NCBI RefSeq assembly: GCF_022808855.1
Contig: NZ_JAKZLF010000020.1
Coordinates: 1 to 64,000 of the forward strand
DNA: 64,000 nt
Source of the DNA: Anaeromyxobacter soli
Lineage (GTDB): Bacteria > Myxococcota > Myxococcia > Myxococcales > Anaeromyxobacteraceae
Reading direction: 5' to 3'
In this document: in pieces, positions 1-64,000 of the stretch
How positions within the stretch are numbered: the stretch's first letter is position 1
Layout: each line of letters begins with the position of its first letter
Program-made: the position numbers and the translations under genes
Notes under the pieces: model-generated
The model's database searches: none
Told to the model about the DNA's origin: nothing
The model's input: the letters and a program-made list of their open reading frames with translations, nothing else

Positions 1-1067
1 GCGCCGCCGCCGTCGGCGCCGAGCACGGCCCAGGCGAGGGCCGGCACGGAGGCGCCCGCGGCCCGGGCCGCGACGCCGGCCGTTCCGCGCGCCGCCGCGC
101 CGGCGGCGGCTCCGGCCCTGTCCGCGCGCCCCGCGGGCCAGAAGGCGCTGGCGACGCCGGCGGCGCGGGCGCGCGCGCGCTCGAGATCGACATCAACGCC
201 GTGGCCGGCTCCGGGCCGGGCGGGCGCGTCACGAAGGAGGACCTCGCCGCGTTCCGGAACGCCACGAACGGGCACGGCCGCCCGGAGCGCGGGGCCGCGC
301 CCTCGGCCGAGGTCATGCCCGCGCGGCCGGCGGCGCCCATCCCGCTGCGCCCCGAGGGCGGCGGCGCCGAGGAGCGCGTGCCGCTCCGCGGGGTCCGCAA
401 GCGGATCGCCGAGAACATGGCCCGCTCCAAGCGGACCGCCGCGCACTTCACCTTCGTCGAGCAGTGCGACGTGACGGAGCTCGCGCGGGTGAAGGACCGG
501 ATCGCCGCCGCCGCGAAGGAGGAGGGCGTGAAGGTGACGTTCCTCCCGTTCATCGTGAAGGCGGTCGTCGCCGCGCTGAGGAAGTTCCCGAAGCTCAACG
601 CCACGATGGACGACGAGCGCGGCGAGCTCGTGCTGCACCGCCGCCACGACATCGGCATCGCCTCCGCGACGGACGCGGGGCTCGTCGTGCCGGTGGTGCG
701 CGGCGCGGACCGGCGCTCGCTCGTCGAGCTCGCGCGGGAGATCGAGCGGCTCGCGCAGGACGCGAAGGCCGGGCGGGCGCGGCCGGAGGACATGGGCCGC
801 TCGACCTTCACCATCACGAGCCTCGGCGCGCTGGGCGGGATGTTCGCGACGCCGGTCCTCAACTACCCCGAGGTGGGCATCCTCGGCGTGCACCGCATCC
901 GGCCCACCCCCGTGGTGCGGGACGGGCAGGTCGTGGTCCGGGACGTGATGCACCTGTCCATCACGAGCGACCACCGCGTCATCGACGGCCACGAGGCGGC
1001 GGCCTTCTGCTACGAGATCATCCGGACGCTCGAGGATCCGAACCTGCTCTTCATGCACATGGCGTAG
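1..1067 (+). CDS. 2-oxoacid dehydrogenase E2 (dihydrolipoamide acyltransferase), 5'-partial, apparent frameshift near 183
   Basis: C-terminal part of the lipoyl acyltransferase core of a pyruvate or branched-chain 2-oxoacid dehydrogenase complex in the cytoplasm. The Ala/Pro-rich linker and the start of the E3-binding domain (GQKALATPAARARAR) read in frame 1 up to about base 180. From about 181 the domain continues (LEIDINAVAGSGPGGR) in frame 3, through the catalytic domain with SDHRVIDGHEAA, to the TAG at 1065-1067. Frame 1 upstream has about 97% GC in third positions and frame 3 does not, so the frame really changes. Restoring four bases at the junction gives the spacing normal for E3-binding domains. 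If the base sequence is right, frame 1 stops at 472-474 and the product is truncated; a base-call error in the GC-alternating tract is equally possible. lpd and lipB lie 2-3 kb downstream. Substrate (pyruvate or branched-chain) cannot be settled here. Confidence 0.88.
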   Translation, partial: AAAVGAEHGPGEGRHGGARGPGRDAGRSARRRAGGGSGPVRAPRGPEGAGDAGGAGARALEIDINAVAGSGPGGRVTKEDLAAFRNATNGHGRPERGAAPSAEVMPARPAAPIPLRPEGGGAEERVPLRGVRKRIAENMARSKRTAAHFTFVEQCDVTELARVKDRIAAAAKEEGVKVTFLPFIVKAVVAALRKFPKLNATMDDERGELVLHRRHDIGIASATDAGLVVPVVRGADRRSLVELAREIERLAQDAKAGRARPEDMGRSTFTITSLGALGGMFATPVLNYPEVGILGVHRIRPTPVVRDGQVVVRDVMHLSITSDHRVIDGHEAAAFCYEIIRTLEDPNLLFMHMA

Positions 1068-1074
1068 GCCCGCG

Positions 1075-1863
1075 CTGATCGACACCCACTGTCACCTCGA
1101 CAAGCTCGAGTTCGCGCCCGATCGCGACCGGGTCCTCGAGCGCGCGCGGGCGGCGGGCGTCTCGGAGGTCGTCGTCCCGGCGATCGGGCCCGACGGCTGG
1201 GCGGGCCTCGCCGGCTGGGCGCGCGCCAACCCGGGCGTGCACTTCGGGCTCGGCCTCCACCCGCAGCTCCTCCCCGAGCTCGACCCGCGGGACGACGCGC
1301 GGCACCTGGCGGCGCTCGAGGCCGCGCTCGCCGAGGGCGGCGCGGTGGCGGTGGGGGAGTGCGGGCTCGACGGGCCGAGCGTCGCCGCCGGCGCCCCGCT
1401 CGAGCGACAGGTGCGGGTGCTCCGCGCGCACCTCGCCCTCGCCCGGCGGCACCGGCTCCCGGTCGTGCTCCACTGCCTGAAGCTCCACGAGCCGCTCATC
1501 GCGCTCCTCGAGGAGGCGCCGCTCCCCGCGGGCGGCGTGCTCCACAGCTTCTCGGGCAGCGCCGACCAGGTGAAGGGCTACCTGCGCTTCGGCCTCCACT
1601 TCTCGTTCGCCGGCCCGGTGACCTACGAGCGCGCGCGGCGCCCCATCGCCGCCGTCCAGGCGGTCCCGCCGGACCGGCTGCTCCTCGAGACCGACGCGCC
1701 GGACCAGACGCCGCGCCCGCACCGGGGCCGGAACGAGCCCGCGTTCCTCCCCGAGATCGCCTCGGCCGTGGCGCGCGCCACCGGGCGCTCGGTCGAGGAG
1801 GTGGACGCGCTCACCACCGCGAACGCGCGGGCGCTCTTCCGGCTCGGGCCCCAGGGGCGGTAG
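1075..1863 (+). CDS. tatD: TatD-family metal-dependent hydrolase / DNase
   Basis: TIM-barrel metallo-hydrolase of the TatD family, about 262 residues, the usual length. Visible metal-site motifs in order: DTHCHLD at residues 3-9, VGECGLD, VVLHCLK, GVLHSFSG and LLETDAPDQTPRP near the C terminus. Family members are cytoplasmic 3'-5' exonucleases or DNases. The frame has no ATG or GTG between the E2 stop and the DTHCHLD motif. The first ATG (1237) would delete both N-terminal histidines, so the start is taken as CTG at 1075, eight bases after the E2 stop. It sits in a same-strand run with E2 upstream and tcdA 12 bases downstream. The start codon is the weakest part of this call. Confidence 0.9.
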   Translation: MIDTHCHLDKLEFAPDRDRVLERARAAGVSEVVVPAIGPDGWAGLAGWARANPGVHFGLGLHPQLLPELDPRDDARHLAALEAALAEGGAVAVGECGLDGPSVAAGAPLERQVRVLRAHLALARRHRLPVVLHCLKLHEPLIALLEEAPLPAGGVLHSFSGSADQVKGYLRFGLHFSFAGPVTYERARRPIAAVQAVPPDRLLLETDAPDQTPRPHRGRNEPAFLPEIASAVARATGRSVEEVDALTTANARALFRLGPQGR

Positions 1864-1875
1864 AAGAGCGCGCGC

Positions 1876-2790
1876 ATGGACACGCGTCGGCATCTTGTCG
1901 GGGGGGCGCAGACGGCGCGCCCCGCCGATCCCCCGGTCGCTCCGGCTCCCGCCTCGCCGCGCCACGACCGCACCGCGCGCCTCCTCGGCGCGGACGCCAT
2001 GGAGCGGCTCGGCAAGGCGCACGTGGTCGTGCTCGGCATTGGCGGGGTGGGGAGCTTCGCGGCGGAGGCGCTGGTGCGCGCCGGGGTCGGGCGGGTCACG
2101 CTCGTGGACGGCGAGCGCGTGGACGAGACGAACGCGAACCGCCAGCTCCACGCGCTCGAGGGCGCGTTCGGCGCGCTGAAGGTCGAGGAGATGGCGGCCC
2201 GCCTCGCGCGGGTGAGCCCGGCCGTGCGGGTGGACGCGATCGCCGAGTTCTACTCGGAGGCGAGCGCGGAGCGCATCGTCCCGGCGGGCGTGTCGTTCGT
2301 CGTGGACGCGATGGACACCGTGGTCGCGAAGCTCCACGTCATCCAGCGCTGCCTCGCGCTCGGCGTCCCCATCGTCACCTCCCTCGGCGCCGCGCGGCGG
2401 CTCGATCCCACCGCCATCCAGGTGACCGACCTCTGCGAGTCGCACACCGATCAGCTCGGCAAGGACGTCCGCAAGTACCTGCGCCGGCGGCACGGGATCT
2501 CCGCGGCCGAGCCCACCGGCGTCCTCGCCGTCTGGTCGGTCGAGACGCCGCGCGAGACGCTCGCGCTCCCGGGCGACGACGGCGGTGTCCCCGGCGCGCG
2601 CCCGCGCGGGTCGGAGGAGCGCCGCCGCGGCCCGAAGGTGTACGGCAGCGCGGCGTTCGTCACTGGCGCGTTCGGCCTCGCCGCCGCGGCCGCCGTCGTG
2701 CAGCGGCTCTCCGGCGTCGCGCCCGAGACGCACCGGATCCTCTCGGAGAAGGAGGAGGCGCGGCGGCGCAAGCGGCAGCGCGCCCGCTGA
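1876..2790 (+). CDS. tcdA: ThiF/E1-like tRNA threonylcarbamoyladenosine dehydratase
   Basis: E1-like ATP-dependent adenylating enzyme of the TcdA/CsdL family, which cyclises t6A37 of tRNA to ct6A. The nucleotide-binding loop GIGGVGSF is at residues 54-61, followed by VDGERVDETNANRQ and the motifs VDAMDTVVAK and TSLGAARRLDP. Length is 304 residues, slightly long for the family (about 270) because of a 30-residue Pro/Ala-rich N-terminal extension before the conserved RTARLLG segment. A start at 2000 would remove that conserved segment. The gene lies between tatD and lpd. The C terminus is basic (RRRKRQRAR). Confidence 0.85.
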   Translation: MDTRRHLVGGAQTARPADPPVAPAPASPRHDRTARLLGADAMERLGKAHVVVLGIGGVGSFAAEALVRAGVGRVTLVDGERVDETNANRQLHALEGAFGALKVEEMAARLARVSPAVRVDAIAEFYSEASAERIVPAGVSFVVDAMDTVVAKLHVIQRCLALGVPIVTSLGAARRLDPTAIQVTDLCESHTDQLGKDVRKYLRRRHGISAAEPTGVLAVWSVETPRETLALPGDDGGVPGARPRGSEERRRGPKVYGSAAFVTGAFGLAAAAAVVQRLSGVAPETHRILSEKEEARRRKRQRAR

Positions 2791-2828
2791 GCGGGCAGGC
2801 CATCCCTCTCGGGGGAGCCGCTTTCGTG

Positions 2829-2856
2829 TTGACCGTCGGCGGCCCGCCGATAGAGT
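2829..2856 (+). promoter_or_regulatory. Sigma-70-like promoter of lpd
   Basis: TTGACC at 2829-2834, a 16-base spacer, and TAGAGT at 2851-2856. It lies in the only real gap between tcdA and lpd, 65 bases before the lpd ATG, and suggests that lpd-lipB has its own transcript. Confidence 0.6.
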
Positions 2857-2920
2857 CCCCGCGCGCGCGAGGTCGCGCGGTTACATCTTCACCCAAGGAC
2901 TCCACCCAGGAGATCGCTCC

Positions 2921-4366
2921 ATGGCCACCAAGACCTTCGACGCCGTCGTGATCGGCGCCGGCGTGGGCGGATACCCCGCCGCCATCCGGCTCGCGCAGCT
3001 CGGGAAGAAGGTGGCGCTCGTCGAGAAGGAGACGCTCGGCGGCGTGTGCCTGAACTGGGGCTGCATCCCGTCGAAGGCGCTCATCGCCGCGGCGAACCTC
3101 GTGGACGAGATCAAGCACGCGGCCGAGCGCGGCATCGTGGCCGGCGAGCCGAAGGTGGACGTCGCGAAGCTGCGCGAGTTCAAGAACGGCGTGGTCAAGA
3201 AGCTCACGAGCGGCGTCGGCCTGCTCGAGAAGGGCAACGGCGTCGAGGTGGTGAAGGGGACGGCGACCTTCGTCTCGCCCACGGCCATCGACGTCGAGCA
3301 GAACGGCGAGCGGACGCGCGTCGAGGCGCAGGCCTTCATCGTGGCGACGGGAGGCCGCCCGGTCGAGATCCCGGGCTTCAAGTTCGACGGCAAGGACGTG
3401 TGGAGCGCGAAGGAGGCCGTCGATCTCCCGGAGGTCCCGAAGCGTCTCGTCTGCATCGGCGGCGGCATCATCGGGATGGAGCTCGGCACCGTCTACGCGA
3501 AGCTGGGCTCGCAGGTCACGTTCCTCGAGGCGCTGCCGAACATCCTCACCGGCATCGACCCGGAGGCCGTGCGGTTCGTGCAGAAGAACCTGCGCCAGCG
3601 CGGCGTCACCGTGCACGTGAACGCGAAGGCGAAGGGGTTCGAGCGCAAGGGCGCCGCGCTCGCGGTCAAGGTCGAGGTGGAGGGGAAGGAGACCACGATC
3701 GAGTGCGACAAGATCCTCGTCGCCGTCGGGTTCCGGCCGAGCCCCGAGGGGCTGGGGCTCGACAAGATCGGCGTGAAGGTCGGGCCGAAGGGGATCGAGG
3801 TCGACGCGCAGTACAGGACGAGCGTGCCTTCGGTCTTCGCGATCGGCGACGTGACGGGTGGGCCGTTCCTCGCGCACAAGGCGTCGAAGGAGGGCGAGAT
3901 CGCGGCGGAGGTGATCGCCGGGATGAAGTCGGCGCGCGACTGGGTCGCGATGCCGGGCGGCATCTTCACGGATCCGGAGATCGGCACCGTCGGGCTCTCC
4001 GAGGAGGAGGCTCGCGCGCAGGGGTACGACCCCATCACCGGGAAGTTCTCGTTCGGCGCGCTCGGCCGCGCGATCGCGATCGACCACACGGACGGGTTCG
4101 TGAAGGTGGTCGCCGACCGCGCCTCGAAGCTCCTCCTGGGCGTGACGGCGGTCGGGCCGGAGGCGGCGGATCTCATCGCCGAGGCCACGCTGGCGCTCGA
4201 GATGGGCGCGTACCTCGAGGACGTCGCGCTCACCATCCACGCGCACCCGACCCTCCCCGAGGCGTTCATGGAGGCGTGCAAGACCGCGCTCGGCGAGCCC
4301 ATCCACATGTTGAAGCCGCCCGAGCGCAAGAAGAAGGGCGAGGCCGCCGAGCCCGCGCGGGCGTGA
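2921..4366 (+). CDS. lpdA: Dihydrolipoyl dehydrogenase (E3)
   Basis: FAD-dependent E3 subunit that reoxidises dihydrolipoamide on E2 proteins and makes NADH. The FAD-binding GAGVGGYPAA motif is at residues 12-21. The redox disulfide is Cys43-Cys48 in GGVCLNWGCIPSK. Next come a second nucleotide-binding glycine motif (IGGGIIGMELG), FAIGDVTGGPFLAHKA, and the C-terminal catalytic histidine region HAHPTLPEAFMEA. Length 481 residues is typical. The ATG is preceded by CCAGGAGA at a good distance, and its own promoter is visible upstream. The stop overlaps the GTG of the lipB fusion gene, so the two are probably translationally coupled. Context with E2 and LipB supports a role in 2-oxoacid dehydrogenase complexes. 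Confidence 0.96.
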   Translation: MATKTFDAVVIGAGVGGYPAAIRLAQLGKKVALVEKETLGGVCLNWGCIPSKALIAAANLVDEIKHAAERGIVAGEPKVDVAKLREFKNGVVKKLTSGVGLLEKGNGVEVVKGTATFVSPTAIDVEQNGERTRVEAQAFIVATGGRPVEIPGFKFDGKDVWSAKEAVDLPEVPKRLVCIGGGIIGMELGTVYAKLGSQVTFLEALPNILTGIDPEAVRFVQKNLRQRGVTVHVNAKAKGFERKGAALAVKVEVEGKETTIECDKILVAVGFRPSPEGLGLDKIGVKVGPKGIEVDAQYRTSVPSVFAIGDVTGGPFLAHKASKEGEIAAEVIAGMKSARDWVAMPGGIFTDPEIGTVGLSEEEARAQGYDPITGKFSFGALGRAIAIDHTDGFVKVVADRASKLLLGVTAVGPEAADLIAEATLALEMGAYLEDVALTIHAHPTLPEAFMEACKTALGEPIHMLKPPERKKKGEAAEPARA

Positions 4367-5481
4367 CGGGCGCCGCGAACGTGCGCACGCTCCTCGTCCA
4401 CAGGCTCGGCCGCGTCGAGTACGAAGACGGCCTCGCGCTCATGCGCCTCGCGGGCGAGGCGGTGCGGGCTGCGACGCCGCCCGGGGTCGATCACCTCTTC
4501 CTGCTCGAGCACCCGCCGGTCGTGACGCTCGGGCGCGGCGCGGACCGGGCGAACATCGTCGCCGCCCCGGCCTGGCTCGAGAAGCAGGGCTTCGAGCTGC
4601 ACGACACCGACCGCGGGGGCGACGTCACCTACCACGGGCCCGGCCAGATCGTCGGCTACCCCGTCGTCGACCTCGCCGACCGCCCCGACGTGCGCCGCTA
4701 CGTCGCCGCGCTCGAGGAGGCGATGATCCGCACCTGCGCGGACTACGGGGTCGAGGCGGGCCGGCACGAGGAGCACCGGGGCGCCTGGGTCGGCCGCAAG
4801 AAGATCGGCGCGGTCGGCGTCCACCTGTCGCGCTGGGTGACCTCGCACGGCTTCGCGTTCAACGTCCGCACCGACCTCACCCACTTCCAGGTGATCGTGC
4901 CGTGCGGCATCGCCGATCCGCGCCTCGGGGTCACGAGCCTCGAGGCCGAGCTGCGCGAGCGGGGCAGGGCGGCGCCGGAGCTGCCGGAGGTGGAGGAGCG
5001 GCTCGCCGCCCACGCGGCGGAGGCCCTGGGGCGCGCGCGCGAGGACGCGTCCCCGGACCTGCGCACGGTCTCGGTGGTGCCGGTCGGCGCCGACGGGCGC
5101 GTGCTGCTCCTGCGCCGCAGCGAGGCGCGCGGCGGCTTCTGGCAGCCGGTGACCGGGCGCATCGAGGTGGGCGAGAGCGAGGCGGAGGCGGCGCGGCGCG
5201 AGCTGCGAGAGGAGACCGGCGCGGACGTGCCGGTCGAGCCGCTCGGCTACCGGCACGCGTTCGGCGTCGATCCCGTCCTGGCACGGCTCCCCGGCGGCGC
5301 GCTGCGGCTCGCGGAGGAGACCGCCTTCGCCGCCCGGCTCCCGGCCGGCTTCGAGGTCCGCATCTCCGACGAGCACGCCGAGCACGTCTGGCTCACGCCG
5401 GCGGAGGCCCTCGAGCGGCTCCGCCTGGCGGGGCTGCGCAAGGCGGTGCGGCTCGCGACGGGCTCGCCCGCCTCGCGCTGA
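4363..5481 (+). CDS. lipB: LipB octanoyltransferase fused to a C-terminal Nudix hydrolase domain
   Basis: Residues about 8-215 are an octanoyl-[ACP]:protein N-octanoyltransferase, which starts lipoyl cofactor synthesis on E2 and GcvH. RGGDVTYHGPGQ at 85-96, the KKIGAVGVHLSRW segment with Lys147, and the catalytic Cys181 in VPCGIADPRLGV are all present. Residues about 232-365 are a Nudix domain with a complete box from Gly265 to Ala287 (G-x5-E-x7-RE-L-x-EE-x-G-A). The Nudix part carries no frameshift or stop, so this is one 372-residue polypeptide. The start is GTG at 4363, overlapping the lpd stop (GTGA); the GTG at 4381 is an alternative. LipB alone is usually 210-240 residues, so the Nudix half is an addition. 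Its substrate cannot be read from the sequence. Confidence 0.93.
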   Translation: MTGAANVRTLLVHRLGRVEYEDGLALMRLAGEAVRAATPPGVDHLFLLEHPPVVTLGRGADRANIVAAPAWLEKQGFELHDTDRGGDVTYHGPGQIVGYPVVDLADRPDVRRYVAALEEAMIRTCADYGVEAGRHEEHRGAWVGRKKIGAVGVHLSRWVTSHGFAFNVRTDLTHFQVIVPCGIADPRLGVTSLEAELRERGRAAPELPEVEERLAAHAAEALGRAREDASPDLRTVSVVPVGADGRVLLLRRSEARGGFWQPVTGRIEVGESEAEAARRELREETGADVPVEPLGYRHAFGVDPVLARLPGGALRLAEETAFAARLPAGFEVRISDEHAEHVWLTPAEALERLRLAGLRKAVRLATGSPASR

Positions 5482-5498
5482 GGCCGGCTTCCCCGGCC
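5482..5498 (+). terminator. Hairpin after lipB
   Basis: GGCCGG, loop CTTCC, CCGGCC, starting one base after the lipB stop. The stem is perfect but no U-tract follows, so it is at best a weak or factor-assisted terminator. Confidence 0.35.
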
Positions 5499-5572
5499 AG
5501 GCGCCCGGACCCGGGAGACGTGTGGTCCGAGGTGGTCCGGGCGGCGGCTCGGCGCTGTCCCGCGTCCATGGC

Positions 5573-6109
5573 ATGATGCGCGCCGTGGTCGTCACCGAGC
5601 GCCATCGCCTCCGCGAGAAGCTTCCGGACCTCGGCAACGCCGCGCGCACGCTCGCGCTGCGCGGCGTGCCGCGCGAGGTCCGCATCCCCGGGTGGACCGG
5701 GCCGACGTTCTTCTCCTCCGAGCTCGCCGACGGGAGGCTCCGCACGCTCGAGCAGTTCGCGAGCGGCGGCGCGGAGACGGCGGGCGTGACGGGCTGGGTG
5801 ATCGGCTCCATGCGCGACCCGATGTCCTGGGGCGACGAGCCGCCCGCCGCGGTCTTCGTCCTCGAGCGGGTGAGCGGCCGCGTGCTGCTCGTCGACCTGG
5901 AGCAGGGGCAGCGGCCCGCGTTCGTGAGCTCGAGCGCGGGCCTGTTCCTCGACGCGATCGACGTGTTCCTGCAGTGGTGGGGCGCCGAGGAGCCGGTCGC
6001 GCAGCGGCTCAAGCGGATCCGCACGGATCTCGCCCGCATCGACCCCCCGGCGATGGCCTCGCCGGCGAACCACTGGCCGCAGTGGCTCGATGATCTGAAC
6101 GAGAGCTGA
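5573..6109 (+). CDS. Hypothetical protein, about 178 residues
   Basis: No family recognised. The predicted product is soluble, without a signal peptide or membrane segment, and mixed alpha/beta in appearance. The middle (FVLERVSGRVLLVDLEQG, then AFVSSSAGLFLDAIDVF) weakly resembles SUKH-type beta-sheet proteins, but I would not name it on that. It ends in a charged helix and WPQWLDDLNES. Start is uncertain: ATG at 5573 or 5576, or GTG at 5585. The GTG is attractive because the -10-like CATGAT lies exactly 7 bases before it, a pattern shared by other genes here. It stands alone between lipB and the aspartate kinase, and a hairpin-rich spacer follows it. Confidence 0.7.
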   Translation: MMRAVVVTERHRLREKLPDLGNAARTLALRGVPREVRIPGWTGPTFFSSELADGRLRTLEQFASGGAETAGVTGWVIGSMRDPMSWGDEPPAAVFVLERVSGRVLLVDLEQGQRPAFVSSSAGLFLDAIDVFLQWWGAEEPVAQRLKRIRTDLARIDPPAMASPANHWPQWLDDLNES

Positions 6110-6110
6110 A

Positions 6111-6211
6111 CGGGGGCTGCGCCCCCGCCCCGCCGACGGCTGACCGCCGTCGTCGGGGACCCCACCCCTGCTCGCCGGGTCCCGTGCGCCGCCGCGAGCG
6201 GCTTCGCCGCT
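6111..6211. repeat. Cluster of short perfect hairpins in the 312-base gap before the aspartate kinase
   Basis: The gap 6110-6421 holds no gene. It starts with a 7-bp stem (6111-6127, loop TGC), then a 6-bp stem (6135-6151, loop TGACC) and a 6-bp stem (6197-6211, loop TTC). Small palindromes TTCGCGAA and ATCATGAT follow near 6251-6265. No U-tract follows any stem. It may act as a transcription barrier after the hypothetical gene. I see no RNA gene in it. Confidence 0.45.
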
Positions 6212-6364
6212 TCCGCGGCGTCGCCCCGGCGGGCTCGCTTCGCTCGCCTGTTCGCGAATCATGATCGGCCGTTCAGCCGTGGCGGGACCGCTCGCGGCGG
6301 GCTCCCGGACCCCGCCGGTCGCCCGCTCGCGCCCCAGGGGGGTCGCGATCCCGGCCACAGTTGG

Positions 6365-6370
6365 TATCAT
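6365..6370 (+). promoter_or_regulatory. Possible -10 element of the aspartate kinase gene
   Basis: TATCAT in a locally AT-richer stretch 51 bases before the ATG at 6422. No convincing -35 hexamer is visible at the right distance, so this is a weak call. Confidence 0.35.
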
Positions 6371-6421
6371 CCCGGCTTTCGCCCGGAACTCCACACCATC
6401 CAGCCCCGCGGGATCCGTTCG

Positions 6422-7813
6422 ATGATCAGCGTCGAGAAGATCGGTGGCACCTCGATGTCGGCGTTCGAGGACGTCCTCCGCAACATCATGCTGCGCGACC
6501 CGAAGCGCGTGCACGGCCGCGTCTACGTCGTGTCCGCCTACGCCGGCGTGACGAACCAGCTCCTCGAGCACAAGAAGACCGGCGAGCCCGGCGTCTACGC
6601 GCGGTTCGCGAACGGCGCGGACTACGCGAGCGCGCTCGAGGGGCTCACCGCCAAGCTCAAGGAGATCAACGCGGGCCTCGCCCCGATCGGTCTCGATCTC
6701 GCCCGCGCCGACGGCTTCATCGAGCGGCGGATGCGCGAGCTGCGCGCCTACCTCGACTCGATGCGCCACGTCCTCGCGAGCGGGTACCTGCGGCGCGACA
6801 ACGTGCTGCTCGCCGCGCGCGAGATGCTCGCCGCCATCGGCGAGGCGCACAGCGCCTTCAACAGCGTCGAGATCCTGAAGGCGAAGGGCGTCGCGGCCTC
6901 CCTCATGGACCTCACCGGCTTCGACGACGACGAGCCGTTCACCATCGACGAGCGCATCCACGCCTCGTTCAAGGGCGTCGACCTCGCGAACCAGGTGGTG
7001 GTCGTCACCGGCTACACGAAGGGCGTCGAGGGGATCATGCGGGAGTTCGACCGCGGCTACTCCGAGGTCACCTTCAGCAAGGTCGCCGTCGAGATCAAGG
7101 CGAACGAGGCGGTCATCCACAAGGAGTTCCACCTCTCCTCGGCGGATCCCCAGCTCGTGGGGGCGGAGAACGCGGTGGTGGTCGGGATGACGAACTACGA
7201 CGTCGCCGATCAGCTCGCCGACGTGGGCATGGAGGCGATCCACCCGAAGGCGGCGAAGCCCATGGAGCTCGCCGGCATCGCCATCCGGCTCAAGAACACC
7301 TTCGAGCCCGACCACCCGGGCACGCTCATCACGAAGCAGTACACCGGCAAGCAGGCGCGCATCGAGATCATCGCCGGCTCGCCGAAGGTGACCGCGGTCG
7401 AGATCCACGATCCCTCGATGGTCGGGACGGTCGGCTTCGACTACGGGGTGATGGAGCTGTTCCGCAAGCACGGCGTCTCGTACATCCTCAAGGCGACCAA
7501 CGCGAACTCGATCACGCACGTCGTCTGGGAGAAGTCGGTGAGCGCGGGCTTCGTCGAGGAGCTCGAGAACGCCTACGAGGTCGTGACCGCCGTGCCCTCC
7601 GCGATCGTCTGCGTGATCGGCACGAACATCGCGTTCCCCGGGGTCCTCGCCCGCGCCACCGCGGCGCTCGCCGAGAACGGCATCAACGTGAACGCCGTCT
7701 CCCAGTCGCTGCGCCAGACGAGCATCCAGTTCGTCATCAACCGCGACGACTACAAGCGCGCGGTGGTGGCGCTCAACTCGGCGCTCTGCCTCAACCCTCC
7801 CGTCGCGGCGTGA
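6422..7813 (+). CDS. Aspartate kinase, ectoine-associated (Ask_Ect) type
   Basis: Phosphorylates aspartate to aspartyl-4-phosphate, the first step of aspartate-family synthesis. The N terminus EKIGGTSMSAFEDVL and the following VVSAYAGVTNQLLEHKKTG differ from the KFGGTSV of ordinary LysC. They match the specialised kinase often found beside ectABC. The kinase domain covers residues about 1-290. C-terminal ACT-like repeats follow (VGFDYGVMELFRKHGV and ARATAALAENGINVNAVSQS), where the allosteric site lies in LysC. Length is 463 residues. No ectoine genes are near: neighbours are a hypothetical gene and the caspase/sigma operon, with spacers on both sides. It may serve general lysine/threonine/methionine synthesis or remote ectoine genes. 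Assignment to Ask_Ect is from recalled motif resemblance only. Confidence 0.88.
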   Translation: MISVEKIGGTSMSAFEDVLRNIMLRDPKRVHGRVYVVSAYAGVTNQLLEHKKTGEPGVYARFANGADYASALEGLTAKLKEINAGLAPIGLDLARADGFIERRMRELRAYLDSMRHVLASGYLRRDNVLLAAREMLAAIGEAHSAFNSVEILKAKGVAASLMDLTGFDDDEPFTIDERIHASFKGVDLANQVVVVTGYTKGVEGIMREFDRGYSEVTFSKVAVEIKANEAVIHKEFHLSSADPQLVGAENAVVVGMTNYDVADQLADVGMEAIHPKAAKPMELAGIAIRLKNTFEPDHPGTLITKQYTGKQARIEIIAGSPKVTAVEIHDPSMVGTVGFDYGVMELFRKHGVSYILKATNANSITHVVWEKSVSAGFVEELENAYEVVTAVPSAIVCVIGTNIAFPGVLARATAALAENGINVNAVSQSLRQTSIQFVINRDDYKRAVVALNSALCLNPPVAA

Positions 7814-7980
7814 GGCTCGCGAGGGCGGCGTCCCGCGACCGCGGGGCGCCGCCGCCCGCGCACCCCCTCCCACCTTCCTGACGACCCGGCGCGGGTGGCA
7901 CTTTCCATTCCGCGCGGGGGAGCGTGTCTCTCTCCGTAGACCGCGCCGGAATGATCCGGCCGACCACCGAGGTCTCCGAG

Positions 7981-8988
7981 ATGAGAAAGACGATCGCCGC
8001 GCTGTCCCTCGCCGTGCTCGCGTCAGCGTGCGGGAAGCAGGACATCACCCCTGACGAGGCGCGGAGCGCCGTCCCCGAGTCGAGCGCCATCCGCATCGAC
8101 ACCCCGAAGGACAGCGCGGACGCTTCCTCCCCGTCCTCCCCGGCCGCGCTCACCGCGACCGCCGAGGCGACCTTCGACGCCCGCTTCCCCGCCCTGACGA
8201 CCTCGGACTACGCGCGCTGGTCCTACGTCACCGCCTGGACCGTGAACGGCGGCGCGTGGTGGACGCTCGCGACGCTCCGCCTCGTCACGCTCCTCCCGCC
8301 GACCGCCTGCAGCGGCGACACGTGCACCTGGGGCCCCTGGGACGAGGAGAGCAAGGTCGGGCTCAAGGTGAAGCGCTGGCAGCTCGTCGTCACGAAGGTC
8401 GAGGAGGGCAAGTTCACCTACGAGCTCTCGGCCATGAACCTCCTCGTGCCCGGCCCGTTCCTCTCCATCGTGAGCGGCGTCGCCGAGCCCGCCGGCCCCG
8501 GCCGCGGCAAGGGGCAGCTCACCGTCTCCTTCGACAACGCGCGCCAGCTCCCGGAGTCCGAGCAGCGCTACGGGACGCTGACGATCCAGTACGACACCAC
8601 CGCCGAGGCCCGCGTCGACGCGCAGCTCGCCGGCGGGCGCGACGAGCAGAACGGGAACCCGCTCGACGCCGCGTACGCGTTCGTCGCGACGGGCGCCGGC
8701 GGGGACCTCCAGGTGGCGTTCCGCGGCCAGGACCCGGCGGCGAACCCGGTGAACCTCTCGCTCCACGCGCGCTGGGACGGGACCGGCGCGGGCCGCGGCG
8801 ACGCGCGGGTCTTCGCCGAGGACGTGAACGGGAGCTGGACGTTCGACTACGGCGCGAGCGAGTGCTGGGCGGGCAAGGCGGGCGCCTTCGCGCTCACCTA
8901 CGACACCGATCCGGCCTTCGGCGACGTGTCGGCCTGCGCGAGCGCCTTCCAGGGCGAGCCGCAGTACTCGACGCTCGGCCTCCCCTGA
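7981..8988 (+). CDS. Lipoprotein, first of two paralogues in the sigma/caspase operon
   Basis: 335-residue predicted lipoprotein. The N terminus MRKTIAALSLAVLASAC is a short signal peptide with a plausible lipobox ending at Cys17. The mature part is mostly beta-strand in character, with a CTWGPWDEE motif, GRGKGQLTVSFDNARQ, and near the C terminus GASECW and FGDVSACASAF. The same landmarks recur in order in the lipoprotein at 11877-12833, so the two are paralogues. I know no named family. The ATG at 7981 was chosen because it starts the signal peptide; the frame is open back to 7924. It opens a same-strand run; the ECF sigma gene begins nine bases after its stop. Role unknown; it is probably anchored in the inner or outer membrane and may be a target of the system. 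Confidence 0.82.
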   Translation: MRKTIAALSLAVLASACGKQDITPDEARSAVPESSAIRIDTPKDSADASSPSSPAALTATAEATFDARFPALTTSDYARWSYVTAWTVNGGAWWTLATLRLVTLLPPTACSGDTCTWGPWDEESKVGLKVKRWQLVVTKVEEGKFTYELSAMNLLVPGPFLSIVSGVAEPAGPGRGKGQLTVSFDNARQLPESEQRYGTLTIQYDTTAEARVDAQLAGGRDEQNGNPLDAAYAFVATGAGGDLQVAFRGQDPAANPVNLSLHARWDGTGAGRGDARVFAEDVNGSWTFDYGASECWAGKAGAFALTYDTDPAFGDVSACASAFQGEPQYSTLGLP

Positions 8989-8997
8989 GCGGGGCGG

Positions 8998-9582
8998 ATG
9001 GCGCGGCTCGAGGTCATCGCGGGAGGGAGGGCCGGCCCCGCCGGCCCGCTCCCCGCGGCCACGCCGGCGGCGGGGCTCGTCGAGGAGCTCTACCGCCGGC
9101 ACGCCGCGGGCGTGCTCGCGCGCTGCCGCTACCTGCTGCGCGACGAGGAGGGGGCGCGCGACGCGGCGCAGGAGGTCTTCGTCCGCGCGCTGCGCGCGCT
9201 CCCCGAGCTGCGCGCCGCCGCCTCGCCGAGCGCCTATCTCCTCACCGCCGCGACGCACCACTGTCTCAACGTCCTGCGCGCCTCGCGGGCGGCGTGGCGG
9301 GACGAGCTTACGCGGCTCGCCCGGGAGCGGGTGAGCGAGGGCATCGCGCCGGACTCCCGCGAGCTCGTGCGCGCGCTCCTCGGCGCGGCGCCGGTGGAGG
9401 CGCAGGAGGTCGCCGTGCTCTACTTCGTCGACGAGCTGACGCAGGCCGAGATCGCGGCGGCGACCGGCCGCAGCCTCCCGACCGTCCGCAAGCGGCTGCG
9501 CGAGTTCCTGGGCGCCGCGCGCGGCGCGCTCCGCGAGGCGTTCCCCGACCTGACCCTGCCGGATCCGGAGGAGCTGCCATGA
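8998..9582 (+). CDS. ECF-type RNA polymerase sigma factor
   Basis: Extracytoplasmic-function sigma-70 factor of 194 residues. Region 2 covers residues about 27-95 (VEELYRRHAAGVLARCRYLL, then DAAQEVFVRALRALPEL). Region 4 covers about 125-180 and has the helix-turn-helix LTQAEIAAATGRSLPTVRKR. No region 1.1 or 3. The start ATG at 8998 is nine bases after the first lipoprotein. Its TGA overlaps the ATG of the next gene, which has the HxxxCxxC anti-sigma motif. This is the classical sigma/anti-sigma arrangement, so the operon is probably under its own sigma factor. I did not find a confident ECF-type promoter upstream. Confidence 0.92.
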   Translation: MARLEVIAGGRAGPAGPLPAATPAAGLVEELYRRHAAGVLARCRYLLRDEEGARDAAQEVFVRALRALPELRAAASPSAYLLTAATHHCLNVLRASRAAWRDELTRLARERVSEGIAPDSRELVRALLGAAPVEAQEVAVLYFVDELTQAEIAAATGRSLPTVRKRLREFLGAARGALREAFPDLTLPDPEELP

Positions 9583-10316
9583 AGACCGAGCTGGGCGGCC
9601 CCGGCGTCGCGTGCTCGATCTCCCGGATCCGCCGGCTCGAGGCGGGCGAGCTGACGGGCGACGAGCGCTCCCGCACCGAGGGGCACCTCGCCGGCTGCGC
9701 GCGGTGCCAGGCCTCGGCGCGCGAGCTCGCGCGCGAGCGCGAGGCGCTCCACGCGTCGCTCCCGTTCGAGCGGTTCGCCGCGGGCGTCGCGGAGGGGCTC
9801 GCCCGCGCGGACGCGCCGGCCGCGGCCCCGCGCCGCCGCCTCCTCCGCGCAGGGCTGGCGCTCGCGGCCCTCCTCGTCGCCGTGGCGGCGGTGCCGCTCC
9901 TCCAGCGGCTCGCGCCCGGGCCGGACACGCAGGACTGGCGCGCCAAGGGCGCCCTCGAGCTCACCCTGTGGGCGAGCGAGGGCGGCCGCGTGCGGACGCT
10001 CGGGGAGGCCGAGCCGGTGCCGGCGGGCGCGTCGCTGCGCGTCGGGCTCCCCGCGTCGCGTCACGCGCACGCCGCGGTGGCGCTCGTGGACGGGGACGGC
10101 GTGGCGGTCCTCTTCGCCGGGCCGGCCACGGCGGGGGCGGTGGGGGACGCGTTCGCGTGGACGGGCGCGGGGGAGGGGGCGCTCGTGGCGGTGCTCGACG
10201 ACCGCCCCGTGGACGTGGGCGCGCTGCGGGCCCGGCTCGAGCGGCGCGGGGCGGAGGGCGCCGCCGGGGCGGGGCCCGCGGTGATCGTCCGGCCGCTCGT
10301 GCGAGGGCGGCCGTGA
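9579..10316 (+). CDS. Transmembrane zinc-finger (ZAS-type) anti-sigma factor
   Basis: 245 residues. The N-terminal cytoplasmic domain carries His36-x3-Cys40-x2-Cys43 (EGHLAGCARC), the zinc anti-sigma signature that binds ECF sigma factors. A single membrane helix follows basic RRR at residues about 88-108. The remaining 135 residues should be periplasmic. They contain beta-rich segments such as LELTLWASEGGRVRTLGE and ASLRVGLPASRHAHAAVALV, with no recognised sensor domain. The start ATG overlaps the sigma TGA, and the stop overlaps the GTG of the caspase gene, so the three are translationally coupled. Inference: it holds the sigma factor at the membrane until a periplasmic signal, perhaps involving the adjacent secreted caspase-like protein, releases it. 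Confidence 0.9.
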   Translation: MKTELGGPGVACSISRIRRLEAGELTGDERSRTEGHLAGCARCQASARELAREREALHASLPFERFAAGVAEGLARADAPAAAPRRRLLRAGLALAALLVAVAAVPLLQRLAPGPDTQDWRAKGALELTLWASEGGRVRTLGEAEPVPAGASLRVGLPASRHAHAAVALVDGDGVAVLFAGPATAGAVGDAFAWTGAGEGALVAVLDDRPVDVGALRARLERRGAEGAAGAGPAVIVRPLVRGRP

Positions 10317-11893
10317 CCCGGGCGCTCGCCGCCGCCGCGCTCCTCGCGCTCGCCGCCGGAGCCGGCGCGGCGGAGCCGCACCGCTTCGCGCTCGTCGCGG
10401 GCGCGCCCGACGGCGGGCCCGGGACCGCGAAGCTGCGCTACGCCGAGCGCGACGCGCGCCGCATCCACGGGATCCTCACGCGCGTCGGCGGGGTCAGGCC
10501 GGAGGACGCGCGGCTCATCCTCTCCGGCAGCGCCGGCGAGCTCATGCGCGCGCTCGGAGAGCTTTCGGACCGCGCCGGCGCGGCGCGCGCGCGCGGCGAG
10601 CGCACCGTGCTGCTCGTCTACTACTCCGGGCACGCGAAGGACGGGGCGCTCCGGCTCGGGAGCGGCCGCGTGCCGTTCGGCGACCTCCGCGCCGCGCTCG
10701 AGGCCGCGCCCGCCGACGTCCGCGTGGGCCTCGTGGACTCCTGCCGCTCGGGGGCCATCGCCCGGGCGAAGGGCGTCCGCCCCGCGCCGGCCTTCGACGT
10801 CTCGGCGGCGGAGGAGGGGCCCCGCGGGCTCGTGCTCATCGCCTCGTCCGCCGGGGACGAGGACTCGCAGGAGTCGGACACCATCGGGGCGAGCTGGTTC
10901 ACCCATCACCTGGCGTCGGGCCTCCTCGGCGCGGCGGACGCCTCCGGCGACGGGCGCGTCACGCTCGCCGAGGCCTACGCCTACGCGTACGCGCGCACCG
11001 TCGGCTCCACCGCCTCGAGCGCGGGGGGCGTCCAGCACCCGGTGTTCCTCTACGACCTCGGCGGCTCCGGCGATCTCGTCCTCACGGACCTCGCCCCGGT
11101 CGCAGGAGGGCTCCTCCTGCCCGCGGCCGCGGAGGGGCTCTACGTCGTGCTCGACGGCGCAGGCCGCGCCGTCGCCGAGGTGGCGAAGGGGGCAGGGGTG
11201 GAGCGGCGCGTCGCGCTCCCGGCGGGCCGGTACACCGTGAAGAAGCGGCTTGCCGACGACTCGGCGCTCCTCGTCGCGCCGGTGGCCGTGACCGGCGCCG
11301 CGCCGGCCGTCGTGGACGACGCGCGCATGGACCGGGTCCGGCTCGATCGCGACCCGCAGAAGGGCTTCTCGGGCACGCGCTGGGCCCTCCTGGCCGGGCT
11401 CGGCGCGCAGCGCTTCTTCGACCGCGCCGCGCGCGACGGGCTCTTCCCGCCCGCGGCGCTCGGCGGGCTCGAGCTCGCGGTCCGCGACGATCTCGGGCGC
11501 GGGCTCGCCTGGGGGATCGACGCCGCGCTGGGTGGCGGCGCCGGCACGCTGCGGATGCCGGGCGTCGAGCCCATCCCGGTGAAGTTCGCCGAGATCGCGG
11601 GGGGCGCCTCGCTCTGGAAGGACCTCGTCCTCGGACCGGTGGTGCTCTCGGCGGGCGCGCGGATCGGGCTCACGTTCCTCGGGCGCAGCTTCCCGGCGCG
11701 CGAGGAGCTGCCGAGCCAGACGTTCTTCACCGTGACGCCGGGGCTCGTGGGCGGCGCCGCCTGGCGCGCCTCTCCGCGCCTCGCCGCCGTGGCGCGCCTG
11801 CGGCTCTCGTACCTCTTCTACAACGTCGACGAGAACCGGAGCCTCGGGTTCGTCGAGGGGATGCTGGGGGTGGAGTATGCGCTCGGTGAATAG
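10313..11893 (+). CDS. Secreted caspase-fold (peptidase C14) protein with beta-rich C-terminal domain
   Basis: 526 residues. A signal peptide (residues 1-20, ending AGAGAA) is followed by a caspase/metacaspase domain at about 22-255. The catalytic dyad is visible as His107 in LVYYSGHAKDG and Cys144 in GLVDSCRSGAIA, each at the end of a hydrophobic strand as in C14 peptidases. DASGDGRVTLAEA at 209-221 has the spacing of an EF-hand-like calcium loop. Residues about 260-365 form a beta-sandwich-like linker. From about 375 alternating hydrophobic strands ending in an aromatic-rich C terminus (LRLSYLFYNVDENRS) look like an outer-membrane barrel. The GTG start at 10313 overlaps the anti-sigma stop and gives the complete signal peptide. 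Its 3' end overlaps the next lipoprotein by 17 bases. Substrate unknown; it may process a partner lipoprotein or the anti-sigma factor. Confidence 0.87.
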   Translation: MTRALAAAALLALAAGAGAAEPHRFALVAGAPDGGPGTAKLRYAERDARRIHGILTRVGGVRPEDARLILSGSAGELMRALGELSDRAGAARARGERTVLLVYYSGHAKDGALRLGSGRVPFGDLRAALEAAPADVRVGLVDSCRSGAIARAKGVRPAPAFDVSAAEEGPRGLVLIASSAGDEDSQESDTIGASWFTHHLASGLLGAADASGDGRVTLAEAYAYAYARTVGSTASSAGGVQHPVFLYDLGGSGDLVLTDLAPVAGGLLLPAAAEGLYVVLDGAGRAVAEVAKGAGVERRVALPAGRYTVKKRLADDSALLVAPVAVTGAAPAVVDDARMDRVRLDRDPQKGFSGTRWALLAGLGAQRFFDRAARDGLFPPAALGGLELAVRDDLGRGLAWGIDAALGGGAGTLRMPGVEPIPVKFAEIAGGASLWKDLVLGPVVLSAGARIGLTFLGRSFPAREELPSQTFFTVTPGLVGGAAWRASPRLAAVARLRLSYLFYNVDENRSLGFVEGMLGVEYALGE

Positions 11894-12833
11894 GCTGATC
11901 GTCCTCGCGCTCTGCCTGGGCCTCTGCGCCTGCGGCGACTACTCGACCGAGGACCTCCGGTTCCTGGCCGCCGTGCCGAGCCGCGCCGATCTGCGCGTGG
12001 AGGTCCCGCAGGACGCGGCGGCGAGCGCCGGAGCCTCGGCGCAGGTCGCGGCCTGCCCCACGCGCGCGGCCGACACGTGGCTGCGCGCCAAGCCGGAGTC
12101 GGACCGGCTGAACTCCGCGGTCGAGTTCCTGCTCGGGCTCGTGGACGTCGTCCGGCGCGAGCCGCCCTCCTGGAGGCAGGTGGACGCCCGCGGCTGGGGG
12201 CCCTTCCCCGACGGACGGCACCCGGGGCGCGAGCTCCGCGTGACGCTCCTGCGCCAGTACCCTGCGGGCCCGGAGGCGCCGCCCACGTTCGCGTACGCGT
12301 TCGACGCGCGCGTCTCCGGCGGCGGCGCCTGGACGACCGTGCTCGCCGGCTCGTTCGAGGGCGCGTCCGCCTCGCTCGGGAAGGGAACGCTCGGGCTCGA
12401 CTTCGACGCGCTCTGGTCGCTCGGGATGGCCGACGCCGGCACGCCGCGGGGGCGGATGGGCGTGGAGTACGACCGCTCCGCGGAGCCGGTGCGGATCGGG
12501 CTCCTCCTCGACCAGGACGGCTTCGGCCTCGCGCAGTTCGGCTACCGCTTCGAGGGCTACGCCGACCGGAGCGGCACGTTCACCTACGCGTTCCGGAACG
12601 CCCAGGGCGACCTGCTCGTCGCGACCGCCTCCTTCGACGCGGCGGCGGCCGGGCGCGCCGCGGTGGGCTTCCGCACCGTGGCCGGGGTCACGGGCGGCTT
12701 CCGCGAGTGCTGGGATCCCGCCGCGTGCCTCGTCTACGTGGACGATCCCGCGGCGTTCAGCTGCGGAGGCGCCTGGCCCTGCTCGCTCGGCGACGTGTCG
12801 GCGTGCCCGGCGGTGCCGTCGCCGCCGTTCTGA
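11877..12833 (+). CDS. Lipoprotein, second paralogue in the sigma/caspase operon
   Basis: 318-residue predicted lipoprotein. The signal peptide MRSVNRLIVLALCLGLCAC has a good lipobox (LCAC). The mature start, with AVPSRADLRVEVPQDAA, aligns with AVPESSAIRIDTPKDSA of the lipoprotein at 7981-8988. Later shared landmarks are WGPF, GKGTLGLDFD (GKGQLTVSFD in the other), GRMGVEYD (GTLTIQYD), an ECW triplet and LGDVSAC near the C terminus. So two diverged copies bracket the operon. The start ATG lies inside the end of the caspase gene in another frame, indicating coupling. No recognised family; the gene ends the operon eight bases before a convergent gene. Confidence 0.83.
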   Translation: MRSVNRLIVLALCLGLCACGDYSTEDLRFLAAVPSRADLRVEVPQDAAASAGASAQVAACPTRAADTWLRAKPESDRLNSAVEFLLGLVDVVRREPPSWRQVDARGWGPFPDGRHPGRELRVTLLRQYPAGPEAPPTFAYAFDARVSGGGAWTTVLAGSFEGASASLGKGTLGLDFDALWSLGMADAGTPRGRMGVEYDRSAEPVRIGLLLDQDGFGLAQFGYRFEGYADRSGTFTYAFRNAQGDLLVATASFDAAAAGRAAVGFRTVAGVTGGFRECWDPAACLVYVDDPAAFSCGGAWPCSLGDVSACPAVPSPPF

Positions 12834-12840
12834 GGACGAT

Positions 12841-13833
12841 TCACCCTGCGTGCGAGACGGTGAGGTAGACCATCGTCTGGTTCAGGAGCTGGTAGGCGAT
12901 CTCGCCGAAGGTGATCGGGCCGACGATGTCTCCGGTGGTCCTGCCCTCGAGCGACGAGTTGACGAAGTTGACGACGCAGTTGCACGAGAGGGCGACGCGC
13001 TCGGCGATCCCGGTGGGGAGCGCCGAGACGAAGGCGTCCACGTAGTCCTCGATCGGTCGGGCGTGGTGGTAACGGACCCCCGCGAACACCGGAGCGTAGA
13101 AGCGGACCTCGCCGCGGGATGGGTCCACGGACTGGAAGCTCACGTTGATCGCCGCGCCGAGGTAGTCGGCGACGAGGGGCAGGCGCGTGTCGAGGCGCGT
13201 CTCCCCGACGTACTCGGCGAAGTTGCGCTCCCGGCCGTCGATCTCCGCGAGGGTCGCCGAGAAGCCGGTCGCCGGGAAGGTGATCGTGGGCCCGGTCCCC
13301 GCCTCGAAGATGTTGAGGATCCCGATCTCCGCGCGCACGCCGGGCGGGAAGGCGACCTGCATCACGACGGCGTGGTGCTCCAGCGCCTCGGCCGTGGTGC
13401 CTTCGAACACCTTGGGCCTCGTCTTGCCGATCTCGGAGAGGTGGACCCCGGAGATCCACCCGAACAGCGGGGCGGTGGCGAACTTCTCGTACCTGGGCGC
13501 GTTCAGCGCGAACGAGAGATGCACGCGGCTCGCGTACGGAGCGATGATCACGCCCATCGAGCCCGCGGGCAGGTCCGAATACACCCGCGCGATCTCGCGC
13601 TCGTCGTAGCGGCGGATCGCGACGTACTCCGAGGGCGCGGGGAGCCGCTCGACGAAGATGCGGTGGCGATCGACCACGCCGCCTTCCTCGCTCATGAAGT
13701 ACGGGATGGTCCCCCCGATCCACCTGCCCCTGGGCAGCCGGCTGAGGGGGGTCTCGTCCCCGGCGAGCAGCAGCGTCTCCCCCTCGCGGATCAGCGCCGC
13801 GACCTCGTCCACCTCGAGGAGATGCCCTTTCAT
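12841..13833 (-). CDS. Conserved-looking hypothetical protein, about 330 residues
   Basis: Soluble, no signal peptide. It begins MKGHLLEVDEVAALI with a segment GETLLLAGDETPLSRLP. Further in are GGTIPYFM, ERLPAPSEYVAIRRYD and ALSCNCVVNFVNSSLEG with two closely spaced cysteines. I recognise no domain with confidence; it slightly recalls sensor-like proteins of the FIST type in its LPTGIAERVALSCNC stretch. The start is placed at 13833 because TATGGT lies exactly seven bases upstream on this strand, as at other leaderless starts here; 13845 is the upstream alternative. It converges with the lipoprotein gene and diverges from the histidine kinase. Confidence 0.75.
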   Translation of the reverse strand: MKGHLLEVDEVAALIREGETLLLAGDETPLSRLPRGRWIGGTIPYFMSEEGGVVDRHRIFVERLPAPSEYVAIRRYDEREIARVYSDLPAGSMGVIIAPYASRVHLSFALNAPRYEKFATAPLFGWISGVHLSEIGKTRPKVFEGTTAEALEHHAVVMQVAFPPGVRAEIGILNIFEAGTGPTITFPATGFSATLAEIDGRERNFAEYVGETRLDTRLPLVADYLGAAINVSFQSVDPSRGEVRFYAPVFAGVRYHHARPIEDYVDAFVSALPTGIAERVALSCNCVVNFVNSSLEGRTTGDIVGPITFGEIAYQLLNQTMVYLTVSHAG

Positions 13834-13840
13834 CACCACG

Positions 13841-13846
13841 ACCATA
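13841..13846 (-). promoter_or_regulatory. -10-like element for a leaderless start at 13833
   Basis: On the minus strand the order is TATGGT, seven bases (CGTGGTG), ATG. No Shine-Dalgarno sequence is present and no good -35 hexamer is seen. Confidence 0.4.
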
Positions 13847-14007
13847 TACCCGCAGTGGCGGGCTCCGCCGAACGCCAGGCGCCGGCACCGAGCGGGGTGA
13901 GCGCGTCAGGGCTGCCTTGACGGAGGGACGGGCGCGCCACGGCTGGGCGAGCGCGCCTCGCCGGCTCGCCGGACGCAGCTTTCGCCGAGACGCGGGACCT
14001 CGGAGGC

Positions 14008-15546
14008 ATGGCAGCAGACATGAGCCTGCTCGCTCAGCAGCTCCGGCTCAGCGCGATGGAGGCGGAGGTGAGCCGCTTCCAGCGGTTCGCGAAGGACGCC
14101 CCCATCGGCATCCTCTTCATCAGCAAAGACGCCACCGTGCAGTTCGCGAACGACGAGTACCTGCGCATCGTCGGCCGAACGCGGGAAGAGTTCGAGGCCG
14201 AGCGGTTCCGGCTGGGGCCGGTGCGGCCGCCGGAGTGGCTGCACCCGGAGGTCGGCGCGCGACACGAGAGCGAGTGCGTGCGGGGCGACGGCACGCGGGT
14301 GCCGATCCTCGTCGGCCTCTCGATCCAGGAGGACGGCGTCGCTGCGTTCGTCATCGACCTCACCTCCGAGAAGTCGGCGGAGCGCGCGCGCCAGGAGAGC
14401 GAGGCGCGCTACCGCGCCATCGCCGAGCAGCTCGCGGAGGCCGATCGACGCAAGGACGAGTTCTTCGGGATCCTGTCCCACGAGCTCCGGAATCCGCTCG
14501 CGCCCATCCGGAACGCGCTCCACCTCCTCGCGCGCGCTCCGGACGACCCGGCACGCGCCGCGCGGGCGCGCGAGGTCATCGATCGCCAGATCGGGCACCT
14601 CTCGCGGCTCGTCGACGACCTCCTCGACCTCACCCGGATCACGCGCGGGAGCATCCAGCTCGTCAGAAAGCGGCTCGATCTCGCGCGCGTCGTCCGCGAC
14701 ACCGTCGAGGACCACCGCGCCGGGTTCGACGCCATCGGCGTCGCGCTGATCCTGCAGCTGCCGCCGGCGCCGCTCCACGTGGAGGGCGACGAGACCCGGC
14801 TCGCGCAGGTGGTGGGAAACCTGCTCGCCAACTCGGCGAAGTTCACGCCGCGCGGCGGCGCGGTCACGGTGCGGCTCGAGGAAGGGCCGGCGCGCGCCGC
14901 GCTCCTCGAGGTCCGCGACACGGGGGAGGGGATCGAGCCGGACGTCCTCCCGCGCATCTTCGAGCCGTTCTCGCAGGCGGACCGCAGCCTCGCGCGCTCC
15001 CGCGGCGGCCTCGGCCTCGGCCTCAGCCTCGTGAAGCGCCTCGTCGAGCTGCACGGCGGCACGGTGAGCGCGACGAGCGCCGGCCGGGGCGCCGGGACGG
15101 AGGTCGCGGTGCGCCTGCCGCTCCTCGATCCGCCCCTCGCGGCGGCGGAGGCGGCGGCGCCAAGTGCCCCGCCGCGCGTCGCGCACGTGCTCGTCGTCGA
15201 GGACAACGCGGACGCCGCGGAGACGTTGCGCGATGCGCTCGAGCTCGAGGGGATGGAGGTCACGCTCGCGTCCGACGGCGAGGCGGGGCTCGCGGCCGCC
15301 CGGAAAAGAGCGCCGGATCTCGTCATCTGCGACATCGGGCTGCCAGGGGACCTCGACGGCTACGGGGTCGCGCGCGCGATGCGGGCCGATCCCGGCCTGC
15401 GCAGGGTCCCGCTCGTCGCCCTGACGGGCTACGTGGGCCCCGAGGACCGGGCGCGGGCCCGGGAGGCCGGCTTCGACCTCCACCTGGGAAAGCCGACCCG
15501 GCTCGCCGACCTGCTCGGTGCGATCGGCCCGCTCCTTCCGGCGTGA
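14008..15546 (+). CDS. PAS hybrid sensor histidine kinase with C-terminal receiver domain
   Basis: 512 residues, cytoplasmic: no membrane segment. A PAS domain covers residues about 25-120 (APIGILFISKDATVQFAND). The dimerisation domain carries the phospho-acceptor His158 in GILSHELRNPLAP. The HATPase covers about 275-385 with N box (VVGNLLANSAKFTPRG), G1 (DTGEGIEP) and G2 (SRGGLGLGLSLVKRL). A receiver domain follows from about 392 (HVLVVEDNAD) with phospho-acceptor Asp in VICDIGLPG and Lys in LGKPTRL. The ATG at 14008 follows GGAGG. No response regulator or output gene is adjacent, so it is an orphan whose receiver may shuttle phosphate to a remote phosphotransfer protein. It diverges from the hypothetical gene before it and converges with the aminotransferase after it. 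Confidence 0.94.
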   Translation: MAADMSLLAQQLRLSAMEAEVSRFQRFAKDAPIGILFISKDATVQFANDEYLRIVGRTREEFEAERFRLGPVRPPEWLHPEVGARHESECVRGDGTRVPILVGLSIQEDGVAAFVIDLTSEKSAERARQESEARYRAIAEQLAEADRRKDEFFGILSHELRNPLAPIRNALHLLARAPDDPARAARAREVIDRQIGHLSRLVDDLLDLTRITRGSIQLVRKRLDLARVVRDTVEDHRAGFDAIGVALILQLPPAPLHVEGDETRLAQVVGNLLANSAKFTPRGGAVTVRLEEGPARAALLEVRDTGEGIEPDVLPRIFEPFSQADRSLARSRGGLGLGLSLVKRLVELHGGTVSATSAGRGAGTEVAVRLPLLDPPLAAAEAAAPSAPPRVAHVLVVEDNADAAETLRDALELEGMEVTLASDGEAGLAAARKRAPDLVICDIGLPGDLDGYGVARAMRADPGLRRVPLVALTGYVGPEDRARAREAGFDLHLGKPTRLADLLGAIGPLLPA

Positions 15547-15593
15547 TCGCGCGCGAGGCGCCGCGCTCGCGCGGGCCCGGCGTCAGGCTTGGC

Positions 15594-16967
15594 TCACCGC
15601 CGGCGACGCTCGCAGAAGCTCACGTGGAAGCGGCCGATCCGCTCCACCACCGCCTCGAGCTGCTCGACGGGCGGCAGGATGGTGGTGCGGAAGTGCCAGG
15701 TGCCGGCCTGCTGGCCGAAGCCGGAGCCGGGGACGACGCAGATGCCGGTCTCCTCGAGGAGCGCGAGGCACCACTCGGTGTCGGTCGCGCCCTCGGGCAG
15801 GGTGATCCGCGGGAACGCGTACATCGCGCCGGCCACCCGGTTGCACGAGATGCCGGGGATCGCGTCGAGGCCGCGCTCCACGATCGCGGCACGGCGGCGG
15901 AGGCTCTCGAGGACCTCGCCCCGCTCTCGCGTCCAGGTCCCATGGGACGGCTCGCCGGGCAGCGGCGGCCGGACGAGCAGGTAGGTCACGATCTGCCCGA
16001 CCGAGTTCGCGCACAGCGCGATCGACTGGAGCTTCGTGATCTCGTCCATCACCGCCGGGGGCACGTTGCGGCACTCGAGGTAGCCGCCCCGGTGCCCGCA
16101 CTCGCCCAGGTAGCCCTTCGAGACGGAGTGGAAGCTGAAGAGCGAGACGTCGCGGAGGCCGAGCCGCTCGAGCACGCTCGCGAACGACACGAACCGGTCG
16201 CCGGGCAGGTAGACGTTGTCCTGGTAGACCTCGTCCGCGAGCACCGCGAGCCCGCGCTCGCGCGCGAAGCGGAGCACGTCCTCCACGTTCCTCGCGTCGA
16301 GCACGGCGCCGGTGGGGTTGCCGGGGTTGATGACGCAGATCGCCCGGGGCCGGATCCCGCGGGCGCGCGCCTGCTCGTACGAGCGCTCCAGGTCGGCGAG
16401 GGAGAGCCCCCACTGCGCCGCCTCGTCCAGCGTGTACGGCACCGCCGCGCCGCCGTAGAGCGTGATGGTCGCCGAGTAGAGCGGGTACTGCGGGGTCGGG
16501 ATGAGGACGCCGTCGCGGGCGTCCGCGATGAGGAGCCGGAGCACCGACTGGACACCCTTGCTCGCTCCGTCGGTGAGGAAGATCGCCTCGGGATCCGCCT
16601 GGATCCCGTCGCGGGCGTGGATGAAGTCGGCGATCGCGTCGCGCACGAAGCGGAGGCCCTTGCTCTCCGTGTAGGCCCCGAGGCCGTGCTCCGAGGCGCG
16701 GAGCACGTGCCGCGCGACCTCGACGGCGTCCGCCGGAAAGGTCCCGGCGGGCGCGCGGTCGAGCAGCTCCGGGTACTCCACGAGCGCCAGCACCTGCCGG
16801 ACCCATGAGATCGGCCGCTGGCCGAGGGCCTGGGGGTTCCCGATGTTGCAGTAGATGATCTCGCGCCCCTGGCGCTCGAGCTCCTGCGCGCGGGCGACGA
16901 TCGGGCCTCGGACGGCGTACTGCGCCTCGCGCACCACCGGCGCGACGTCTTCGATTCGGACGACCAT
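15594..16967 (-). CDS. Alanine aminotransferase-like class I/II PLP enzyme (eukaryote-like)
   Basis: 457 residues. Opens VVRIEDVAPVVREAQYAVRG and EIIYCNIGNPQALGQRPISW, and contains GLGAYTESKGLRFVRDAIA, FLTDGASKGVQSVL, PTPQYPLYSA, CVINPGNPTGA and the PLP-lysine region FHSVSKGYLGECGHRGGY. This motif set is that of plant/yeast alanine aminotransferase (GPT), longer than the AlaA/AlaT enzymes of enterics. Expected reaction: alanine + 2-oxoglutarate to pyruvate + glutamate, cytoplasmic. The frame is open further upstream, but the conserved part begins at MVVRIED. A TATCCT hexamer sits eight bases before that ATG, which supports a leaderless start. It is a single gene, divergent from fdnG. Confidence 0.9.
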   Translation of the reverse strand: MVVRIEDVAPVVREAQYAVRGPIVARAQELERQGREIIYCNIGNPQALGQRPISWVRQVLALVEYPELLDRAPAGTFPADAVEVARHVLRASEHGLGAYTESKGLRFVRDAIADFIHARDGIQADPEAIFLTDGASKGVQSVLRLLIADARDGVLIPTPQYPLYSATITLYGGAAVPYTLDEAAQWGLSLADLERSYEQARARGIRPRAICVINPGNPTGAVLDARNVEDVLRFARERGLAVLADEVYQDNVYLPGDRFVSFASVLERLGLRDVSLFSFHSVSKGYLGECGHRGGYLECRNVPPAVMDEITKLQSIALCANSVGQIVTYLLVRPPLPGEPSHGTWTRERGEVLESLRRRAAIVERGLDAIPGISCNRVAGAMYAFPRITLPEGATDTEWCLALLEETGICVVPGSGFGQQAGTWHFRTTILPPVEQLEAVVERIGRFHVSFCERRRR

Positions 16968-16975
16968 GACCGCGC

Positions 16976-16981
16976 AGGATA
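16976..16981 (-). promoter_or_regulatory. -10-like element for leaderless alanine aminotransferase gene
   Basis: TATCCT on the minus strand, eight bases before the ATG at 16967, with no Shine-Dalgarno sequence between. No clear -35 hexamer. Confidence 0.4.
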
Positions 16982-17179
16982 CGACGCCCCGGCCGGAGCT
17001 GCGAGCCCGGGTCCCTCGCCGATGCCGGCCGGTCCGTGGAGGCTGCATGACGGCGTCTCTCGGGAGGTGGCTCTCGCTCCGTCCGGCGGTCGGCACGCGA
17101 GCGCGCGGAACGGCGCCAGGCGCTGCCATCCTCCCGCAGCGCGCCGTCGCGATGCGTCATGACGGCGGGCGATCAGCAC

Positions 17180-17211
17180 AATTTGGTCCCGGAGCAGGAT
17201 TCCCCAAAATT
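17180..17211. promoter_or_regulatory. Inverted repeat in the alaT-fdnG divergent gap; possible operator
   Basis: AATTTGG at 17180-17186 and CCAAAATT at 17204-17211 form an imperfect inverted repeat centred in an AT-richer patch. This patch is 70-100 bases before fdnG, in the otherwise unoccupied 313-base gap 16968-17280. The geometry fits a dimeric regulator of the formate dehydrogenase operon, but I recognise no known site. Confidence 0.3.
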
Positions 17212-17280
17212 CCGCGACCTTCTGCCGCACACAGGGCCAGCATGCCAGGGCGGCACCAGGGACGATCCCGGAGACCATCC

Positions 17281-20200
17281 ATGAACCTGTCTCGACGGCA
17301 GTTCCTCAAGCTGACCACGTCCGGAATCGGCGCTACCAGCCTGGGCGCCCTCGGCTTCGCGCCGGATCGCGTCCTCGCCGACGTCCGCAACTTCAAGCTC
17401 GCCTCCACGACGCAGACGCGGAACACCTGCCCGTACTGCTCCGTCGGGTGCGGCATCCTCATGTACGGGCTCGGAGACCGCTCGAAGAACGCGCGCCTCC
17501 GGCTGGTGCACATCGAGGGAGATCCGGACCACCCGGTGAACCGCGGCACGCTCTGCCCCAAGGGCGCGAGCCTGCTCGACTTCGTGAACAGCCCGCACCG
17601 GCTCAAGTTCCCGGAGTACCGCGCGCCCGGCTCGAGCGAGTGGCAGCGCGTCACCTGGGAGTGGGCGCTCGACCGGATCGCCCGGCTCATGAAGGACGAT
17701 CGCGACAAGAACTTCATCGCGAAGAACGCCGCCGGCGTCCCGGTGAACCGCTGGACCAGCGTCGGGATGCTCGCCGCGAGCGCGTCCTCGAACGAGTCGG
17801 GATACCTCACCCACAAGGTGTTCCGCGCGATGGGGATGACCGCGCTCGACAACCAGGCACGTGTCTGACACGGCCCCACCGTGGCCGGTCTGGCCACCTC
17901 GTTCGGCCGTGGCGCGATGACGAACCACTGGGCGGACATCAAGAACGCCAACGTCATCATCGTGATGGGCGGGAACCCCGCCGAGGCGCACCCGTGCGGC
18001 TTCAAGTGGGTGACCGAGGCGAAGGCGCACAACAAGGCGCGGCTCATCGTGGTGGACCCGCGCTTCACGCGCACCGCCGCCGTCGCCGATCAGTTCGTGC
18101 AGATCCGCCCCGGGACGGACATCGCGTTCCTGGGCGGCGTCATGAACTACCTGCTCTCGAACGACGCCATCCAGCACGACTACGTCAAGGCGTACACGAA
18201 CGCGTCGTTCATCGTCCGCGCCGACTTCACCTTCGACGACGGGCTCTTCTCCGGCTACGACGAGGCGGGCCGCAAGTACGACAAGGCGAGCTGGACCTAC
18301 GAGCTCGGGCCGGACGGCTTCGCCAAGGTCGATCCGACGCTCCAGGATCCGCGCTGCGTCTACCAGCTCCTGAAGAAGCACTACTCCCGCTACACGCCCG
18401 AGATGGTCTCGTCGATCACCGGGGCGAAGCAGGAGGAGTTCCTCCAGGTCTGCAAGACCATCGCGTCCACCGCGCCCGCCGACCGGACCATGACGAGCCT
18501 CTACGCGCTCGGCTGGACCCAGCACTCGGTCGGCTCGCAGAACATCCGCTCGATGGCGATGATCCAGCTCCTGCTCGGCAACATGGGGATGGCGGGCGGC
18601 GGGGTGAACGCGCTGCGCGGCCACTCCAACATCCAGGGGCTCACCGATCTCGGCGTGCTCTCCGACCTGCTCCCGGGCTACCTCACGATCCCGAAGGAGA
18701 CGGACAAGGACCTCGACGCCTATCTCGCGCCGCGCACCCTGAAGCCGCTGCGCCCGGGGCAGATGAGCTACTGGCAGAACTACCCCAAGTTCTTCGTCTC
18801 GCTGCAGAAGGCGTGGTGGGGCGAGGCCGCGACGAAGGAGAACCAGTTCGCCTACGAGTACCTGCCGAAGCTCGACAAGCTCTACGACCTCCTCGCGGTG
18901 TTCGACCTCATGCACCAGGGGAAGGTGAACGGGTACATCTGCCAGGGCTTCAACCCGCTCGCCTCGGCGCCGAACAAGGCCAAGGTGATCGACGGGCTCT
19001 CGAAGCTCAAGTTCCTCGTGGTGATCGACCCGCTCGTCACGGAGACCTCCACGTTCTGGAGGAACGCGGGCGAGTTCAACCCGGTCGAGCCCTCCAAGAT
19101 CGAGACCGAGGTGTTCCGGCTGCCGTCCACCTGCTTCGCCGAGGAGGACGGCTCGCTCACGAACTCGAGCCGCTGGCTGCAGTGGCACTTCAAGGGGGCG
19201 GAGCCGCCCGGCGAGGCGAAGACGGACCTCGAGATCGTCGGCGAGCTCTTCGGCCGGATCCGCCGGCTCTACGCGAAGGAGGGCGGGACGTTCCCGGATC
19301 CGATCGTCAAGCTCACCTGGCCGTACGCCATCGCCTCCGCGCCGTCCGCCGAGGAGGTGGCGCGCGAGTACAACGGCTGGGCGCTCGCCGATCTCCCCGA
19401 CCCGAAGGACAAGACGAAGATCCTGGTGAAGCGCGGCGACCAGCTCACCACGTTCGGCCAGCTCACCGACGACGGCTCCACGGCGGCGGGCTGCTGGATC
19501 TACACCGGCAGCTACACCGACAAGAACAACATGGCCCGCCGCGAGACGGCCGATCCGAGCGGGCTCGGGCTCGCCCCGGCGTGGGCCTGGGCCTGGCCCC
19601 TGAACCGGCGCGTCCTCTACAACGCCGCCTCCTGCGATCCGACCGGCAAGCCCTGGGACCCGCGCCGCACGCTCGTGAAGTGGAACGGCGAGAAGTGGGT
19701 CGGGGCGGACGTGCCGGACTTCAAGGTGGACCAGCCGCCCGAGTCGGGGATGGCGCCGTTCATCATGAACCCCGAGGGCGTGGGGCGGCTGTTCGGCGCG
19801 GACAAGATGGCGGAGGGTCCGTTCCCCGAGCACTACGAGCCGTTCGAGAGCCCGCTCGCGCGGAACCCGATGCACGAGAAGCCGGTCGCGAGCACGAACC
19901 CGGCCGCGCGCATCTACGCCGAGGACAAGGCCGCGCTCGGGACGGCGGAGCACTTCCCGTACGCCGCCACGACCTACCGGCTCACCGAGCACTTCCACTT
20001 CTGGACGAAGCACGCGCGCATCCCCGCCGTGCTGCAGCCCGAGCAGTTCGTGGAGATCGGCGAGGCGCTCGCCAAGGAGAAGGGGATCCGCGACGGCGAG
20101 CGGATCAAGGTGCGCTCGAACCGCGGCGAGATCGTGGCGAAGGCGGTGGTCACCAAGCGCATCCGGCCGCTCACCGTGGCGGGCAAGACGGTCCACACGG

Positions 20201-20349
20201 TGGGGATCCCCATCCACTGGGGCTTCGAGGGGCTCACGAAGCCGGGCTACCTCGCGAACACGCTCACCCCGTTCGTCGGCGACGCGAACGTCCAGACCCC
20301 CGAGTTCAAGGCGTTCCTCGTGAACGTCGAGAAGCTCGGCGTGGCCTAG
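17281..20349 (+). CDS. fdnG: Formate dehydrogenase-N-type alpha subunit, selenocysteine-containing (UGA at 17866-17868 = Sec196)
   Basis: Molybdopterin (bis-MGD) catalytic subunit oxidising formate to CO2 on the periplasmic side. A Tat signal (SRRQFLK) is at residues 4-10. The 4Fe-4S cysteines are Cys50, 53, 57 and 92 (NTCPYCSVGC ... TLCPKG). An in-frame TGA at 17866-17868 is codon 196, the Sec position I recall for E. coli FdnG. It falls in DNQARV-Sec-HGPTVAGLA, where formate dehydrogenases have Sec or Cys before HGP. Homology continues unbroken on both sides and a SECIS-like hairpin follows at once, so this is recoding, not a broken gene. Total 1022 residues including Sec, normal for FdnG. 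GGAGA precedes the ATG. fdnH follows after 11 bases with GGAGG, then fdnI and fdhE. selA/selB/selC are not in the window. Confidence 0.96.
17866..17911 (+). promoter_or_regulatory. Selenocysteine UGA codon and bacterial SECIS hairpin
   Basis: Directly after the UGA, CACGGCC (17869-17875) pairs with GGCCGTG (17905-17911). Inside, GTGGCC (17881-17886) pairs with GGCCAC (17892-17897). The apical loop is GGTCT (17887-17891), the loop sequence SelB recognises in E. coli fdhF/fdnG. The loop begins 18 bases after the UGA, within the known working range. Confidence 0.9.
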
Positions 20350-20360
20350 AGGAGGCGGCC

Positions 20361-21233
20361 ATGGCGCTCGAATCGCTCGACATCCGCCGCCGCTCAGCGA
20401 GCCAGACCCGGGCCCCCGACGTACGGGAGCGCCTCGAGGTCGCGAAGCTCATCGACATCTCGCGCTGCATCGGCTGCAAGGCCTGCCAGGCCGCGTGCAT
20501 GGAGTGGAACGACCTCCGCGACGACGTCGGCCAGCTGGGAGGCTCGTACGACAACCCCATCGACCTCACCGACCGCACGTGGACGGTGATGCGCTTCTAC
20601 GAGGAGGAGATCGCCGACAAGGGCCTGCAGTGGCTCATCGTGAAGGACGGCTGCCTCCACTGCGCGGACCCCGGCTGCCTCAAGGCGTGTCCGGCGCCCG
20701 GCGCGATCGTGCAGTACTCGAACGGCATCGTCGACTTCCAGCAGGACAACTGCATCGGCTGCGGCTACTGCCAGACCGGCTGTCCCTTCAACATCCCGCG
20801 CTACGGGGTCAGGGACGGCAAGGCCTACAAGTGCACGCTCTGCTCGGATCGCGTGGCGGTCGGGCTCGAGCCGGCCTGCATCAAGACCTGCCCGACCCAG
20901 GCGCTCAGCTTCGGGGCGAAGCAGGACATGATCGACATCGCGAATGCTCGGCTCGTGGACCTGAAGGAGCGCGGCTTCGACAAGGCGGCGGTCTACGACC
21001 CGCCGGGCGTGAGCGGCACGCACGTCGTCTACGTGATGCCCCACGGCGACCCGGCGCTGTACCGGATGCCGCGCGAGGCAAGCATCTCGCCCCTCGTCTC
21101 GCTCTGGCGCAGCGGGTTCGCCCGGACGCTCGGGGTGCTCACGATGGTCTCGGTCGTCGTGGCCGGGTTCTTCCACTGGATGAAGGTCGGGCCGGTCGAT
21201 CCGGACGCTCGGCCGCCGCGCGAGGGGGAGTAG
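20361..21233 (+). CDS. fdnH: Formate dehydrogenase iron-sulfur (beta) subunit
   Basis: 290 residues. Four 4Fe-4S ferredoxin-type clusters are visible: CIGCKACQAAC near residues 36-46, CLHCADPGCLKAC, CIGCGYCQTGC, and CTLCSDRV followed by CIKTCPTQAL. A single C-terminal membrane helix (LGVLTMVSVVVAGFFHWMK) anchors it. It transfers electrons from the FdnG cluster to the cytochrome b subunit. The start ATG at 20361 follows a GGAGG Shine-Dalgarno site, and the gene lies 11 bases after fdnG. The next gene starts three bases after its stop, so this is one operon. Confidence 0.95.
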   Translation: MALESLDIRRRSASQTRAPDVRERLEVAKLIDISRCIGCKACQAACMEWNDLRDDVGQLGGSYDNPIDLTDRTWTVMRFYEEEIADKGLQWLIVKDGCLHCADPGCLKACPAPGAIVQYSNGIVDFQQDNCIGCGYCQTGCPFNIPRYGVRDGKAYKCTLCSDRVAVGLEPACIKTCPTQALSFGAKQDMIDIANARLVDLKERGFDKAAVYDPPGVSGTHVVYVMPHGDPALYRMPREASISPLVSLWRSGFARTLGVLTMVSVVVAGFFHWMKVGPVDPDARPPREGE

Positions 21234-21236
21234 GCC

Positions 21237-21917
21237 ATGGCGACCGAGATGCATCCGGGCACGCAGCACGAGTTCGCGACCACGCGGCCGCCCGACGCGG
21301 TGCAGCGCTACTCCACCGGCGAGCGGCTCACGCACTGGGCCGTGGCGCTCGCCTACGTCGTGCTGTTCCTCTCCGGCCTCGCGCTGTTCCACCCGTTCTT
21401 CTACTGGATCTCGCTCTGGTTCGGGACGCCGACGTTCATGCGGATCCTGCACCCGTTCATCGGGGTCGCGCTCGCGATCCTGTTCTTCGCCTACGCGGCG
21501 CGGCTCTGGCGCGAGAACCTGTTCTCCCCGGCCGACCGGCAGTGGCTCCGCCGGATGTTCGCGTACATGAACGGCCGCGAGGAGGCGCGCGTCGAGGGCA
21601 AGTACAACGCCGGGCAGAAGGCGATGTACTGGTCGATGGTCGCGATGGTGGTCGGCCTGCTCGTGACGGGGATCTTCATCTGGCGCCCGTACATCGCGCC
21701 GTCGATCCCGCTCCTCGGCCGCCGCATCGCGTCGGTGATCCACGCGATCTTCGCGTTCATCATGTTCGTCGGGATCGGCATCCACATCTACGCGGCCGTC
21801 TGGACGCGCGGGTCGATGCGGGCGATGACGCAGGGCTGGGTCACCCGCCGCTGGGCCCGCTACCACCACCCGGGCTGGTACGACAGGGTCGCGCGCGGCC
21901 GGGAGACCGTGCGTTGA
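21237..21917 (+). CDS. fdnI: Formate dehydrogenase cytochrome b (gamma) subunit
   Basis: 226 residues with four membrane helices (first VALAYVVLFLSGLALFHP, last IFAFIMFVGIGIHIYAAVW). Histidines in the helices (RLTHWAVAL, HPFIGVA, VIHAIF, GIHIYA) can ligand two b-type hemes, as in the FdnI/FdoI family, handing electrons to quinone in the inner membrane. ATG at 21237, three bases after fdnH. The stop is overlapped by the TTG of fdhE. Confidence 0.93.
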   Translation: MATEMHPGTQHEFATTRPPDAVQRYSTGERLTHWAVALAYVVLFLSGLALFHPFFYWISLWFGTPTFMRILHPFIGVALAILFFAYAARLWRENLFSPADRQWLRRMFAYMNGREEARVEGKYNAGQKAMYWSMVAMVVGLLVTGIFIWRPYIAPSIPLLGRRIASVIHAIFAFIMFVGIGIHIYAAVWTRGSMRAMTQGWVTRRWARYHHPGWYDRVARGRETVR

Positions 21918-22783
21918 GCCCCGCCGCGCTCCCGATCACGCCGGGCGACGCGCCGCCGCCGCTCCGGTTGCCGGAGCCTCCGCTCCTCTTCCGCGCCCGG
22001 GCCGAGCGGCTCGAGGCGCTCGCGAGCGGCCACGCCGCGGGCGACTGGCTCCGCTTCCTCGCGCGGCTCGCGCGCGGACAGGACCGGGCGGTGCGAGCGG
22101 TCCCCTCGGGCGTGATGCCTCGCCCCGGCGGCGACGGCCCGCCGCTCGCGCAGGCCGCCGCGCGGCGCGATCCCGCCTGGCGCGCGATGCTCGCCGCCGT
22201 GCTCGCCGCGGCGCGCGGCGGCGCCCTCCCGGCCGCGGCGTCCGCCGCCGTCGCGCGGCTCGAGGCCGCTTCGCCCGACGCGCTCGAGGCGCTCGCCGAC
22301 GACGTGCTCGCCGGCGCGCCGGCCGACCTCGCCGCCGCGCCGTTCGTGGGCGCCGCCCTCCAGGCGCACCTCACCCGGCTCGCCGCGGCGCTCGAGCCGG
22401 CCACCCCCGCGCCGGCCGGGGCCGCCTGCCCGGTCTGCGGCGGCGCTCCCGTGGCGAGCGTCGTCCTCGGCGACGCCCGCGTGCGCTACGTCGTGTGCGG
22501 CCTCTGCAGCGCCGAGTGGCACGTGCCGCGCGCGCAGTGCCCCGTCTGCCGCGAGGCGGGCGGGCTCTCGTACCTCGAGGTCGAGGGCGGCCCGCGCGGC
22601 GTCGCCGCCGAGGCCTGCGATCACTGCCACGCCTACCTGAAGGTCTTCGATCTCGCCGAGGCGCACAGCGCGGACGCGGTGGCAGACGACGCCGCGACGC
22701 TCGTGCTCGACCTCCTCACGGGCGAGCGCGGGTTCCTGCGGGCGGGCGCGAACCCGCTCGCGCCGGGAGGCGAGCGGGCCTGA
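21914..22783 (+). CDS. fdhE: Formate dehydrogenase accessory protein FdhE
   Basis: 289 residues. The C-terminal half holds CxxC pairs typical of FdhE: CPVCGG, CGLCSAEW, CPVCREAG and CDHCHAY, which bind iron in a rubredoxin-like fold. The N-terminal half is Ala-rich and helical. FdhE is a cytoplasmic chaperone-like protein needed for maturation or activity of Tat-exported formate dehydrogenases. The only start compatible with the operon is TTG at 21914, overlapping the fdnI stop (TTGA); later ATGs would remove conserved N-terminal sequence. It closes the operon; a hairpin follows at 22826. Confidence 0.92.
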   Translation: MSPAALPITPGDAPPPLRLPEPPLLFRARAERLEALASGHAAGDWLRFLARLARGQDRAVRAVPSGVMPRPGGDGPPLAQAAARRDPAWRAMLAAVLAAARGGALPAAASAAVARLEAASPDALEALADDVLAGAPADLAAAPFVGAALQAHLTRLAAALEPATPAPAGAACPVCGGAPVASVVLGDARVRYVVCGLCSAEWHVPRAQCPVCREAGGLSYLEVEGGPRGVAAEACDHCHAYLKVFDLAEAHSADAVADDAATLVLDLLTGERGFLRAGANPLAPGGERA

Positions 22784-22825
22784 CGGGCCGGCCTGGACTC
22801 GCGCCGCGACGGTCCGGGGGAGCGG

Positions 22826-22844
22826 TCGCCCGCCGAGCGGGCGA
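22826..22844 (+). terminator. Hairpin after the fdn operon
   Basis: TCGCCCG, loop CCGAG, CGGGCGA: a 7-bp perfect stem 42 bases after the fdhE stop. No U-tract, so termination strength is uncertain. Confidence 0.4.
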
Positions 22845-22892
22845 GCGGCGCGCGCCGCCGGTCGTCATCTTTCCGGGAAGGGAGGAGAGGTC

Positions 22893-23594
22893 ATGCAGCT
22901 CGGGACGATCGCGCTCGCGGCGGTGCTGCTTGCCGGGCCTGCGGCGGCGCAGGAGACGAAGTCGCAGGAGTCGCAGCAGAAGTCCGAGGCGAAGCAGCAG
23001 GAGCAGCAGGGAGAGGAGAAGGCGCAGGGAGCGAAGGGGGCGGACACGCAGGAGGCCGAGCCCAAGCACATGAAGGGGTACGGCTACGGCACGCCGTCCG
23101 GTGTGGAGGCGGGAGGCAGCGCGCGACAGGCGGGGGACGAGAAGCGCAAGACGCCGAAGACCCCGCAGCAGGAGGAGGGCGCGAGCGTGACGCAGCCGCA
23201 CGCGCGCGCGGAGCAGGCGACCCTCAGCGGGGAGATCGTGAGCACCGGGAAGGACAGGCTCACGATCCAGGCGCCCGACGGGATGCGCGACATCCAGGTC
23301 ACCGCCAGGACCGAGGTGCGGGGCGAAGGGCGCAAGAGCGTGGCGCAGCTGAAGCGCGGCGATCAGGTCCGCGTGTCGTTCGACCCGAAGGCCGGCGTCT
23401 CGGTCGCGAAGCGGATCGAGGTCCGCGCGAGCGGCGACGCCCGGAGCGGGAAGGGCGTGGACCTCACGCCTCCGCCGGGGAGCTCGACGCCGCCCGGCTC
23501 GACGACCACGCCGAGCGGGACGCCGTCGGCGCCGGCGCCGGGGGCCTCGACCCCGGGCGGCACGACCGCGCCGGGCGGCGAGGGGCGGAAGTAG
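22893..23594 (+). CDS. Secreted low-complexity protein with a small beta domain
   Basis: 233 residues. Signal peptide MQLGTIALAAVLLAGPAAA with a likely cut after AQ. A Gln/Glu/Lys-rich stretch follows (residues 20-60), then a Gly-containing linker. A compact beta-rich domain at about 110-175 (TLSGEIVSTGKDRLTIQAPD, then VAQLKRGDQVRVSFD) is like DUF5666-type repeats. The C-terminal tail is rich in Pro, Gly, Ser and Thr. A strong AGGAGAGG site precedes the ATG. No catalytic motif. It probably lies in the periplasm or envelope; function unknown. It converges with hutH and a 12-bp stem separates the two. Confidence 0.8.
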   Translation: MQLGTIALAAVLLAGPAAAQETKSQESQQKSEAKQQEQQGEEKAQGAKGADTQEAEPKHMKGYGYGTPSGVEAGGSARQAGDEKRKTPKTPQQEEGASVTQPHARAEQATLSGEIVSTGKDRLTIQAPDGMRDIQVTARTEVRGEGRKSVAQLKRGDQVRVSFDPKAGVSVAKRIEVRASGDARSGKGVDLTPPPGSSTPPGSTTTPSGTPSAPAPGASTPGGTTAPGGEGRK

Positions 23595-23621
23595 GGACCC
23601 CGTCCTGCCGAGCAGGGATCC

Positions 23622-23658
23622 GCGAGGGGACGCGCCGCGTGCGGGTGCGTCCCCTCGC
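23622..23658. terminator. Bidirectional 12-bp hairpin between convergent genes
   Basis: GCGAGGGGACGC at 23622-23633 and its perfect complement at 23647-23658, with a 13-base loop, exactly between the 22893-23594 gene and hutH. It has no U-tract on either strand, but position and stem strength suggest a shared terminator. Confidence 0.55.
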
Positions 23659-23675
23659 TGCGAGTGGGGGGCCGC

Positions 23676-25241
23676 TCAGAGGTCCAGCTGGCCGTCGTCC
23701 ACGAGCCGGCAGACCGCCTCGATGTCGCGGTGCAGCTCGCGGTCCTCGTCGAGGCGCGGGACGACGGCCCGGATCCGGCGGTGCGCCTCCGCGACCTTCA
23801 CGGCAGGTCGAAGCGGTGCCCGCAGGTCGATCGCCTGCGCCGCCACGAGCAGCTCGATCGCGAGGCAGGTCCGCACGTTCTCGAGGACCTGCCTCGCCTT
23901 GAGGGCCGCGGTCATCCCCATCGAGACGTGATCCTCGCGTCCCGCCGACGACGGGATCGAGTCCACCGAGGCGGGGTGGCTGAGGACCTTGTTCTCCGAG
24001 ACGAGCGCGGCGCTCGTGACCTGGGCGATCATGAACCCGGAGTTGAGGCCGTGCTGCGGCGCGAGGAAGGGCGGCAGCCCCGAGAGCGAGGGGTTCACGA
24101 GCTGCTCCACGCGCCGCTCGGAGATCGCCGCGAGGTGCGAGGAGGCCACCGCGAGGACGTCGAGCGCGAGCGCGACCGGCTGGCCGTGGAAGTTGCCGCC
24201 CGAGACGATCTCGCCCGTCTCCGGGAACACGAGCGGGTTGTCCGTCGCCGCGTTCACCTCGGCGGCGAGCGTGGCGCGGCAGAAGCCGATCCCGTCGCGC
24301 GCCGCGCCGTGCACCTGCGGCATGCACCGGAGGGAGTAGGGATCCTGCACCTTGTGGCAGCCCGGCCCCTGGTGAGAGGCGTTGAGCTCCGACCCCGCGA
24401 GCAGCTCGCGCAGCCGCGCCGCCGCCGCGATCTGGCCCGGCTGGCCGCGCACCGCCTGGATCTCGGGCGCGAAGGGCCGGTGCGAGCCGAGGAGCCCCTC
24501 GAGCGTCATGGCGCCGGCGAGGTCGGCGAGCGCCGCGAGCCGCTCGGCACGGAGCACCGCGAGCGTCCCCAGGGCCGCCATCGCCTGCGTCCCGTTCACG
24601 AGCGCGAGGCCCTCCTTCGGCTGCAGCACGGCCGGCGCGAGCCCCACCCGGCGCAGCGCCTCGCGCGAGGGCATGCGCTCCATCTTGCTGGGGGACGCAG
24701 CGTCATCGCGCCCCCCAGCAACAAGAGCTTCCCCCTCGCCGATGAGCAGGAGCGCGAGGTGCGCGAGCGGCGCGAGGTCGCCGGACGCGCCCACCGAGCC
24801 GCGCTCCGGCACGACCGGCGCGACGCCGCGGTCGAGGAGCGCGAGGAGCAGGTCGAGCGTCTCCTCGCGGATCCCGGAGACGCCCTTCGCGAGCACGTTC
24901 GCGCGGAGCAGCATGAGGGCCCGCGCCTCGACGAGCGGGAGCGGCGCCCCGACGCCGGCCGCGTGGGAGAGGACGAGGTTGCGCTGGAGCCGCTCGAGGT
25001 CGGCGCGCTCGATGCGCACCTCCGCGAGCGTCCCGAACCCGGTGTTGATGCCGTAGTGCGGCTCGCCGTCCTCGAGCCGCGCCTCGACGAGCGCGCGCGA
25101 GCGCCGGACCCGCTGGCGCGCGTCGGGGGAGAGCTCCGCTCGCGCTCGCCCGAGGGCGACCGCCTGGACCTCCTCCAGCGTGAGGGTGTCGCCGTCGAGG
25201 AGGACGTGCTGGCGTACCCCGCCGTTCGTGCCGTGGCTCAT
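23676..25241 (-). CDS. hutH: Histidine ammonia-lyase with an in-frame palindromic insertion
   Basis: Deaminates histidine to urocanate, first step of the Hut pathway. The MIO cofactor triad Ala152-Ser153-Gly154 lies in [23 protein letters not shown] at 62-70 and [19 protein letters not shown] and [11 protein letters not shown] are all family motifs. Length is 521, against about 505-510 usual. The excess falls at residues about 174-188, where DNA 24685-24721 contains a 10-bp perfect inverted repeat and codons (CTT, GTT, GCT, GAT) rare in the rest of the window. Start ATG at 25241 chosen because MSHG leads directly into the conserved N terminus. TAGGGA lies eight bases upstream. It stands apart from hutU/hutI, about 10 kb away on the same strand. 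Confidence 0.95.
24685..24721. repeat. Palindromic element inside hutH
   Basis: TTGCTGGGGG at 24685-24694 and CCCCCAGCAA at 24712-24721 are exact inverted complements with a 17-base centre. The element keeps the hutH frame and lies where aligned family members, from memory, are about 11 residues shorter. Its codons are AT-richer than the host gene. Confidence 0.6.
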
Positions 25242-25249
25242 GGACGGCT

Positions 25250-25255
25250 TCCCTA
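25250..25255 (-). promoter_or_regulatory. -10-like element before hutH
   Basis: TAGGGA on the minus strand, eight bases before the hutH ATG, without Shine-Dalgarno sequence. Weak match to -10 consensus; supported mainly by the same geometry at other genes. Confidence 0.3.
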
Positions 25256-25380
25256 CACGGGCGACGCACGGTTGTCCCGGCGAGGAGCGGCGGACGCCCC
25301 CTGCGTGGCGTCCAGGCGCCCGGGGCAGGGTGGGTGCGCGTGGACCACACATCGGCGCGGCTCTTGCTCGGCCGCGCCAC

Positions 25381-25779
25381 ATGGCCCGCCGGATCGCCCT
25401 GCTCCTCGCCCTCGTCGCCACGCTCGCGGCCGCGCCGGTGCGCGGGATCCTCGAGACCCCCGATGCTCCCGCGCCGTGCGCGCCCTCCGGCCGCGGCCGG
25501 TTCCCGCGGCACTGGGTGGGCTGCGAGACGGACCCCGGCCCGGTTCGGCCGCTCGCCTCCGACGAGCGGCTCGCGCTCGGGCTCCGGGTGGATCCGAACC
25601 GCGCCTCGGCACGCGAGCTCGCCTTCGTCCCGGGCCTGTCCCGGCGCCTCGGCGCCGAGGTGGTCGCCGACCGGGAGCGGAACGGGCCGTTCCCGGACGT
25701 CGAGTCGCTCCTGCGCGTGCGCGGGGTCGGACCGAAGCGGCTCGCCCAGGCGCGCGAGGCGCTCGTCGTGGAGCCGTAG
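25381..25779 (+). CDS. Small exported helix-hairpin-helix (ComEA-like) protein
   Basis: 132 residues. A signal peptide ([22 protein letters not shown]) is followed by a linker with two cysteines (PCAPSG and VGCETDP). A C-terminal helix-hairpin-helix domain starts at [20 protein letters not shown] and contains [20 protein letters not shown]. ComEA-type proteins bind DNA in the periplasm during uptake, but no other competence gene is near, so a DNA role is only an inference from the fold. The frame is open upstream; the start was chosen at the signal peptide. It is followed after 58 bases by the zinc-ribbon protein. Confidence 0.82.
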
Positions 25780-25837
25780 CGACCTGCCCGGGAGGTGGAG
25801 TACCCTGTCCCGCGCCGCAGGGACGGGAGGATTCGCT

Positions 25838-26848
25838 TTGGTCATTCGCTGTGAACGCTGCTCGACGCTGTACGAGCTGGACGAGACGCTGCTCGCGCCC
25901 GACGGATCCCAGGTCCAGTGCACCCGCTGCGATCACGTGTTCACGGCGCGGCCTCCCGCGCCGGCCGAGTCCGCCGGGCCACGAGCGCCCTCGAGCAGCC
26001 CCACGTTCACTCCTGCCGAGCTCGAGATCGCCGTCGCGCCCGCCTCGGGCGCCCCGCTCGATCCGCGGACGCCTGACGCCGTCGCCATCGGCGACGTCCC
26101 GCCGACGGCGCCCTCGCCGCGCGCCGACGGCTCCCGGCCTCGCGCGCCCACGCCCGAGCCCCGGTACGTGCGCGCCGGCCCTCCTGCCGTCTACCGGCCC
26201 ACGCCAGGCCCGACCTCCGTCCGCGCTCACCCCGTCCTGCGCCGCGACACGGTCGGCGCCTTCGAGTCGCGGCTCCGCTGGAGCGCGCGGATGCGCTGGC
26301 TCCTGCCCGCGGCGGCGGTCGGCCTCCTCGCGCTCGGCGCCGGCGGCTTCCTCTTCGTCCGCGGCCGCTGGGCCGCCTCCAGCGCGGCGAGCGCGCGCGC
26401 GGAAGGGGCCGCGAACGCCCGGCCTGCGGGCCACGAGGCCGGCGGAGAAGCGCTCTCCGCGCGGCCGCCGGCCCCGCCGCCGCCCACCGCGCCGCCGCCC
26501 GCCGCGTCGCCTGCGGAGCCACCGCCTGGGAACGGCACGCCACCGGCGAGGAAGTCGATTGCCCAGCGACCCCCGATGGCGGCGCCGGCCGGAGCTGCGG
26601 CCGTGGGGGCGAGCGCCGCGCAGGCCCCTGCCGCCCTGGAGGGCGCGACCGCGGCACCCGCGTCCTCCCTGGGAGGCAACGCCTCGACCGCGCGGGGGCT
26701 GGCGCCGAGCGCACTCACGCCCGCGAGCATCCCCGACGTCGCCCCGGCGTCCGGAATGCCCCAGGTCGCGCCCCCCCTAGCGACCGAGGGCTCGCGTCAC
26801 CCCGCGCGCGAGCCAGCCGTGCAGGACGAGCCGATCGGCGGGGGCTAG
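25838..26848 (+). CDS. MJ0042-type zinc-ribbon membrane protein with Pro/Ala-rich regions
   Basis: 336 residues. The N-terminal zinc ribbon [12 protein letters not shown] ... CTRCDHVF (two CxxC pairs in the first 35 residues) is the MJ0042 type common in myxobacterial membrane proteins. A Pro-rich cytoplasmic segment, one membrane helix ([20 protein letters not shown], about residues 150-170) and a Pro/Ala-rich C-terminal tail follow. The start is TTG at 25838, with GGGAGG upstream, because the zinc ribbon begins only four residues after it; no ATG precedes the cysteines. Function unknown; the zinc ribbon may sense or dock in the cytoplasm. Likely co-transcribed with the HhH gene. Confidence 0.78.
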
Positions 26849-26901
26849 GGCCCCGAGGAGGCCGGCGGGCGTGGCGCGCAGGTTGCTCCAGTCCACGCTC
26901 G

Positions 26902-28110
26902 ATGGCGTCCCTCCTCTGGCTGTGCCTCGGTCTCGTCGCGTTCAGCTATCTCGGCTACTTCCTCGTCCTCCTCGTCTGGGACGGCGTGCGCGATGCGCTG
27001 TCGGCGCTGCGCTTCGTCGCGGGCGGCGAGGACCGGCGCGCGCGGCGCGAGGCCGACGCCTGGCCGCGCGTGTCGATCGTCTTCTCGGCGTTCGACGAGG
27101 AGACGGTCATCCGGCACAAGATCGAGAACTGCCTCGCGCTCGACTACCCGCCGGACCGGCTCGAGATCGTGGTGGGCTGCGACGGCTGCACCGATCGCAC
27201 CGCGGAGATCGCGCGCGCGGCCGGCGGGGACCGCGTGACCGTCCACGAGCTCACGCCGCGCGCCGGCAAGTCCGCCGCGATCTCGAAGCTCGTCCCCGGG
27301 GCGCGAGGCGACCTCGTCGTCCTCACCGACGCGAACGTGATGCTCGAGCCGGGCGCGCTGCGCGCGCTCGTTCGGCGCTTCCGCGATCCCGCCGTGGGGG
27401 CCGTGGTCGGGCGGCTGCGCCTCTACAACCCGACCCGCGCCGAGTTCGAGGAGAGCCTCTACTGGAAGTACGAGACGGTCCTCAAGTACTACGAGGGCAA
27501 GCACGGCGCGGTGCTGGGCGCGAACGGCGGCCTGTACGCGATCCGCCGCATCCTGTTCAGCCCCATCCGCCCCGACACGATCGTCGAGGACTTCGTCATC
27601 CCGGTGCGCATCGCGGTGCGCGGGTGGAAGGTGCCCTACGAGCCCGACGCCGTCGCGCACGAGGAGACGACCGAGGACGCCGGGCGCGAGTTCGTGCGGC
27701 GGGCTCGCATCGGCGCGGGGGACTGGCAGGCCCTCGCGCGCGTGCCGGACCTGCTCGACCCGCGCACCGGGTTCCTGTTCTTCTCGTTCGTGTCCCACAA
27801 GCTCCTGCGCTGGACGACCCCGTTCCTCCTCGCGCTGGCCCTCGTGCTGAGCGTGCCGCTCGCCGCGCAGCCCGGCGCCTGGCTGTATCGCGCCCTGCTC
27901 CTCGGCCAGCTCCTCTTCTACGGGCTCGCGCTCGCGGGCCCGCGCGTGGCGGCGGGGAGGCTCGGGCGCGTGGCGTCGCTCGCGCACTACTTCGTCACGA
28001 TGAACGCGGCGCTCGCGGTCGGGCTCTGGCGCTTCGTGCGCGGCACGCAGCGCGCCACGTGGGAGCGCACCGAGCGGGTGGCGCCGCCGCCCGGGGTGCG
28101 CGCCGCCTGA
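26902..28110 (+). CDS. Family 2 membrane glycosyltransferase
   Basis: 402 residues. One N-terminal membrane helix (LWLCLGLVAFSYLGYFLVLL) is followed by a GT-A domain: VSIVFSAFDEETVI, VVGCDGCTD, the metal-binding LTDANVM, GANGGLYAIRR, VEDFVIPVRI and a QxxRW-like RRARIGAGDWQ. Three C-terminal membrane helices start near residue 300 (WTTPFLLALALVLSVPLAA). The layout matches processive or polyprenyl-linked beta-glycosyltransferases of the inner membrane. Donor and acceptor are unknown, and no other polysaccharide gene is adjacent. It lies 53 bases after the zinc-ribbon gene on the same strand. Confidence 0.9.
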   Translation: MASLLWLCLGLVAFSYLGYFLVLLVWDGVRDALSALRFVAGGEDRRARREADAWPRVSIVFSAFDEETVIRHKIENCLALDYPPDRLEIVVGCDGCTDRTAEIARAAGGDRVTVHELTPRAGKSAAISKLVPGARGDLVVLTDANVMLEPGALRALVRRFRDPAVGAVVGRLRLYNPTRAEFEESLYWKYETVLKYYEGKHGAVLGANGGLYAIRRILFSPIRPDTIVEDFVIPVRIAVRGWKVPYEPDAVAHEETTEDAGREFVRRARIGAGDWQALARVPDLLDPRTGFLFFSFVSHKLLRWTTPFLLALALVLSVPLAAQPGAWLYRALLLGQLLFYGLALAGPRVAAGRLGRVASLAHYFVTMNAALAVGLWRFVRGTQRATWERTERVAPPPGVRAA

Positions 28111-28150
28111 GCGACGCTCTTCGGTTCGCGCCGGCTGCCGACCTTGTTCG

Positions 28151-28179
28151 TTGCCCGATCGAGATCGATCGCTTAGAGA
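28151..28179 (+). promoter_or_regulatory. Promoter of the amidohydrolase gene, leaderless type
   Basis: TTGCCC at 28151-28156, a 17-base spacer and TAGAGA at 28174-28179, ending nine bases before the ATG at 28189. No Shine-Dalgarno sequence fits in that space. Confidence 0.5.
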
Positions 28180-28188
28180 GCCGGGGGC

Positions 28189-29787
28189 ATGGCCTCCGCC
28201 CCCGAGCTCCTCGTCATCGGCCTCCTCCACACCCTGGATCCGGCCCGCCCCGTGGCGCAGGCCGCGCTCGTGCGCGACGGGCGCTTCGCCTGCGTCGGCA
28301 CGGTGGAGGCCTGCGCGGCCCGCGCCGCTCCGGGCGCACGGCGGATCGAGGTCGGGAGCGCGGTGCCGGGGCTCGTGGACGCGCACGGGCACGTGATGGG
28401 GCTCGGCCGCGCCGAGCTCGAGGTGAGCTGCACCGGCCTCCCGACCGAGGACGCGTGCGTCGCCCGCACGGCGGAGCGGGCGCGCGCGCTGCCGGAGGGG
28501 AGCTGGATCCGCGGCCGGGGGTGGGACCAGAACCGCTGGCCGGGGCAGGCGTTCCCGACCGAGGCGCGGCTCTCGCGCGCCGTGCCGGACCACCCGGTCT
28601 TCCTCGTCCGCGTCGACGGCCACGCCGGCTGGGCGAACGCGGCCGCGCTCGCCGCCGCCGGGATCGGGCCGGACACGCAGGACCCGCCGGGAGGGAAGCT
28701 CGTCCGCGACGCGCGCGGCCGCCCCACGGGCGTCCTCGTGGACGCCGCGATGGACCTCGTGCTGAAGCGGATCCCCGCGCCGTCGCCCGCCGAGATCGAG
28801 GAGGCGCTCCGGCGCGGGATGGACGCGCTCGTCCGGCTCGGCATCACCGCCGCGCACGACGCGGGCGTGACGCCCGAGGTGCTCGACGTCTATCGCCGCC
28901 TCGCGGCCGAGGATCGGCTCCCGCTCCGCGTCTACGCGATGATCGAGGGAGAGGGGACCCCGGCGGACCTCACCGCCCGGATGGCGCGCTGGAAGGCGTC
29001 GCCGGAGGTGGGGCGGCTCACGGTGCGCGCGGTGAAGATCTACGCGGACGGCGCGCTCGGCAGCCGGGGGGCGGCGCTGCACGAGGACTACTCGGACGAT
29101 CCCGGCAACCGCGGGCTGTTCCTCACGGCTCCCGACCTCCTGCGCGAGAAGGTCCGCGCGGTCGTCCAGGCCGGCTTCCAGCCCGCCATCCACGCCATCG
29201 GCGACCGCGGCATCGCCGAGACGATCTCGGCCATCGAGGGCGCGGGCGAGCGCGGCGCGGTGCGCGCGCTTCGGCCCCGGATCGAGCACCTCCAGATCGT
29301 CCGGCTCGCCGACCTCCCGCGGCTCGCGGCGGCCGGCGTCGTCGCCTCGATGCAGCCCTCTCACGCCACGAGCGACGCGCCCTGGGTCCCGGCCCGGCTC
29401 GGCGCCGGCAGCGCGCGGCTCGCTGGCGCCTACGCCTGGCGCTCCGTGCTGCGCGCCGGCGTGCCGCTCGCGTTCGGCTCGGACTTCCCCATCGAGAGCC
29501 CCGACGTGCGGCCCGGCCTCGCCGCGGCCGAGACGCGCCTCGCCTCGGGCGCGGCCGCGCCCTTCCTGCCGGAGGAGCGGCTCCGGCGCGAGGAGGCGCT
29601 GCGGGCGTTCACCGCGGGCGCGGCGTACGCGGCGTTCGCGGAGGGGCGCCGGGGGATGATCCGCGAGGGCTACGACGCGGATCTCACCGCGTTCGCGGGC
29701 GACGTGCTCGCCGTGCCGGCGAGCGCGCTGCCCGCGCTCCCGGTGACGCACACGATGGTCGGGGGCCGGATCGCGTTCGAGCGATGA
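28189..29787 (+). CDS. YtcJ-like metal-dependent amidohydrolase (amidohydrolase family 3)
   Basis: 532 residues, cytoplasmic. An N-terminal beta domain is followed by the metal motif VDAHGHVMGLG at about residues 63-73. Further motifs of the YtcJ/AepA-like subfamily are RGRGWDQNRWPG, AVKIYADGALGSRGAAL, AIHAIGDRGIAET, RIEHLQI and GSDFPIESPDVRPG. Such enzymes hydrolyse amides or formamides, but the substrate here cannot be deduced. ATG at 28189 with a leaderless-type promoter immediately upstream; single gene, convergent with the NlpC-like lipoprotein gene. Confidence 0.88.
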   Translation: MASAPELLVIGLLHTLDPARPVAQAALVRDGRFACVGTVEACAARAAPGARRIEVGSAVPGLVDAHGHVMGLGRAELEVSCTGLPTEDACVARTAERARALPEGSWIRGRGWDQNRWPGQAFPTEARLSRAVPDHPVFLVRVDGHAGWANAAALAAAGIGPDTQDPPGGKLVRDARGRPTGVLVDAAMDLVLKRIPAPSPAEIEEALRRGMDALVRLGITAAHDAGVTPEVLDVYRRLAAEDRLPLRVYAMIEGEGTPADLTARMARWKASPEVGRLTVRAVKIYADGALGSRGAALHEDYSDDPGNRGLFLTAPDLLREKVRAVVQAGFQPAIHAIGDRGIAETISAIEGAGERGAVRALRPRIEHLQIVRLADLPRLAAAGVVASMQPSHATSDAPWVPARLGAGSARLAGAYAWRSVLRAGVPLAFGSDFPIESPDVRPGLAAAETRLASGAAAPFLPEERLRREEALRAFTAGAAYAAFAEGRRGMIREGYDADLTAFAGDVLAVPASALPALPVTHTMVGGRIAFER

Positions 29788-29833
29788 GGGTCGGGCTCGT
29801 GCTTCGCTCCCGGCGAGCGAGGCGCGCGGGCGC

Positions 29834-30484
29834 TCACCGGGGCGTCGCGTAGCCCACGAGCAGCCGTCCGGTGGTGACGCGCCCGGCACCGACGATGAGC
29901 ACGTCGTTCAGCGCCTTGCCGGCCTCGGTGCGCGCCTTCCACGGGCTCGACGCGTTGAGGTGCAGCCGCGCGACGCCGCGCGCCGTCCGGTGCAGGAAGA
30001 CGACCGTGCCGTCGGCGCCCGCGCGCTCGACGAGGCCGACGTGCTCGACCGGACCGCCGGGGCGATCGGAGAGGAACACGAGATCGCCCGGCAGGGCCTT
30101 GCCGCGCCGGACCCCGGCCCCGGCCCTGGCCGCAGCGTGGAGGGCGCTCGCGTCGCCCTCGGCGACGGCGATGCCGCCCTCGGCCAGGGCGGCCCGGACG
30201 AGCGCGTCGCAGCCGTCGCCGTGGTCGGCGCCGCCGAGCACGATGGCGCTCGCGCCGAGGAGGCTCGCGGCCGACTCGAGCGCGCGCGGGACGGACACCT
30301 GGGAGGCGACCCGGGGGGTCCGCACGCGGGGGAGTCCGGTCTCCGGACCGGCTCCCGTGAGGGAGCCGGCCCGGATTCCGGGGGCGGGCGGGGGCAGGGG
30401 TTCGCGCCTCGCCGCGAGCTTCCCCCCGGCGCAGCCCGTCGCGAGGAGGGCCAGCGCGAGGAGACGTCCGCAGCTCGGCGACAT
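29834..30484 (-). CDS. NlpC/P60- or CHAP-like lipoprotein (putative peptidoglycan amidase)
   Basis: 216 residues. Signal peptide with lipobox LATGC, Cys18 as likely lipid anchor. After a Pro-rich linker a papain-like fold is suggested by GDGCDALVRAAL (nucleophile Cys), PGDLVFLSDRPGGPVEHVGLVE (catalytic His) and a following FLHRTARGVARLHLN strand. This order (Cys near a helix start, then GDLVFF-like and HVGIY-like motifs) is that of NlpC/P60 proteins, which cut peptide bonds in the cell wall. TACCAT lies eight bases before the ATG with TTGGAC 17 bases further up, so a leaderless start is likely. Confidence 0.72.
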   Translation of the reverse strand: MSPSCGRLLALALLATGCAGGKLAARREPLPPPAPGIRAGSLTGAGPETGLPRVRTPRVASQVSVPRALESAASLLGASAIVLGGADHGDGCDALVRAALAEGGIAVAEGDASALHAAARAGAGVRRGKALPGDLVFLSDRPGGPVEHVGLVERAGADGTVVFLHRTARGVARLHLNASSPWKARTEAGKALNDVLIVGAGRVTTGRLLVGYATPR

Positions 30485-30492
30485 CGACGCCG

Positions 30493-30521
30493 ATGGTACG
30501 CACGCGACGTCGCACGTCCAA
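30493..30521 (-). promoter_or_regulatory. Promoter of the NlpC-like lipoprotein gene, leaderless type
   Basis: On the minus strand TTGGAC (30516-30521), 17-base spacer, TACCAT (30493-30498), then eight bases to the ATG at 30484. Confidence 0.45.
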
Positions 30522-30588
30522 TTTTCTCCTCCCGTCGCGACCGCGCGCGAGCAGGATCGCGCGAGGACGCCGTCCCCCCGGAGGCCGC

Positions 30589-31017
30589 ATGACCCGCGCC
30601 GTCGCGCTGCTCGTCTCGCTCCTGCTCGCCGCGTGCGCCACCGCGCCGCGCTCGGAGGCGCGCCGCTGCGAGGGCGCCGCCGATCGCGTGAGCGCGCTCC
30701 TGCGCGCCGGGCTCGAGACCTACGTGGACGGCATGCGCCGCTTCGCGGCTGCGCGCGATCCGGAGCTCTCGACCGCGGAGGCCGAGGAGCGCGCCAAGGC
30801 GAGCTCCGATGCGTGGGCGGGTGCGCACCGCGAGGGGCTCGCCCGCGCCTGCCGCGAGTGGCCCGAGGAGCGGTACCGCTGCGTGATGTCCGCCGCGGAC
30901 GCCGCGGCGCTGAACGGCTGCGGGCTCGAGGAGGTCGTGCGCGGGTACACCGACGAGGTCGTCTCGGACTTCGCGACGCGGCCGTTCGACCGGTCCGGCG
31001 CGGGTCGCTCCCGCTAA
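30589..31017 (+). CDS. Small lipoprotein of unknown function
   Basis: 142 residues. Signal peptide MTRAVALLVSLLLAAC with lipobox LAAC, lipid anchor Cys16. The mature part is helical and charged, with four cysteines (ARRCEGA, ARACREW, YRCVMSA, NGCGLEE) that could form two disulfides in the periplasm. Known small myxobacterial lipoproteins of this kind have no assigned function. CCGGAGGCCGC precedes the ATG. The last four bases overlap the end of the convergent membrane-protein gene. Confidence 0.75.
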   Translation: MTRAVALLVSLLLAACATAPRSEARRCEGAADRVSALLRAGLETYVDGMRRFAAARDPELSTAEAEERAKASSDAWAGAHREGLARACREWPEERYRCVMSAADAAALNGCGLEEVVRGYTDEVVSDFATRPFDRSGAGRSR

Positions 31018-31535
31018 CTGCGGGTCGAGCTCCGCGCCCGCTTCATCGCGCGCAGCCCGACGACGAAGACGAGGAAGCCCATCGCCAGGAAGAGCAGCAT
31101 CCGCCCGAGCGCGGCCTTCAGGTAGCCGGGCGAGAGCGCCTCGGTGAAGATGCGGACCTCGCCCTCGCCGGGGAGGCTCACGCCGAAGCGCTTCTGCAGG
31201 AAGTCGCGCGTGTAGGTGCCGGGGGCGAAGCCGCCCTCCAGGGGCCCGGCCTGGCACGGGACGTCGCCCACGCGCTGCACGACGAACTGCGCGCCGCCGC
31301 CCTTCGGCGCGGCGAGGAAGAACGTGTAGCTCCTGCTCGTCGTGCGCGTGTCGCAGCGCGGCTCGACGTCCTCGAGCCGCACCCAGCGCTCACCCGGCGC
31401 GTCGGCCGCCTTCGCCGCGAGCGGCGCGTCCGCGGTGCGCGACAGCGCGATCCCGATGTTCGCCGCGAACCAGGCGGTGCCGAGGGTCCAGACCGCGCCG
31501 GCGGCGACGAGGAGCGTGCTCGCGAGCTTTCCCAT
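31014..31535 (-). CDS. Two-helix membrane protein of unknown function
   Basis: 173 residues. N-terminal membrane helix (STLLVAAGAVWTLGTAWFAAN), a roughly 100-residue extracytoplasmic domain with two cysteines (EPRCDTRT, DVPCQAGP), and a C-terminal helix (LLFLAMGFLVFVVGLRAMKR) ending in a basic tail. The layout resembles DUF3592-type proteins but I could not confirm it. The frame is open upstream to 31697; the start at 31535 was chosen because it begins the first helix and has TATGGA eight bases upstream. Confidence 0.72.
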   Translation of the reverse strand: MGKLASTLLVAAGAVWTLGTAWFAANIGIALSRTADAPLAAKAADAPGERWVRLEDVEPRCDTRTTSRSYTFFLAAPKGGGAQFVVQRVGDVPCQAGPLEGGFAPGTYTRDFLQKRFGVSLPGEGEVRIFTEALSPGYLKAALGRMLLFLAMGFLVFVVGLRAMKRARSSTRS

Positions 31536-31617
31536 GGGTGCGATCCATACCATCGGCGAGCGGTCGTCAGATCCTTTTCCCGGCGCGCGCGTTACGACCC
31601 GCAGGAGGTCCCACCCC

Positions 31618-33264
31618 ATGCGCACCCTCGCGCTCGTCGCGCTCGCCGTCCCCGCCCTCGCCGCCGCCGCGCCCTCGCTCTCGCCTGCGTCCCGCATCGA
31701 CGCGGTGACCGTCTACCGTCAGTCCGCCCGTGTCACCCGGGTCGCCCGCGTGGAGCTGCCAGCCGGCGCGAGCCGCGTCGTGCTGGAGGGGCTCCCGGAC
31801 GAGCTCGACGACGACTCGATCCGCGTGGAAGGGAAGGGCGCCGCCCGCGCACGCGTGTTCGGCGTGAGCGTCGAGCGGGTGACCGCGCAGGCGGCGGTGA
31901 CGGCGGAGGCGCGCGCGGTGGAGGAGCGGATCGAGCGGCTCCAGGACGACGACCGCGCGCTCGAGGACGCGAGTCGCGCCGCCCAGGCGCGCGCGAAGTT
32001 CGTCGAGTCGCTCCGCTCGACCTACTCCGAGGAGCGCGCCAAGAACCTCGCGGTCCGCGGCGTCTCGGTGCGCGAGTGGGCGGAGCTCGCCGGCCACGTC
32101 GAGCGCGAGCTCGCGGACGCCGCCGCGCGGGTGCGCAAGGCGGAGGCCGGGCGGCGCGAGCTCGCCCGGAAGCTCGCGCAGGCGCGCGCGGAGCTCGAGA
32201 AGGTGCAGTCGAAGCGCGCCCGGACCACGAAGGCGGTCGGCGTCGAGCTGGAGGCGGAGCGGGACGGCGCGCTGGAGCTCGCGGTCTCGTACGCGGTCGG
32301 CTCCGCGGGCTGGGCGCCGATCTGGGACGCCCGGCTCGACCCGGAGCGGGCGACGATGGAGCTCACCTTCCTCGGCTCGGTGTGGCAGCGCACCGGGGAG
32401 GACTGGTCCGAGGTGAAGCTCGCCGTCTCCACGGCGGAGCCCGCGCGCGGCGTGTACGTCCCCGAGCTCGAGCCCGTCTACCTGACGGAGCGCCGGGACG
32501 TGCACACCCTCGGCGTGGCGCGGCGCGCGCCCGCGGGCGCCCCGGCCCCCCCGCAGGGCGCGCTCGCGCCGGCGCCCGCGCCGGGTGGCGCCGAGGTCGA
32601 GCAGGACGTGGAGCTCGCGGCCGCGTCGGTCGAGCAGGGGCTCCTCTCCGCCGCCTTCACGGCGCCGCGGCGCGAGTCGGTGGACGGGGCGGGGCAGGCC
32701 CGCAAGATCGCCCTGCAGCGCTTCCCGCTGCGCGCGGAGCTCGTCCGCATCGCCGCGCCGCGCCGCGAGGCCGCGACGTTCCTCACCGCCAAGGCGGTGA
32801 ACGAGACGGGCTTCCCGCTCCTCCCCGGCCTCGCCGGGATCTACGTGGGGGACGAGTTCGTCGGCCGGGCGCCCATCGCCCTCACCCCGCCCGGCGGCGA
32901 GCTCGAGCTCGCCTTCGGCGTGGACGATCGGATCGAGGTCGAGCGCAAGGTGCTCGAGCGGAAGCGGCTCACGGCGGGGCTCCTCTCGAAGGACGACGTG
33001 CAGCGCTACCGCGTCCGCATCGAGGTGAAGAACCGCTACGCGACCCCGGTCGCGGTGAGGCTCCTCGACCTCGTCCCGGTGAGCCGCGACGAGCGGATCA
33101 AGGTGGCGATCCTCGACGGCAGCACCGCGCCGGCGCGGGAGGATCCCGAGCGCCCCGGCGTGCGGATCCACGAGCTCGCCCTCGGGGCCCGCGAGTCGAA
33201 GGTGGTGGAGCTCCGCTACGAGGTCCGCACGCCGCGTGGGCTCGCGATCGCGGGGCTGGACTGA
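31618..33264 (+). CDS. MuiA-like DUF4140/DUF4139 domain protein
   Basis: 548 residues. A signal peptide (MRTLALVALAVPALAAAA) is followed by a DUF4140 N-terminal domain with ASRIDAVTVYRQSARVTR and VVLEGLPDELDDDSIRVEG. A long charged coiled coil covers residues about 95-210. The C-terminal DUF4139 domain includes SYAVGSAGWAPIWDARLD, LGSVWQRTGEDWSEVKLAVS and, at the end, the region beginning KNRYATPVAVRLLD. MuiA was named as a mucoidy inhibitor in Klebsiella; the molecular role is unknown. A variable Ala/Pro insert lies at about 305-330. GCAGGAGG precedes the ATG. Envelope location is inferred from the signal peptide. Confidence 0.87.
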   Translation: MRTLALVALAVPALAAAAPSLSPASRIDAVTVYRQSARVTRVARVELPAGASRVVLEGLPDELDDDSIRVEGKGAARARVFGVSVERVTAQAAVTAEARAVEERIERLQDDDRALEDASRAAQARAKFVESLRSTYSEERAKNLAVRGVSVREWAELAGHVERELADAAARVRKAEAGRRELARKLAQARAELEKVQSKRARTTKAVGVELEAERDGALELAVSYAVGSAGWAPIWDARLDPERATMELTFLGSVWQRTGEDWSEVKLAVSTAEPARGVYVPELEPVYLTERRDVHTLGVARRAPAGAPAPPQGALAPAPAPGGAEVEQDVELAAASVEQGLLSAAFTAPRRESVDGAGQARKIALQRFPLRAELVRIAAPRREAATFLTAKAVNETGFPLLPGLAGIYVGDEFVGRAPIALTPPGGELELAFGVDDRIEVERKVLERKRLTAGLLSKDDVQRYRVRIEVKNRYATPVAVRLLDLVPVSRDERIKVAILDGSTAPAREDPERPGVRIHELALGARESKVVELRYEVRTPRGLAIAGLD

Positions 33265-33340
33265 ACGACGGCCCGGGCGATCACGCCTCCATGAGCGCGG
33301 CGAGGCTTGCGAGCGGGGACGGGGCCGGCCCGTCCCGGGG

Positions 33341-34111
33341 TCACCCTCGCAGCGCGCCGCGCTCGATCTGCGCCCCGTCCTCGGTCCCCACGAAGCCGCC
33401 CTCGGGGAGCTCCTGCCACGGGCCCGCGCCGATGGGCTCGCTCGCCACCGCGAAGACGTGGCGCGGGGCGGCGGAGGACGTGACGTGGAGCGTCCGGCCG
33501 TGCCGGCACGCCGCGAGGAGGCGGCCGTCGGAGACGACGAGGTTGAGCGACGTCGGCTTCGGGGAGGGCTCGGCGTCGGCGATGCGGAGGACGGTCGCGG
33601 TGGTGTCCGCGAGGGCGCGCCGGACCCGGGAGAGGTCCGCCGCGCGCGTCTCCCCGGTCGCGCGGAGGCGGGAGACGAAGAGGTAGAAGACCCGCTCGCT
33701 GTCGGTGTCGCCCTGGATCTCGCGGCGCAGGTCGGGATCGATCTCGGCCTCGATGGCGGTCCGCACCGCGGGGACCTCGCGGTAGCGCGCCACCGTCCCG
33801 TTGTGGGCGAAGAGCCAGCGATCGAACAGGAACGGGTGCGTGTTCTCGCGGAGCACCGGGCCGACGCTCGCCTCTCGCACGTGCGCGATGACCACCGCGG
33901 AGCGGACCTCGCGGCCGGCGGAGACGAAGGACTCGTCGGCGTGGGCCGGGAGGATCCCGCGCCGGACGTGCGGGGCCCCGTCGACGTACCAGCCGATGCC
34001 CCAGCCGTGCGGGTGCTTGTGCGACTGGAAGCGGAGCGCGTTCTCCGCGCTGCAGAGCGGCTCGCAGACGTCTAGGCCGGGGTGGGCGTGCTGGCCGAAG
34101 AGGCGGCACAT
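33341..34111 (-). CDS. Class II glutamine amidotransferase (YafJ/EgtC-like)
   Basis: 256 residues starting MCRLFGQHA, so Cys2 becomes the N-terminal nucleophile after Met removal, as in class II amidotransferases. Other conserved parts: HPHGWGIGWYVDG, VVIAHVREASVG, NTHPFLFDRWLFAHNG and the Ser/Asp-containing GDTDSERVFYLFVSRL. It has no synthetase domain, which is typical for YafJ and for the ergothioneine enzyme EgtC. No egtB or egtD is near, so the acceptor is unknown. Single minus-strand gene between the convergent DUF4139 gene and the DUF99 gene. Confidence 0.9.
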   Translation of the reverse strand: MCRLFGQHAHPGLDVCEPLCSAENALRFQSHKHPHGWGIGWYVDGAPHVRRGILPAHADESFVSAGREVRSAVVIAHVREASVGPVLRENTHPFLFDRWLFAHNGTVARYREVPAVRTAIEAEIDPDLRREIQGDTDSERVFYLFVSRLRATGETRAADLSRVRRALADTTATVLRIADAEPSPKPTSLNLVVSDGRLLAACRHGRTLHVTSSAAPRHVFAVASEPIGAGPWQELPEGGFVGTEDGAQIERGALRG

Positions 34112-34222
34112 CGCGGTCCCGGAACGTAGCAGCGAGCGAGCGCGCGCGCCAATGGGTCGCCGCGCCGCGCCGCGCCGACCGCCGGCCCGCCGAGCTTTCG
34201 CTCGTCCAGGCGCGCGGCGGCG

Positions 34223-34801
34223 TCAGGCGCGCCGGCCGCTCTCGCCCTGCCGCACCGCCGCGGCGACGAGGTGCGCGAGCCGGAGCGGCTCCGGGACGGC
34301 GCCGCGGTCCGTCAGCCGCGCGAGGGCCTCGGCCGTGGCCGCCGGCTCCGCGCCGCGCACCTGGAAGACGAACCCGCCGAGCCGGTGCACCGGCCCCGCG
34401 CGCTCGAGGAGCGCGAGGCGGCGGCCGGGGCGCGGGAGCCCGCGAATGGCGCGCTCCATCGCGGGGAGGTCCGGCGGGCGGCGCATGACCGCGACGCACG
34501 GCCGGTCGAGGCGCGCGGCGAGCGCCTCGAGGTCCACGAGGTTCAGCCCCCCGAAGCCGAGGCCGTCGAGGAGGACGAGGTGCAATTGGGGGAGGAACTT
34601 CCCGCCCACGAGCAGCCGGGCGACGGCGTCGGTCGCGTTCCAGCCGTCCTGGCGCACGCGGCCCCAGACGAGCCCCTCGAACCGCGTCCCCGCGCAGACG
34701 ACGCCCGCGAGCCCCACGTCGCCGCGCCGCCGGCGCACGAACGGCGCGTCGTCGAGGCCGAGGGCGCGGAGCGTCCGGCCCGGCGGCGGGAAGCGCCTCA
34801 C
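34223..34801 (-). CDS. DUF99 family protein (endonuclease dU-like)
   Basis: 192 residues. LGLDDAPFVRRRRGDVGLAG, WGRVRQDGWNATDAVARLL, LVLLDGLGFGGLNLVDLEAL and PCVAVMRRPPDLPAMERAI are the signature blocks of the DUF99 family (Pfam Endonuclease_dU), known mostly from archaea, where a member cuts DNA at deoxyuridine. The ATG at 34801 overlaps the stop of the upstream phosphoesterase gene (ATGA), so both are made together. Activity is inferred from the family only. Confidence 0.85.
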   Translation of the reverse strand: MRRFPPPGRTLRALGLDDAPFVRRRRGDVGLAGVVCAGTRFEGLVWGRVRQDGWNATDAVARLLVGGKFLPQLHLVLLDGLGFGGLNLVDLEALAARLDRPCVAVMRRPPDLPAMERAIRGLPRPGRRLALLERAGPVHRLGGFVFQVRGAEPAATAEALARLTDRGAVPEPLRLAHLVAAAVRQGESGRRA

Positions 34802-35322
34802 AGGGCGGCCTCGACCGGCTCGCCGAGGAGCGCGGGCGGGTCGCCGGCGAGATCGAAGAACGTGACGCTCACCCTCCGGCCGTGCACCTCGAGCAGGGCC
34901 GCCGTGCGGGGCAGCGAGAAGCGGCGCGGCCCCGCGCTGCCCGGGTTCACGAACAGCGTGTCGCCCACGCGCGCGACGCCCGGCCGGTGCGAGTGTCCGT
35001 GGACCACGAGCTCCGGCCGGTGGCGGACGAGCAGCGGGCGCGCCGGAGGCTTCGGCCGCTCGCGCGCGCCGAGGTCGTGCACGAGGAGCAGCGTGAGCGC
35101 GCCCACCTCGACGAGCGCGGTCTCCGGCAGGCGCCCGAGCGCGGGCAGCCCCTCGTCGTTGTTCCCGCGCACCGCCTTGACCGGCGCGATCTCCCGGAGC
35201 ACCTCCAGGATCCGCGGCTTCACGATGTCACCCGCGTGCAGGACGAGCTCGACCCCGTGGAGGACGTCGCCGAGGCGGGGGTCGACGAGGCCGTGGGTGT
35301 CCGAGACGAGGCCGATCCGCAT
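34798..35322 (-). CDS. YfcE/MJ0936-type metallophosphoesterase
   Basis: 174 residues, a single calcineurin-like phosphoesterase domain. Metal-site motifs in order: VSDTHGLVD at residues 6-14, HAGDIVK, RGNNDEG, HGHSHRPG and VNPGSAG. The family hydrolyses small phosphodiesters in the cytoplasm, cofactor two divalent metals. It is upstream partner of the DUF99 gene with a 4-base overlap. Confidence 0.92.
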   Translation of the reverse strand: MRIGLVSDTHGLVDPRLGDVLHGVELVLHAGDIVKPRILEVLREIAPVKAVRGNNDEGLPALGRLPETALVEVGALTLLLVHDLGARERPKPPARPLLVRHRPELVVHGHSHRPGVARVGDTLFVNPGSAGPRRFSLPRTAALLEVHGRRVSVTFFDLAGDPPALLGEPVEAAL

Positions 35323-35397
35323 GGGGTCCTCTAGGCGGGCACGACCACGGGCGGTGGCCTCCTCGTCGACGTGGAACGTCTCCCGGTCACGCGATCC

Positions 35398-36678
35398 TCA
35401 GCGACAGTCGACCGCCGCGCCCGGCGCCGCGGTGTGGACGACCCGCCCGCGCTTCACCACGACGAGCGCGTGGTTCACCGCCATGTGCCAGGCGAGGTGC
35501 TCGGGCGAGCCGCAGCCCCACAGCACGAGGTCGGCGTCGCCGCCGGGCCGGAGCCGCCCCGCGTCCGGACGCCGGAGCGCCCGCGCTCCACCGGCGGTGA
35601 AGGCGACGAGCGCCTCCGCCGGGCTGAGCCGGAGCTGCAGGCACGCGAGCGAGAGCGCGAGCCCGACGTTCTCGCTCATGGCGCTGCCCGGGTTGAGGTT
35701 CGTCGCGAGCGCGACGCGCACGCCGGCCGAGAGGAGCTTGCGCGCCGGCGCGTAGCGGCTCGAGCCGAGGAAGAGCGTGGAGAGCGGGAGGAGCCCGGCC
35801 ACGACGTCGGCGCGGGCGAGGGCGGCGATCCCCTCGTCGTCGATCTCCTCCAGGTGATCCGCGCTCGCGCAGGCGAGCTCGGCCGCGAGCCTGGCGCCGC
35901 CCGAGGCGGTGAGCTGATCGGCGTGCACGTGCGTCACGAGCCCGTGGCGCGCGCCCGCGTCCAGGATGCGGCGGGCCTCGTCGAGCGTGAACGCGCCCTC
36001 CTCCGCGAAGACGTCCACGTGCTCCGCGAGCCGCTCGCGCGCCGCCCGGGGCACGAGCACCTCGCACAGCTCGCGCACGAACGCGTCCCGGTCGCCCGCG
36101 CGCTCGGGCGGGACGGCGTGGGCGAGGAGGGTCGGGACGATGGTCACCTCCGCCCACAGCGCGTGCGCGAGGTCGTGGATGATCCGCAGGAGCCTGAGCT
36201 CGTCCTCCGTGGAGAGCCCGTAGCCGCTCTTCACCTCGACGGTGGTGACGCCCTGGGCGAGGAGGCGCCGGGCGCGGGCCACCGCGGTCTCGAGCAGCGT
36301 GGCGTCGGACGCGGCCCGCGTCGCCCGCGTCGTCACCGCGATGCCGCCGCCGGAGAGCGCGACCGAGAGGTAGCTCTTGCCCGAGCAGCGCAGCGCGAAC
36401 TCGCCCGCCCGCTCGCCCGCGAAGACGAGGTGCGTGTGCGCGTCCACGAGCCCCGGGGTGACGAGCCCCCCGGCGGCGTCGATGACCTCCGCACCGTCGA
36501 GGTCCACCGCGGCCTCGAGCCCGTGCTCCGGGCCGACGAAGGCGATGCGCCGATCGTCCACCGCCACGGCCGCGCCCGGGATGAGGCCAGGATCGGAGGC
36601 GCCGGCGTCGCAGGTGGCGACGACCGCGTTGCGGAGGACGAGGGAGGCCTTCGGGCGGAGCGGTTTGCGAGGGGGCAC
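35398..36678 (-). CDS. hutI: Imidazolonepropionase
   Basis: 426 residues. Opens imidazolone propionate to formiminoglutamate, third Hut step. Metal and substrate motifs: VDAHTHLVFAGERAGEF, LLAQGVTTVEVKSGYGLS, THVHADQLTASGGARLA, SADHLEEIDDEG, and ATNLNPGSAMSENV near the C terminus. The GTG at 36678 starts a basic 12-residue stretch; no Shine-Dalgarno sequence is present because the upstream DNA is a GGTCGN repeat. Directly downstream of hutU on the same strand, 100 bases apart, and probably the same transcript. Confidence 0.94.
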   Translation of the reverse strand: MPPRKPLRPKASLVLRNAVVATCDAGASDPGLIPGAAVAVDDRRIAFVGPEHGLEAAVDLDGAEVIDAAGGLVTPGLVDAHTHLVFAGERAGEFALRCSGKSYLSVALSGGGIAVTTRATRAASDATLLETAVARARRLLAQGVTTVEVKSGYGLSTEDELRLLRIIHDLAHALWAEVTIVPTLLAHAVPPERAGDRDAFVRELCEVLVPRAARERLAEHVDVFAEEGAFTLDEARRILDAGARHGLVTHVHADQLTASGGARLAAELACASADHLEEIDDEGIAALARADVVAGLLPLSTLFLGSSRYAPARKLLSAGVRVALATNLNPGSAMSENVGLALSLACLQLRLSPAEALVAFTAGGARALRRPDAGRLRPGGDADLVLWGCGSPEHLAWHMAVNHALVVVKRGRVVHTAAPGAAVDCR

Positions 36679-36693
36679 GATCGGGGGCGGGGC

Positions 36694-36764
36694 GGTCGGG
36701 GTCGAGGTCGGGGTATCGGTCGGGTCGGGGTCGGGGGCGAGGTCGGGGGCGAGGGCGAGGTCGA
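36694..36764. repeat. GGTCGN/GGGCGA hexamer tandem repeat between hutU and hutI
   Basis: About eleven imperfect six-base units (GGTCGG, GGTCGA, GGGCGA) in the 100-base gap, with one interruption near 36712-36717. The same unit, on the same strand, recurs inside cheA at 54852-54947. Confidence 0.75.
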
Positions 36765-36778
36765 GCGCCCGATCCTCC

Positions 36779-38419
36779 TCAGGGGATCTTCACCCCCCGT
36801 ACTCTCGCCACCTCCCTCGCCTCCTCATACCCCGCATCCGCGTGCCGCAGCACGCCCATCGCCGGATCGCTGCGGAGCACTCGCTCGACCCGGCGCCCCG
36901 CCGCCTCCGTGCCGTCGGCGACCACCACCTGACCGGCGTGCAGGGACCAGCCGATCCCCACCCCACCGCCGTGGTGGAAGCTCACCCACGAGGCGCCGTT
37001 CACCGCGTTCACGAGCGCGTTCAGGATCGGCCAGTCGGCGATGGCGTCGGAGCCATCCTTCATGGCCTCGGTCTCGCGGTTCGGCGACGCGACCGAGCCG
37101 CAGTCGAGGTGGTCCCGGCCGATGACGATCGGCGCCTTCACCTCGCCGCGCCGGACGAGGTCGTTGAACGCGAGGCCCGCCCGATCCCGCTCGCCGTAGC
37201 CGAGCCAGCAGATGCGCGCCGGGAGCCCCTGGAACTTCACCTTGCGGGCGGCGAGGTCGAGCCAGCGGCGGAGGCCCTCGTTCTCCGGGAAGAGCGCGGC
37301 GACGGCGGCGTCGGTGCGGGCGATGTCGGCCGGGTCGCCCGAGAGCGCCACCCACCGGAACGGCCCCTTGCCCTCGCAGAACATCGGCCGGATGTAGGCG
37401 GGGACGAAGCCGGGGTAGGAGAACGCCTCCGCGAGCCCGGCCTCGCGCGCGCCGGCGCGGAGGTTGTTGCCGTAGTCGAAGACGTGGCTCCCGGCGGCGC
37501 GCATGGCGAGCATCGCCTCGACCTGCCGCGCCATCGACTCCTGGGCGCGACGGACGTAGCCCTGCGGATCGCGGCGCCGGAGCGCCGGCGCGTCGGCGAG
37601 CGGCACGTCCGCGGGCACGTAGCCGTTCAACGGGTCGTGCGCCGAGGTCTGGTCGGTGACGAGGTCCGGGGCGATCCCGCGCCGGGCGAGCTCCGCGAAG
37701 ACCGTCGCGGCGTTCCCCACGAGGCCGATGGAGAGCGGCCGGCGCGCGCGGCGCGCCTCCTCGAGCCGCCGGAGCGCGTCGTCGAGATCTCCGGAGCGCG
37801 CGTCGAGGTAGCCGGTCTCGAGCCGCTTCTCGATCCGCGCGGGATCCACGTCCACGCCCAGGAACGCCGCCCCCAGCATGGTCGCCGCGAGTGGCTGCGC
37901 GCCGCCCATCCCGCCGAGGCCGCCGGAGAGGACGAGCCGGCCGGCGAGATCGTCCGTGCCGAAGTGCGTCCGCCCGGCCTGCGCGAACGTCTCGTAGGTG
38001 CCCTGCAGGATCCCCTGCGTCCCGATGTAGATCCAGGACCCCGCGGTCATCTGGCCGTACATGATGAGGCCGCGCTTCTCGAGGTCCCAGAAGTGCTCCC
38101 AGGTGGCGAAGCGCGGGACGAGGTTCGAGTTGGCGATGAGCACGCGCGGCGCGTCGGGGTGCGTGCCGAGGACGCCCACGGGCTTGCCGCTCTGGACGAG
38201 GAGCGTCTCGTCGTCGCCGAGGGTCCGCAGGCTCGCGACGATCCGCCGGTAGCTGTCCCAGTCGCGCGCGGCCTTGCCGGTCCCCCCGTACACGACGAGG
38301 TCCTCGGGCCGCTCGGCCACCTCGGGATCGAGGTTGTTCATCAGCATGCGCAGGGCGGCCTCCTGCACCCAGCCCTTGCAGGAGAGTCCCGTCCCCCGCG
38401 CCGCGCGGATCGCCTCCAT
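36779..38419 (-). CDS. hutU: Urocanate hydratase
   Basis: 546 residues. Converts urocanate to imidazolone propionate with tightly bound NAD. Motifs: [38 protein letters not shown] (NAD-binding glycines), [39 protein letters not shown] and [22 protein letters not shown] at 38419 chosen because GGAGGT lies seven bases upstream and the conserved start follows; the open frame extends further back. Upstream partner of hutI; hutH is separate. Confidence 0.95.
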
Positions 38420-38531
38420 CGTGCACCTCCGGGCCTGCAGCCTCACCCACCGTCCGCCCGGCCGCAGCGCCAAAAACGGGGCGCCGCGGCGATCTCCCGG
38501 GCCGAGCGTTGGTTTACACTGCCGCGCCCGC

Positions 38532-39380
38532 ATGAACGAAAAGCTCTTCATCTCCGCCCTGAAGCTCCTGCCGAAGAACACCGTCTCGCGCCTCGCCGGC
38601 GCGCTCACGCGCTGGAACGCGCCCGCGTCGGTGCGGCTCGCCGCCATGCGGGCGTTCGCCGCGCGCTACGGCATCGATCTGTCCGAGTGCCCGGAGCTCC
38701 AGGTCTACGGGACCTTCGGCGAGTTCTTCGCGCGGCCGCTCCGGCCCGGGCTCCGCCCCATCGCGCCCGGCGACACGGTCGTCGTCTCGCCCGTGGACGG
38801 GGCCGTCTCCGAGGCCGGCACCGCGGCGGACGGGCGGCTCGTCCAGGCGAAGGGGATCGACTACTCCGTGGGCGCGCTCGTCGGCGACGAGGCGCTCGCG
38901 CGGCGGCTCCAGGGCGGCGCCTACACGACCGTCTACCTGTCGCCGCGCGACTACCACCGCATCCACTTCCCGCTCGGCGGCAGGATCACCGGCTGGCGCT
39001 ACGTGCCGGGCCAGCTCTGGCCCGTGAACCCCGCGTCGGTCCGGAGCGTGCCGGGCCTCTTCACCGTGAACGAGCGGCTCGTCACGATCCTCGAGACGCC
39101 GCTCGGCGCCTGCGCGGTCGTCGCGGTGGGCGCGACGGTCGTCGGCCGGGTCCGCGCCTACTACGACCCCACCGTCCCGGTGACGAACCTCAAGGCGGCG
39201 ACCGCCGCCGCGCGCGACTACGCCTCGCCGCTGCCCGCCGAGAAGGGCGGTGAGCTCGGCGCGTTCGAGATGGGCTCGACCGTCATCCTGCTCTTCGAGC
39301 CGGGGCGCGTGCGCCTCGACGCCCGCCTCGTGCCCGGCGCGCGGGTGCGCGTGGGAGAGCCGATCGGTGGGCCCCCTTGA
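38532..39380 (+). CDS. psd: Phosphatidylserine decarboxylase
   Basis: 282 residues. Makes phosphatidylethanolamine from phosphatidylserine at the inner membrane. Conserved: [38 protein letters not shown], and the self-cleavage site [11 protein letters not shown], where Ser249 would become the pyruvoyl group. The usual LGS(T) triplet is MGS here, a conservative change. The ATG is 11 bases after a TACACT hexamer, with no Shine-Dalgarno sequence. First of a plus-strand housekeeping run; hisS follows after 26 bases. Confidence 0.95.
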
Positions 39381-39391
39381 GCCTTTTCTGG

Positions 39392-39397
39392 TAGAGA
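39392..39397 (+). promoter_or_regulatory. -10-like element before hisS
   Basis: TAGAGA nine bases before the hisS ATG; no Shine-Dalgarno sequence and no good -35. Low-confidence member of the leaderless-type group. Confidence 0.3.
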
Positions 39398-39406
39398 GAC
39401 GCGGCG

Positions 39407-40654
39407 ATGGCGACGAAGATCAACGGCGTCAAGGGGATGAACGACCTCCTGCCCGGCCAGGCGGCACGCTGGCAGGAGATGGAGGCGATCGCGCGCGAGG
39501 TGTTCGCGCTCTACGGGTACCGCGAGGTGCGGACCCCCGTGGTCGAGCCGGCGCAGCTGTTCGCGCGCGGCGTCGGCGAGGCGACCGACATCGTGAAGAA
39601 GGAGATGTACGTCTTCGAGGACAAGGGCGAGGACCTGCTCGCCCTGCGCCCCGAGGGCACCGCCGGCACGGTGCGGGCGTTCATCGAGCACGGCGCGTTC
39701 GTCGAGGGCCCGCAGAAGTGGTTCTACGTGGGCCCGATGTTCCGCCGCGAGCGGCCGCAGAAGGGCCGCTACCGCCAGTTCCACCAGATCGGCTGCGAGG
39801 CCTTCGGGATCGCCGAGCCGTTCCTCGACGCCGAGCAGATCGCGCTCCTCGACGACTTCCTCGCCCGCCTCGGGGTCCGCGCCGAGCTGAAGCTCAACTC
39901 GGTCGGCGACCGGAGCTGCCGCCCGGCGTACCTCCAGGACCTCCGCGCGTACCTCGGGTCGCACAAGGGCGAGCTCTGCGCCGACTGCAACGAGCGCATG
40001 GAGCGGAACCCGCTGCGCGTCCTCGACTGCAAGGTCGAGAGCTGCCAGCCCGTGCTCGCCGCGGCGCCGCGGCTCCTCGAGCGGCTCTGCCCCGAGTGCG
40101 CCGCCCACTTCGAGGCCGTGAAGAGCGGCCTCGACGCGCTCGGCGTCCGCTACACCGTGGACACGCGCCTCGTGCGCGGTCTCGACTACTACGTCCGCAC
40201 CGCCTACGAGTTCACCTCCGACGCCCTCGGCTCGCAGTCCGCGGTGGCGGGCGGCGGCCGCTACGACGGGCTCGTGGAGACCCTGGGCGGGCCGCCCACG
40301 CCGGGCATCGGCTTCGCGCTCGGCCAGGAGCGGCTCGCGATGATCCTCGAGAAGGCCGGCCGCGCCGCGCCCGAGCGCAAGCCGGTCGTGTTCTTCGTCA
40401 GCGCCGACGAGGCGGGCGCGCGCGAGGCGCTCCGGCGCGCCGCGGAGCTGCGCCGCGCCGGGATCGCCTGCGAGCTCGACCCGCGCGGCGGCAAGATGAA
40501 GGCGCAGTTCAAGCAGGCGGAGCGGGTCGGCGCGCGCTACGCGCTCGTCCTCGGCGGCAACGAGGTCCAGACCGGCCAGGCGAAGCTGAAGGACCTCGCG
40601 ACGCGCGAGGAGACGCCGGTCGCGCTCGCGGACCTCGTCGCGCGGGTGAGGTGA
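39407..40654 (+). CDS. hisS: Histidyl-tRNA synthetase
   Basis: 415 residues, class II synthetase. Motif 1 VKGMNDLLPGQAARWQ, the motif 2 region FYVGPMFRRERPQKGRYRQF, the histidine-specific LVRGLDYYVRTAYEF, AVAGGGRYDGLVE and GFALGQERLAMIL are present, then an anticodon-binding domain from about residue 325. The TGA overlaps the GTG of miaA. ATG at 39407 lacks a Shine-Dalgarno site. Confidence 0.97.
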   Translation: MATKINGVKGMNDLLPGQAARWQEMEAIAREVFALYGYREVRTPVVEPAQLFARGVGEATDIVKKEMYVFEDKGEDLLALRPEGTAGTVRAFIEHGAFVEGPQKWFYVGPMFRRERPQKGRYRQFHQIGCEAFGIAEPFLDAEQIALLDDFLARLGVRAELKLNSVGDRSCRPAYLQDLRAYLGSHKGELCADCNERMERNPLRVLDCKVESCQPVLAAAPRLLERLCPECAAHFEAVKSGLDALGVRYTVDTRLVRGLDYYVRTAYEFTSDALGSQSAVAGGGRYDGLVETLGGPPTPGIGFALGQERLAMILEKAGRAAPERKPVVFFVSADEAGAREALRRAAELRRAGIACELDPRGGKMKAQFKQAERVGARYALVLGGNEVQTGQAKLKDLATREETPVALADLVARVR

Positions 40655-41553
40655 TCCGCCTCCTCGTCATCGCGGGGCCGACGGCGTCGGGGAAGACCGC
40701 GCTCGCCGTCGCCCTCGCGCGCCGCCTCGGCGGCGAGATCGTGAACGCGGACTCGCAGCAGGTCTACCGCGGGCTCGACGTCGGCACCGCCAAGCCTTCA
40801 CCCACCGAGCGTGCCGCCGCGCCCCACCACCTGCTCGACGTGGTGGAGCCGGGGGAGGGGATGGACGCGGCCCGCTTCGCGGCGCTCGCCGACGCCGCCA
40901 TCGCGGACGTCGCCGCGCGCGGCCGGCTCCCCATCGTCGCGGGCGGCACCGGGCTCTACGTGCGCGCCCTGCTCCACGGCGTGGTCGCGGCGCCCGGCCG
41001 CGATCCCGCGCTCCGCGCGCGCCTCGAGGAGGAGGCCGCGCGGCTCGGCCGCCCGGCGCTGCACGCGCGGCTCGCCGCGATCGACCCCGAGTCGGCGGCG
41101 CGGATCCGCCCGAACGACCTCGTGCGGATCGTGCGCGCGCTCGAGATCGCCGCCGCTGGGCGGAGGCCGTCGGAGCTCCACGCCGAGCACGCGTTCCAGC
41201 CGGACCGCTACGCGGCGCGGCTCCTCGCGCTCGACCCTCCGCGCGCGGCGCTCCACGCGCGGATCGACGCGCGCGTGGTGGAGATGTTCGCCGGCGGGAT
41301 CCTCGACGAGGCGCGCGCGCTCGTGGCGCGCACCGGCGGTGCGCTCCCCGCGAAGCTGCCCATCGGCTACGCCGAGGCGGTCGCGTGCGTGCGCGGGGAG
41401 CTCGAGCTCGCGGAGGCGATCCGGCGCGTGCAGGTGGCGCACCGCCGCTACGCGCGCCGGCAGGTCATCTGGCTCCGGCGCGAGCGCGGCGTCGAGTGGA
41501 TCGCGCCGCCGGTGGACGTCGAGGTCTTGGCGCGGCGCGTCGAAAACGGCTGA
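40651..41553 (+). CDS. miaA: tRNA dimethylallyltransferase
   Basis: 300 residues. Adds dimethylallyl to A37 of tRNAs that read UNN codons. P-loop IAGPTASGKTALA at residues 8-20, NADSQQVYRGLDVGTAKP, PHHLLDVVEPGE, VAGGTGLYVRALL and the C-terminal IGYAEAVACVRGE with YARRQVIWLRRE are family motifs. GTG start overlaps the hisS stop (GTGA), so translation is coupled. Confidence 0.96.
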   Translation: MIRLLVIAGPTASGKTALAVALARRLGGEIVNADSQQVYRGLDVGTAKPSPTERAAAPHHLLDVVEPGEGMDAARFAALADAAIADVAARGRLPIVAGGTGLYVRALLHGVVAAPGRDPALRARLEEEAARLGRPALHARLAAIDPESAARIRPNDLVRIVRALEIAAAGRRPSELHAEHAFQPDRYAARLLALDPPRAALHARIDARVVEMFAGGILDEARALVARTGGALPAKLPIGYAEAVACVRGELELAEAIRRVQVAHRRYARRQVIWLRRERGVEWIAPPVDVEVLARRVENG

Positions 41554-41594
41554 GAAGTCCAGCGCCTCGACCGTGCGCTCCGGCCGCCTCGTGC

Positions 41595-41600
41595 TATAAG
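41595..41600 (+). promoter_or_regulatory. -10 element for leaderless accA
   Basis: TATAAG, seven bases (GCGCGAC), then the GTG of accA at 41608. Transcription would start at or next to the GTG. The -35 region is not convincing. Confidence 0.5.
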
Positions 41601-41607
41601 GCGCGAC

Positions 41608-42576
41608 GTGACGAAGCCAGCCCATGCCCTCGACTTCGAGCGCCCGCTCATCGCGCTCGAGTCCAAGATCGCCGAGCTGAAGGAGCTGTCCGGCGGCGCC
41701 CGCGTCGACTTCACCGACGAGATCCAGAAGCTCGAGAAGAAGGCGAAGCGGCTCCAGGCCGAGATCTTCAGCGAGCTCTCGCCGTGGCAGACCGTCCAGC
41801 TCGCGCGCCATCCGAACCGGCCGTACACGCTCGACTACCTCGGCCGGCTGTTCACGGACTTCTTCGAGCTCGAGGGCGACCGCCGCTTCGCCGCGGATCG
41901 CGCCATCGTGGCCGGGTTCGCGCGCTTCGACGGCGAGCCGGTGCTCGTGATGGGGCACCAGAAGGGCCGCGGCACGAAGGAGAACATGCTGCGGAACTTC
42001 GGGATGCCGCGCCCCGAGGGCTACCGCAAGGCGCGCCGGCTCTTCGATCTCGCCGAGCGCTTCCGCCGCCCGGTCATCATCTTCATCGACACGCCCGGCG
42101 CGTACCCCGGCATCGGCGCGGAGGAGCGCGGCCAGGCCGAGGCCATCGCGACGAACCTCGAGGTGATGTCGTCGCTCTCGGTCCCGTCGATCTCGGTGGT
42201 CATCGGCGAGGGCGCGTCCGGCGGCGCGCTCGGGCTCGGCGTGACGAACCGGATCCTGATGCTGCAGTACGCCTGGTACAACGTCATCTCGCCCGAGAGC
42301 TGCAGCTCGATCCTCTACCGCGACTCCACCCAGGGCAAGAAGTCGGCGGAGGCGCTGAAGCTCACCGCGAAGGACCTCGCGGGCTTCGGCATCACCGACG
42401 AGATCATCCCCGAGCCCGAGGGCGGCGCGCACCGCGATCACGACCTCGCCGCCGAGAACGTGCGCGGCGCGATCCGACGCCACCTCGCGGAGCTCGAGAA
42501 GCTCTCCCCCGAGCAGCTCGTCGTCGATCGCTACAAGAAGTTCCGGGCGATGGGCGTGTTCACGACCGAGGAGTAG
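41608..42576 (+). CDS. accA: Acetyl-CoA carboxylase carboxyltransferase subunit alpha
   Basis: 322 residues. Transfers CO2 from carboxybiotin to acetyl-CoA together with AccD, first step of fatty acid synthesis. Characteristic: FERPLIALESKIAELKEL, SPWQTVQLARHPNRPYTLDY, GHQKGRGTKENMLRNFGM, FIDTPGAYPGIGAEERGQAE, GEGASGGALGLGV and SPESCSSILYRDS. The GTG at 41608 begins the conserved N terminus; ahead of it lies only the TATAAG element, no Shine-Dalgarno sequence. accD is not in the window. Confidence 0.97.
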   Translation: MTKPAHALDFERPLIALESKIAELKELSGGARVDFTDEIQKLEKKAKRLQAEIFSELSPWQTVQLARHPNRPYTLDYLGRLFTDFFELEGDRRFAADRAIVAGFARFDGEPVLVMGHQKGRGTKENMLRNFGMPRPEGYRKARRLFDLAERFRRPVIIFIDTPGAYPGIGAEERGQAEAIATNLEVMSSLSVPSISVVIGEGASGGALGLGVTNRILMLQYAWYNVISPESCSSILYRDSTQGKKSAEALKLTAKDLAGFGITDEIIPEPEGGAHRDHDLAAENVRGAIRRHLAELEKLSPEQLVVDRYKKFRAMGVFTTEE

Positions 42577-42609
42577 CGCGGGGCCTTCGCGAGCGCGGGG
42601 GCCGTCGGG

Positions 42610-42615
42610 TATAAC
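42610..42615 (+). promoter_or_regulatory. -10 element for leaderless hisC
   Basis: TATAAC nine bases before the hisC ATG at 42625. TTCGCG at 42586-42591 with an 18-base spacer is a possible but weak -35. Confidence 0.45.
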
Positions 42616-42624
42616 CGTCGCCCC

Positions 42625-43719
42625 ATGCCTCTCGTCCCGCCCCACGTCGCCTCGCTGACGCCGTACGTCCCCGGGAAGCCCATCGAGGAGGTCGAGCGGG
42701 AGTACGGCGTATCGAACGTCGCCAAGCTCGCCTCCAACGAGAACGCGCTCGGCCCCTCGCCCCTCGCCCTGGCGGCGGCGCGGGAGGCGTGCGCGAAGGT
42801 GCACCTCTACCCGGACGGCTCCGCGTACGTCCTCCGCAACGCGCTCGCCGCGAAGCTCGGCGTCCCGCCCGAGGAGGTGATGGTCGGGAACGGGTCCAAC
42901 GAGCTCATCGAGCTGCTCGTCCGGTCGTTCGTGCTCGACGGCGAGGAGGTCCTGACGAGCGCCCAGAGCTTCGTCGCGTACAAGCTCGCCGCGCACGAGC
43001 ACGGCCGCACGCTCGTCGAGGCGCCGATGAAGGCGCGCTTCCACTACGATCTCGACGCGCTCCGCAAGCTCCTCTCCCGCCGCACGAAGCTCGTCTTCCT
43101 CGCGAATCCCGACAACCCGACGGGCACCTGGTTCACGGAGGCGGAGCTCACCCCGTTCCTCGACGCGGTGCCGAAGGACACCCTCGTCGTGCTCGACGAG
43201 GCGTACGTCGAGTACGTGGACGCGCCCGGGTTCCAGGACGCGCTCGCGCTCCGGCGGAAGTACCCGAACGTCGTGGTGCTCCGGACCTTCTCCAAGATCT
43301 ACGGCCTCGCCGGCATGCGTCTCGGCTACGGGCTCGCGCGGCCGGAGGTGGTGGAGTACGTCGACCGCGTGCGGCCCCCGTTCAACACGAGCCTCGTCGC
43401 CCAGGCGGCCGGCGCCGCGGCGCTCCAGGACACCGCGCACGTCGCGAAGAGCCGCGCGCTCGTCCTCGAGGAGCGGCCGCTCCTCGCGAGCGGCCTCGCG
43501 GCGCTCGGCGCGACCGTCGTCCCCTCCCAGGGCAACTTCGTCCTCGCCGACTTCCCTGGCCGGACGGGCAAGGAGCTCTTCGAGGCGCTGCTGCGCGAGG
43601 GCGTGATCGCGCGCCCGGTGGCGGGCTACGGGTTCCCGAGCGCGCTGCGGATCACCGTGGGGCTCCGGCGCGAGAACGAGCGCTGCCTCGCGGCGCTCGG
43701 GAGGATCCTCGCAGCGTGA
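42625..43719 (+). CDS. hisC: Histidinol-phosphate / aromatic aminotransferase
   Basis: 364 residues, class II PLP aminotransferase. PYVPGKPIEEVEREYG, KLASNENALGPSP, NGSNELIELLVRSF, NPDNPTGTWFTEAEL, DEAYVEYVD, the PLP lysine in TFSKIYGLAGMRLGYG and ALRITVGLRRENERCL are all HisC motifs. No other his gene is adjacent. Linkage to cmk is like the hisHb-tyrA-aroA-cmk-rpsA gene order of pseudomonads, so it could also act on phenylpyruvate or prephenate. The stop overlaps cmk (GTGA). Confidence 0.93.
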   Translation: MPLVPPHVASLTPYVPGKPIEEVEREYGVSNVAKLASNENALGPSPLALAAAREACAKVHLYPDGSAYVLRNALAAKLGVPPEEVMVGNGSNELIELLVRSFVLDGEEVLTSAQSFVAYKLAAHEHGRTLVEAPMKARFHYDLDALRKLLSRRTKLVFLANPDNPTGTWFTEAELTPFLDAVPKDTLVVLDEAYVEYVDAPGFQDALALRRKYPNVVVLRTFSKIYGLAGMRLGYGLARPEVVEYVDRVRPPFNTSLVAQAAGAAALQDTAHVAKSRALVLEERPLLASGLAALGATVVPSQGNFVLADFPGRTGKELFEALLREGVIARPVAGYGFPSALRITVGLRRENERCLAALGRILAA

Positions 43720-44429
43720 CCGCCGGCCGGCCGTTCATCGTGGCGATCGACGGCCCCGCGGGCGCGGGGAAGTCCACCGCGGCGCGGCGGGTGGCCTCCC
43801 GCCTCGGCTTCGCGATGGTCGACACCGGCGCGATCTACCGCACGGTCGCGCTGGCCGCGGCGCGCCGGGGGATCGCGTTCGAGGACGACGCGGCGCTCGG
43901 CGCGCTCCTGCCCGAGCTCGAGATCCACTTCGCCCCCTCGCCGGGCGGCGGCCAGCGCGTCCTGCTCGGCGCGGACGACGTCTCGGTCGAGATCCGCACG
44001 CCGCCCATGTCCATCGGCGCGAGCGCGGTCTCGGCGCGCCCGGTCGTGCGGGCCGGGCTCCTCGAGCTGCAGCGCCGCCTCGCCTGCGCGCCGGAGAACC
44101 GGGGCGCCGTGCTCGAGGGGCGGGACATCGGGACGGTCGTGTTCCCCGACGCGGACGTGAAGTTCTTCCTCACCGCCTCCGCGGAGGAGCGCGCGCGCCG
44201 GCGCCACGCCGAGCTCGGCGCGAAGGGCGACCCGTCGACGTACGACGAGGTGCTGGCGGATCAGCTCCGGCGCGACAAGAACGACTCGGAGCGTGCCATC
44301 GCGCCGCTCCGGCCGGCGGACGACGCGCGGGTGGTGGACACGAGCGGCGTGCCGCTCGACGCGGTGGTGGACGCGCTGGTGCGCGCGGTCGAGGAGCGGC
44401 TCCAGGCGGAGGGGCGGAGCAGAGCGTGA
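43716..44429 (+). CDS. cmk: Cytidylate kinase
   Basis: 237 residues. Phosphorylates CMP and dCMP. P-loop IDGPAGAGKSTAARRVA, then MVDTGAIYRTVALAA, LEGRDIGTVVFPDADVKFFL and the lid region RRDKNDSERAIAPLRPADD. GTG start overlapping hisC stop; its own TGA is overlapped by the GTG of the next gene. All three are one translational string. Confidence 0.96.
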   Translation: MTAGRPFIVAIDGPAGAGKSTAARRVASRLGFAMVDTGAIYRTVALAAARRGIAFEDDAALGALLPELEIHFAPSPGGGQRVLLGADDVSVEIRTPPMSIGASAVSARPVVRAGLLELQRRLACAPENRGAVLEGRDIGTVVFPDADVKFFLTASAEERARRRHAELGAKGDPSTYDEVLADQLRRDKNDSERAIAPLRPADDARVVDTSGVPLDAVVDALVRAVEERLQAEGRSRA

Positions 44430-45133
44430 GCGAGGAGCGCAGGTACGGGCCGAAGGAGTGCGGGAGCTGCCGGCTCTGGCGGCCCATCCTCGAGGACGCC
44501 CGCGGCCCCATCGGCCCCTGCCGCCTCGGCGTCCGCACCGGAGACTTCCCGGGCACCGCGCCGGCCTGCGAGCGCTACCTCTCCCGCGACGCCGCCATCC
44601 CGACCGCGCCGCCCCCGACGCAGCTCCGCCGGCGCGCGCCGCGCCCGTCGAGCCCGCTCGTCCACCGCGGCGCGGATCCCGGCGCGCCGCTCGAGCGCGC
44701 GCCGCTCGCGCCCGCCGCCGCTCACCACCGTCCTTTCCCGCAGTCCGCGCCGCAGTCCCCCTGGCCCGAGGAGCTGACCGACATGACCCGCGAGGAGTTC
44801 GCCGAGGCGATCCGCGAGGCGCTGCGCGAGGAGGGGGCCGACGTCCGGCTCGCGCCGCGCTGGGAGGGCGGCACCGTGGTCCTCAAGCCGGGCGACGGGC
44901 AGACCCAGCCGAAGGAGATCCCCCTCGACTCGCTGTTCCACAAGATCGTGATGATCCGCGATCGGCTGCGCGTGCTCGAGCAGAAGGTCAACGCGAACGA
45001 CAAGCTCTCCGACGCGGAGAAGATCGAGCTGCAGCAGTACGTGACGCGCTGCTACGGTTCCCTCACGACCTTCAACGTCCTCTTCCGCGACGACCGAGAC
45101 AGGTTCGTCGGCGACAAGGGCGAGAAGGGCTGA
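44426..45133 (+). CDS. Hypothetical protein: cysteine-rich N terminus, Pro-rich linker, helical C terminus
   Basis: 235 residues, no signal peptide. The first 50 residues hold CGSCRLWRP, PCRLGVR and ACERYL, spaced like a small zinc- or iron-sulfur-binding module. A Pro/Arg/Ala-rich linker covers about 60-115. The C-terminal 115 residues are regular and helical (MTREEFAEAIREALREEGAD ... FHKIVMIRDRLRVLEQKVNA). The GTG start overlaps the cmk stop. An internal ATG at 44784 could give only the C-terminal domain. No family recognised; coupling to cmk is the only clue. Confidence 0.78.
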   Translation: MSEERRYGPKECGSCRLWRPILEDARGPIGPCRLGVRTGDFPGTAPACERYLSRDAAIPTAPPPTQLRRRAPRPSSPLVHRGADPGAPLERAPLAPAAAHHRPFPQSAPQSPWPEELTDMTREEFAEAIREALREEGADVRLAPRWEGGTVVLKPGDGQTQPKEIPLDSLFHKIVMIRDRLRVLEQKVNANDKLSDAEKIELQQYVTRCYGSLTTFNVLFRDDRDRFVGDKGEKG

Positions 45134-45141
45134 GGGGTTCG

Positions 45142-46416
45142 CTAGCCTCCACCGTCGAACCGCGACTCCCGGTCGTACCCGCCGTAGCGATCGCGGGACT
45201 CCGTCTGGACGTCCGCGTCGCCTGCGCTCGCTGGCGATCGCCGGCCGGTGCCGGTCGCGCCGCTCGCGCGGTGGTAGCTCGCCTCGTACGCCGGCGCATC
45301 CCGGGCGCCCGCCGCCTTCGCCGCCTCCCAGGCACGCCGGTACGCGTCGCGCGCGCCCTCGAGCTCGCCGCTCCGCTCGAGCGCCAGGCCGAGCGCGTGC
45401 CGCGCGCGGGGCGAGGACGGGTAGAGCTCGACGGTCCGGCGCAGCGTGCGGACCGCGCCGTCACGGTCGCCCTCGGAGAGGAGCTGCAGGCCCGAGAGCG
45501 CGAGCGCGCGCTCCGGCGGCGGGACCGCGAACCCGAGCCGCTGCGAGAGCGCGCGGTTGTGGGCCTCGACCGCCGCGGCGCCGCCGCGCGGCCCCGTCGC
45601 CTCGGGGGACACCGCCATCGACCACCCGTCGAACACCTCCTCGAGGCCGGCGTAGTAGCTCGCGAAGGGCGTCGTGACGTGATCCTCGCCCGCGAGGTGG
45701 AGCGCCCGCAGGTGGACCGCGCCACCGCGGGCGAGGAGCCCCTTCAGCTCCTGGAAGCGGGCGGCGGCGAGCCGGCCCTCGTCGCCCACCGTGAGGACGA
45801 TGGTCCCGGAGAGGCCGTCCTTGCGCCCGAGCGCGTCGCGCACCTCCCTCGCCGCGAGGTCGCGGTCCCAGCCGAGCGTCGGGCTCGCGGCGATGGCCGC
45901 CTGGAACACGCCGGGCCGCGCGGTCATCGCGTGCAGCGCGAAGAGCCCGCCGAACGAGTGGCCCGCCAGGATCCGCAGGGGCTCGGTCCGGTAGCTCCGG
46001 TCCACCCAGGGCACGAGGTCCTGCGCGAGGAAGGCGAGGAAGCGCTCCCCGCCGCCGCTCGTCTCGTAAGAGACCTCCTCGCCTCCGCCCTGCTCGAGCT
46101 TCCCGTGCGTCGGCGTCAGGTCGTGGACGCGGTCGGGGTGAGCGAGGCCCACGAGGAGCACCTCGGGCATGCGGCCGGCGCTCGCGAGGAAGCGGGCCGT
46201 CGTCGCGAGGAGCGGCAGCGTGCGCTCACCATCCGTGAAGTAGACGACGGGATACCGGCGCTCGCCGCGCTCGTAGCCCGGCGGCGTCAGGATGTACACG
46301 GTGCGCTCCTCGCCGAGCGCCGGAGACCTGAGCGTCACCACGCGCACGGGGAGATCCTGCGCGAGCGCGAGCGCGTGGGAGGCGACGGCGAGCAGGGCGG
46401 CGGCGACGAGCTTCAT
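45142..46416 (-). CDS. Secreted alpha/beta-hydrolase esterase (IroE/Fes-like) with TPR C terminus
   Basis: 424 residues. Signal peptide to about residue 19 (ALALAQ). The esterase domain has LGEERTVYILTPPGYE, PVVYFTDGERTLP, the nucleophile elbow GHSFGGLFALHA and a late Asp/His (VGDEGRLAAAR, LAGEDHVTTPFASYY). Esterases of this type cut siderophore esters or small acyl esters. Residues about 325-390 look like TPRs (RALALSGLQLLSEGDRDGAV). The last 30 residues are polar and odd (TESRDRYGGYDRES) and may be an unconserved tail. GGAGG precedes the ATG. Divergent from the Ni/Co operon. Confidence 0.82.
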   Translation of the reverse strand: MKLVAAALLAVASHALALAQDLPVRVVTLRSPALGEERTVYILTPPGYERGERRYPVVYFTDGERTLPLLATTARFLASAGRMPEVLLVGLAHPDRVHDLTPTHGKLEQGGGEEVSYETSGGGERFLAFLAQDLVPWVDRSYRTEPLRILAGHSFGGLFALHAMTARPGVFQAAIAASPTLGWDRDLAAREVRDALGRKDGLSGTIVLTVGDEGRLAAARFQELKGLLARGGAVHLRALHLAGEDHVTTPFASYYAGLEEVFDGWSMAVSPEATGPRGGAAAVEAHNRALSQRLGFAVPPPERALALSGLQLLSEGDRDGAVRTLRRTVELYPSSPRARHALGLALERSGELEGARDAYRRAWEAAKAAGARDAPAYEASYHRASGATGTGRRSPASAGDADVQTESRDRYGGYDRESRFDGGG

Positions 46417-46609
46417 GGGGAGTGCCTCCGGAGGGCGCGAGGTCCCCGCAGCATAGGGGAGCCGGGGAGGGCGTCGCGCGGGCCCGAGGAGTCAGCGCAA
46501 GGAGGGGCGTGCCCGGCTCGCGTGACGCTTCGTTCGCGGCCAGCAGGACGTCCCCTCGAGGCCGTGCGCTCGGAGATGGGAGGGCCGAAGCTCGTGGCAG
46601 ATCGCGCGC

Positions 46610-46638
46610 TTGACGCCCGGTTGGGTGCTCGGTATTAC
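46610..46638 (+). promoter_or_regulatory. Promoter of the nickel/cobalt transporter operon
   Basis: TTGACG at 46610-46615, a 17-base spacer and TATTAC at 46633-46638, 52 bases before the first ATG. It lies in the 274-base gap 46417-46690, which holds no other gene. I saw no cobalamin-riboswitch-like B12 box. Confidence 0.65.
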
Positions 46639-46642
46639 GAAC

Positions 46643-46654
46643 CACGAATTCGTG
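46643..46654. promoter_or_regulatory. Perfect 12-bp palindrome over the transcription start of the Ni/Co operon
   Basis: CACGAATTCGTG, starting five bases after the -10 hexamer, where transcription should begin. It is flanked by CGAAC on both sides in direct orientation. Likely operator for a repressor (a NikR- or Fur-type metal sensor is the natural guess), but it is not a consensus site I can name. Confidence 0.5.
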
Positions 46655-46690
46655 CGAACAGCTCCGCCCCCCAGGGAGAGGGCACACCGC

Positions 46691-47143
46691 ATGCGCTCGA
46701 GCTTCACCGTCCTCGTCCTCCTCGCCGGGCTCGTGCCCGCCGGCGCGCGGGCGCACGAGGTCCTCCACGACGTCGAGCGGGGGCGAGCGGTGGCGGTGCG
46801 GGTGTACGAGTCGGACGGCGAGGCGCTCGCGGACGCGCCGTTCGAGGTGTTCTCGCCGTCGACGCCGGGAGCCGCCTACCTGGCGGGCCGGACGGATCGG
46901 GCAGGCTGGCTCGCGTTCGTCCCCGACGCGCCCGGCCGCTGGCGCGTGAAGGTCGTGGAGGCCGGCGGGCACGGGCTCGACACGACCGTCGAGGTCGCGC
47001 AGGCCGGGGCGGCAGCCCAGGGCGGTGCGCGGGCGGGCGGCGGCGCGGCGTTCGTGCTGCGGCCGCTCCTCGGCGCGGCGGTCATCGCGGCGGTGTTCGG
47101 CGCGCTCGTCCTCCTCGCGCGGCGCAGATCCACGAGCGGCTAG
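46691..47143 (+). CDS. Periplasmic/membrane accessory protein of Ni/Co ECF transporter (NikL-like)
   Basis: 150 residues. Signal peptide ending PAGARA, so the mature protein would begin with HEVLHDVE, putting histidines at its very N terminus. A beta-sandwich domain (RVYESDGEALADAPFEVFSP, YLAGRTDRAGWLAFVPDAPG) and a C-terminal membrane helix (LLGAAVIAAVFGALVLLARR) follow. This matches the small extracytoplasmic NikL/NikK-type subunits that occur with NikM. It is three bases before the NikM/CbiM gene. Name is by context and layout. Confidence 0.75.
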   Translation: MRSSFTVLVLLAGLVPAGARAHEVLHDVERGRAVAVRVYESDGEALADAPFEVFSPSTPGAAYLAGRTDRAGWLAFVPDAPGRWRVKVVEAGGHGLDTTVEVAQAGAAAQGGARAGGGAAFVLRPLLGAAVIAAVFGALVLLARRRSTSG

Positions 47144-47145
47144 CG

Positions 47146-47778
47146 ATGCACGTCCCCGACGGCTTCGTCTCCCCGCAGCTCACGCTCCCCGCGCTGGCCG
47201 TCTCGGCGCCGCTGTGGGCGTGGGCGGCGCGCCGTCACTTCGGCCGCTCCGCGGCGGACTCGCTCCCGGTGGTCGGCGCGCTCACCGCGGTGGCGTTCGT
47301 CGTCCAGTCGATCATGATCCCGCTCCCGGGCGGCACCTCCACGCACCTCCTGGGCGTGACGCTCCTCGCCATCCTGCACGGCCCGCTCGTCGCGTTCGTG
47401 TGCGAGTCGCTCGTGCTCGTCGTGCAGGCGCTCTTCTTCGGCGCGGGCGGCTTCACCGTGCTCGGCGTGAACGCCCTCGCCATGGGGCTCCTCGGCCCGC
47501 TCGCCGGCTGGCTCGTGCACCTCGCGCTGCGGCGGGCCTCGCCGCGGGGCGCCGCGCTCGTCGCCGCCTGGGTCGCCGTGCAGGTCTCGACCCTCGCCGT
47601 GGCGCTCGTCCTGGGGCTGCAGCACCGGCTCTCTCCGGCCTACTTCCCGACCCCGCTGCCGGTGACGCTCGCGGCGATGATGATCCCGAGCCTCGCCGTC
47701 ACCGGGCCCGCGGAGGGGCTCTACACGCTGTTCGCGCTGTCGGTGCTGCGGAGGGCGAAGGTCCGTGAAGCGCTCTGA
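47146..47778 (+). CDS. cbiM: Nickel/cobalt ECF transporter S-component (CbiM/NikM)
   Basis: 210 residues starting MHVPDGFVSPQL. The Met1-His2 amino terminus with PDG is the metal-binding hallmark of CbiM/NikM. Six to seven membrane helices follow (such as LLGVTLLAILHGPLVAFVCE and FTVLGVNALAMGLLGPLAGW). It takes up Ni2+ or Co2+ across the inner membrane with CbiQ and CbiO. The metal cannot be decided from the S-component; the NikL-like partner and histidine-rich ATPase tail lean towards nickel. Its 3' end overlaps cbiQ by 14 bases. Confidence 0.92.
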   Translation: MHVPDGFVSPQLTLPALAVSAPLWAWAARRHFGRSAADSLPVVGALTAVAFVVQSIMIPLPGGTSTHLLGVTLLAILHGPLVAFVCESLVLVVQALFFGAGGFTVLGVNALAMGLLGPLAGWLVHLALRRASPRGAALVAAWVAVQVSTLAVALVLGLQHRLSPAYFPTPLPVTLAAMMIPSLAVTGPAEGLYTLFALSVLRRAKVREAL

Positions 47779-48331
47779 GCCGCGGCGCAGCCAGCTCCTC
47801 CTCGCCCTGTGGGCGGCGTCGGTCTTCGGCCTGTCGGCGCTGACTGGCCTCCGCGGGCTGTCGCTCGCGACGCTCCTCGCGCTCCTGCTCCTCCGCCGGG
47901 GCGCGCTCCGCGCCGCGAGGCGCGTCCTCCGCTCGGTCGTGCCGGTCACCGCCTTCCTCTCGCTCGCGTCGGCGGGATGGCTCCGGCTCGTCACCGGCCG
48001 CTGGCCCGACGCCGAGCCGTTCGTGGCGCTCGCGCTCCGCGCCGCGCTCATCGCCTTCGTGACCTTCTCCGCGCTCGCGCGGATCGAGCTCTTCCGCGCG
48101 CTCGCGCCCTTCCCGACGGCGAGCCGGCTGCTCGTCCTCACGCTCGCGCAGGTGCACGCGCTCCGGCTGCTCGCGACGGACTCGCTCCTCGGCCTCAGGA
48201 GCCGCATGCTGCGCCGCCCCGGGCCGGTCGACGTCGTCCGGGGCGCGGGCGGGATCACCGGCGCGCTCCTCACGCTCTCCATGAAGAACGCGCGCGACGT
48301 CTCCGACGCCATGCGCTCCCGGGGGTTCTAG
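47765..48331 (+). CDS. cbiQ: ECF transporter transmembrane protein (CbiQ/EcfT)
   Basis: 188 residues, short for CbiQ (about 225-260). Hydrophobic helices from about residues 9-60 and 75-105, then LAQVHALRLLATDSLLGLRSR and the C-terminal coupling helix MKNARDVSDAMRSRGF, which has the A-x-x-SRGF motif that docks on CbiO. GTG at 47765 inside the end of cbiM. The stop shares one base with the cbiO start. Confidence 0.88.
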   Translation: MKRSEPRRSQLLLALWAASVFGLSALTGLRGLSLATLLALLLLRRGALRAARRVLRSVVPVTAFLSLASAGWLRLVTGRWPDAEPFVALALRAALIAFVTFSALARIELFRALAPFPTASRLLVLTLAQVHALRLLATDSLLGLRSRMLRRPGPVDVVRGAGGITGALLTLSMKNARDVSDAMRSRGF

Positions 48332-49110
48332 TGCCGTTCCAGCTCGACCACGTGACCCTGGAGCTCTCCGGCCGGGCGGTGCTCCGCGACGTCTCGCTCT
48401 CCGTCGCGCCGGGCGAGCGCGTCGTCCTCCTCGGCGTGAACGGCTGCGGGAAGACCACGCTCCTCCGGGCGCTCGACGGCCTCGCGTTCCCCGCCGCGGG
48501 CGAGCTCCGCTACGCCGGCATGCCGCTCACGGCGCGGGCGCTCGACGACGCGACCTTCCGGCGCCGGTTCCGCAGCGAGGTGGGGCTCCTCTTCCAGAAC
48601 GTGGACGGGATGCTGTTCAACCCCACGGTGGCGGACGAGCTCGCGTTCGGTCCGCGCCAGCTCGGCGCCCTCGACGTGGACGCGCGCGTGCGCCGCTGGG
48701 CGGAGGCGCTCGAGCTCGTGCCGTTCCTGGACCGCCCGCCGTTCGAGCTCTCCGGCGGCGAGAAGAAGCGCGTGGCGCTCGCCGCGGTCCTCGCGCTCGA
48801 TCCGAAGGTGCTCCTCCTCGACGAGGCCACCGCGAACCTCGACCCCGCCGCGGCCGCGCGGGTGGTGGAGCTCCTCGCCGCGCTCGACGTGACGACCGTC
48901 GCCACGACCCACAACCTCTCGGTCGTCGAGGAGCTGGGAGACCGGGCGATCCTGCTCGACCGGGCGGGCGGCGGGATCCTCTTCGACGGCGCCCCGGCCG
49001 AGCTGCTCCGGGACGAGGCGCTCCTCGTGCGGAGCGGGCTGGCGCACCGGCACGCCCACCGCCACGGCTCCGCCGAGCACGCGCATTTCCACGTCCACGA
49101 CGCCGAGTAG
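48331..49110 (+). CDS. cbiO: ECF transporter ATP-binding protein (CbiO) with histidine-rich tail
   Basis: 259 residues. Walker A LGVNGCGKTTLL at about residues 35-46, Q-loop LLFQNVDGM, signature FELSGGEKKRVALA, Walker B VLLLDEATANLDP and switch TTHNL. The C-terminal 25 residues hold nine histidines (AHRHAHRHGSAEHAHFHVH), a probable metal store or sensor. GTG start at 48331 shares its G with the last base of the cbiQ TAG. Ends the operon before ispH. Confidence 0.93.
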   Translation: MPFQLDHVTLELSGRAVLRDVSLSVAPGERVVLLGVNGCGKTTLLRALDGLAFPAAGELRYAGMPLTARALDDATFRRRFRSEVGLLFQNVDGMLFNPTVADELAFGPRQLGALDVDARVRRWAEALELVPFLDRPPFELSGGEKKRVALAAVLALDPKVLLLDEATANLDPAAAARVVELLAALDVTTVATTHNLSVVEELGDRAILLDRAGGGILFDGAPAELLRDEALLVRSGLAHRHAHRHGSAEHAHFHVHDAE

Positions 49111-49174
49111 CGGGAGGGGCGGTGCCGGGAGGGACGGGGGCCCGGCAGGCTGGCCACGGCGGAGGAGGGCGTTA

Positions 49175-49180
49175 TATAGA
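49175..49180 (+). promoter_or_regulatory. -10 element for leaderless ispH
   Basis: TATAGA in a TTATATAGA stretch, seven bases (GCGCCGC) before the GTG at 49188. No Shine-Dalgarno sequence. Confidence 0.5.
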
Positions 49181-49187
49181 GCGCCGC

Positions 49188-50039
49188 GTGGAAGTGAAGA
49201 TCGCCAAGACCGCCGGTTTCTGCTGGGGCGTCCGCCGCACCGTCGACAAGGTGATGGAGGTCGCCGACCACTCCTCCGGGCCCGTCGTGACGCTCGGACC
49301 CATCATCCACAACCCGCAGGCGGTGGCGCGCTTCCGCGAGAAGGGCGTCGGCACCGTCAACGCCGTCGGCGAGGTGACGGACGGGACCACCGTCGTCGTC
49401 CGCACGCACGGCGCGGTGAAGGAGGAGCTCGAGCGCGCGGACGGGCGCGGGCTCGAGGTCGTGGACGGCACCTGCCCCTACGTGAAGTACCCGCAGGCGA
49501 TGGCCCAGAAGCTCAGCGCCGAGGGGTATCACGTCGTCATCGTCGGGGACGCGAACCACGCCGAGATCAAGGGCGTCGTCTCGTTCAGCGAGGGGCCCTG
49601 CACGGTCGTGAAGCCGGGCGGCCCCATCCCGGAGATCCCGGCGAAGAAGGTCGCCGTCATCGCGCAGACCACCTGCATCGGCGCGGACTTCGAGGCGGTC
49701 GTGGGCGCGCTCGCCCTCCGGCACAAGGAGGTCCGGGCGGTGAACACCATCTGCAACGACACGGAGGAGCGGCAGGCGGACGCCCGCTCGCTCGCCCGCG
49801 AGGTGGACGCGGTGGTGGTCGTCGGCGGCAAGAACAGCGCGAACACGCGCCATCTCGCCGAGATCTGCCGCGAGATCCAGGCGCGCACGTGGCACGTGGA
49901 GACCGAGGCCGAGCTCCGGCCGGAGTGGTTCGACGGGTGCCAGGTGGTCGGGCTCTCGGCCGGCGCCTCGACGCCCGACTGGGTGGTCGAGGGGGTGGCG
50001 AGCTGGCTACGCGCCCTCCGCCCGCAGGGCGCGCCTTGA
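49188..50039 (+). CDS. ispH: 4-hydroxy-3-methylbut-2-enyl diphosphate reductase
   Basis: 283 residues. Last step of the MEP isoprenoid pathway, making IPP and DMAPP with a 4Fe-4S cluster. Cluster cysteines: Cys12 in AGFCWGVRR, DGTCPYVK and NTICNDTEERQ. Active-site parts: GPIIHNPQAV, VIVGDANHAEIKG and VVGGKNSANTRHL. The GTG start was chosen because MEVKIAKTAGFCWGV is the normal N terminus; the frame is open upstream. The rpsA promoter begins inside its last codons. ispH next to rpsA recalls clostridial IspH-S1 fusions. Confidence 0.96.
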   Translation: MEVKIAKTAGFCWGVRRTVDKVMEVADHSSGPVVTLGPIIHNPQAVARFREKGVGTVNAVGEVTDGTTVVVRTHGAVKEELERADGRGLEVVDGTCPYVKYPQAMAQKLSAEGYHVVIVGDANHAEIKGVVSFSEGPCTVVKPGGPIPEIPAKKVAVIAQTTCIGADFEAVVGALALRHKEVRAVNTICNDTEERQADARSLAREVDAVVVVGGKNSANTRHLAEICREIQARTWHVETEAELRPEWFDGCQVVGLSAGASTPDWVVEGVASWLRALRPQGAP

Positions 50040-50064
50040 CCCCGTGATCTCGGGCGTGTAGCGT
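50036..50064 (+). promoter_or_regulatory. Promoter of rpsA
   Basis: TTGACC at 50036-50041, a 17-base spacer and TAGCGT at 50059-50064. It overlaps the ispH stop codon and leaves a leader of about 175 bases before the rpsA ATG. Confidence 0.65.
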
Positions 50065-50088
50065 GCGCCTTCCAAGATTCCCGATGTA

Positions 50089-50107
50089 CGCCGGGGTATT
50101 CCCGGCG
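50089..50107 (+). promoter_or_regulatory. Hairpin in the rpsA leader
   Basis: CGCCGGG, loop GTATT, CCCGGCG: a 7-bp perfect stem about 20 bases into the predicted leader. S1 represses its own translation through a structured leader in enterics; a similar role here is only inferred. Confidence 0.4.
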
Positions 50108-50247
50108 CGCGGCGCGCCTTCGATCCCCGGGGCGTCGGCCGCGACACGAACCAGGGGGCTTGCTGTGGTTGACGCCGGGGCGGTCCTGAGCCGCTCACCC
50201 AGAGTCGCAGGTCCGGCGTGATCCCGACAAAGGTTGGTCTTTTCCGA

Positions 50248-51954
<1,707 letters not shown>

Positions 51955-51979
51955 TCGAGCTCCGGTGGCAGTCCAGAGC

Positions 51980-52015
51980 GGCGCGTCCTCGTGGACGCGC
52001 CGTTCTCTTTTTTTT
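51980..52015 (+). terminator. Intrinsic terminator of rpsA
   Basis: GGCGCGTCC at 51980-51988, loop TCGT, GGACGCGCC at 51993-52001, then GTTCTC and eight or more T. A 9-bp perfect stem with a U-tract, 25 bases after the rpsA stop. Confidence 0.92.
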
Positions 52016-52020
52016 CACCC

Positions 52021-53037
52021 CTACACCGCCTGCATGAGCAGGTAGGCGAGCGCGTCGAGCGGGAGGACCTCGTCCGTGAGGCCTCCCAGCACGGCCTCGC
52101 CGTTCATGCCGAAGATGACCGAGGACTCCTTGTCCTGGGCGACCACGGTGCCGCCCGCGGCGTGGAGGGTCGCGAGGCCCTTCACGCCGTCGTGGCCCAT
52201 GCCGGTGAGGATGAGCCCGAGCGCGGCGGGGCCGAACGAGCGCGCCACCGACTCGAACAGGTAGGTCCCGGAGGGCTTGAAGCCCTCGATCGGCGGCGCG
52301 TCGGAGAGCTCGATCCGGTCGCCCTTCACCCCGAGGTGGCGTCGATCCGGCGCGAGGTAGACCGTCCCGGGCGCGAGCGGCTCGCCGTCGTCGCCGACCT
52401 TCACGCGGAGCGGAGACGACTCGCCGAGCCACTTCGCGAGCCCCTCCGCGAAGCCCTCGGCGATGTGCTGCACGACGAGGAGCGGCGCGCGGAAGTCGGC
52501 CGGCAGCTCGGAGAGGATGCGCGACAGCGCGGGCGGACCGCCGGTCGACGCGGCGATGGCGACCACCCGCGCGCGCGTGCGCTGCGGGCGCGCCTCGGGC
52601 GCGGCCGCGCCGGGCCGCGGGGACTGGACGCGCGGCAGGAGGTTCACCCCGGCCATCGCGCGGGCCATGGTGAGGAGGTGCCGCGCCTGCGCGTCGAAGT
52701 CGGGATCGCCGGGCGCGGGGGGCTTCGGCACGACCGCGAGCGCGCCGGCCTTCATCGCGTTGAGCGCGAACCCGACGGAGTTCACGTCCTGCCCCGAGAC
52801 GACCACGATCGGCGTGGGGAGCTCGGTCATGATCCGGAGCGTCGCGTCGAAGCCGTTCATGACCGGCATCTCGATGTCCATCGTGACGAGGTCCGGCTTC
52901 AGCCGCCGGGTGAGCTCGACGGCCTCCTCGCCGTTCCGCGCCCGGCCGACGATCTCGAAGCCCGGCTCGAGCGCGAAGATCGCCTCGAGGAGCTTGAGCG
53001 ACGCCTCCATGTCGTCCGCCACCACCACCCGGATCAT
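52021..53037 (-). CDS. cheB: Chemotaxis-type protein-glutamate methylesterase CheB
   Basis: 338 residues. Receiver domain at 1-125 with phospho-acceptor Asp54 in LVTMDIEMPVMNG, then a linker and methylesterase domain. The catalytic Ser is in AIAASTGGPPAL, the His in VVQHIAEGFAEGLAKWL, and the Asp in LTGMGHDGVKGL. Removes methyl groups from the receptor encoded upstream. Last gene of the operon; the ATG overlaps the cheA stop (ATGA). It ends 6 bases after the rpsA terminator on the other strand. Confidence 0.96.
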   Translation of the reverse strand: MIRVVVADDMEASLKLLEAIFALEPGFEIVGRARNGEEAVELTRRLKPDLVTMDIEMPVMNGFDATLRIMTELPTPIVVVSGQDVNSVGFALNAMKAGALAVVPKPPAPGDPDFDAQARHLLTMARAMAGVNLLPRVQSPRPGAAAPEARPQRTRARVVAIAASTGGPPALSRILSELPADFRAPLLVVQHIAEGFAEGLAKWLGESSPLRVKVGDDGEPLAPGTVYLAPDRRHLGVKGDRIELSDAPPIEGFKPSGTYLFESVARSFGPAALGLILTGMGHDGVKGLATLHAAGGTVVAQDKESSVIFGMNGEAVLGGLTDEVLPLDALAYLLMQAV

Positions 53038-55370
53038 GGGACCTCCTCGAGCAGCTCCGAGAGCGTGTCCAGGAGCACGCGCTGGTCGAACGTCGACTTC
53101 ACGAGGTATGCGTCGGCGCCCGCCTCTAGGCCGCGCCGCCGGTCGGCGTCGCTCTCGAGGGCCGTCAGCAGCACGACCGGGACCCGGGCGAGCCGGGGGC
53201 TCTGCCGGATCGCCCGGGTCAGCTCGAAGCCGTTCATGCCGGGCATCTCCACGTCCGACACGACGACGTCGGCCACGTGCTGCCGGAGGAGCGACCAGGC
53301 CTGCTCTCCGTCGGCCGCCGTCGTCACGTCGTACCCGGAGGCCTCGAGGATGCTCCGCGCGAGGGCGCGAGTGGTGGCGGCGTCGTCCGCGAGGAGGACG
53401 CGGCGCCGCGCGGGCCCGGCCGCGCGGGCCGGCGCCGCCGCGAGCGCCGCGGCCGCGTGGGAGCGCTCCACGAGCTCCCGGCTCGCGAGGACCACGGCGA
53501 GCTCGCCACCCGGCAGCGCCGCGACCGCGCTCGCCAGGGGGAGCCCCGCGAGCCGCCCGCCGAGCGGCTCGAGCGACAGCTCTCGCTCCGCGAGCACCTC
53601 GTCGACCGCGAACGCGGCGCGCTGCCCGGCCACGCCCACCACCACGGCCATGCGCCGGTCCTCGGCGCGCCACGGCCCCGACGCGAGCCCCAGCGCGTGG
53701 GCGAGCGGCGCGATGGGCACCGGCTCGTCCGCGAGCAGCACGGTCCTCCCGCCGCTCGTCGCGAGGAGCTCGGGGCGCAGCCGGAGCACGCGCTCGACGT
53801 CCAGCGCCGGCACCGCGAAGCTCTGGCCGGCGTCGCGGGCGAGCAGCGCGCGCAGCCCGTAGAGCGTGGTGGGCACCGCGAGCTCGAAGCAGGTCCCCCG
53901 TCCGCGCGCCGACGTCACCGCGACCGAGCCGCGCATCGCGCGCACGGCGCTCGCGACGACGTCGAGGCCGACCCCGCGACCGGAGAGCTCCGTCACTGCG
54001 GTGGCGGTGGACAGCCCGGGCAGGAAGACGAGCTCGAGCGCCCGGCGGCGATCGGGGGGGACGGGCAGGCCGCGGCGGCGAGCCTCGTCGCGCAGCAGCT
54101 CCGGGTCCAGCCCCCGGCCGTCGTCGCGGACGCGCACGAACACCCGCTCGCCCTCGATGCGCGCGTCGACCTCGATGCGCCCGCGCTCCGGCTTCCCGCC
54201 GGCGCGCCGCTCCTCGGCGGGCTCGATGCCGTGGTCCACGGCGTTTCGCACGAGCTGGGCGAGCGGCTCGCGGAGCGCGTCGACCACCGAGCGGTCGAGC
54301 TCGAGCCCCTCTCCTCCGACCGCGAGCTCCACCTCGCGCCCGAGGGCGGCGGCTACGTCCCGCGCCGCGCGCTCGAGTCCGGCGGTCGCGTCCGCCCAGG
54401 GTCGGAGCCGCAGCGCGCGCACGTCGGAGGCGAGACGGCGCGTGCGCCGCTCGAGCGCGCGGGCCTCGACGGCGAGCTGGCCACGCAGCGCCGCGAGCCC
54501 GCGCTCGACCCGGCCGAGCTCGTCCTCGACGCCGAGGGCCGCGCGCGCCGCGGTGGCCTCCACGGCGGCGCGCCCGCGCTGGACGGCCGCCGCGCGCACC
54601 AGGATCGGCCGGACGGCGCGCAGGGCCCTGCGGAGCCTCCGCACCTCCCGGGCGAGCTCGTCCGCGCGCGTCGCGCGCGACTCGGCCTGGGTGGCGGAAT
54701 CGAGCAGCGCTCCGCCCGCGACCGCGATGGCGTCGAGTCGCTCGGGGGCGAGGCGCAGGGAGCCGGCCCGGCGCGGCCGAGCGGCGTCGGAGGGCGGGAG
54801 AGGCGCGGGAGCGGTCGTGGGTGGGGTGGAGGGCGGGGGCGACGGAGCCGGGGTCGAGGTCGCGGTCGGGGTCGAGGTCGCGGTCGGGGTCGGGGTCGGG
54901 GTCGCGGTCGGGGTCGGGGTCGGGGTCGAGGTCGGGGTCGCGATCGCGGCTGGGCTCGGCTCACCCTCCGTCCTCTCCCGCAGCAGCTCCCGCGCCCGGG
55001 CGAACGGGGCCTCCTCGATCTCCGTGAGCGGCGCCTCGGCGAGCCGCTTCTGGGCCTCGGCGAGCGCGTCCACCGCGGCGAGCAGCGCGGCAAAGTCCTC
55101 CGGCCCGAGCGGGCGCCCCTGGTCGCGCGCCGCGCCGAGCAGCGACTCCATCGCGTGGCAGGTCGCCTCGATCGGGCCCGCGCCGGCGGCGCGGGCGGAC
55201 CCCTTGAGCCCGTGCGCGGCGCGGAACACGTCGGCGAGGAGGGTGTCGCGCGGCGGCCCGGGCTCCGCCTTCTCCAGCGCGACGAGCCCCTCCTCGAGGA
55301 CGGGGACCTGCTCCGCGAGGTCGGTCGCGAGCGCGCCGCGCAACGACTCGAGCAGGGCGTCGCGGTCCAT
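53034..55370 (-). CDS. cheA: Hybrid CheA histidine kinase with C-terminal receiver (WspE-like)
   Basis: 778 residues. Hpt (P1) domain with His53 in FRAAHGLKGSARAAG. A Pro/Thr repeat linker at about 140-175 is encoded by the GGTCGN array. A helical dimerisation segment follows, then HATPase with LVRNAVDHGIEPAEER, DDGRGLDPELL and LSGRGVGLDVVASAV. A CheW-like P5 domain comes next, and a receiver from about residue 655 has Asp in VVVSDVEMPGMNG. No P2 domain for CheY/CheB is obvious. It phosphorylates its own receiver and CheB. Lies three bases before the mcp stop and overlaps cheB. Confidence 0.95.
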   Translation of the reverse strand: MDRDALLESLRGALATDLAEQVPVLEEGLVALEKAEPGPPRDTLLADVFRAAHGLKGSARAAGAGPIEATCHAMESLLGAARDQGRPLGPEDFAALLAAVDALAEAQKRLAEAPLTEIEEAPFARARELLRERTEGEPSPAAIATPTSTPTPTPTATPTPTPTATSTPTATSTPAPSPPPSTPPTTAPAPLPPSDAARPRRAGSLRLAPERLDAIAVAGGALLDSATQAESRATRADELAREVRRLRRALRAVRPILVRAAAVQRGRAAVEATAARAALGVEDELGRVERGLAALRGQLAVEARALERRTRRLASDVRALRLRPWADATAGLERAARDVAAALGREVELAVGGEGLELDRSVVDALREPLAQLVRNAVDHGIEPAEERRAGGKPERGRIEVDARIEGERVFVRVRDDGRGLDPELLRDEARRRGLPVPPDRRRALELVFLPGLSTATAVTELSGRGVGLDVVASAVRAMRGSVAVTSARGRGTCFELAVPTTLYGLRALLARDAGQSFAVPALDVERVLRLRPELLATSGGRTVLLADEPVPIAPLAHALGLASGPWRAEDRRMAVVVGVAGQRAAFAVDEVLAERELSLEPLGGRLAGLPLASAVAALPGGELAVVLASRELVERSHAAAALAAAPARAAGPARRRVLLADDAATTRALARSILEASGYDVTTAADGEQAWSLLRQHVADVVVSDVEMPGMNGFELTRAIRQSPRLARVPVVLLTALESDADRRRGLEAGADAYLVKSTFDQRVLLDTLSELLEEVP
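54852..54947. repeat. GGTCGN hexamer array inside cheA
   Basis: Fifteen consecutive GGTCGN units (54852-54941) plus a variant GATCGC. On the coding strand they give PT, ST and AT dipeptides in the linker after the Hpt domain. The frame is preserved whatever the copy number, since the unit is six bases. Confidence 0.9.
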
Positions 55371-55373
55371 GCG

Positions 55374-57008
55374 TCACCGCGACGTGGTGACGAGGAGCTG
55401 GCGGAGCCGCTCGCCGAGCGCGGTGAGATCGCGGACGGCGAGCTCCGACTGCTTCGTCGACGTGACGTACTGGCTCGCGACGTTGCTGATGTCGCGGACC
55501 GCCTGCGTGATCTGGCCGATCCCGGTCGCCTGCTGCGCGGTCGAGTCCGCGATCTCCTGGACCGCCCCCGAGAGCCGCGCGCCGAGCTCGGCGAGATCGC
55601 GGATCACGGCGCCCGCGTGCTGCGCGGCCCGCACCGCCGCCTCGAGGCTGCGCGTGCTCTCCTCGGTGGAGAGCACGGAGCGGTTCGCGCGCTTCTGCAC
55701 GTCCCCGAGCACCTGGCGCGCCTCCGCGGTCGCCCGCCGCGACTGCTCGGCGAGCGACTTCACCTCGGCGGCCACCACCGAGAACCCCTTGCCGTGCTCG
55801 CCCGCGCGCGTCGCCTCGATCGCCGCATTCAGCGCGAGCACGTTCGTCTGCTCCGCCAGGTCGTCGATGAGGCCGGTGATGTCGCCGACCGCGTTGGCCT
55901 GCTCCGCCAGCTCCAGGATGCTCCGCGCCACGCCGTCGGCCTGCTCCTTCGCGCGGCCGATCACGTCCACGGCCTCGTCCACCGCGCCGTGGCCCGTGCG
56001 AGACAGCTCGTCGGAGTGGCGCGCGATGTCGGCGGCCTCGCGGGCGCGGTCGGCCGCCCGCTCCGAGGAGCGCGCGACCTCGTCGAGGGAGGTCATCGTC
56101 TCCGAGACCGCCGCGAGCTGCTGCTGCGCGCCGGAGGTCTGCTGCGCCGTGCTGGAGAGGATCTCGTTCGCCGCGGTGGCGAGCCGCGCGGCGGTCTCGC
56201 CGACCGCGCGGAACATCTCCTCGAGCTTCGCGCGCGCGTCGCGCTCCAGCGCGAAGTTGCGGCGCAGCTTCTGGGTCATGTCCTCGAAGGCCCGGCCGAG
56301 GAGCGAGAGCTCGTCGCCGCCCCCCACCGCGATCGCCACGCCTTCCTCGCCCGCCGCCACGCGCTGCGCCGCGGAGGAGAGCGTCGCGATGCGCTGCGCC
56401 ACCCTCCGCGCCGCGAGCACGGTGGCGGCGACCCCGGCGAGGAGGAGCGCGAAGAGGAGGAACGCCCAGCGCTGGCGCGCCTCGACCGAGCCCGCGAGCT
56501 GCCCCTGCGCCGAGCGCATCCAGCGCTCGAGCTCGGAGGCGGCGTCGAGCGTCCTCCGATCCAGCGCGTCGAGCTCGCCGGGTGCGGCGGGGCCTCCCGA
56601 GGCGAGCCGCAGGAGGATGGGCCGGACCCCCTCGCGCCAGGCCCGCTCGGGCGCGTCGAGCGCGGCGAGCAGCCCGGGGTCGTCGAGGGCGTCCACCCCG
56701 GCGGCGCGGTCCCCGCGGCGGAGCGCCTCGAACCACCTGTCCAGCGCCTGGACGCGCTCCTCGATGCGGGAGCGCAGCGCGGGGGCGTCCTCGGCGCGCG
56801 CCGCGGCGCGGAGGTGGGCGAGGGCCACGAGCTGCGCGTAGTGCACCGTGCCGTTCGACATCTCGTGCAGGAGCGCGCCGTCGGACCCGACGCGCCGGAC
56901 GATCTGGACGCTGCTCCACAGGGCGAACGCGGCGAGGAGGAAGAGCACGAGGCCGAGGCCCGACAGCCGGAACGTGAGCGAGCGGTGGAAGGGCAGGTCG
57001 CGCGTCAC
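55374..57008 (-). CDS. Methyl-accepting chemotaxis protein (WspA-like)
   Basis: 544 residues. TM1 at about 15-33 ([17 protein letters not shown]), a helical periplasmic domain of about 135 residues with no Cache motif, and TM2 at about 171-190 ([20 protein letters not shown]). HAMP and a long coiled-coil signalling domain follow, with hairpin tip [19 protein letters not shown]. No C-terminal NWETF-type pentapeptide for CheR/CheB tethering. GTG at 57008 overlaps the cheW stop (GTGA); the frame is open upstream but is the wrong frame there. Confidence 0.94.
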
Positions 57009-57523
57009 GGGCCGTCGCCTCCGGGGCCCGGCGGCGCGTCGCCGAGGAGCGCGGCGCCGTCGAGGACCACCCGCGCCGCTCCCGTCGTGCCGAGCAGCGG
57101 CGGCGCCGCCTCGTGCAGCTCCGCGCGCGCGATGCGCAGGAGGTCGATCGCGTCCGCGGCGAGCGCGAGCTCCGGCGCGCGCCGGCCGAGCACGATCGCC
57201 CAGCGCCGGGGCGCCGCGGCGGCGCCGCCGCCGAGGAGCGCGGGGGCGTCCACGAGCGGGCAGGGACGCCCGTCCACGGACATGACGCCGACGACGTCGG
57301 CGGCCGCCCCCGGCACTCGCGCCACCGCGCCGACGCGCTCGACGCGCAGCACCGCGCCGAGGGTCACGGCGTAGCGCTCGGGCCCTGCCTCGAACGCCAC
57401 CACGTCGAGCCGCTCCCCTTCGGCCAGGGGAGGGGCAGGCGGCACCGCGAGGGCGCGGGCGCGCTCCGCGAGCACGCCGGCCGCGCGCCGCTCCTCGCCC
57501 TCCTCGGTTCGGTCCCGGGGCAC
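57005..57523 (-). CDS. cheW: CheW-like adaptor, second in operon (WspD-like)
   Basis: 172 residues. A 35-residue charged N-terminal extension precedes a CheW domain: [58 protein letters not shown]. Links the receptor tip to the CheA P5 domain. Its stop overlaps the mcp start. Less conserved than the first CheW of the operon (59384-58956). Confidence 0.85.
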
Positions 57524-57561
57524 GTGTCGACTCGCCTCCTCCCTCCACGTTCAACGTAGCG

Positions 57562-58959
57562 TCAGGGGAGCGGGGGGCCATCCCCCACGAGGCGCGACAG
57601 GTGGAACCGCGCCGCCTCGCGCAGCGCACCGGCGGTCATCCCATGCGACAGCGCCAGGGGCGTCCCGGGCGGCACCCGCGCCGCGAGCGCCGCCGCCGTC
57701 CGGAACGCACCGGCGGCGCCGCGGAGGTCGCCGCGGCGGAGGCGCAGGAGCGCGGTGAAGAAGTGGACGAACGGCTGCCCGCGGGCGAGGTACCGCGCGC
57801 GCCGGCACGCTTCCTCGGCGTCCTCGAGGCGGCCGAGCTCGGTCAGCACGACGGAGCGCTCGAAGTGCGCGTCCGGATCGAGCGGCCGCCGGCGGACGGC
57901 GTCGTCGACCGCGGCGAGCGCCTCCGGCAGGCGCGCGGCGTCGACGAGCAGGTGCGCGGCGGCGAGGTCGGGATCGGCGGGGAGCACCGCGGGTGGGAGG
58001 CCGGGCTCGGGCGGGGGCCGGCGAGGGCGCTCCGCGGCGGCCGTCCTCGCCGCGCGGGTCGGGGCCGTCCGGATCGCGCGGGCGGCGACCTCCGCGGGCG
58101 CCGCGCGGCGGCCCGCGGCGCGGAGGGCGGCCCGCGCGGTCGGGCGCTGGTACGCGACGCTGAACGGACCCGCTCGCACCGTGAACGGAGCGTGCGCCGC
58201 GAGCGGCGGGTCGGCGGCGCCCGTGAGCAGCCAGCCGCCCGGCGCGAGGGTCGCGAAGAGGCGCGTCGCGATCTCCGGCACGAGCGCGGGATCGAGGTAG
58301 ATGAGCACGTTCCGGCACAGGACCAGGTCGAGGTCCGCGAGCCCGCGCGCCCGCGACGGGTACTCGCCGCGCGCGAGGTTCAGGGGGAAGAACCGGACCC
58401 GCGCCGCGATCTCCCGCGGGAGCACGAACCGACCGTCGATCTCCCGCAGGTGTCGGCGCGCCCGGGCGTCCGCGGCCCCGCGCAGCGACCAGAGGGAGTA
58501 CTCGCCTCGCCGCGCGCGCGCGAGCGCGGACTCGTTCAGGTCGGTTCCGACGAGGTGGACGCCGTGCCGCACGCCGCGATCGTGCAGCGCGATCGCGAGC
58601 GAGTACGGCTCCTCGCCCGTCGAGCACCCCGCGCTCCACGCCCGGAACGCCTCGGGGCCGCCCGCCCTGCGGGCGAGCCCCTCCGGAACGATCACCTGCT
58701 CGATGAGCGCCCACTGCGCCGGCTCGCGGAAGAACCAGGTCTCCCCCACCGTGAGCTCCTCGATGAACGGCTCGAGCGGCCGCGAGCCGTCGACCACGCT
58801 CCGCGCGAACGCCTCGCCGTCGGGCAAGCCGGCGGCGTGCGCCTCGCGCACGAGCGCCGCCGCGAGGAGCGTCGCCCGCACTCCGGTGAGGTCGAGGCCC
58901 GCGCGCTCCCGGACGAGGGCGCGCAGGCGATCCGACGCCGCGGGCGGGGAGGGGCTCAT
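57562..58959 (-). CDS. cheR: CheR methyltransferase with C-terminal TPR domain (WspC-like)
   Basis: 465 residues. Residues about 1-275 are a SAM-dependent CheR: helical N domain, [16 protein letters not shown], the SAM motif [38 protein letters not shown] and [14 protein letters not shown] Pro/Ala-rich linker leads to TPRs at about 345-440 ([20 protein letters not shown]). This CheR-TPR fusion is the form in Wsp systems. The ATG at 58959 overlaps the stop of the first cheW; 38 bases separate it from the second cheW. Confidence 0.94.
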
Positions 58960-59384
58960 CGCGCCGCCGGCTCGACCCCGCGGAGCCACTCCTCGAGCGC
59001 CTGGATCACGACCGTGCCCTGCGGGAGCCGCACCAGGCCGGCGGCGAGCGGGTCGGGCGCGATCCACTCGGGGTAGGGCGAGACCGCCGCGTCCGGCACC
59101 TCGCGGATCTCGAGCACCCGCTCGACCTCGAGCGCCACGCGGCGGCCGGCGATCTCGACCACGAGCAGCTGATCCTCCGCGCGCGGGGGCCGGACCTGCG
59201 CGCCGAGCCGCGCCGCCACGTCCACCACGGGTACGAGCATGCCGTGCACGTCGAGCACGCCCCGCACGTGCGGCGGGGCGCCCGGGACCGGCGTGGGCGC
59301 GGCCATTCGGAGCACCTGCAGCGCGCAGGTCGCGGGCAGTGCGAAGGTTTGGGAGGCTGCGGTGAACAGGACGAAGGACGCCAT
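58956..59384 (-). CDS. cheW: CheW-like adaptor, first in operon (WspB-like)
   Basis: 142 residues, one CheW domain: FVLFTAASQTFALPATCALQ, PHVRGVLDVHGMLVPVVDVA, QLLVVEIAGRRVALEVERVL, and a conserved end QALEEWLRG. First gene of the six-gene minus-strand operon, so the promoter should lie in 59385-59539. I see no convincing hexamers there. The frame extends upstream to 59444, but MASFVLF is the natural start. Confidence 0.9.
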   Translation of the reverse strand: MASFVLFTAASQTFALPATCALQVLRMAAPTPVPGAPPHVRGVLDVHGMLVPVVDVAARLGAQVRPPRAEDQLLVVEIAGRRVALEVERVLEIREVPDAAVSPYPEWIAPDPLAAGLVRLPQGTVVIQALEEWLRGVEPAAR

Positions 59385-59539
59385 GAGCTTATGAGCTGCC
59401 CGAGGATCCGCTGCCCGCCCGCGCGCGCGGGACGTCTCCCCCAAGGTGCGCTCGCCCGCGCCCGCCGCCCAGCCGACGGCCGCGCTCGGGGCGACCCCGG
59501 AGCGAGCGCCCGCAGGGCGGGGGAGGAGGCGGCGCGCCG

Positions 59540-61330
59540 ATGACCCTCTCCATCGGGATCGTCCTCGCCGTCCTCGCCGTCGCCGTGGTGCTGTTCGCGC
59601 TCGAGCGCATCCCGCTCGAGGTGAGCGCCCTCACGGTCGTGGCCCTCCTCGCCGTGACCCGCGTCCTCACGCCGGAGCAGGCCTTCGCGGGGTTCGCGAA
59701 CGAGACCGTCATCCTCATCTTCACGCTCCTCTCGATGACGCAGGGGCTGGTCTCGACGGGGGTCGTGCAGGCCATCGGGCAGCGCATGTCGGGCGCGGGC
59801 CGCTTCGGGCCGACGGTGTTCGTGGGCGCGATGATGGTCGTCGTGGCCGCGCTCTCGTCGCTCGTCTCGAACACCGTCACCACCGCGGCGTTCCTGCCCG
59901 TCGTCATCGGCGCGGCCGACCGGGCGAAGCTCGCGCGGAGCCGCGTGCTCATGCCGCTCGCCTACGCCTCCATGCTGGGCGGCACGATCTTCCTCATCGG
60001 CACGTCCACGAACCTCGTGGTGAGCGCCATGATGGCGAGGACGGGCCTCGGGGCCATCGGGTTCACCGAGCTCGCGCCGGTGGGCCTGCCGCTCGCGGTC
60101 GTCGGGATCGCCCTCGTGCTCCTCCTCGCGCCCTTCCTGCTGCCCGAGCGCAGCGGGGAGGAGGACGAGGCGATGCCGGCGCGCGAGTACCTCGCCGAGG
60201 TGGCGGTCGTGGCGGGCTCGCCCTTCGCGGGGAGGCGGCTCGAGGAGCTCACGCACGGGCTCGGGTTCAGGGTGCTCGCGGTCACGCGCGGCGGCGCGGC
60301 GCTCGAGGCATCCCCGGAGCTCGTCCTCGCCGAGGGCGACGCGCTCCTGCTCGAGGAGGATCGGCTCGACCTCCTGCGCGTGAAGGACCTGCGAGGCCTG
60401 GAGATGCGCGCCGAGGCGAAGGCGCGGGCGGGCGAGGGCGAGGACGTCGTGCTCATGGAGGCGGCGGTGCCGGTCGGCTCGAGCCTCGTCGGCCGCTCGC
60501 TCAAGGAGGCGTTCTTCGCCGAGCACTTCGGCCTCGTCGCGCTCGCGATCGCGCGGCGTCCCGCGATCCAGCGGCTCACCCGCGTGCAGCTCCTGCACGG
60601 GCTCTTCGGCGCGCACTCGCTGTCGACGCTGCCGCTCGCGGCGGGCGACGTGCTCCTCGTGCGCGGCCCGCGCCCGCGCGTCCGCGCGCTCGCGGACGGG
60701 ACCACGCTCACGCTGCTCGGCAGCGTCGAGTACCAGCCGGTGCGCTACCGCAAGGCGCTGTTCGCCGTGGCGATCTTCGTCGCCGTCCTCGCGGTCGGCC
60801 TCCTGAAGCTCGTCCCGCTCTCGGTGGCCGGGCTGTGCGGCATGCTCCTCATGATCGCCACGCGCTGCGTGGACGCGCGCATGGCGTTCCGGGTCGACTG
60901 GCGGGTGGTGCTCCTCATCGGCGCGATGATGGCGCTCGGGACCGCCATGGAGGTGAGCGGCGCAGGGCGCTGGCTCGGCTCGCTCCTCGTCCCCCTCGCC
61001 GGCCACGTGGGCGCGCGCGGCGTGCTCGTGGCGCTCATGATCTTCACCATCGTGCTCTCCGCGCCCATGTCGAACCAGGCCGCGGCCCTGGTGCTGCTGC
61101 CGGTCGCGACCGGGGTCGCCGCGCAGCTCGGCCTCGCGCCGCGGCCGTTCGCGATCGGGATCTGCCTCGCGGCCTCGTTCTCCTTCATCACGCCGCTCGA
61201 GCCGTCCTGCGTGCTCGTGTACGGACCGGGGAGGTACCGCTTCCTGGACTTCGTGCGGATGGGCGCGCCGCTCACCGCCGCGCTCCTCGTCCTGCTCGCG
61301 ATCCTCGTGCCGGTGGTCTGGAGGTTCTGA
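59540..61330 (+). CDS. SLC13-type permease with two central TrkA-C domains
   Basis: 596 residues. An N-terminal block of membrane helices includes MTLSIGIVLAVLAVAVVLFA and the loop SLVSNTVTTAAFLPVV. Two TrkA-C (RCK-C) domains cover about residues 205-375 (EVAVVAGSPFAGRRLEEL and AVPVGSSLVGRSLKEAFF). The second membrane block ends in a SAPMSNQAAALVLLPVA hairpin. This layout is that of the DASS/CitMHS-like permeases with RCK-C domains, which move anions such as sulfate or dicarboxylates. Substrate unknown. GGAGGAGG is placed well before the ATG. Divergent from the che operon. Confidence 0.9.
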   Translation: MTLSIGIVLAVLAVAVVLFALERIPLEVSALTVVALLAVTRVLTPEQAFAGFANETVILIFTLLSMTQGLVSTGVVQAIGQRMSGAGRFGPTVFVGAMMVVVAALSSLVSNTVTTAAFLPVVIGAADRAKLARSRVLMPLAYASMLGGTIFLIGTSTNLVVSAMMARTGLGAIGFTELAPVGLPLAVVGIALVLLLAPFLLPERSGEEDEAMPAREYLAEVAVVAGSPFAGRRLEELTHGLGFRVLAVTRGGAALEASPELVLAEGDALLLEEDRLDLLRVKDLRGLEMRAEAKARAGEGEDVVLMEAAVPVGSSLVGRSLKEAFFAEHFGLVALAIARRPAIQRLTRVQLLHGLFGAHSLSTLPLAAGDVLLVRGPRPRVRALADGTTLTLLGSVEYQPVRYRKALFAVAIFVAVLAVGLLKLVPLSVAGLCGMLLMIATRCVDARMAFRVDWRVVLLIGAMMALGTAMEVSGAGRWLGSLLVPLAGHVGARGVLVALMIFTIVLSAPMSNQAAALVLLPVATGVAAQLGLAPRPFAIGICLAASFSFITPLEPSCVLVYGPGRYRFLDFVRMGAPLTAALLVLLAILVPVVWRF

Positions 61331-61348
61331 TTGGGCCCGCGCGATCTG

Positions 61349-61377
61349 TTGCGGCGCCGCGGTCCGCATGCTTACCT
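61349..61377 (+). promoter_or_regulatory. Promoter of sppA, leaderless type
   Basis: TTGCGG at 61349-61354, a 17-base spacer, TTACCT at 61372-61377, then eight bases to the ATG at 61386, with no Shine-Dalgarno sequence. Confidence 0.5.
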
Positions 61378-61385
61378 GACCGACC

Positions 61386-62498
61386 ATGAGCACGAACGAC
61401 CCGAACGAGCCTCTGCCCACGACGCCGATCGGCGCCACGCCTCCGGCCACGCCGCCGGTGGGCCCGACGCAGTGGGGCGCTCCGCCCGCGCCGCCTCCGG
61501 CGTGGGGCGGCGGAGGCGGGTCCGGGTGGGGGCCGACGCCCCCCTCGATGCCGCCGCCTCCGCCTCCGCGACGCGACCGGCTGGCCATCGGGATCGTCGC
61601 CTTCATCTTCGGCGGGCTGTTCCTCGTGTTCTTCGGGTTCCTCTTCCTCGCCTACAGCGTGGTGAAGGGGGAGTCGCCGTCCATCGCCTCCGGCCCGCGC
61701 ATCGCGATCATCGAGGTGAAGGGAGCGATCGCGACCGGCCCCGGCGGCGCCGACGCCGATCGCATCCTGAAGCAGCTCCGCAAGGTCGGGGAGGACGACG
61801 GGCTCAAGGCGGTGGTCGTCCGGATCGACTCGCCCGGCGGCGCGGTCGCGCCGTCGCAGGAGATCCACGACGAGGTGAAGAAGCTCGCGCAGAAGAAGAC
61901 CGTGGTCTGCTCGATGGGGAACCTCGCCGCGTCCGGCGGCTTCTACGTCGCCGTCGCCTGCCCCAAGGTCGTCGCGGAGCCCGGCACGCTCACCGGCTCC
62001 ATCGGCGTCATCACGCAGTTCCCCAAGGTGAAGGGGCTGCTCGACCGCTGGGACATCAAGATGGAGACGGTGAAGAGCGGCGCCCTCAAGGACGCGGGCA
62101 ATCCCTTCTCCGAGATGAGCGCCGAGGAGCGCGCCTACTGGCAGTCGCTCATCGACCAGGTCTACGCCCAGTTCGTCCGCGCCGTGGCGAAGGGGCGCGG
62201 CCTCGACGAGGCGGCCGTCCGGAAGTTCGCCGACGGGCGGGTCATCACGGGCGAGCAGGCGAAGGCCCTCAAGCTCGTCGACGCGCTCGGCAACTTCTAC
62301 GACGCGGTCGAGCTCGCGAAGACGGAGGCGAAGCTCTCCGGCGAACCGCACCTCGTGTACCCGGCGGACGAGCGGGGCGCGTTCCTCGAGCAGCTCGTGG
62401 GCAGCGCGGCTGGAGCCGCCGCGGACGCGGTCGCCGCGCGCATCCAGAAGGGCGCCTCCGCCGCGCAGGAGCCCGGGGTCTACTTCCTCGCGCGCTGA
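61386..62498 (+). CDS. sppA: Signal peptide peptidase SppA (36K type)
   Basis: 370 residues. A Pro/Gly-rich N-terminal 60-residue cytoplasmic stretch and one membrane helix (IGIVAFIFGGLFLVFFGFLF) are followed by the serine protease domain: IEVKGAIATGPGG, RIDSPGGAVAPSQEI, nucleophile Ser in NLAASGGFYVAVA, GTLTGSIGVI, and the general-base Lys region VKSGALKDAGNPF. Membrane-bound periplasmic enzyme that degrades cut signal peptides. Likely co-transcribed with the HIT gene 13 bases on. Confidence 0.95.
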   Translation: MSTNDPNEPLPTTPIGATPPATPPVGPTQWGAPPAPPPAWGGGGGSGWGPTPPSMPPPPPPRRDRLAIGIVAFIFGGLFLVFFGFLFLAYSVVKGESPSIASGPRIAIIEVKGAIATGPGGADADRILKQLRKVGEDDGLKAVVVRIDSPGGAVAPSQEIHDEVKKLAQKKTVVCSMGNLAASGGFYVAVACPKVVAEPGTLTGSIGVITQFPKVKGLLDRWDIKMETVKSGALKDAGNPFSEMSAEERAYWQSLIDQVYAQFVRAVAKGRGLDEAAVRKFADGRVITGEQAKALKLVDALGNFYDAVELAKTEAKLSGEPHLVYPADERGAFLEQLVGSAAGAAADAVAARIQKGASAAQEPGVYFLAR

Positions 62499-62511
62499 TC
62501 TCGAGGCCGAC

Positions 62512-63006
62512 ATGGAACAGCCGCTCTGGGCGCCCTGGCGGATGGAGTTCATCCGCGCCGAGAAGCCGACGGGCTGCATCTTCTGCGACTTCCCCGCTGC
62601 GCCCGAGTCGCGCGACCGCGAGAACCTCCTCGTCCACCGGAGCGCGCACGCGTTCACCTGCCTCAACCGCTTCCCCTACAACTCGGGTCACGTGATGGTG
62701 ATCCCCCGCGCCCACGTCGCCGACCTCGGCGCCCTGGAGCGGGATGGGTGGGCGGACCTGCAGGACGAGCTGCGCCGCGCCGTCGAGGTCGTGCGCGCGG
62801 TGTACCGCCCGGACGGGATGAACGTGGGGATGAACCTCGGCCGCTCCGCCGGCGCGGGCATCGCCGATCACCTGCACTGGCACGTGGTCCCGCGCTGGAC
62901 GGGGGACAACAACTTCATGCCCGTGCTCGCGGACCAGCGCGTCGTGGTCGAGGCGCTCGACGCCGCGTGGGAACGGCTCCACGCCGGCTTCGCCGGCGTC
63001 CGCTAG
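62512..63006 (+). CDS. HIT family protein (Ap4A phosphorylase-like)
   Basis: 164 residues. APWRMEFI at the start, a CIFC zinc pair at about residues 22-25, HVMVIPRAHVADL, NVGMNLGRSAGAGIADHLHW and the histidine triad HLHWHVVPRW. This subgroup, similar to mycobacterial Rv2613c, cuts diadenosine polyphosphates. Cytoplasmic. GAGG lies before the ATG; the TPR gene follows after five bases. Confidence 0.93.
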   Translation: MEQPLWAPWRMEFIRAEKPTGCIFCDFPAAPESRDRENLLVHRSAHAFTCLNRFPYNSGHVMVIPRAHVADLGALERDGWADLQDELRRAVEVVRAVYRPDGMNVGMNLGRSAGAGIADHLHWHVVPRWTGDNNFMPVLADQRVVVEALDAAWERLHAGFAGVR

Positions 63007-63011
63007 GACCC

Positions 63012-64000
63012 GTGACCGACGCCTGGGTCGCCCTCGCCGCGGTGTCCTTCGCGGCGGCCGCCGTGCTCCTGTGGGACCGGCTGCGCCGTCGCCGAGACGA
63101 GGCCCAGGCCTACCTGAAGGGCGTCCGCTCGGTGATCTCCGGCGACCCGGACGCTGCGATCGAGGCGCTCTCCGACGCCGCCCGGCTCGGCAGCCCGGAG
63201 GCCGTCGAGACCTACCTCGCGCTCGGCCAGCTCTTCCGGCGCACCGGCGATCTCTCGCGGGCGGTCCGCCTCCACCGGAACATGCTGCTCGGGCCGGCGC
63301 TCGATCCCGCCCGCCGCGCGGAGGTCGAGCGCGAGCTCGCCGAGGATTACCGGCGGAGCGGGATGCTCGCCGAGGCCGTGGAGATCTACCGCAAGCTCGG
63401 TCCGGCGGATCGCACGGCGTGGGAGGGGCTCCGCGACGTGCTCGTGGACGCCGGGGATCTGCCCGGCGCGATCTCGGCCCAGCGCGCGCTCGCGATCGAG
63501 GGCGCCGATCCCGTGCTCGCGCACCTCCTCGCCGCCGCCGCCCGCGAGGCGTTCGCCCGCGCGCCGGCCGAGGCGACCGCGCTCGCCGCGGAGGCGCTCC
63601 GCGCCGACGGGGAGAGCGCGGACGCGCACCTCGCCGCGGCCGAGCTCGCCGGCGCCGCGGGCGACGGCGCCGCGGCGCTCGACCACGTCGGGCGCGCCCT
63701 CGACGCGGCGCCGCGCGCGGCGCTCCTCGCCTGGCCGGCGCTCGCGGCCGTCCCCGACGCCGCGTCCGCCGCGTCGTTCGTCGAGGCTCGCCTCGCAGCG
63801 CGCGGGGGCGACCCGGCGCTGCACCTCCTGCACGGACGCGCCCTGCACCGCCTCGGCCGGGTGGCGGACGCGCTCGCGGCGCTGCGGCGCGCGCTCGAGC
63901 GCGACAGGCGCGGGGAGGTGACCTGGGAGATGCGCGAGCTGCTCCGCCAGGCCGACGCGCCAGGGCCGGGGGAGCTCGCCGCGCGGCACGATCTCCTCGT
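63012..64000 (+). CDS. LapB (YciM)-like TPR membrane protein, 3'-partial
   Basis: Open to the end of the window, 329 complete codons with no stop. GTG at 63012, five bases after the HIT stop. A short N-terminal membrane helix (ALAAVSFAAAAVLLWDRLRR) is followed by tandem TPRs (EAVETYLALGQLFRRTGDLS, YRRSGMLAEAVEIYRKLG, EGLRDVLVDAGDLPGAISAQ). This matches LapB, the inner-membrane TPR protein regulating LPS synthesis through LpxC turnover. The diagnostic C-terminal rubredoxin cysteines would lie past the end, so LapB identity is unproven. Confidence 0.8.
   Translation, partial: MTDAWVALAAVSFAAAAVLLWDRLRRRRDEAQAYLKGVRSVISGDPDAAIEALSDAARLGSPEAVETYLALGQLFRRTGDLSRAVRLHRNMLLGPALDPARRAEVERELAEDYRRSGMLAEAVEIYRKLGPADRTAWEGLRDVLVDAGDLPGAISAQRALAIEGADPVLAHLLAAAAREAFARAPAEATALAAEALRADGESADAHLAAAELAGAAGDGAAALDHVGRALDAAPRAALLAWPALAAVPDAASAASFVEARLAARGGDPALHLLHGRALHRLGRVADALAALRRALERDRRGEVTWEMRELLRQADAPGPGELAARHDLL

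Follow-up and report, generated by a model that had tools for sequence, protein, structure and literature searches.

Bacterial caspase homologues are usually discussed as death enzymes, and to our knowledge the natural substrates of most of them are unknown. The DegS-type proteases are the best-known case of a site-1 protease (PMC10028731). In the DegS/RseP-type systems acting on RseA (sigma-E), RsiW and RsiV, as at the locus described here, an ECF sigma factor is held by a single-pass anti-sigma factor, and our proposed first cut likewise lies just outside the membrane. Here, however, the operon itself encodes the site-1 protease that we propose, a caspase (clan CD) with a predicted outer membrane barrel anchor; this C14 caspase is the sole protease gene of the operon. 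In the Cas7-11-Csx29/Csx30/CASP-sigma system, a caspase-family (CHAT) protease cleaves the inhibitor of an ECF-like sigma factor and the locus contains autoregulatory sigma sites (PMC10028731). By analogy, Csx29/Csx30 is a mechanistic precedent, although that system is RNA-guided with Csx30 as the inhibitor, whereas ours lacks CRISPR components and combines an exported protease with a zinc anti-sigma factor bound to the membrane. Neither Cas7-11, TPR-CHAT nor Csx30/Csx31 was found in the five-gene operon or its neighbours (aspartokinase, DUF6976), and no TonB-dependent receptor gene, as in FecA/FecR-type signalling, lies in the operon or immediately beside it.

Operons pairing sigma-70 factors with metacaspases were listed in 2012 for Myxococcus (M. 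xanthus), Anaeromyxobacter, Haliangium, Sorangium, Ralstonia and Fibrobacter (PMC3501461), and that list very probably covers loci of the present kind, in which a caspase homologue accompanies a sigma factor. The first-pass annotation had called the system a candidate undescribed one, which calls for qualification; the 2012 listing itself gives the sigma factor as an operon neighbour only and mentions neither an anti-sigma factor nor the two lipoproteins, the barrel, the shared motif or a mechanism. Orthocaspases autoprocess and cut after basic residues (PMC6426788, PMC5756287). The caspase encoded here shares with orthocaspases and metacaspases (C14B; MaOC1, TbMCA2) the C14 fold, His/Cys dyad and acidic S1 residues, but differs in having a signal peptide, an outer membrane barrel and a dedicated sigma operon. 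In the EACC1/EACC2-caspase systems, too, a caspase is paired with a membrane or constant partner, and EACC2 loci often contain an ECF sigma gene; the parts of those reports that describe the loci give no zinc anti-sigma, transmembrane and K-G arrangement (PMC7159879, PMC8195603). Against the EACC1-associated caspase model NF047832, our caspase scores 55.4 bits, under the cut-off of 140. The ECF54 group, with CHAT or subtilase neighbours, is similarly protease-linked, but unlike the present operon its proposed proteolysis involves no anti-sigma factor (PMC8999054).

Operon organization and predicted autoregulation

The open reading frame listing of the window (the whole 64-kb stretch of DNA analysed) contains the five genes first described, all on the plus strand. 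The first encodes the lipoprotein LipA (7981..8988; 335 aa, lipobox Cys17), followed by the ECF sigma factor (8998..9582; 194 aa), the anti-sigma factor Asf (9579..10316; 245 aa), the caspase (10313..11893; 526 aa) and a second lipoprotein, LipB (11877..12833; 318 aa, lipobox Cys19). Sigma and Asf genes overlap at ATGA (9579-9582), Asf and caspase genes at GTGA (10313-10316), and caspase and LipB genes by 17 nt. An aspartokinase-like gene lies upstream and a convergent DUF6976 gene downstream. The coordinates thus bear out the first-pass description of a five-gene set with ATGA/GTGA junctions, bracketed by lipoproteins and ending on both sides at unrelated genes, and the case has proved stronger than that description made it.

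This arrangement is not due to chance, because the same order recurs across tens of genera. As the conservation check proposed at the outset showed, the order lipoprotein-sigma-anti-sigma-caspase-lipoprotein is kept throughout the order Myxococcales, and related layouts occur in other classes of the same phylum. Since the five-gene sets mostly share descent, plain counts overstate their independence; the locus sets also partly overlap (L033 and L073, for example, are the same genome). Open reading frames were taken from stop to stop, transmembrane helices were called with a simple hydropathy window, and the genome-wide controls were family searches. One match (L150) came from a spirochaete, and the caspase domain had no match in the plasmid collection. 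LipA and LipB are tied to the barrel-type caspase. The lipobox cysteine is invariant in both, and they are homologous to each other. LipA matched no Pfam family, while LipB, predicted to be mostly beta with a helical N-terminus, gave no significant match in a PDB fold search; the two are one family with no known fold.

The sigma factor, whose orthologues occupy the same place, matches Sigma70_r2 (1.5e-12) and r4_2 (7e-7), both over the cut-off, as expected from the ECF regions first read in it. A predicted ECF promoter, TTTCCATT-N14-GTGTC, lies at 7902..7928 (plus strand) and is predicted to serve all five genes in common. Motifs of the TTTC..GTGTC type precede LipA at 73 of 83 loci, as against 64 of 5833 background segments. 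Its strict form has a single occurrence in the window and a single one in the entire genome, at the operon; in genomes G003 and G081 it marks the operon itself only, and in G050 two further sites. A search for regulon members with this pattern in these four genomes yielded none beyond the two G050 sites, and orphan LipA/B relatives are without the motif. Judged from these occurrences, the strict promoter is essentially private to the operon.

A lysine-glycine motif in protease and inhibitor

Asf contains a zf-HC2 domain, one transmembrane helix and a DUF4384-like periplasmic domain (DUF4384 itself was matched in 10 of 26 orthologues). The zinc motif H36xxxC40xxC43 (9684..9707), recognized in the first-pass annotation, is invariant in 26 orthologues. 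With regions 2 and 4 in one protein, HxxxCxxC and a transmembrane helix in the other, and the two genes adjacent and co-oriented, the pair belongs to the ECF sigma factors with class I zinc anti-sigma factors. Just periplasmic of the helix lies R121-A-K123-G124 (9939..9950), a candidate site-1 cut site (K|G). This R-x-K-G is invariant in the 26 aligned orthologues, in a linker beside the membrane where little else is conserved, and is present in juxtamembrane position at 70 of 75 loci; seeming losses in L044, L081, L099 and L103 are anti-sigma genes truncated at contig ends. The motif was absent from 29 other zf-HC2 proteins and from the eight other ECF-linked transmembrane proteins of the same genome, and occurred in one of 164 other transmembrane open reading frames. 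The profile that found most of the Asf proteins had been trained on members bearing the motif, which may bias the set toward it; this is partly offset by an adjacency search, which found the anti-sigma factors of a third caspase family without that profile.

The caspase consists of a signal peptide, a caspase domain (Peptidase_C14, 7e-6), a beta-rich stalk and a predicted outer membrane barrel. Its fold and His/Cys dyad identify it as a C14 caspase homologue: His107 (10631..10633) and Cys144 (10742..10744), already singled out as an intact dyad, are invariant in 25 aligned orthologues and in all 86 distinct barrel-type sequences. Three acids, D47, D142 (two residues before Cys144) and E187, conserved also in the wider family, correspond to the alpha1, L4 and L5 positions of the S1 pocket in C14B enzymes with basic P1, a specificity that is predicted here; the third family has Ala at Asp(-2). 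In TbMCA2 and MALT1, matching residues are implicated in recognizing a basic P1 (PMC4357240), and those of our caspase predict cutting after Lys/Arg. The C-terminal barrel (residues 356-526; 11378..11890), guessed earlier at residues 375-526, proved right in kind. The AF2 model has eight strands between residues 356 and 524, and Foldseek matched OmpA, OmpX and NspA (OmpA transmembrane domain 1qjp, TMt 0.80; best E 1.4e-8); eight antiparallel strands in the OmpA fold are thus found on a predicted model. The barrel is without the typical aromatic C-terminal residue. On this model, the caspase is predicted to reside in the outer membrane. PADLOC gave no match for it, and a programmed cell death or defence system was rejected, the operon being dedicated and autoregulated.

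The loop after Cys144 carries the same R-x-K-G as Asf, R151-A-K153-G154 (10763..10774), a candidate autoprocessing site within a segment of low pLDDT (residues 152-166). K153-G154 is K-G in 86/86 distinct barrel-type caspases. A second dipeptide, K350-G351 (11360..11365), at the stalk/barrel boundary and a candidate release site, is K-G in 85/86 and R-G in the remaining one; with an Asf bearing R-G (L261), this is a mild exception. That protease and inhibitor bear an identical lysine-glycine motif suggests cleavage by the protease of itself and of its inhibitor, by which genes would be switched on. Paralogous caspases with altered motifs usually have altered anti-sigma factors too. In dereplicated operons, used because the locus sets overlap, the R position is RR in 102, Rx in 5, xR in 3 and xx in 14; of six changes in the caspase, four share their branch of the tree with a change in Asf (P ~2e-4 by simulation). 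Changes on one side occur in L245, L266, L286, L293, L119 and L138. In the third, divergent caspase family, K-G lies in the N-terminal linker (21/21), and the anti-sigma factors retain K-G; its Ala at Asp(-2) is unexpected if the S1 acids set specificity. The K-G loop alone is no proof of a link to anti-sigma factors, because caspases without an anti-sigma neighbour keep it.

Proposed relay and competing readings

We consider it likely that the caspase processes itself, makes the site-1 cut in Asf and thereby frees the sigma factor to boost transcription of the operon that encodes it. In this model, the caspase would be exported and barrel-anchored in the outer membrane with its protease domain facing the periplasm; LipA and LipB, envelope proteins like the caspase, would probably serve it as partners in sensing or gating. 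Upon a signal, it would process itself after K153, perhaps also K350, and then cut Asf after K123, assuming that a protease tethered to the outer membrane reaches an inner-membrane substrate. An RseP-type protease would complete release, and the freed sigma factor would transcribe the operon from TTTCYRTT-N13/14-GTGTC in a positive feedback. The earlier suggestion of periplasmic anti-sigma cleavage is strongly though indirectly favoured by the shared R-x-K-G, co-variation, S1 acids and a compatible predicted topology, from which we infer the cut. A mode unlike DegS/RseP, also suggested, fits the site-1 step, which would be replaced, but probably not site 2, where an RseP-type step is still likely to be needed; M50 homologues are present. 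More broadly, it is about an even call whether a family of exported caspases in Myxococcota is dedicated to site-1 cleavage in the control of ECF sigma factors and uses one K|G code thrice, for caspase activation, release from the membrane anchor (the barrel, or lipid in the third family) and the anti-sigma cut, the five-gene form being an outer-membrane-to-nucleoid relay with two lipoproteins as sensor parts. Sequence by itself here predicts both a caspase substrate and the site of its cut, and the organisms concerned include the laboratory-tractable Myxococcus and Corallococcus. If the prediction is true, everyday signalling across membranes is among the tasks of caspases, and for many myxobacterial sigma factors there is now a predicted control mode testable by simple mutants.

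The reading that survives best beside this one, though we think it improbable, makes the caspase an output: the sigma factor would control a secreted caspase and lipoproteins with other targets, and the Asf motif would be a docking site or pseudosubstrate holding the caspase inactive. The predicted sigma promoter drives the whole operon, caspase included, an uncleaved substrate-like motif could serve as an inhibitor, and the K-G loop persists in caspases lacking an anti-sigma neighbour; a membrane-side linker with little else conserved, however, is easier to reconcile with cleavage than with a folded surface for inhibition, and K to R replacements fit P1 recognition. Somewhat less probable still is that both K-G cuts are the work of some other protease of the periplasm, whether DegS-like or trypsin-like, with the caspase as a substrate or a regulon member. 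Lys/Arg-Gly sites could be open to other basic-specific proteases, and DegS-type site-1 cuts are the best-known case (PMC10028731), but this leaves unexplained why K-G anti-sigma factors accompany caspases while the remaining anti-sigma factors in those genomes are without the motif, why caspase and Asf change in pairs, and why dyad and S1 acids are kept. Least probable is that the caspase acts on LipA/LipB, or on surface targets of other cells, with the sigma factor regulated only indirectly; the lipoproteins go with the barrel-type caspase, but R-x-K-G is not conserved in them (13/71 and 10/78), so that the lipoprotein substrate first considered as an alternative has no conserved site comparable with that of Asf and was rejected as the main one, and paralogous sigma-anti-sigma-caspase triads without lipoproteins keep the shared motif.

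Gene content and distribution of the operon

The five co-oriented genes at 7981-12833 encode the lipoprotein LipA; an ECF sigma factor; Asf, a zinc anti-sigma factor that has a single transmembrane (TM) helix; a caspase of 526 aa predicted to be exported; and a second lipoprotein, LipB. The central junctions overlap as ATGA and GTGA, and the caspase and LipB genes share 17 nt. Pfam matches back the sigma, zf-HC2 and Peptidase_C14 assignments; LipA and LipB, which are mutually homologous, matched no Pfam family. Downstream lie genes for a DUF6976 protein (12841-13845, minus strand) and a hybrid histidine kinase with a receiver domain (14008-15546, plus strand). The genome is Anaeromyxobacter-like, with A. 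terrae and A. oryzae as close matches.

The neighborhood search proposed in the first-pass annotation was carried out by tblastn (40 loci) and profile searches (80 named loci), and bore out a conserved system: the five-gene order recurs in Anaeromyxobacter, Corallococcus, Myxococcus, Archangium, Pyxidicoccus, Citreicoccus, Hyalangium and many MAGs. It is complete in 57 of the 85 loci with a long-type caspase, the remainder lying mostly near a contig edge or coming from other classes of the phylum, where the layout is sigma-anti-sigma-caspase-lipoprotein, sometimes with a second lipoprotein gene upstream or downstream. LipA/LipB relatives occur in 126 of the 145 genomes surveyed across the order; in the same survey, several Anaeromyxobacter genomes lack the operon. 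In a close relative (G007, locus L047) it has decayed, leaving a broken LipB and only the C-terminal portion of the caspase, and in L303 (genome G127) the caspase gene is split, as though by an insertion, into pieces kilobases apart with an internal stop. A complete operon of myxobacterial type also appears in L092 (BNCN01000006.1), a record probably mislabelled as Comamonas sp. KCTC 72670.

According to Asplund-Samuelsson et al. (2012), four of the five metacaspase operons of M. xanthus contain sigma-70 genes, as do operons in Anaeromyxobacter and others (PMC3501461). A caspase-family protease that acts on an inhibitor of a sigma factor is already known from Csx29/Csx30 (PMC10028731). No report of an anti-sigma factor as a caspase substrate in myxobacteria was found in the open-access literature.

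A motif common to anti-sigma factor and caspase

Alignment of 26 Asf sequences revealed just ten invariant columns: two cytoplasmic-domain residues (R19 and G23), three zinc ligands (H36, C40 and C43), two alanines in the TM helix and, immediately beyond it, R121-x-K123-G124. This R-x-K-G is present at 70 of 75 loci; of the five exceptions, one gene is truncated and the others read G-x-K-G (two), R-x-K-S and H-x-K-G. It is absent from all 29 other zf-HC2 proteins of four genomes, about half of which have no clear TM segment, and K-G was found at the juxtamembrane position in none of eight other ECF-linked TM proteins of the A. soli genome. Among 164 other TM ORFs of the loci compared, 11 have K-G within 50 residues and one has R-x-K-G. 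The same R-x-K-G occurs in the caspase loop past the catalytic Cys, with Lys at Cys+9. Only two K-G pairs are conserved among 86 distinct barrel-type caspases: K153-G154 (86/86) and K350-G351, immediately ahead of the barrel (85/86, R-G in the other).

Paralogous sigma-anti-sigma-caspase triads without lipoproteins occur in the same genomes, one of them in the A. soli genome (L065, contig C2:111700-127000); a Spirochaetales MAG (L150) has one triad. The L065 anti-sigma factor has no zf-HC2 match and keeps R-L-K-G beside its TM helix; the C-terminal portion of the L065 caspase is long and of unassigned type. Where the caspase loop reads Q-V-K-G, the adjoining Asf reads G-x-K-G; QSKG likewise pairs with QAKG, and GAKG with AAKG. 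The partner proteins of 124 dereplicated operons have matching states at the Arg position in 116 cases (RR 102, xx 14) and differ in eight. Four of six inferred caspase changes fall on the same branch as an Asf change (simulated P 0.0002); truncation artefacts account for two of the changes seen only in Asf.

A third family of exported caspases (L279, L280, L281, L346-L363), many with a lipobox, is divergent and lacks the loop motif and the Asp two residues before the catalytic Cys. In all 21, K-G lies in the N-terminal linker that follows the lipobox or signal peptide. Their genes adjoin anti-sigma-like genes with a membrane-side K-G, without Arg where such partners were found; the motif therefore follows the pair despite its moved place in the protease. 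Two observations limit the reading of the motif as a link to the anti-sigma factor: the missing Asp of this third family, and the presence of the K-G loop in caspases without an adjoining anti-sigma factor (L231, L246, L252, L257, L258, L262 and L269, with neither a sigma nor an anti-sigma gene found close by).

Predicted structures, putative cleavage specificity and a proposed proteolytic relay

In the predicted structure, the caspase domain is joined by a beta-rich stalk to eight long strands (356-524), and Foldseek matched the model to metacaspases and to OmpA, OmpX and NspA barrels, in agreement with the C-terminal barrel suspected earlier. Because an even-stranded outer-membrane barrel has both ends on the periplasmic side, the caspase domain should, on this model, be periplasmic. 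The LipB model is confident (pLDDT 89.7), with no PDB match at E <= 0.001.

In the wider caspase family (n=202), D47 (191), D142 (192) and E187 (194) are conserved. These positions correspond to residues implicated in recognizing basic P1 in TbMCA2 (Asp95, Asp211) and MALT1 (Asp365, Asp462, Glu500) (PMC4357240); the alpha1 correspondence also appears in a profile match to metacaspase-1, and that of E187 in L5 is putative. Orthocaspases are described as cleaving after positively charged residues (PMC6426788), and MaOC1 autoprocesses (PMC5756287). The Lys-to-Arg replacements seen at the motif sites fit a basic P1 preference.

These observations are consistent with a relay: the caspase would process itself and make the site-1 cut in Asf, with an RseP-type step to follow; M50 homologues are present. 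We infer the cleavage, the signal and a sensor role for LipA and LipB.

Predicted promoter and regulon

Scanned with a pattern somewhat looser than the consensus TTTC(Y)(R)TT-N13/14-GTGTC, the promoter motif lies upstream of LipA at 73 of 83 loci; of 5833 background segments, 64 contain it. The genome has a single strict match, at 7902-7928. As judged from sequence, this placement and single strict site imply that the operon would be autoregulated and its regulon narrow; relaxed sites could supply extra members. A third LipA/LipB-family lipoprotein gene of this genome (L309, contig C1:8691-9596, minus strand), outside any caspase operon, lacks the motif and follows a sugar-nucleotide epimerase-like gene.

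Follow-up and report, generated by a model that had tools for sequence, protein, structure and literature searches.

A probable ACF-type chemosensory operon of Anaeromyxobacter soli with Che6 gene order and no linked output gene

Described systems of similar composition

The Che6 cluster of Myxococcus xanthus (MXAN_6947-6952) encodes, in this order, CheW6a, a CheR6 carrying TPR units, CheW6b, Mcp6, a CheA6 fused to a receiver (REC) domain, and CheB6, and no CheY is listed for it (PMC3945109). The same study suggests that CheA4, CheA5, and CheA6 act as one module, and it states that the exact roles of Che4, Che5, and Che6 do not emerge from its data. The Frz system of this species also combines a CheA-REC hybrid with a TPR-bearing CheR and two CheW proteins (PMC3945109). 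The receiver of its kinase, FrzE, has been described as a phosphate sink that inhibits signaling (PMC4546325).

A CheR with TPR units has been put forward as a marker of ACF pathways, for which a multidomain response regulator is named as a “frequent feature” of the clusters rather than a universal one (PMC3447774). One cluster of this class, located on pSymA of Sinorhizobium meliloti, comprises cheR, cheB, cheW, mcpS, and cheA-REC and is without cheY. The review describing it classes the receptor McpS as 40H and proposes that the CheA receiver itself serves as the output (PMC8429497). In wsp operons the receptor gene comes first (mcp-cheW-cheR-cheW-cheA-cheB; PMC8552884), and in Burkholderia cenocepacia the Wsp core can occur without WspR (PMC8552884, PMC4324302).

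A six-gene operon without a linked output gene

Against this background, we examined an operon at positions 52021-59384, minus strand, of the window, by which we mean the whole 64,000-nucleotide stretch of A. soli DNA that was analyzed. Its order (cheW, cheR-TPR, cheW, mcp, cheA-REC, cheB) is identical to that of Che6, including the TPR units on CheR, the receiver on CheA, and the lack of a listed CheY. A sequence-only reading had assigned these genes, in this order and place, and all six are present with the expected Pfam domains, whose matches exceed the curated cut-offs.

The first gene, cheW1 (58956-59384; CheW, 88.8 bits), begins with ATG and overlaps by 4 bases the gene for the receptor methyltransferase, cheR (57562-58959), in which the CheR domain is followed by a C-terminal TPR_16 match (39 bits versus a cut-off of 32.7); the CheR-TPR ortholog in genome G007 is 75% identical. 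Next come cheW2 (57005-57523), which encodes a divergent coupling protein (CheW, 48.8 bits), and mcp (55374-57008), which encodes a membrane receptor with an N-terminal sensor, a HAMP domain, and a signaling domain (MCPsignal). The hybrid kinase gene cheA-REC (53034-55370) specifies Hpt, a TP-rich linker, HATPase_c, a CheW-like domain, and Response_reg. The linker is encoded on the same strand by a tandem repeat of 15 copies of 6 bp (54849-54940, by TRF), which is absent from the linker of the G007 CheA ortholog. The last gene, cheB (52021-53037), joins a receiver to a methylesterase (Response_reg and CheB_methylest) and scores 307 bits against NF001965 (cut-off 293). Among the NCBIfam matches listed, the single model exceeding its cut-off is a general one for CheB; no system-specific model does so. 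Likewise, a PDB sequence search returned general CheA, CheB, CheR, CheY, and other receiver chains (for CheA, the best 60 of 114), and the three phage rows examined are partial MCP matches.

All six reading frames are open, and the genes are tightly coupled, with overlaps of 4 bases or gaps of 3 or 38 bases. The end of cheB lies 14 bases from a terminator-like hairpin on the plus strand (51975-52006; a 14-pair stem with a T-run), which follows a convergent gene (50218-51954) that we read as rpsA. This hairpin abuts the end of the operon, which the sequence-only reading had described as running into the rpsA terminator.

Apart from the operon, purpose-built HMMs revealed in the window no gene for CheW, CheA, CheB, CheR, MCP, or GGDEF, and the 16 kb that follow on the contig (L131) gave no match; neither WspR (REC-GGDEF) nor WspH is linked to the operon over this distance. 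The one further receiver in the window belongs to an HK-REC hybrid (14008-15546). Of the 40 other window ORFs, 27 were scanned with Pfam, and none of these showed a flagellar domain. Within the cluster, Pfam places receivers only in CheA-REC and CheB, and no multidomain response regulator is present. These scans bear out the proposal that no output gene is adjacent and no GGDEF gene is near. Among 22 clusters with exactly this gene order, only the operon and its one ortholog have no receiver, kinase, or GGDEF gene nearby (within 5 kb or the available flank). The operon thus belongs to a known type, and what is unusual, compared with its relatives, is the lack of an output gene beside it.

Separation from Wsp and grouping with an ACF-classed cluster

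The sequence-only reading had equated the genes with WspB, C, D, A, E, and F. The parts list indeed equals WspA-F by Pfam (an MCP, two CheW proteins, CheR-TPR, CheA-REC, and CheB), but gene order and trees do not support an identity as wsp. The Pseudomonas and Burkholderia Wsp systems, of both the WspR and the WspH kind, share the six protein types and differ in having the receptor gene first and in carrying a terminal REC-GGDEF gene or an upstream REC gene. The five Wsp reference loci used here are also receptor-first, although the Wsp label was itself assigned by that order. In a tree of 41 rows and 1262 columns, the operon falls in a set of eight with 100% SH-aLRT support, together with its ortholog (L162), the clusters L163-L165 and L167, which have the operon's own order, and two Sinorhizobium clusters (L179 and L180). 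Joining the operon to the five Wsp clusters is rejected by the AU test on this alignment (p-AU 0.00125), whereas the same grouping is not rejected with CheA and CheB alone (506 columns, 89 rows; p-AU 0.164). Both trees place the operon and Wsp in separate sets. The operon is a representative of a different known nonflagellar type, rather than a broken Pseudomonas surface-sensing system.

One member of the set of eight, L180, is located on pSymA of S. meliloti 1021, and its plasmid and gene content suggest that it is the reviewed McpS cluster. Its nesting with the operon, together with the CheR-TPR, upholds the expectation of an ACF-like rather than a flagellar or Tfp assignment. The two clusters also share CheA-REC and the lack of cheY, and the signaling part of the operon's receptor aligns without gaps to the L180 receptor. 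If the latter is taken as McpS, this ungapped alignment, rather than a heptad model, places the operon's receptor in class 40H, which is not exclusive to ACF. L180 differs from the operon in that genes for a REC-LuxR and a PAS-GGDEF-EAL protein lie upstream of it and in its one detected CheW.

Kinship with Che6 is suggested by gene order and, indirectly, by L167. The L167 receptor carries a CHASE3 sensor, as does Mcp6 in its published description (PMC3945109), whereas a profile search found no CHASE3 in the sensor of the operon's receptor. This sensor is instead weakly PilJ-like (E 0.001; 19.6 bits, below the cut-off of 26.6). The name SocD has been applied to a Che6 kinase; a literature search for it returned no papers, and the name is not used here.

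Possible routes to an output

The operon is present in two of the nine genus genomes searched. Besides its ortholog, its nearest tree neighbors are L167 and the sister operons L163-L165 of the same genus, which share the cheR-cheW-mcp-cheA-cheB block with it (L166 and L210 do so partly). The sister operons differ in adjoining V-type ATPase genes, by our reading of the neighborhood, and in carrying a GAF-HisKA-HATPase gene behind cheB (seen by Pfam in L163 and L165 and as a HATPase match in L164 and L210; the L166 sequence ends before this position). A purpose-built HMM did not find the first cheW in L163-L166. A same-strand REC-HATPase gene is near 12 of the 20 other clusters of the operon's order, and a REC-GGDEF fusion is near two. 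Given these counts and the GAF kinase of the sister operons, the output to be expected is not a diguanylate cyclase. For the same reason, and because the tree separates the operon from Wsp, there is no support for the view that a diguanylate cyclase has been lost from the operon. A copy of the GAF kinase relocated within the operon's genome was also considered and rejected, since matches there reach 42% at most, about as much as paralogs of other species do.

We consider it probable that this is an ACF-type operon with complete input and adaptation parts, whose response passes through a regulator or kinase encoded elsewhere. The N-terminal domain of the receptor would sense a signal and control CheA through the two CheW proteins. 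Phosphate from CheA would pass to the kinase's own receiver, serving chiefly as a sink as in FrzE, and to CheB; the latter, together with CheR-TPR, would set receptor methylation. The likeliest output is a response regulator acting in trans, and the response may concern surface behavior, pili, or EPS rather than swimming.

It is less likely that the CheA receiver itself is the output, with its phosphorylated form acting directly on an effector as suggested for pSymA. This receiver matches Response_reg with 94 bits and, by reading of the sequence, retains the characteristic acidic, Thr, and Lys residues. However, CheA-REC is also common to relatives that have separate receiver genes nearby, and of the two outputs allowed by the sequence-only reading, the CheA receiver or a distant regulator, the sink role of the FrzE receiver favors the second. 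Improbable, in our judgment, is a true Wsp pathway whose WspR has moved, so that c-di-GMP would come from a distant REC-GGDEF protein. The shared parts list, the B. cenocepacia precedent, and the AU result for CheA and CheB alone agree with this idea, and the operon's genome has 11 GGDEF matches, with REC and GGDEF combined in proteins encoded on C41, C56, and C59 (Pfam) and on C30 and C1 (purpose-built HMMs). Gene order and the larger AU test speak against it. Moreover, the best REC-GGDEF candidate, on C56, adjoins its own REC-HK and has a match of 67-100% in each of the nine genus genomes. Eight of these also contain another full-length match, of 42-45%, presumably of the C59 type. Because both kinds of gene occur across the genus with or without the operon, we reject both as dedicated partners; of the five candidates, the comparison with relatives covered these two.

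Very improbable is a relic operon that signals nothing after the loss of the GAF kinase of its sisters. The kinase has matches of 70-100% in G001, G002, G004, G005, and G006 and of only 39-42% in G000, G003, G007, and G008, and the pathway could be degenerate. Yet the open frames in the window, the open domain-bearing frames of L162, and the 87% identity between the two operons over 1240 conserved columns argue otherwise.

These comparisons correct a tempting misreading, in that the component set of wsp, differently arranged, is a layout found in many phyla, and in the sample examined a REC-kinase is its linked output more often than a diguanylate cyclase is. With a natural variant that lacks the output, and other species that keep a linked kinase, the genus is well suited to tracing the destination of Che6-type signals.

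The suggestion that CheA4, CheA5, and CheA6 form one module allows an output to be shared between clusters (PMC3945109). A rather unlikely form of trans-acting output is a split pathway, in which the operon's receptor drives the CheY of a cluster on C9 and both clusters share one array; cross-talk like that among Che4, Che5, and Che6 in M. xanthus would here be a fixed arrangement. In the operon's genome, the C9 cluster has a stand-alone CheY, has no receptor, and has a counterpart in G007; its partnership with the operon is speculative. The genome also carries a frz-like cluster, on C17 (L114); Frz itself differs from the operon in gene order and in having a separate output, FrzZ.

The operon and its known counterparts

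Six genes that overlap or almost abut occupy positions 52021-59384 on the reverse strand of the window (74.6% G+C over 64 kb), in the order cheW1, cheR-TPR, cheW2, mcp, cheA-REC, and cheB, and all six products score above the curated cut-offs of their Pfam families. A CitMHS/TrkA_C transporter gene (59540-61330, by Pfam) diverges from the operon, and a convergent gene that we read as rpsA (50218-51954) is accompanied by a terminator-like hairpin 14 bases from the operon end. HMMs built in this study found no further che or GGDEF genes in the window and no matches in the next 16 kb of the contig. The genes and domains named in the sequence-only reading, and the lack of a nearby GGDEF gene, are confirmed. 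Its interpretation of the set as a Wsp-like operon lacking its diguanylate cyclase holds for the missing linked output, but the Wsp identity is not supported, given the Che6-type order and the tree placement apart from five Wsp loci.

We read the operon as an ACF cluster of the Che6 type, a known kind, which in this lineage has no linked output. In Myxococcus xanthus, the gene table of PMC3945109 lists CheW6a (MXAN_6947), CheR6 with TPR (6948), CheW6b (6949), Mcp6 (6950), CheA6 with a receiver (6951), and CheB6 (6952), and contains no CheY for Che6; according to an excerpt of PMC9548883, Che6 seems to be implicated in PilA assembly. We use "Che6 type" rather than "ortholog" because the likeness to M. 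xanthus was established by gene order. The same gene order, with a CHASE3 receptor as in Mcp6, is found at L167, where the 9.0-Mb genome belongs to the same taxonomic order as the window and a PAS-GAF histidine kinase gene follows cheB.

Two further features of the window were observed. The sole other receiver found there belongs to a HisKA-HATPase-REC hybrid kinase (14008-15546). In addition, the TP-rich linker of CheA is encoded by 15 copies of a 6-bp tandem repeat (54849-54940) that is absent from the linker of the ortholog in G007, a relative's genome.

Separation from Wsp systems

Wsp references were drawn from seven plasmid-collection matches, of which five were labelled Wsp and two (L179, L180) are from Sinorhizobium. 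The five (L176, L177, L178, L181, and L182, from Burkholderia, Cupriavidus, and Variovorax) have the order mcp, cheW, cheR, cheW, cheA, cheB, which served as the criterion for the label, by fit to synteny shown in part of PMC8552884, and is not an independent finding; the plasmid records carry no annotation at these loci. A REC-GGDEF gene follows cheB in L177, L178, and L182, and a receiver gene lies upstream, in the wspH place, in L176 and L181; the Sinorhizobium loci do not have this layout. Wsp is reported solely from beta- and gammaproteobacteria in the same portion of PMC8552884.

All trees were quick ones with SH-aLRT support only, and many rows had unusual composition. A CheA tree of 85 rows, built without Wsp, places the window operon and L162, its G007 ortholog, in a 98% set of 14 with clusters from the same genome and others of the same gene order. 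With CheA and CheB combined (89 rows, 506 columns), the operon falls in a 99% set of 8 with L162, the sister operons L163-L165, L167, and L179/L180, and the five Wsp loci form a separate 100% set. Forcing the operon and L162 together with Wsp costs 29.4 log units there and is not rejected (p-AU 0.164). Seven domains (1262 columns), in 41 rows hand-chosen from the clusters at hand, recover the same set of 8 at 100%; here the constraint lowers the likelihood by 84.5 log units and is rejected (p-AU 0.00125).

Distribution of the gene order and of linked outputs

The exact order cheW-cheR-cheW-mcp-cheA-cheB was sought in 97 sources, namely the window, the best 80 of the 388 relatives recovered by searching named genomes with CheB, and a further 16 retrieved clusters. 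It is present in 22: the window, L162, 14 of the 80 relatives, L117, L167, L168, L171, L172, and L194. Two of these alone, the window operon and L162, are free of receiver, HATPase, and GGDEF genes over 5 kb on either side, as judged by HMMs trained on domains of the window and its genome, to which other kinds of output domain are invisible, and with shorter flanks in some clusters (4.6 kb upstream of the window operon, 3.3 kb downstream of L162). Each of the remaining 20 has such a gene nearby, but these clusters are not all independent, with L117/L171/L172/L194 forming one family and L036/L039 another. A same-strand gene with receiver and HATPase domains occurs in 12 of the 20, L058 carries HATPase-REC on the opposite strand, and four have a GGDEF gene of some kind, fused to a receiver in two (L047, L052).

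Several of these clusters are distinctive. L036 and L039, loci named Candidatus Methanoperedens (archaeal), combine this order with REC-kinase genes and are placed within an otherwise bacterial tree group, a pattern suggestive of inter-domain transfer; as MAG contigs, however, both loci may have been mis-binned. In L168 (genome G022), the next gene has Ser/Thr kinase and receiver domains by Pfam, and the receptor, judged by eye, appears to bear PAS. An uncultured Myxococcales bacterium encodes a fusion of a receiver with a class III nucleotide cyclase (L058:2172-3503) upstream of its cluster.

Two operon types were seen among the relatives, which we take to be myxobacteria (Anaeromyxobacter). 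Among 25 genomes including its own, CheR has a close match only in G007 (75%), with weaker ones in G002, G004, G005, and G006 (44-48%) and G018 (39%). L162 is flanked by the same transporter and rpsA-like gene; between cheB and the latter lie two small ORFs, the first of these types having no assigned family and the other matching Peptidase_M28 only below the cut-off. The sister operon of G002, G005, and G006 has a kinase gene (GAF-HK) behind cheB and adjoining genes read as V-type ATPase; G001 (L210) shows cheA-cheB-HK on a contig cut within cheA, and the G004 kinase is on a separate contig. GAF-HK matches reach 70-100% in these five genomes and at best 39-42% elsewhere. Thus, the window type (2/9) and sister type (5/9) are mutually exclusive in the nine-genome genus sample; G003 and G008 (66% complete) have neither. 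The first 200 receptor residues match in seven of 145 genomes of the order: its own, G007 (68%), G002/G004/G005/G006 (27-37%), and G017 (26%).

Where the output could lie

The sequence-only reading offered two sources of output, the receiver of CheA or a regulator located far from the operon. Sections of PMC4546325 describe the FrzE receiver as a phosphate sink, whereas in the Sinorhizobium meliloti pSymA system CheA-REC is proposed, in part of the review PMC8429497, to regulate effectors, the opposite role. For that matter, c-di-GMP is not a necessary endpoint of a genuine Wsp core, given that mutants of the Burkholderia cenocepacia Wsp system, which lacks WspR, have unchanged c-di-GMP according to passages of PMC8552884 and PMC4324302. 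Two distant REC-GGDEF genes were considered and rejected as partners, as the distribution of neither follows the operon: that on contig C56 is matched at 67-100% in all nine genomes of the genus, and eight of the nine have another full-length match (42-45%), presumably of the C59 type.

The 5.3-Mb genome (80 contigs) has 21 CheW-domain and 14 MCP matches by profile search, and che clusters on C13 (the window operon), C17 (two, one frz-like), C9, C21, C23, C6/C11 (apparently one dif-like cluster split by contig ends), and C41. For A. dehalogenans 2CP-C, an excerpt of PMC2330069 gives seven chemotaxis clusters, of which four share synteny with the frz, dif, che6, and che8 loci of M. xanthus.

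The C9 cluster (L118:6671-13010) encodes cheW, cheR, cheY, cheW, cheA-REC, and cheB with no receptor gene, and the profile search found no MCP match on that contig; L169 and L174, similarly ordered clusters from G016 and G018, include a receptor, unlike C9. One might speculate that this receptor-less cluster and the output-less window operon share one pathway. Both coexist in the same two genomes, since G007 has a C9 counterpart (L191) with the same genes and likewise no receptor, and Che4, Che5, and Che6 of M. xanthus are suggested to form one module in part of PMC3945109. However, the C9 type is apparently also present in G003, which lacks the window operon (L192 starts identically, without a receptor, and its contig ends within cheA), and 13 other MCP matches in the genome could serve C9. 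Moreover, the Hpt domain of the window CheA resembles its counterparts in L163, L165, and L167 (42-45%) more closely than the C9 one (36%), giving no sequence support for a shared pathway.

Two other loci of the genome were noted. C23 (L117:1699-10973) holds its second cluster of the window operon's order, directly followed by a REC-REC-REC-PAS-HK gene whose domain order recurs in L171, L172, and L194. On C41 (L120:5361-8027), at a contig end, a REC-GGDEF gene diverges from a double-CheW gene and a receiver; this is the only one of 11 fetched GGDEF loci (L120-L130) with an adjoining CheW gene.
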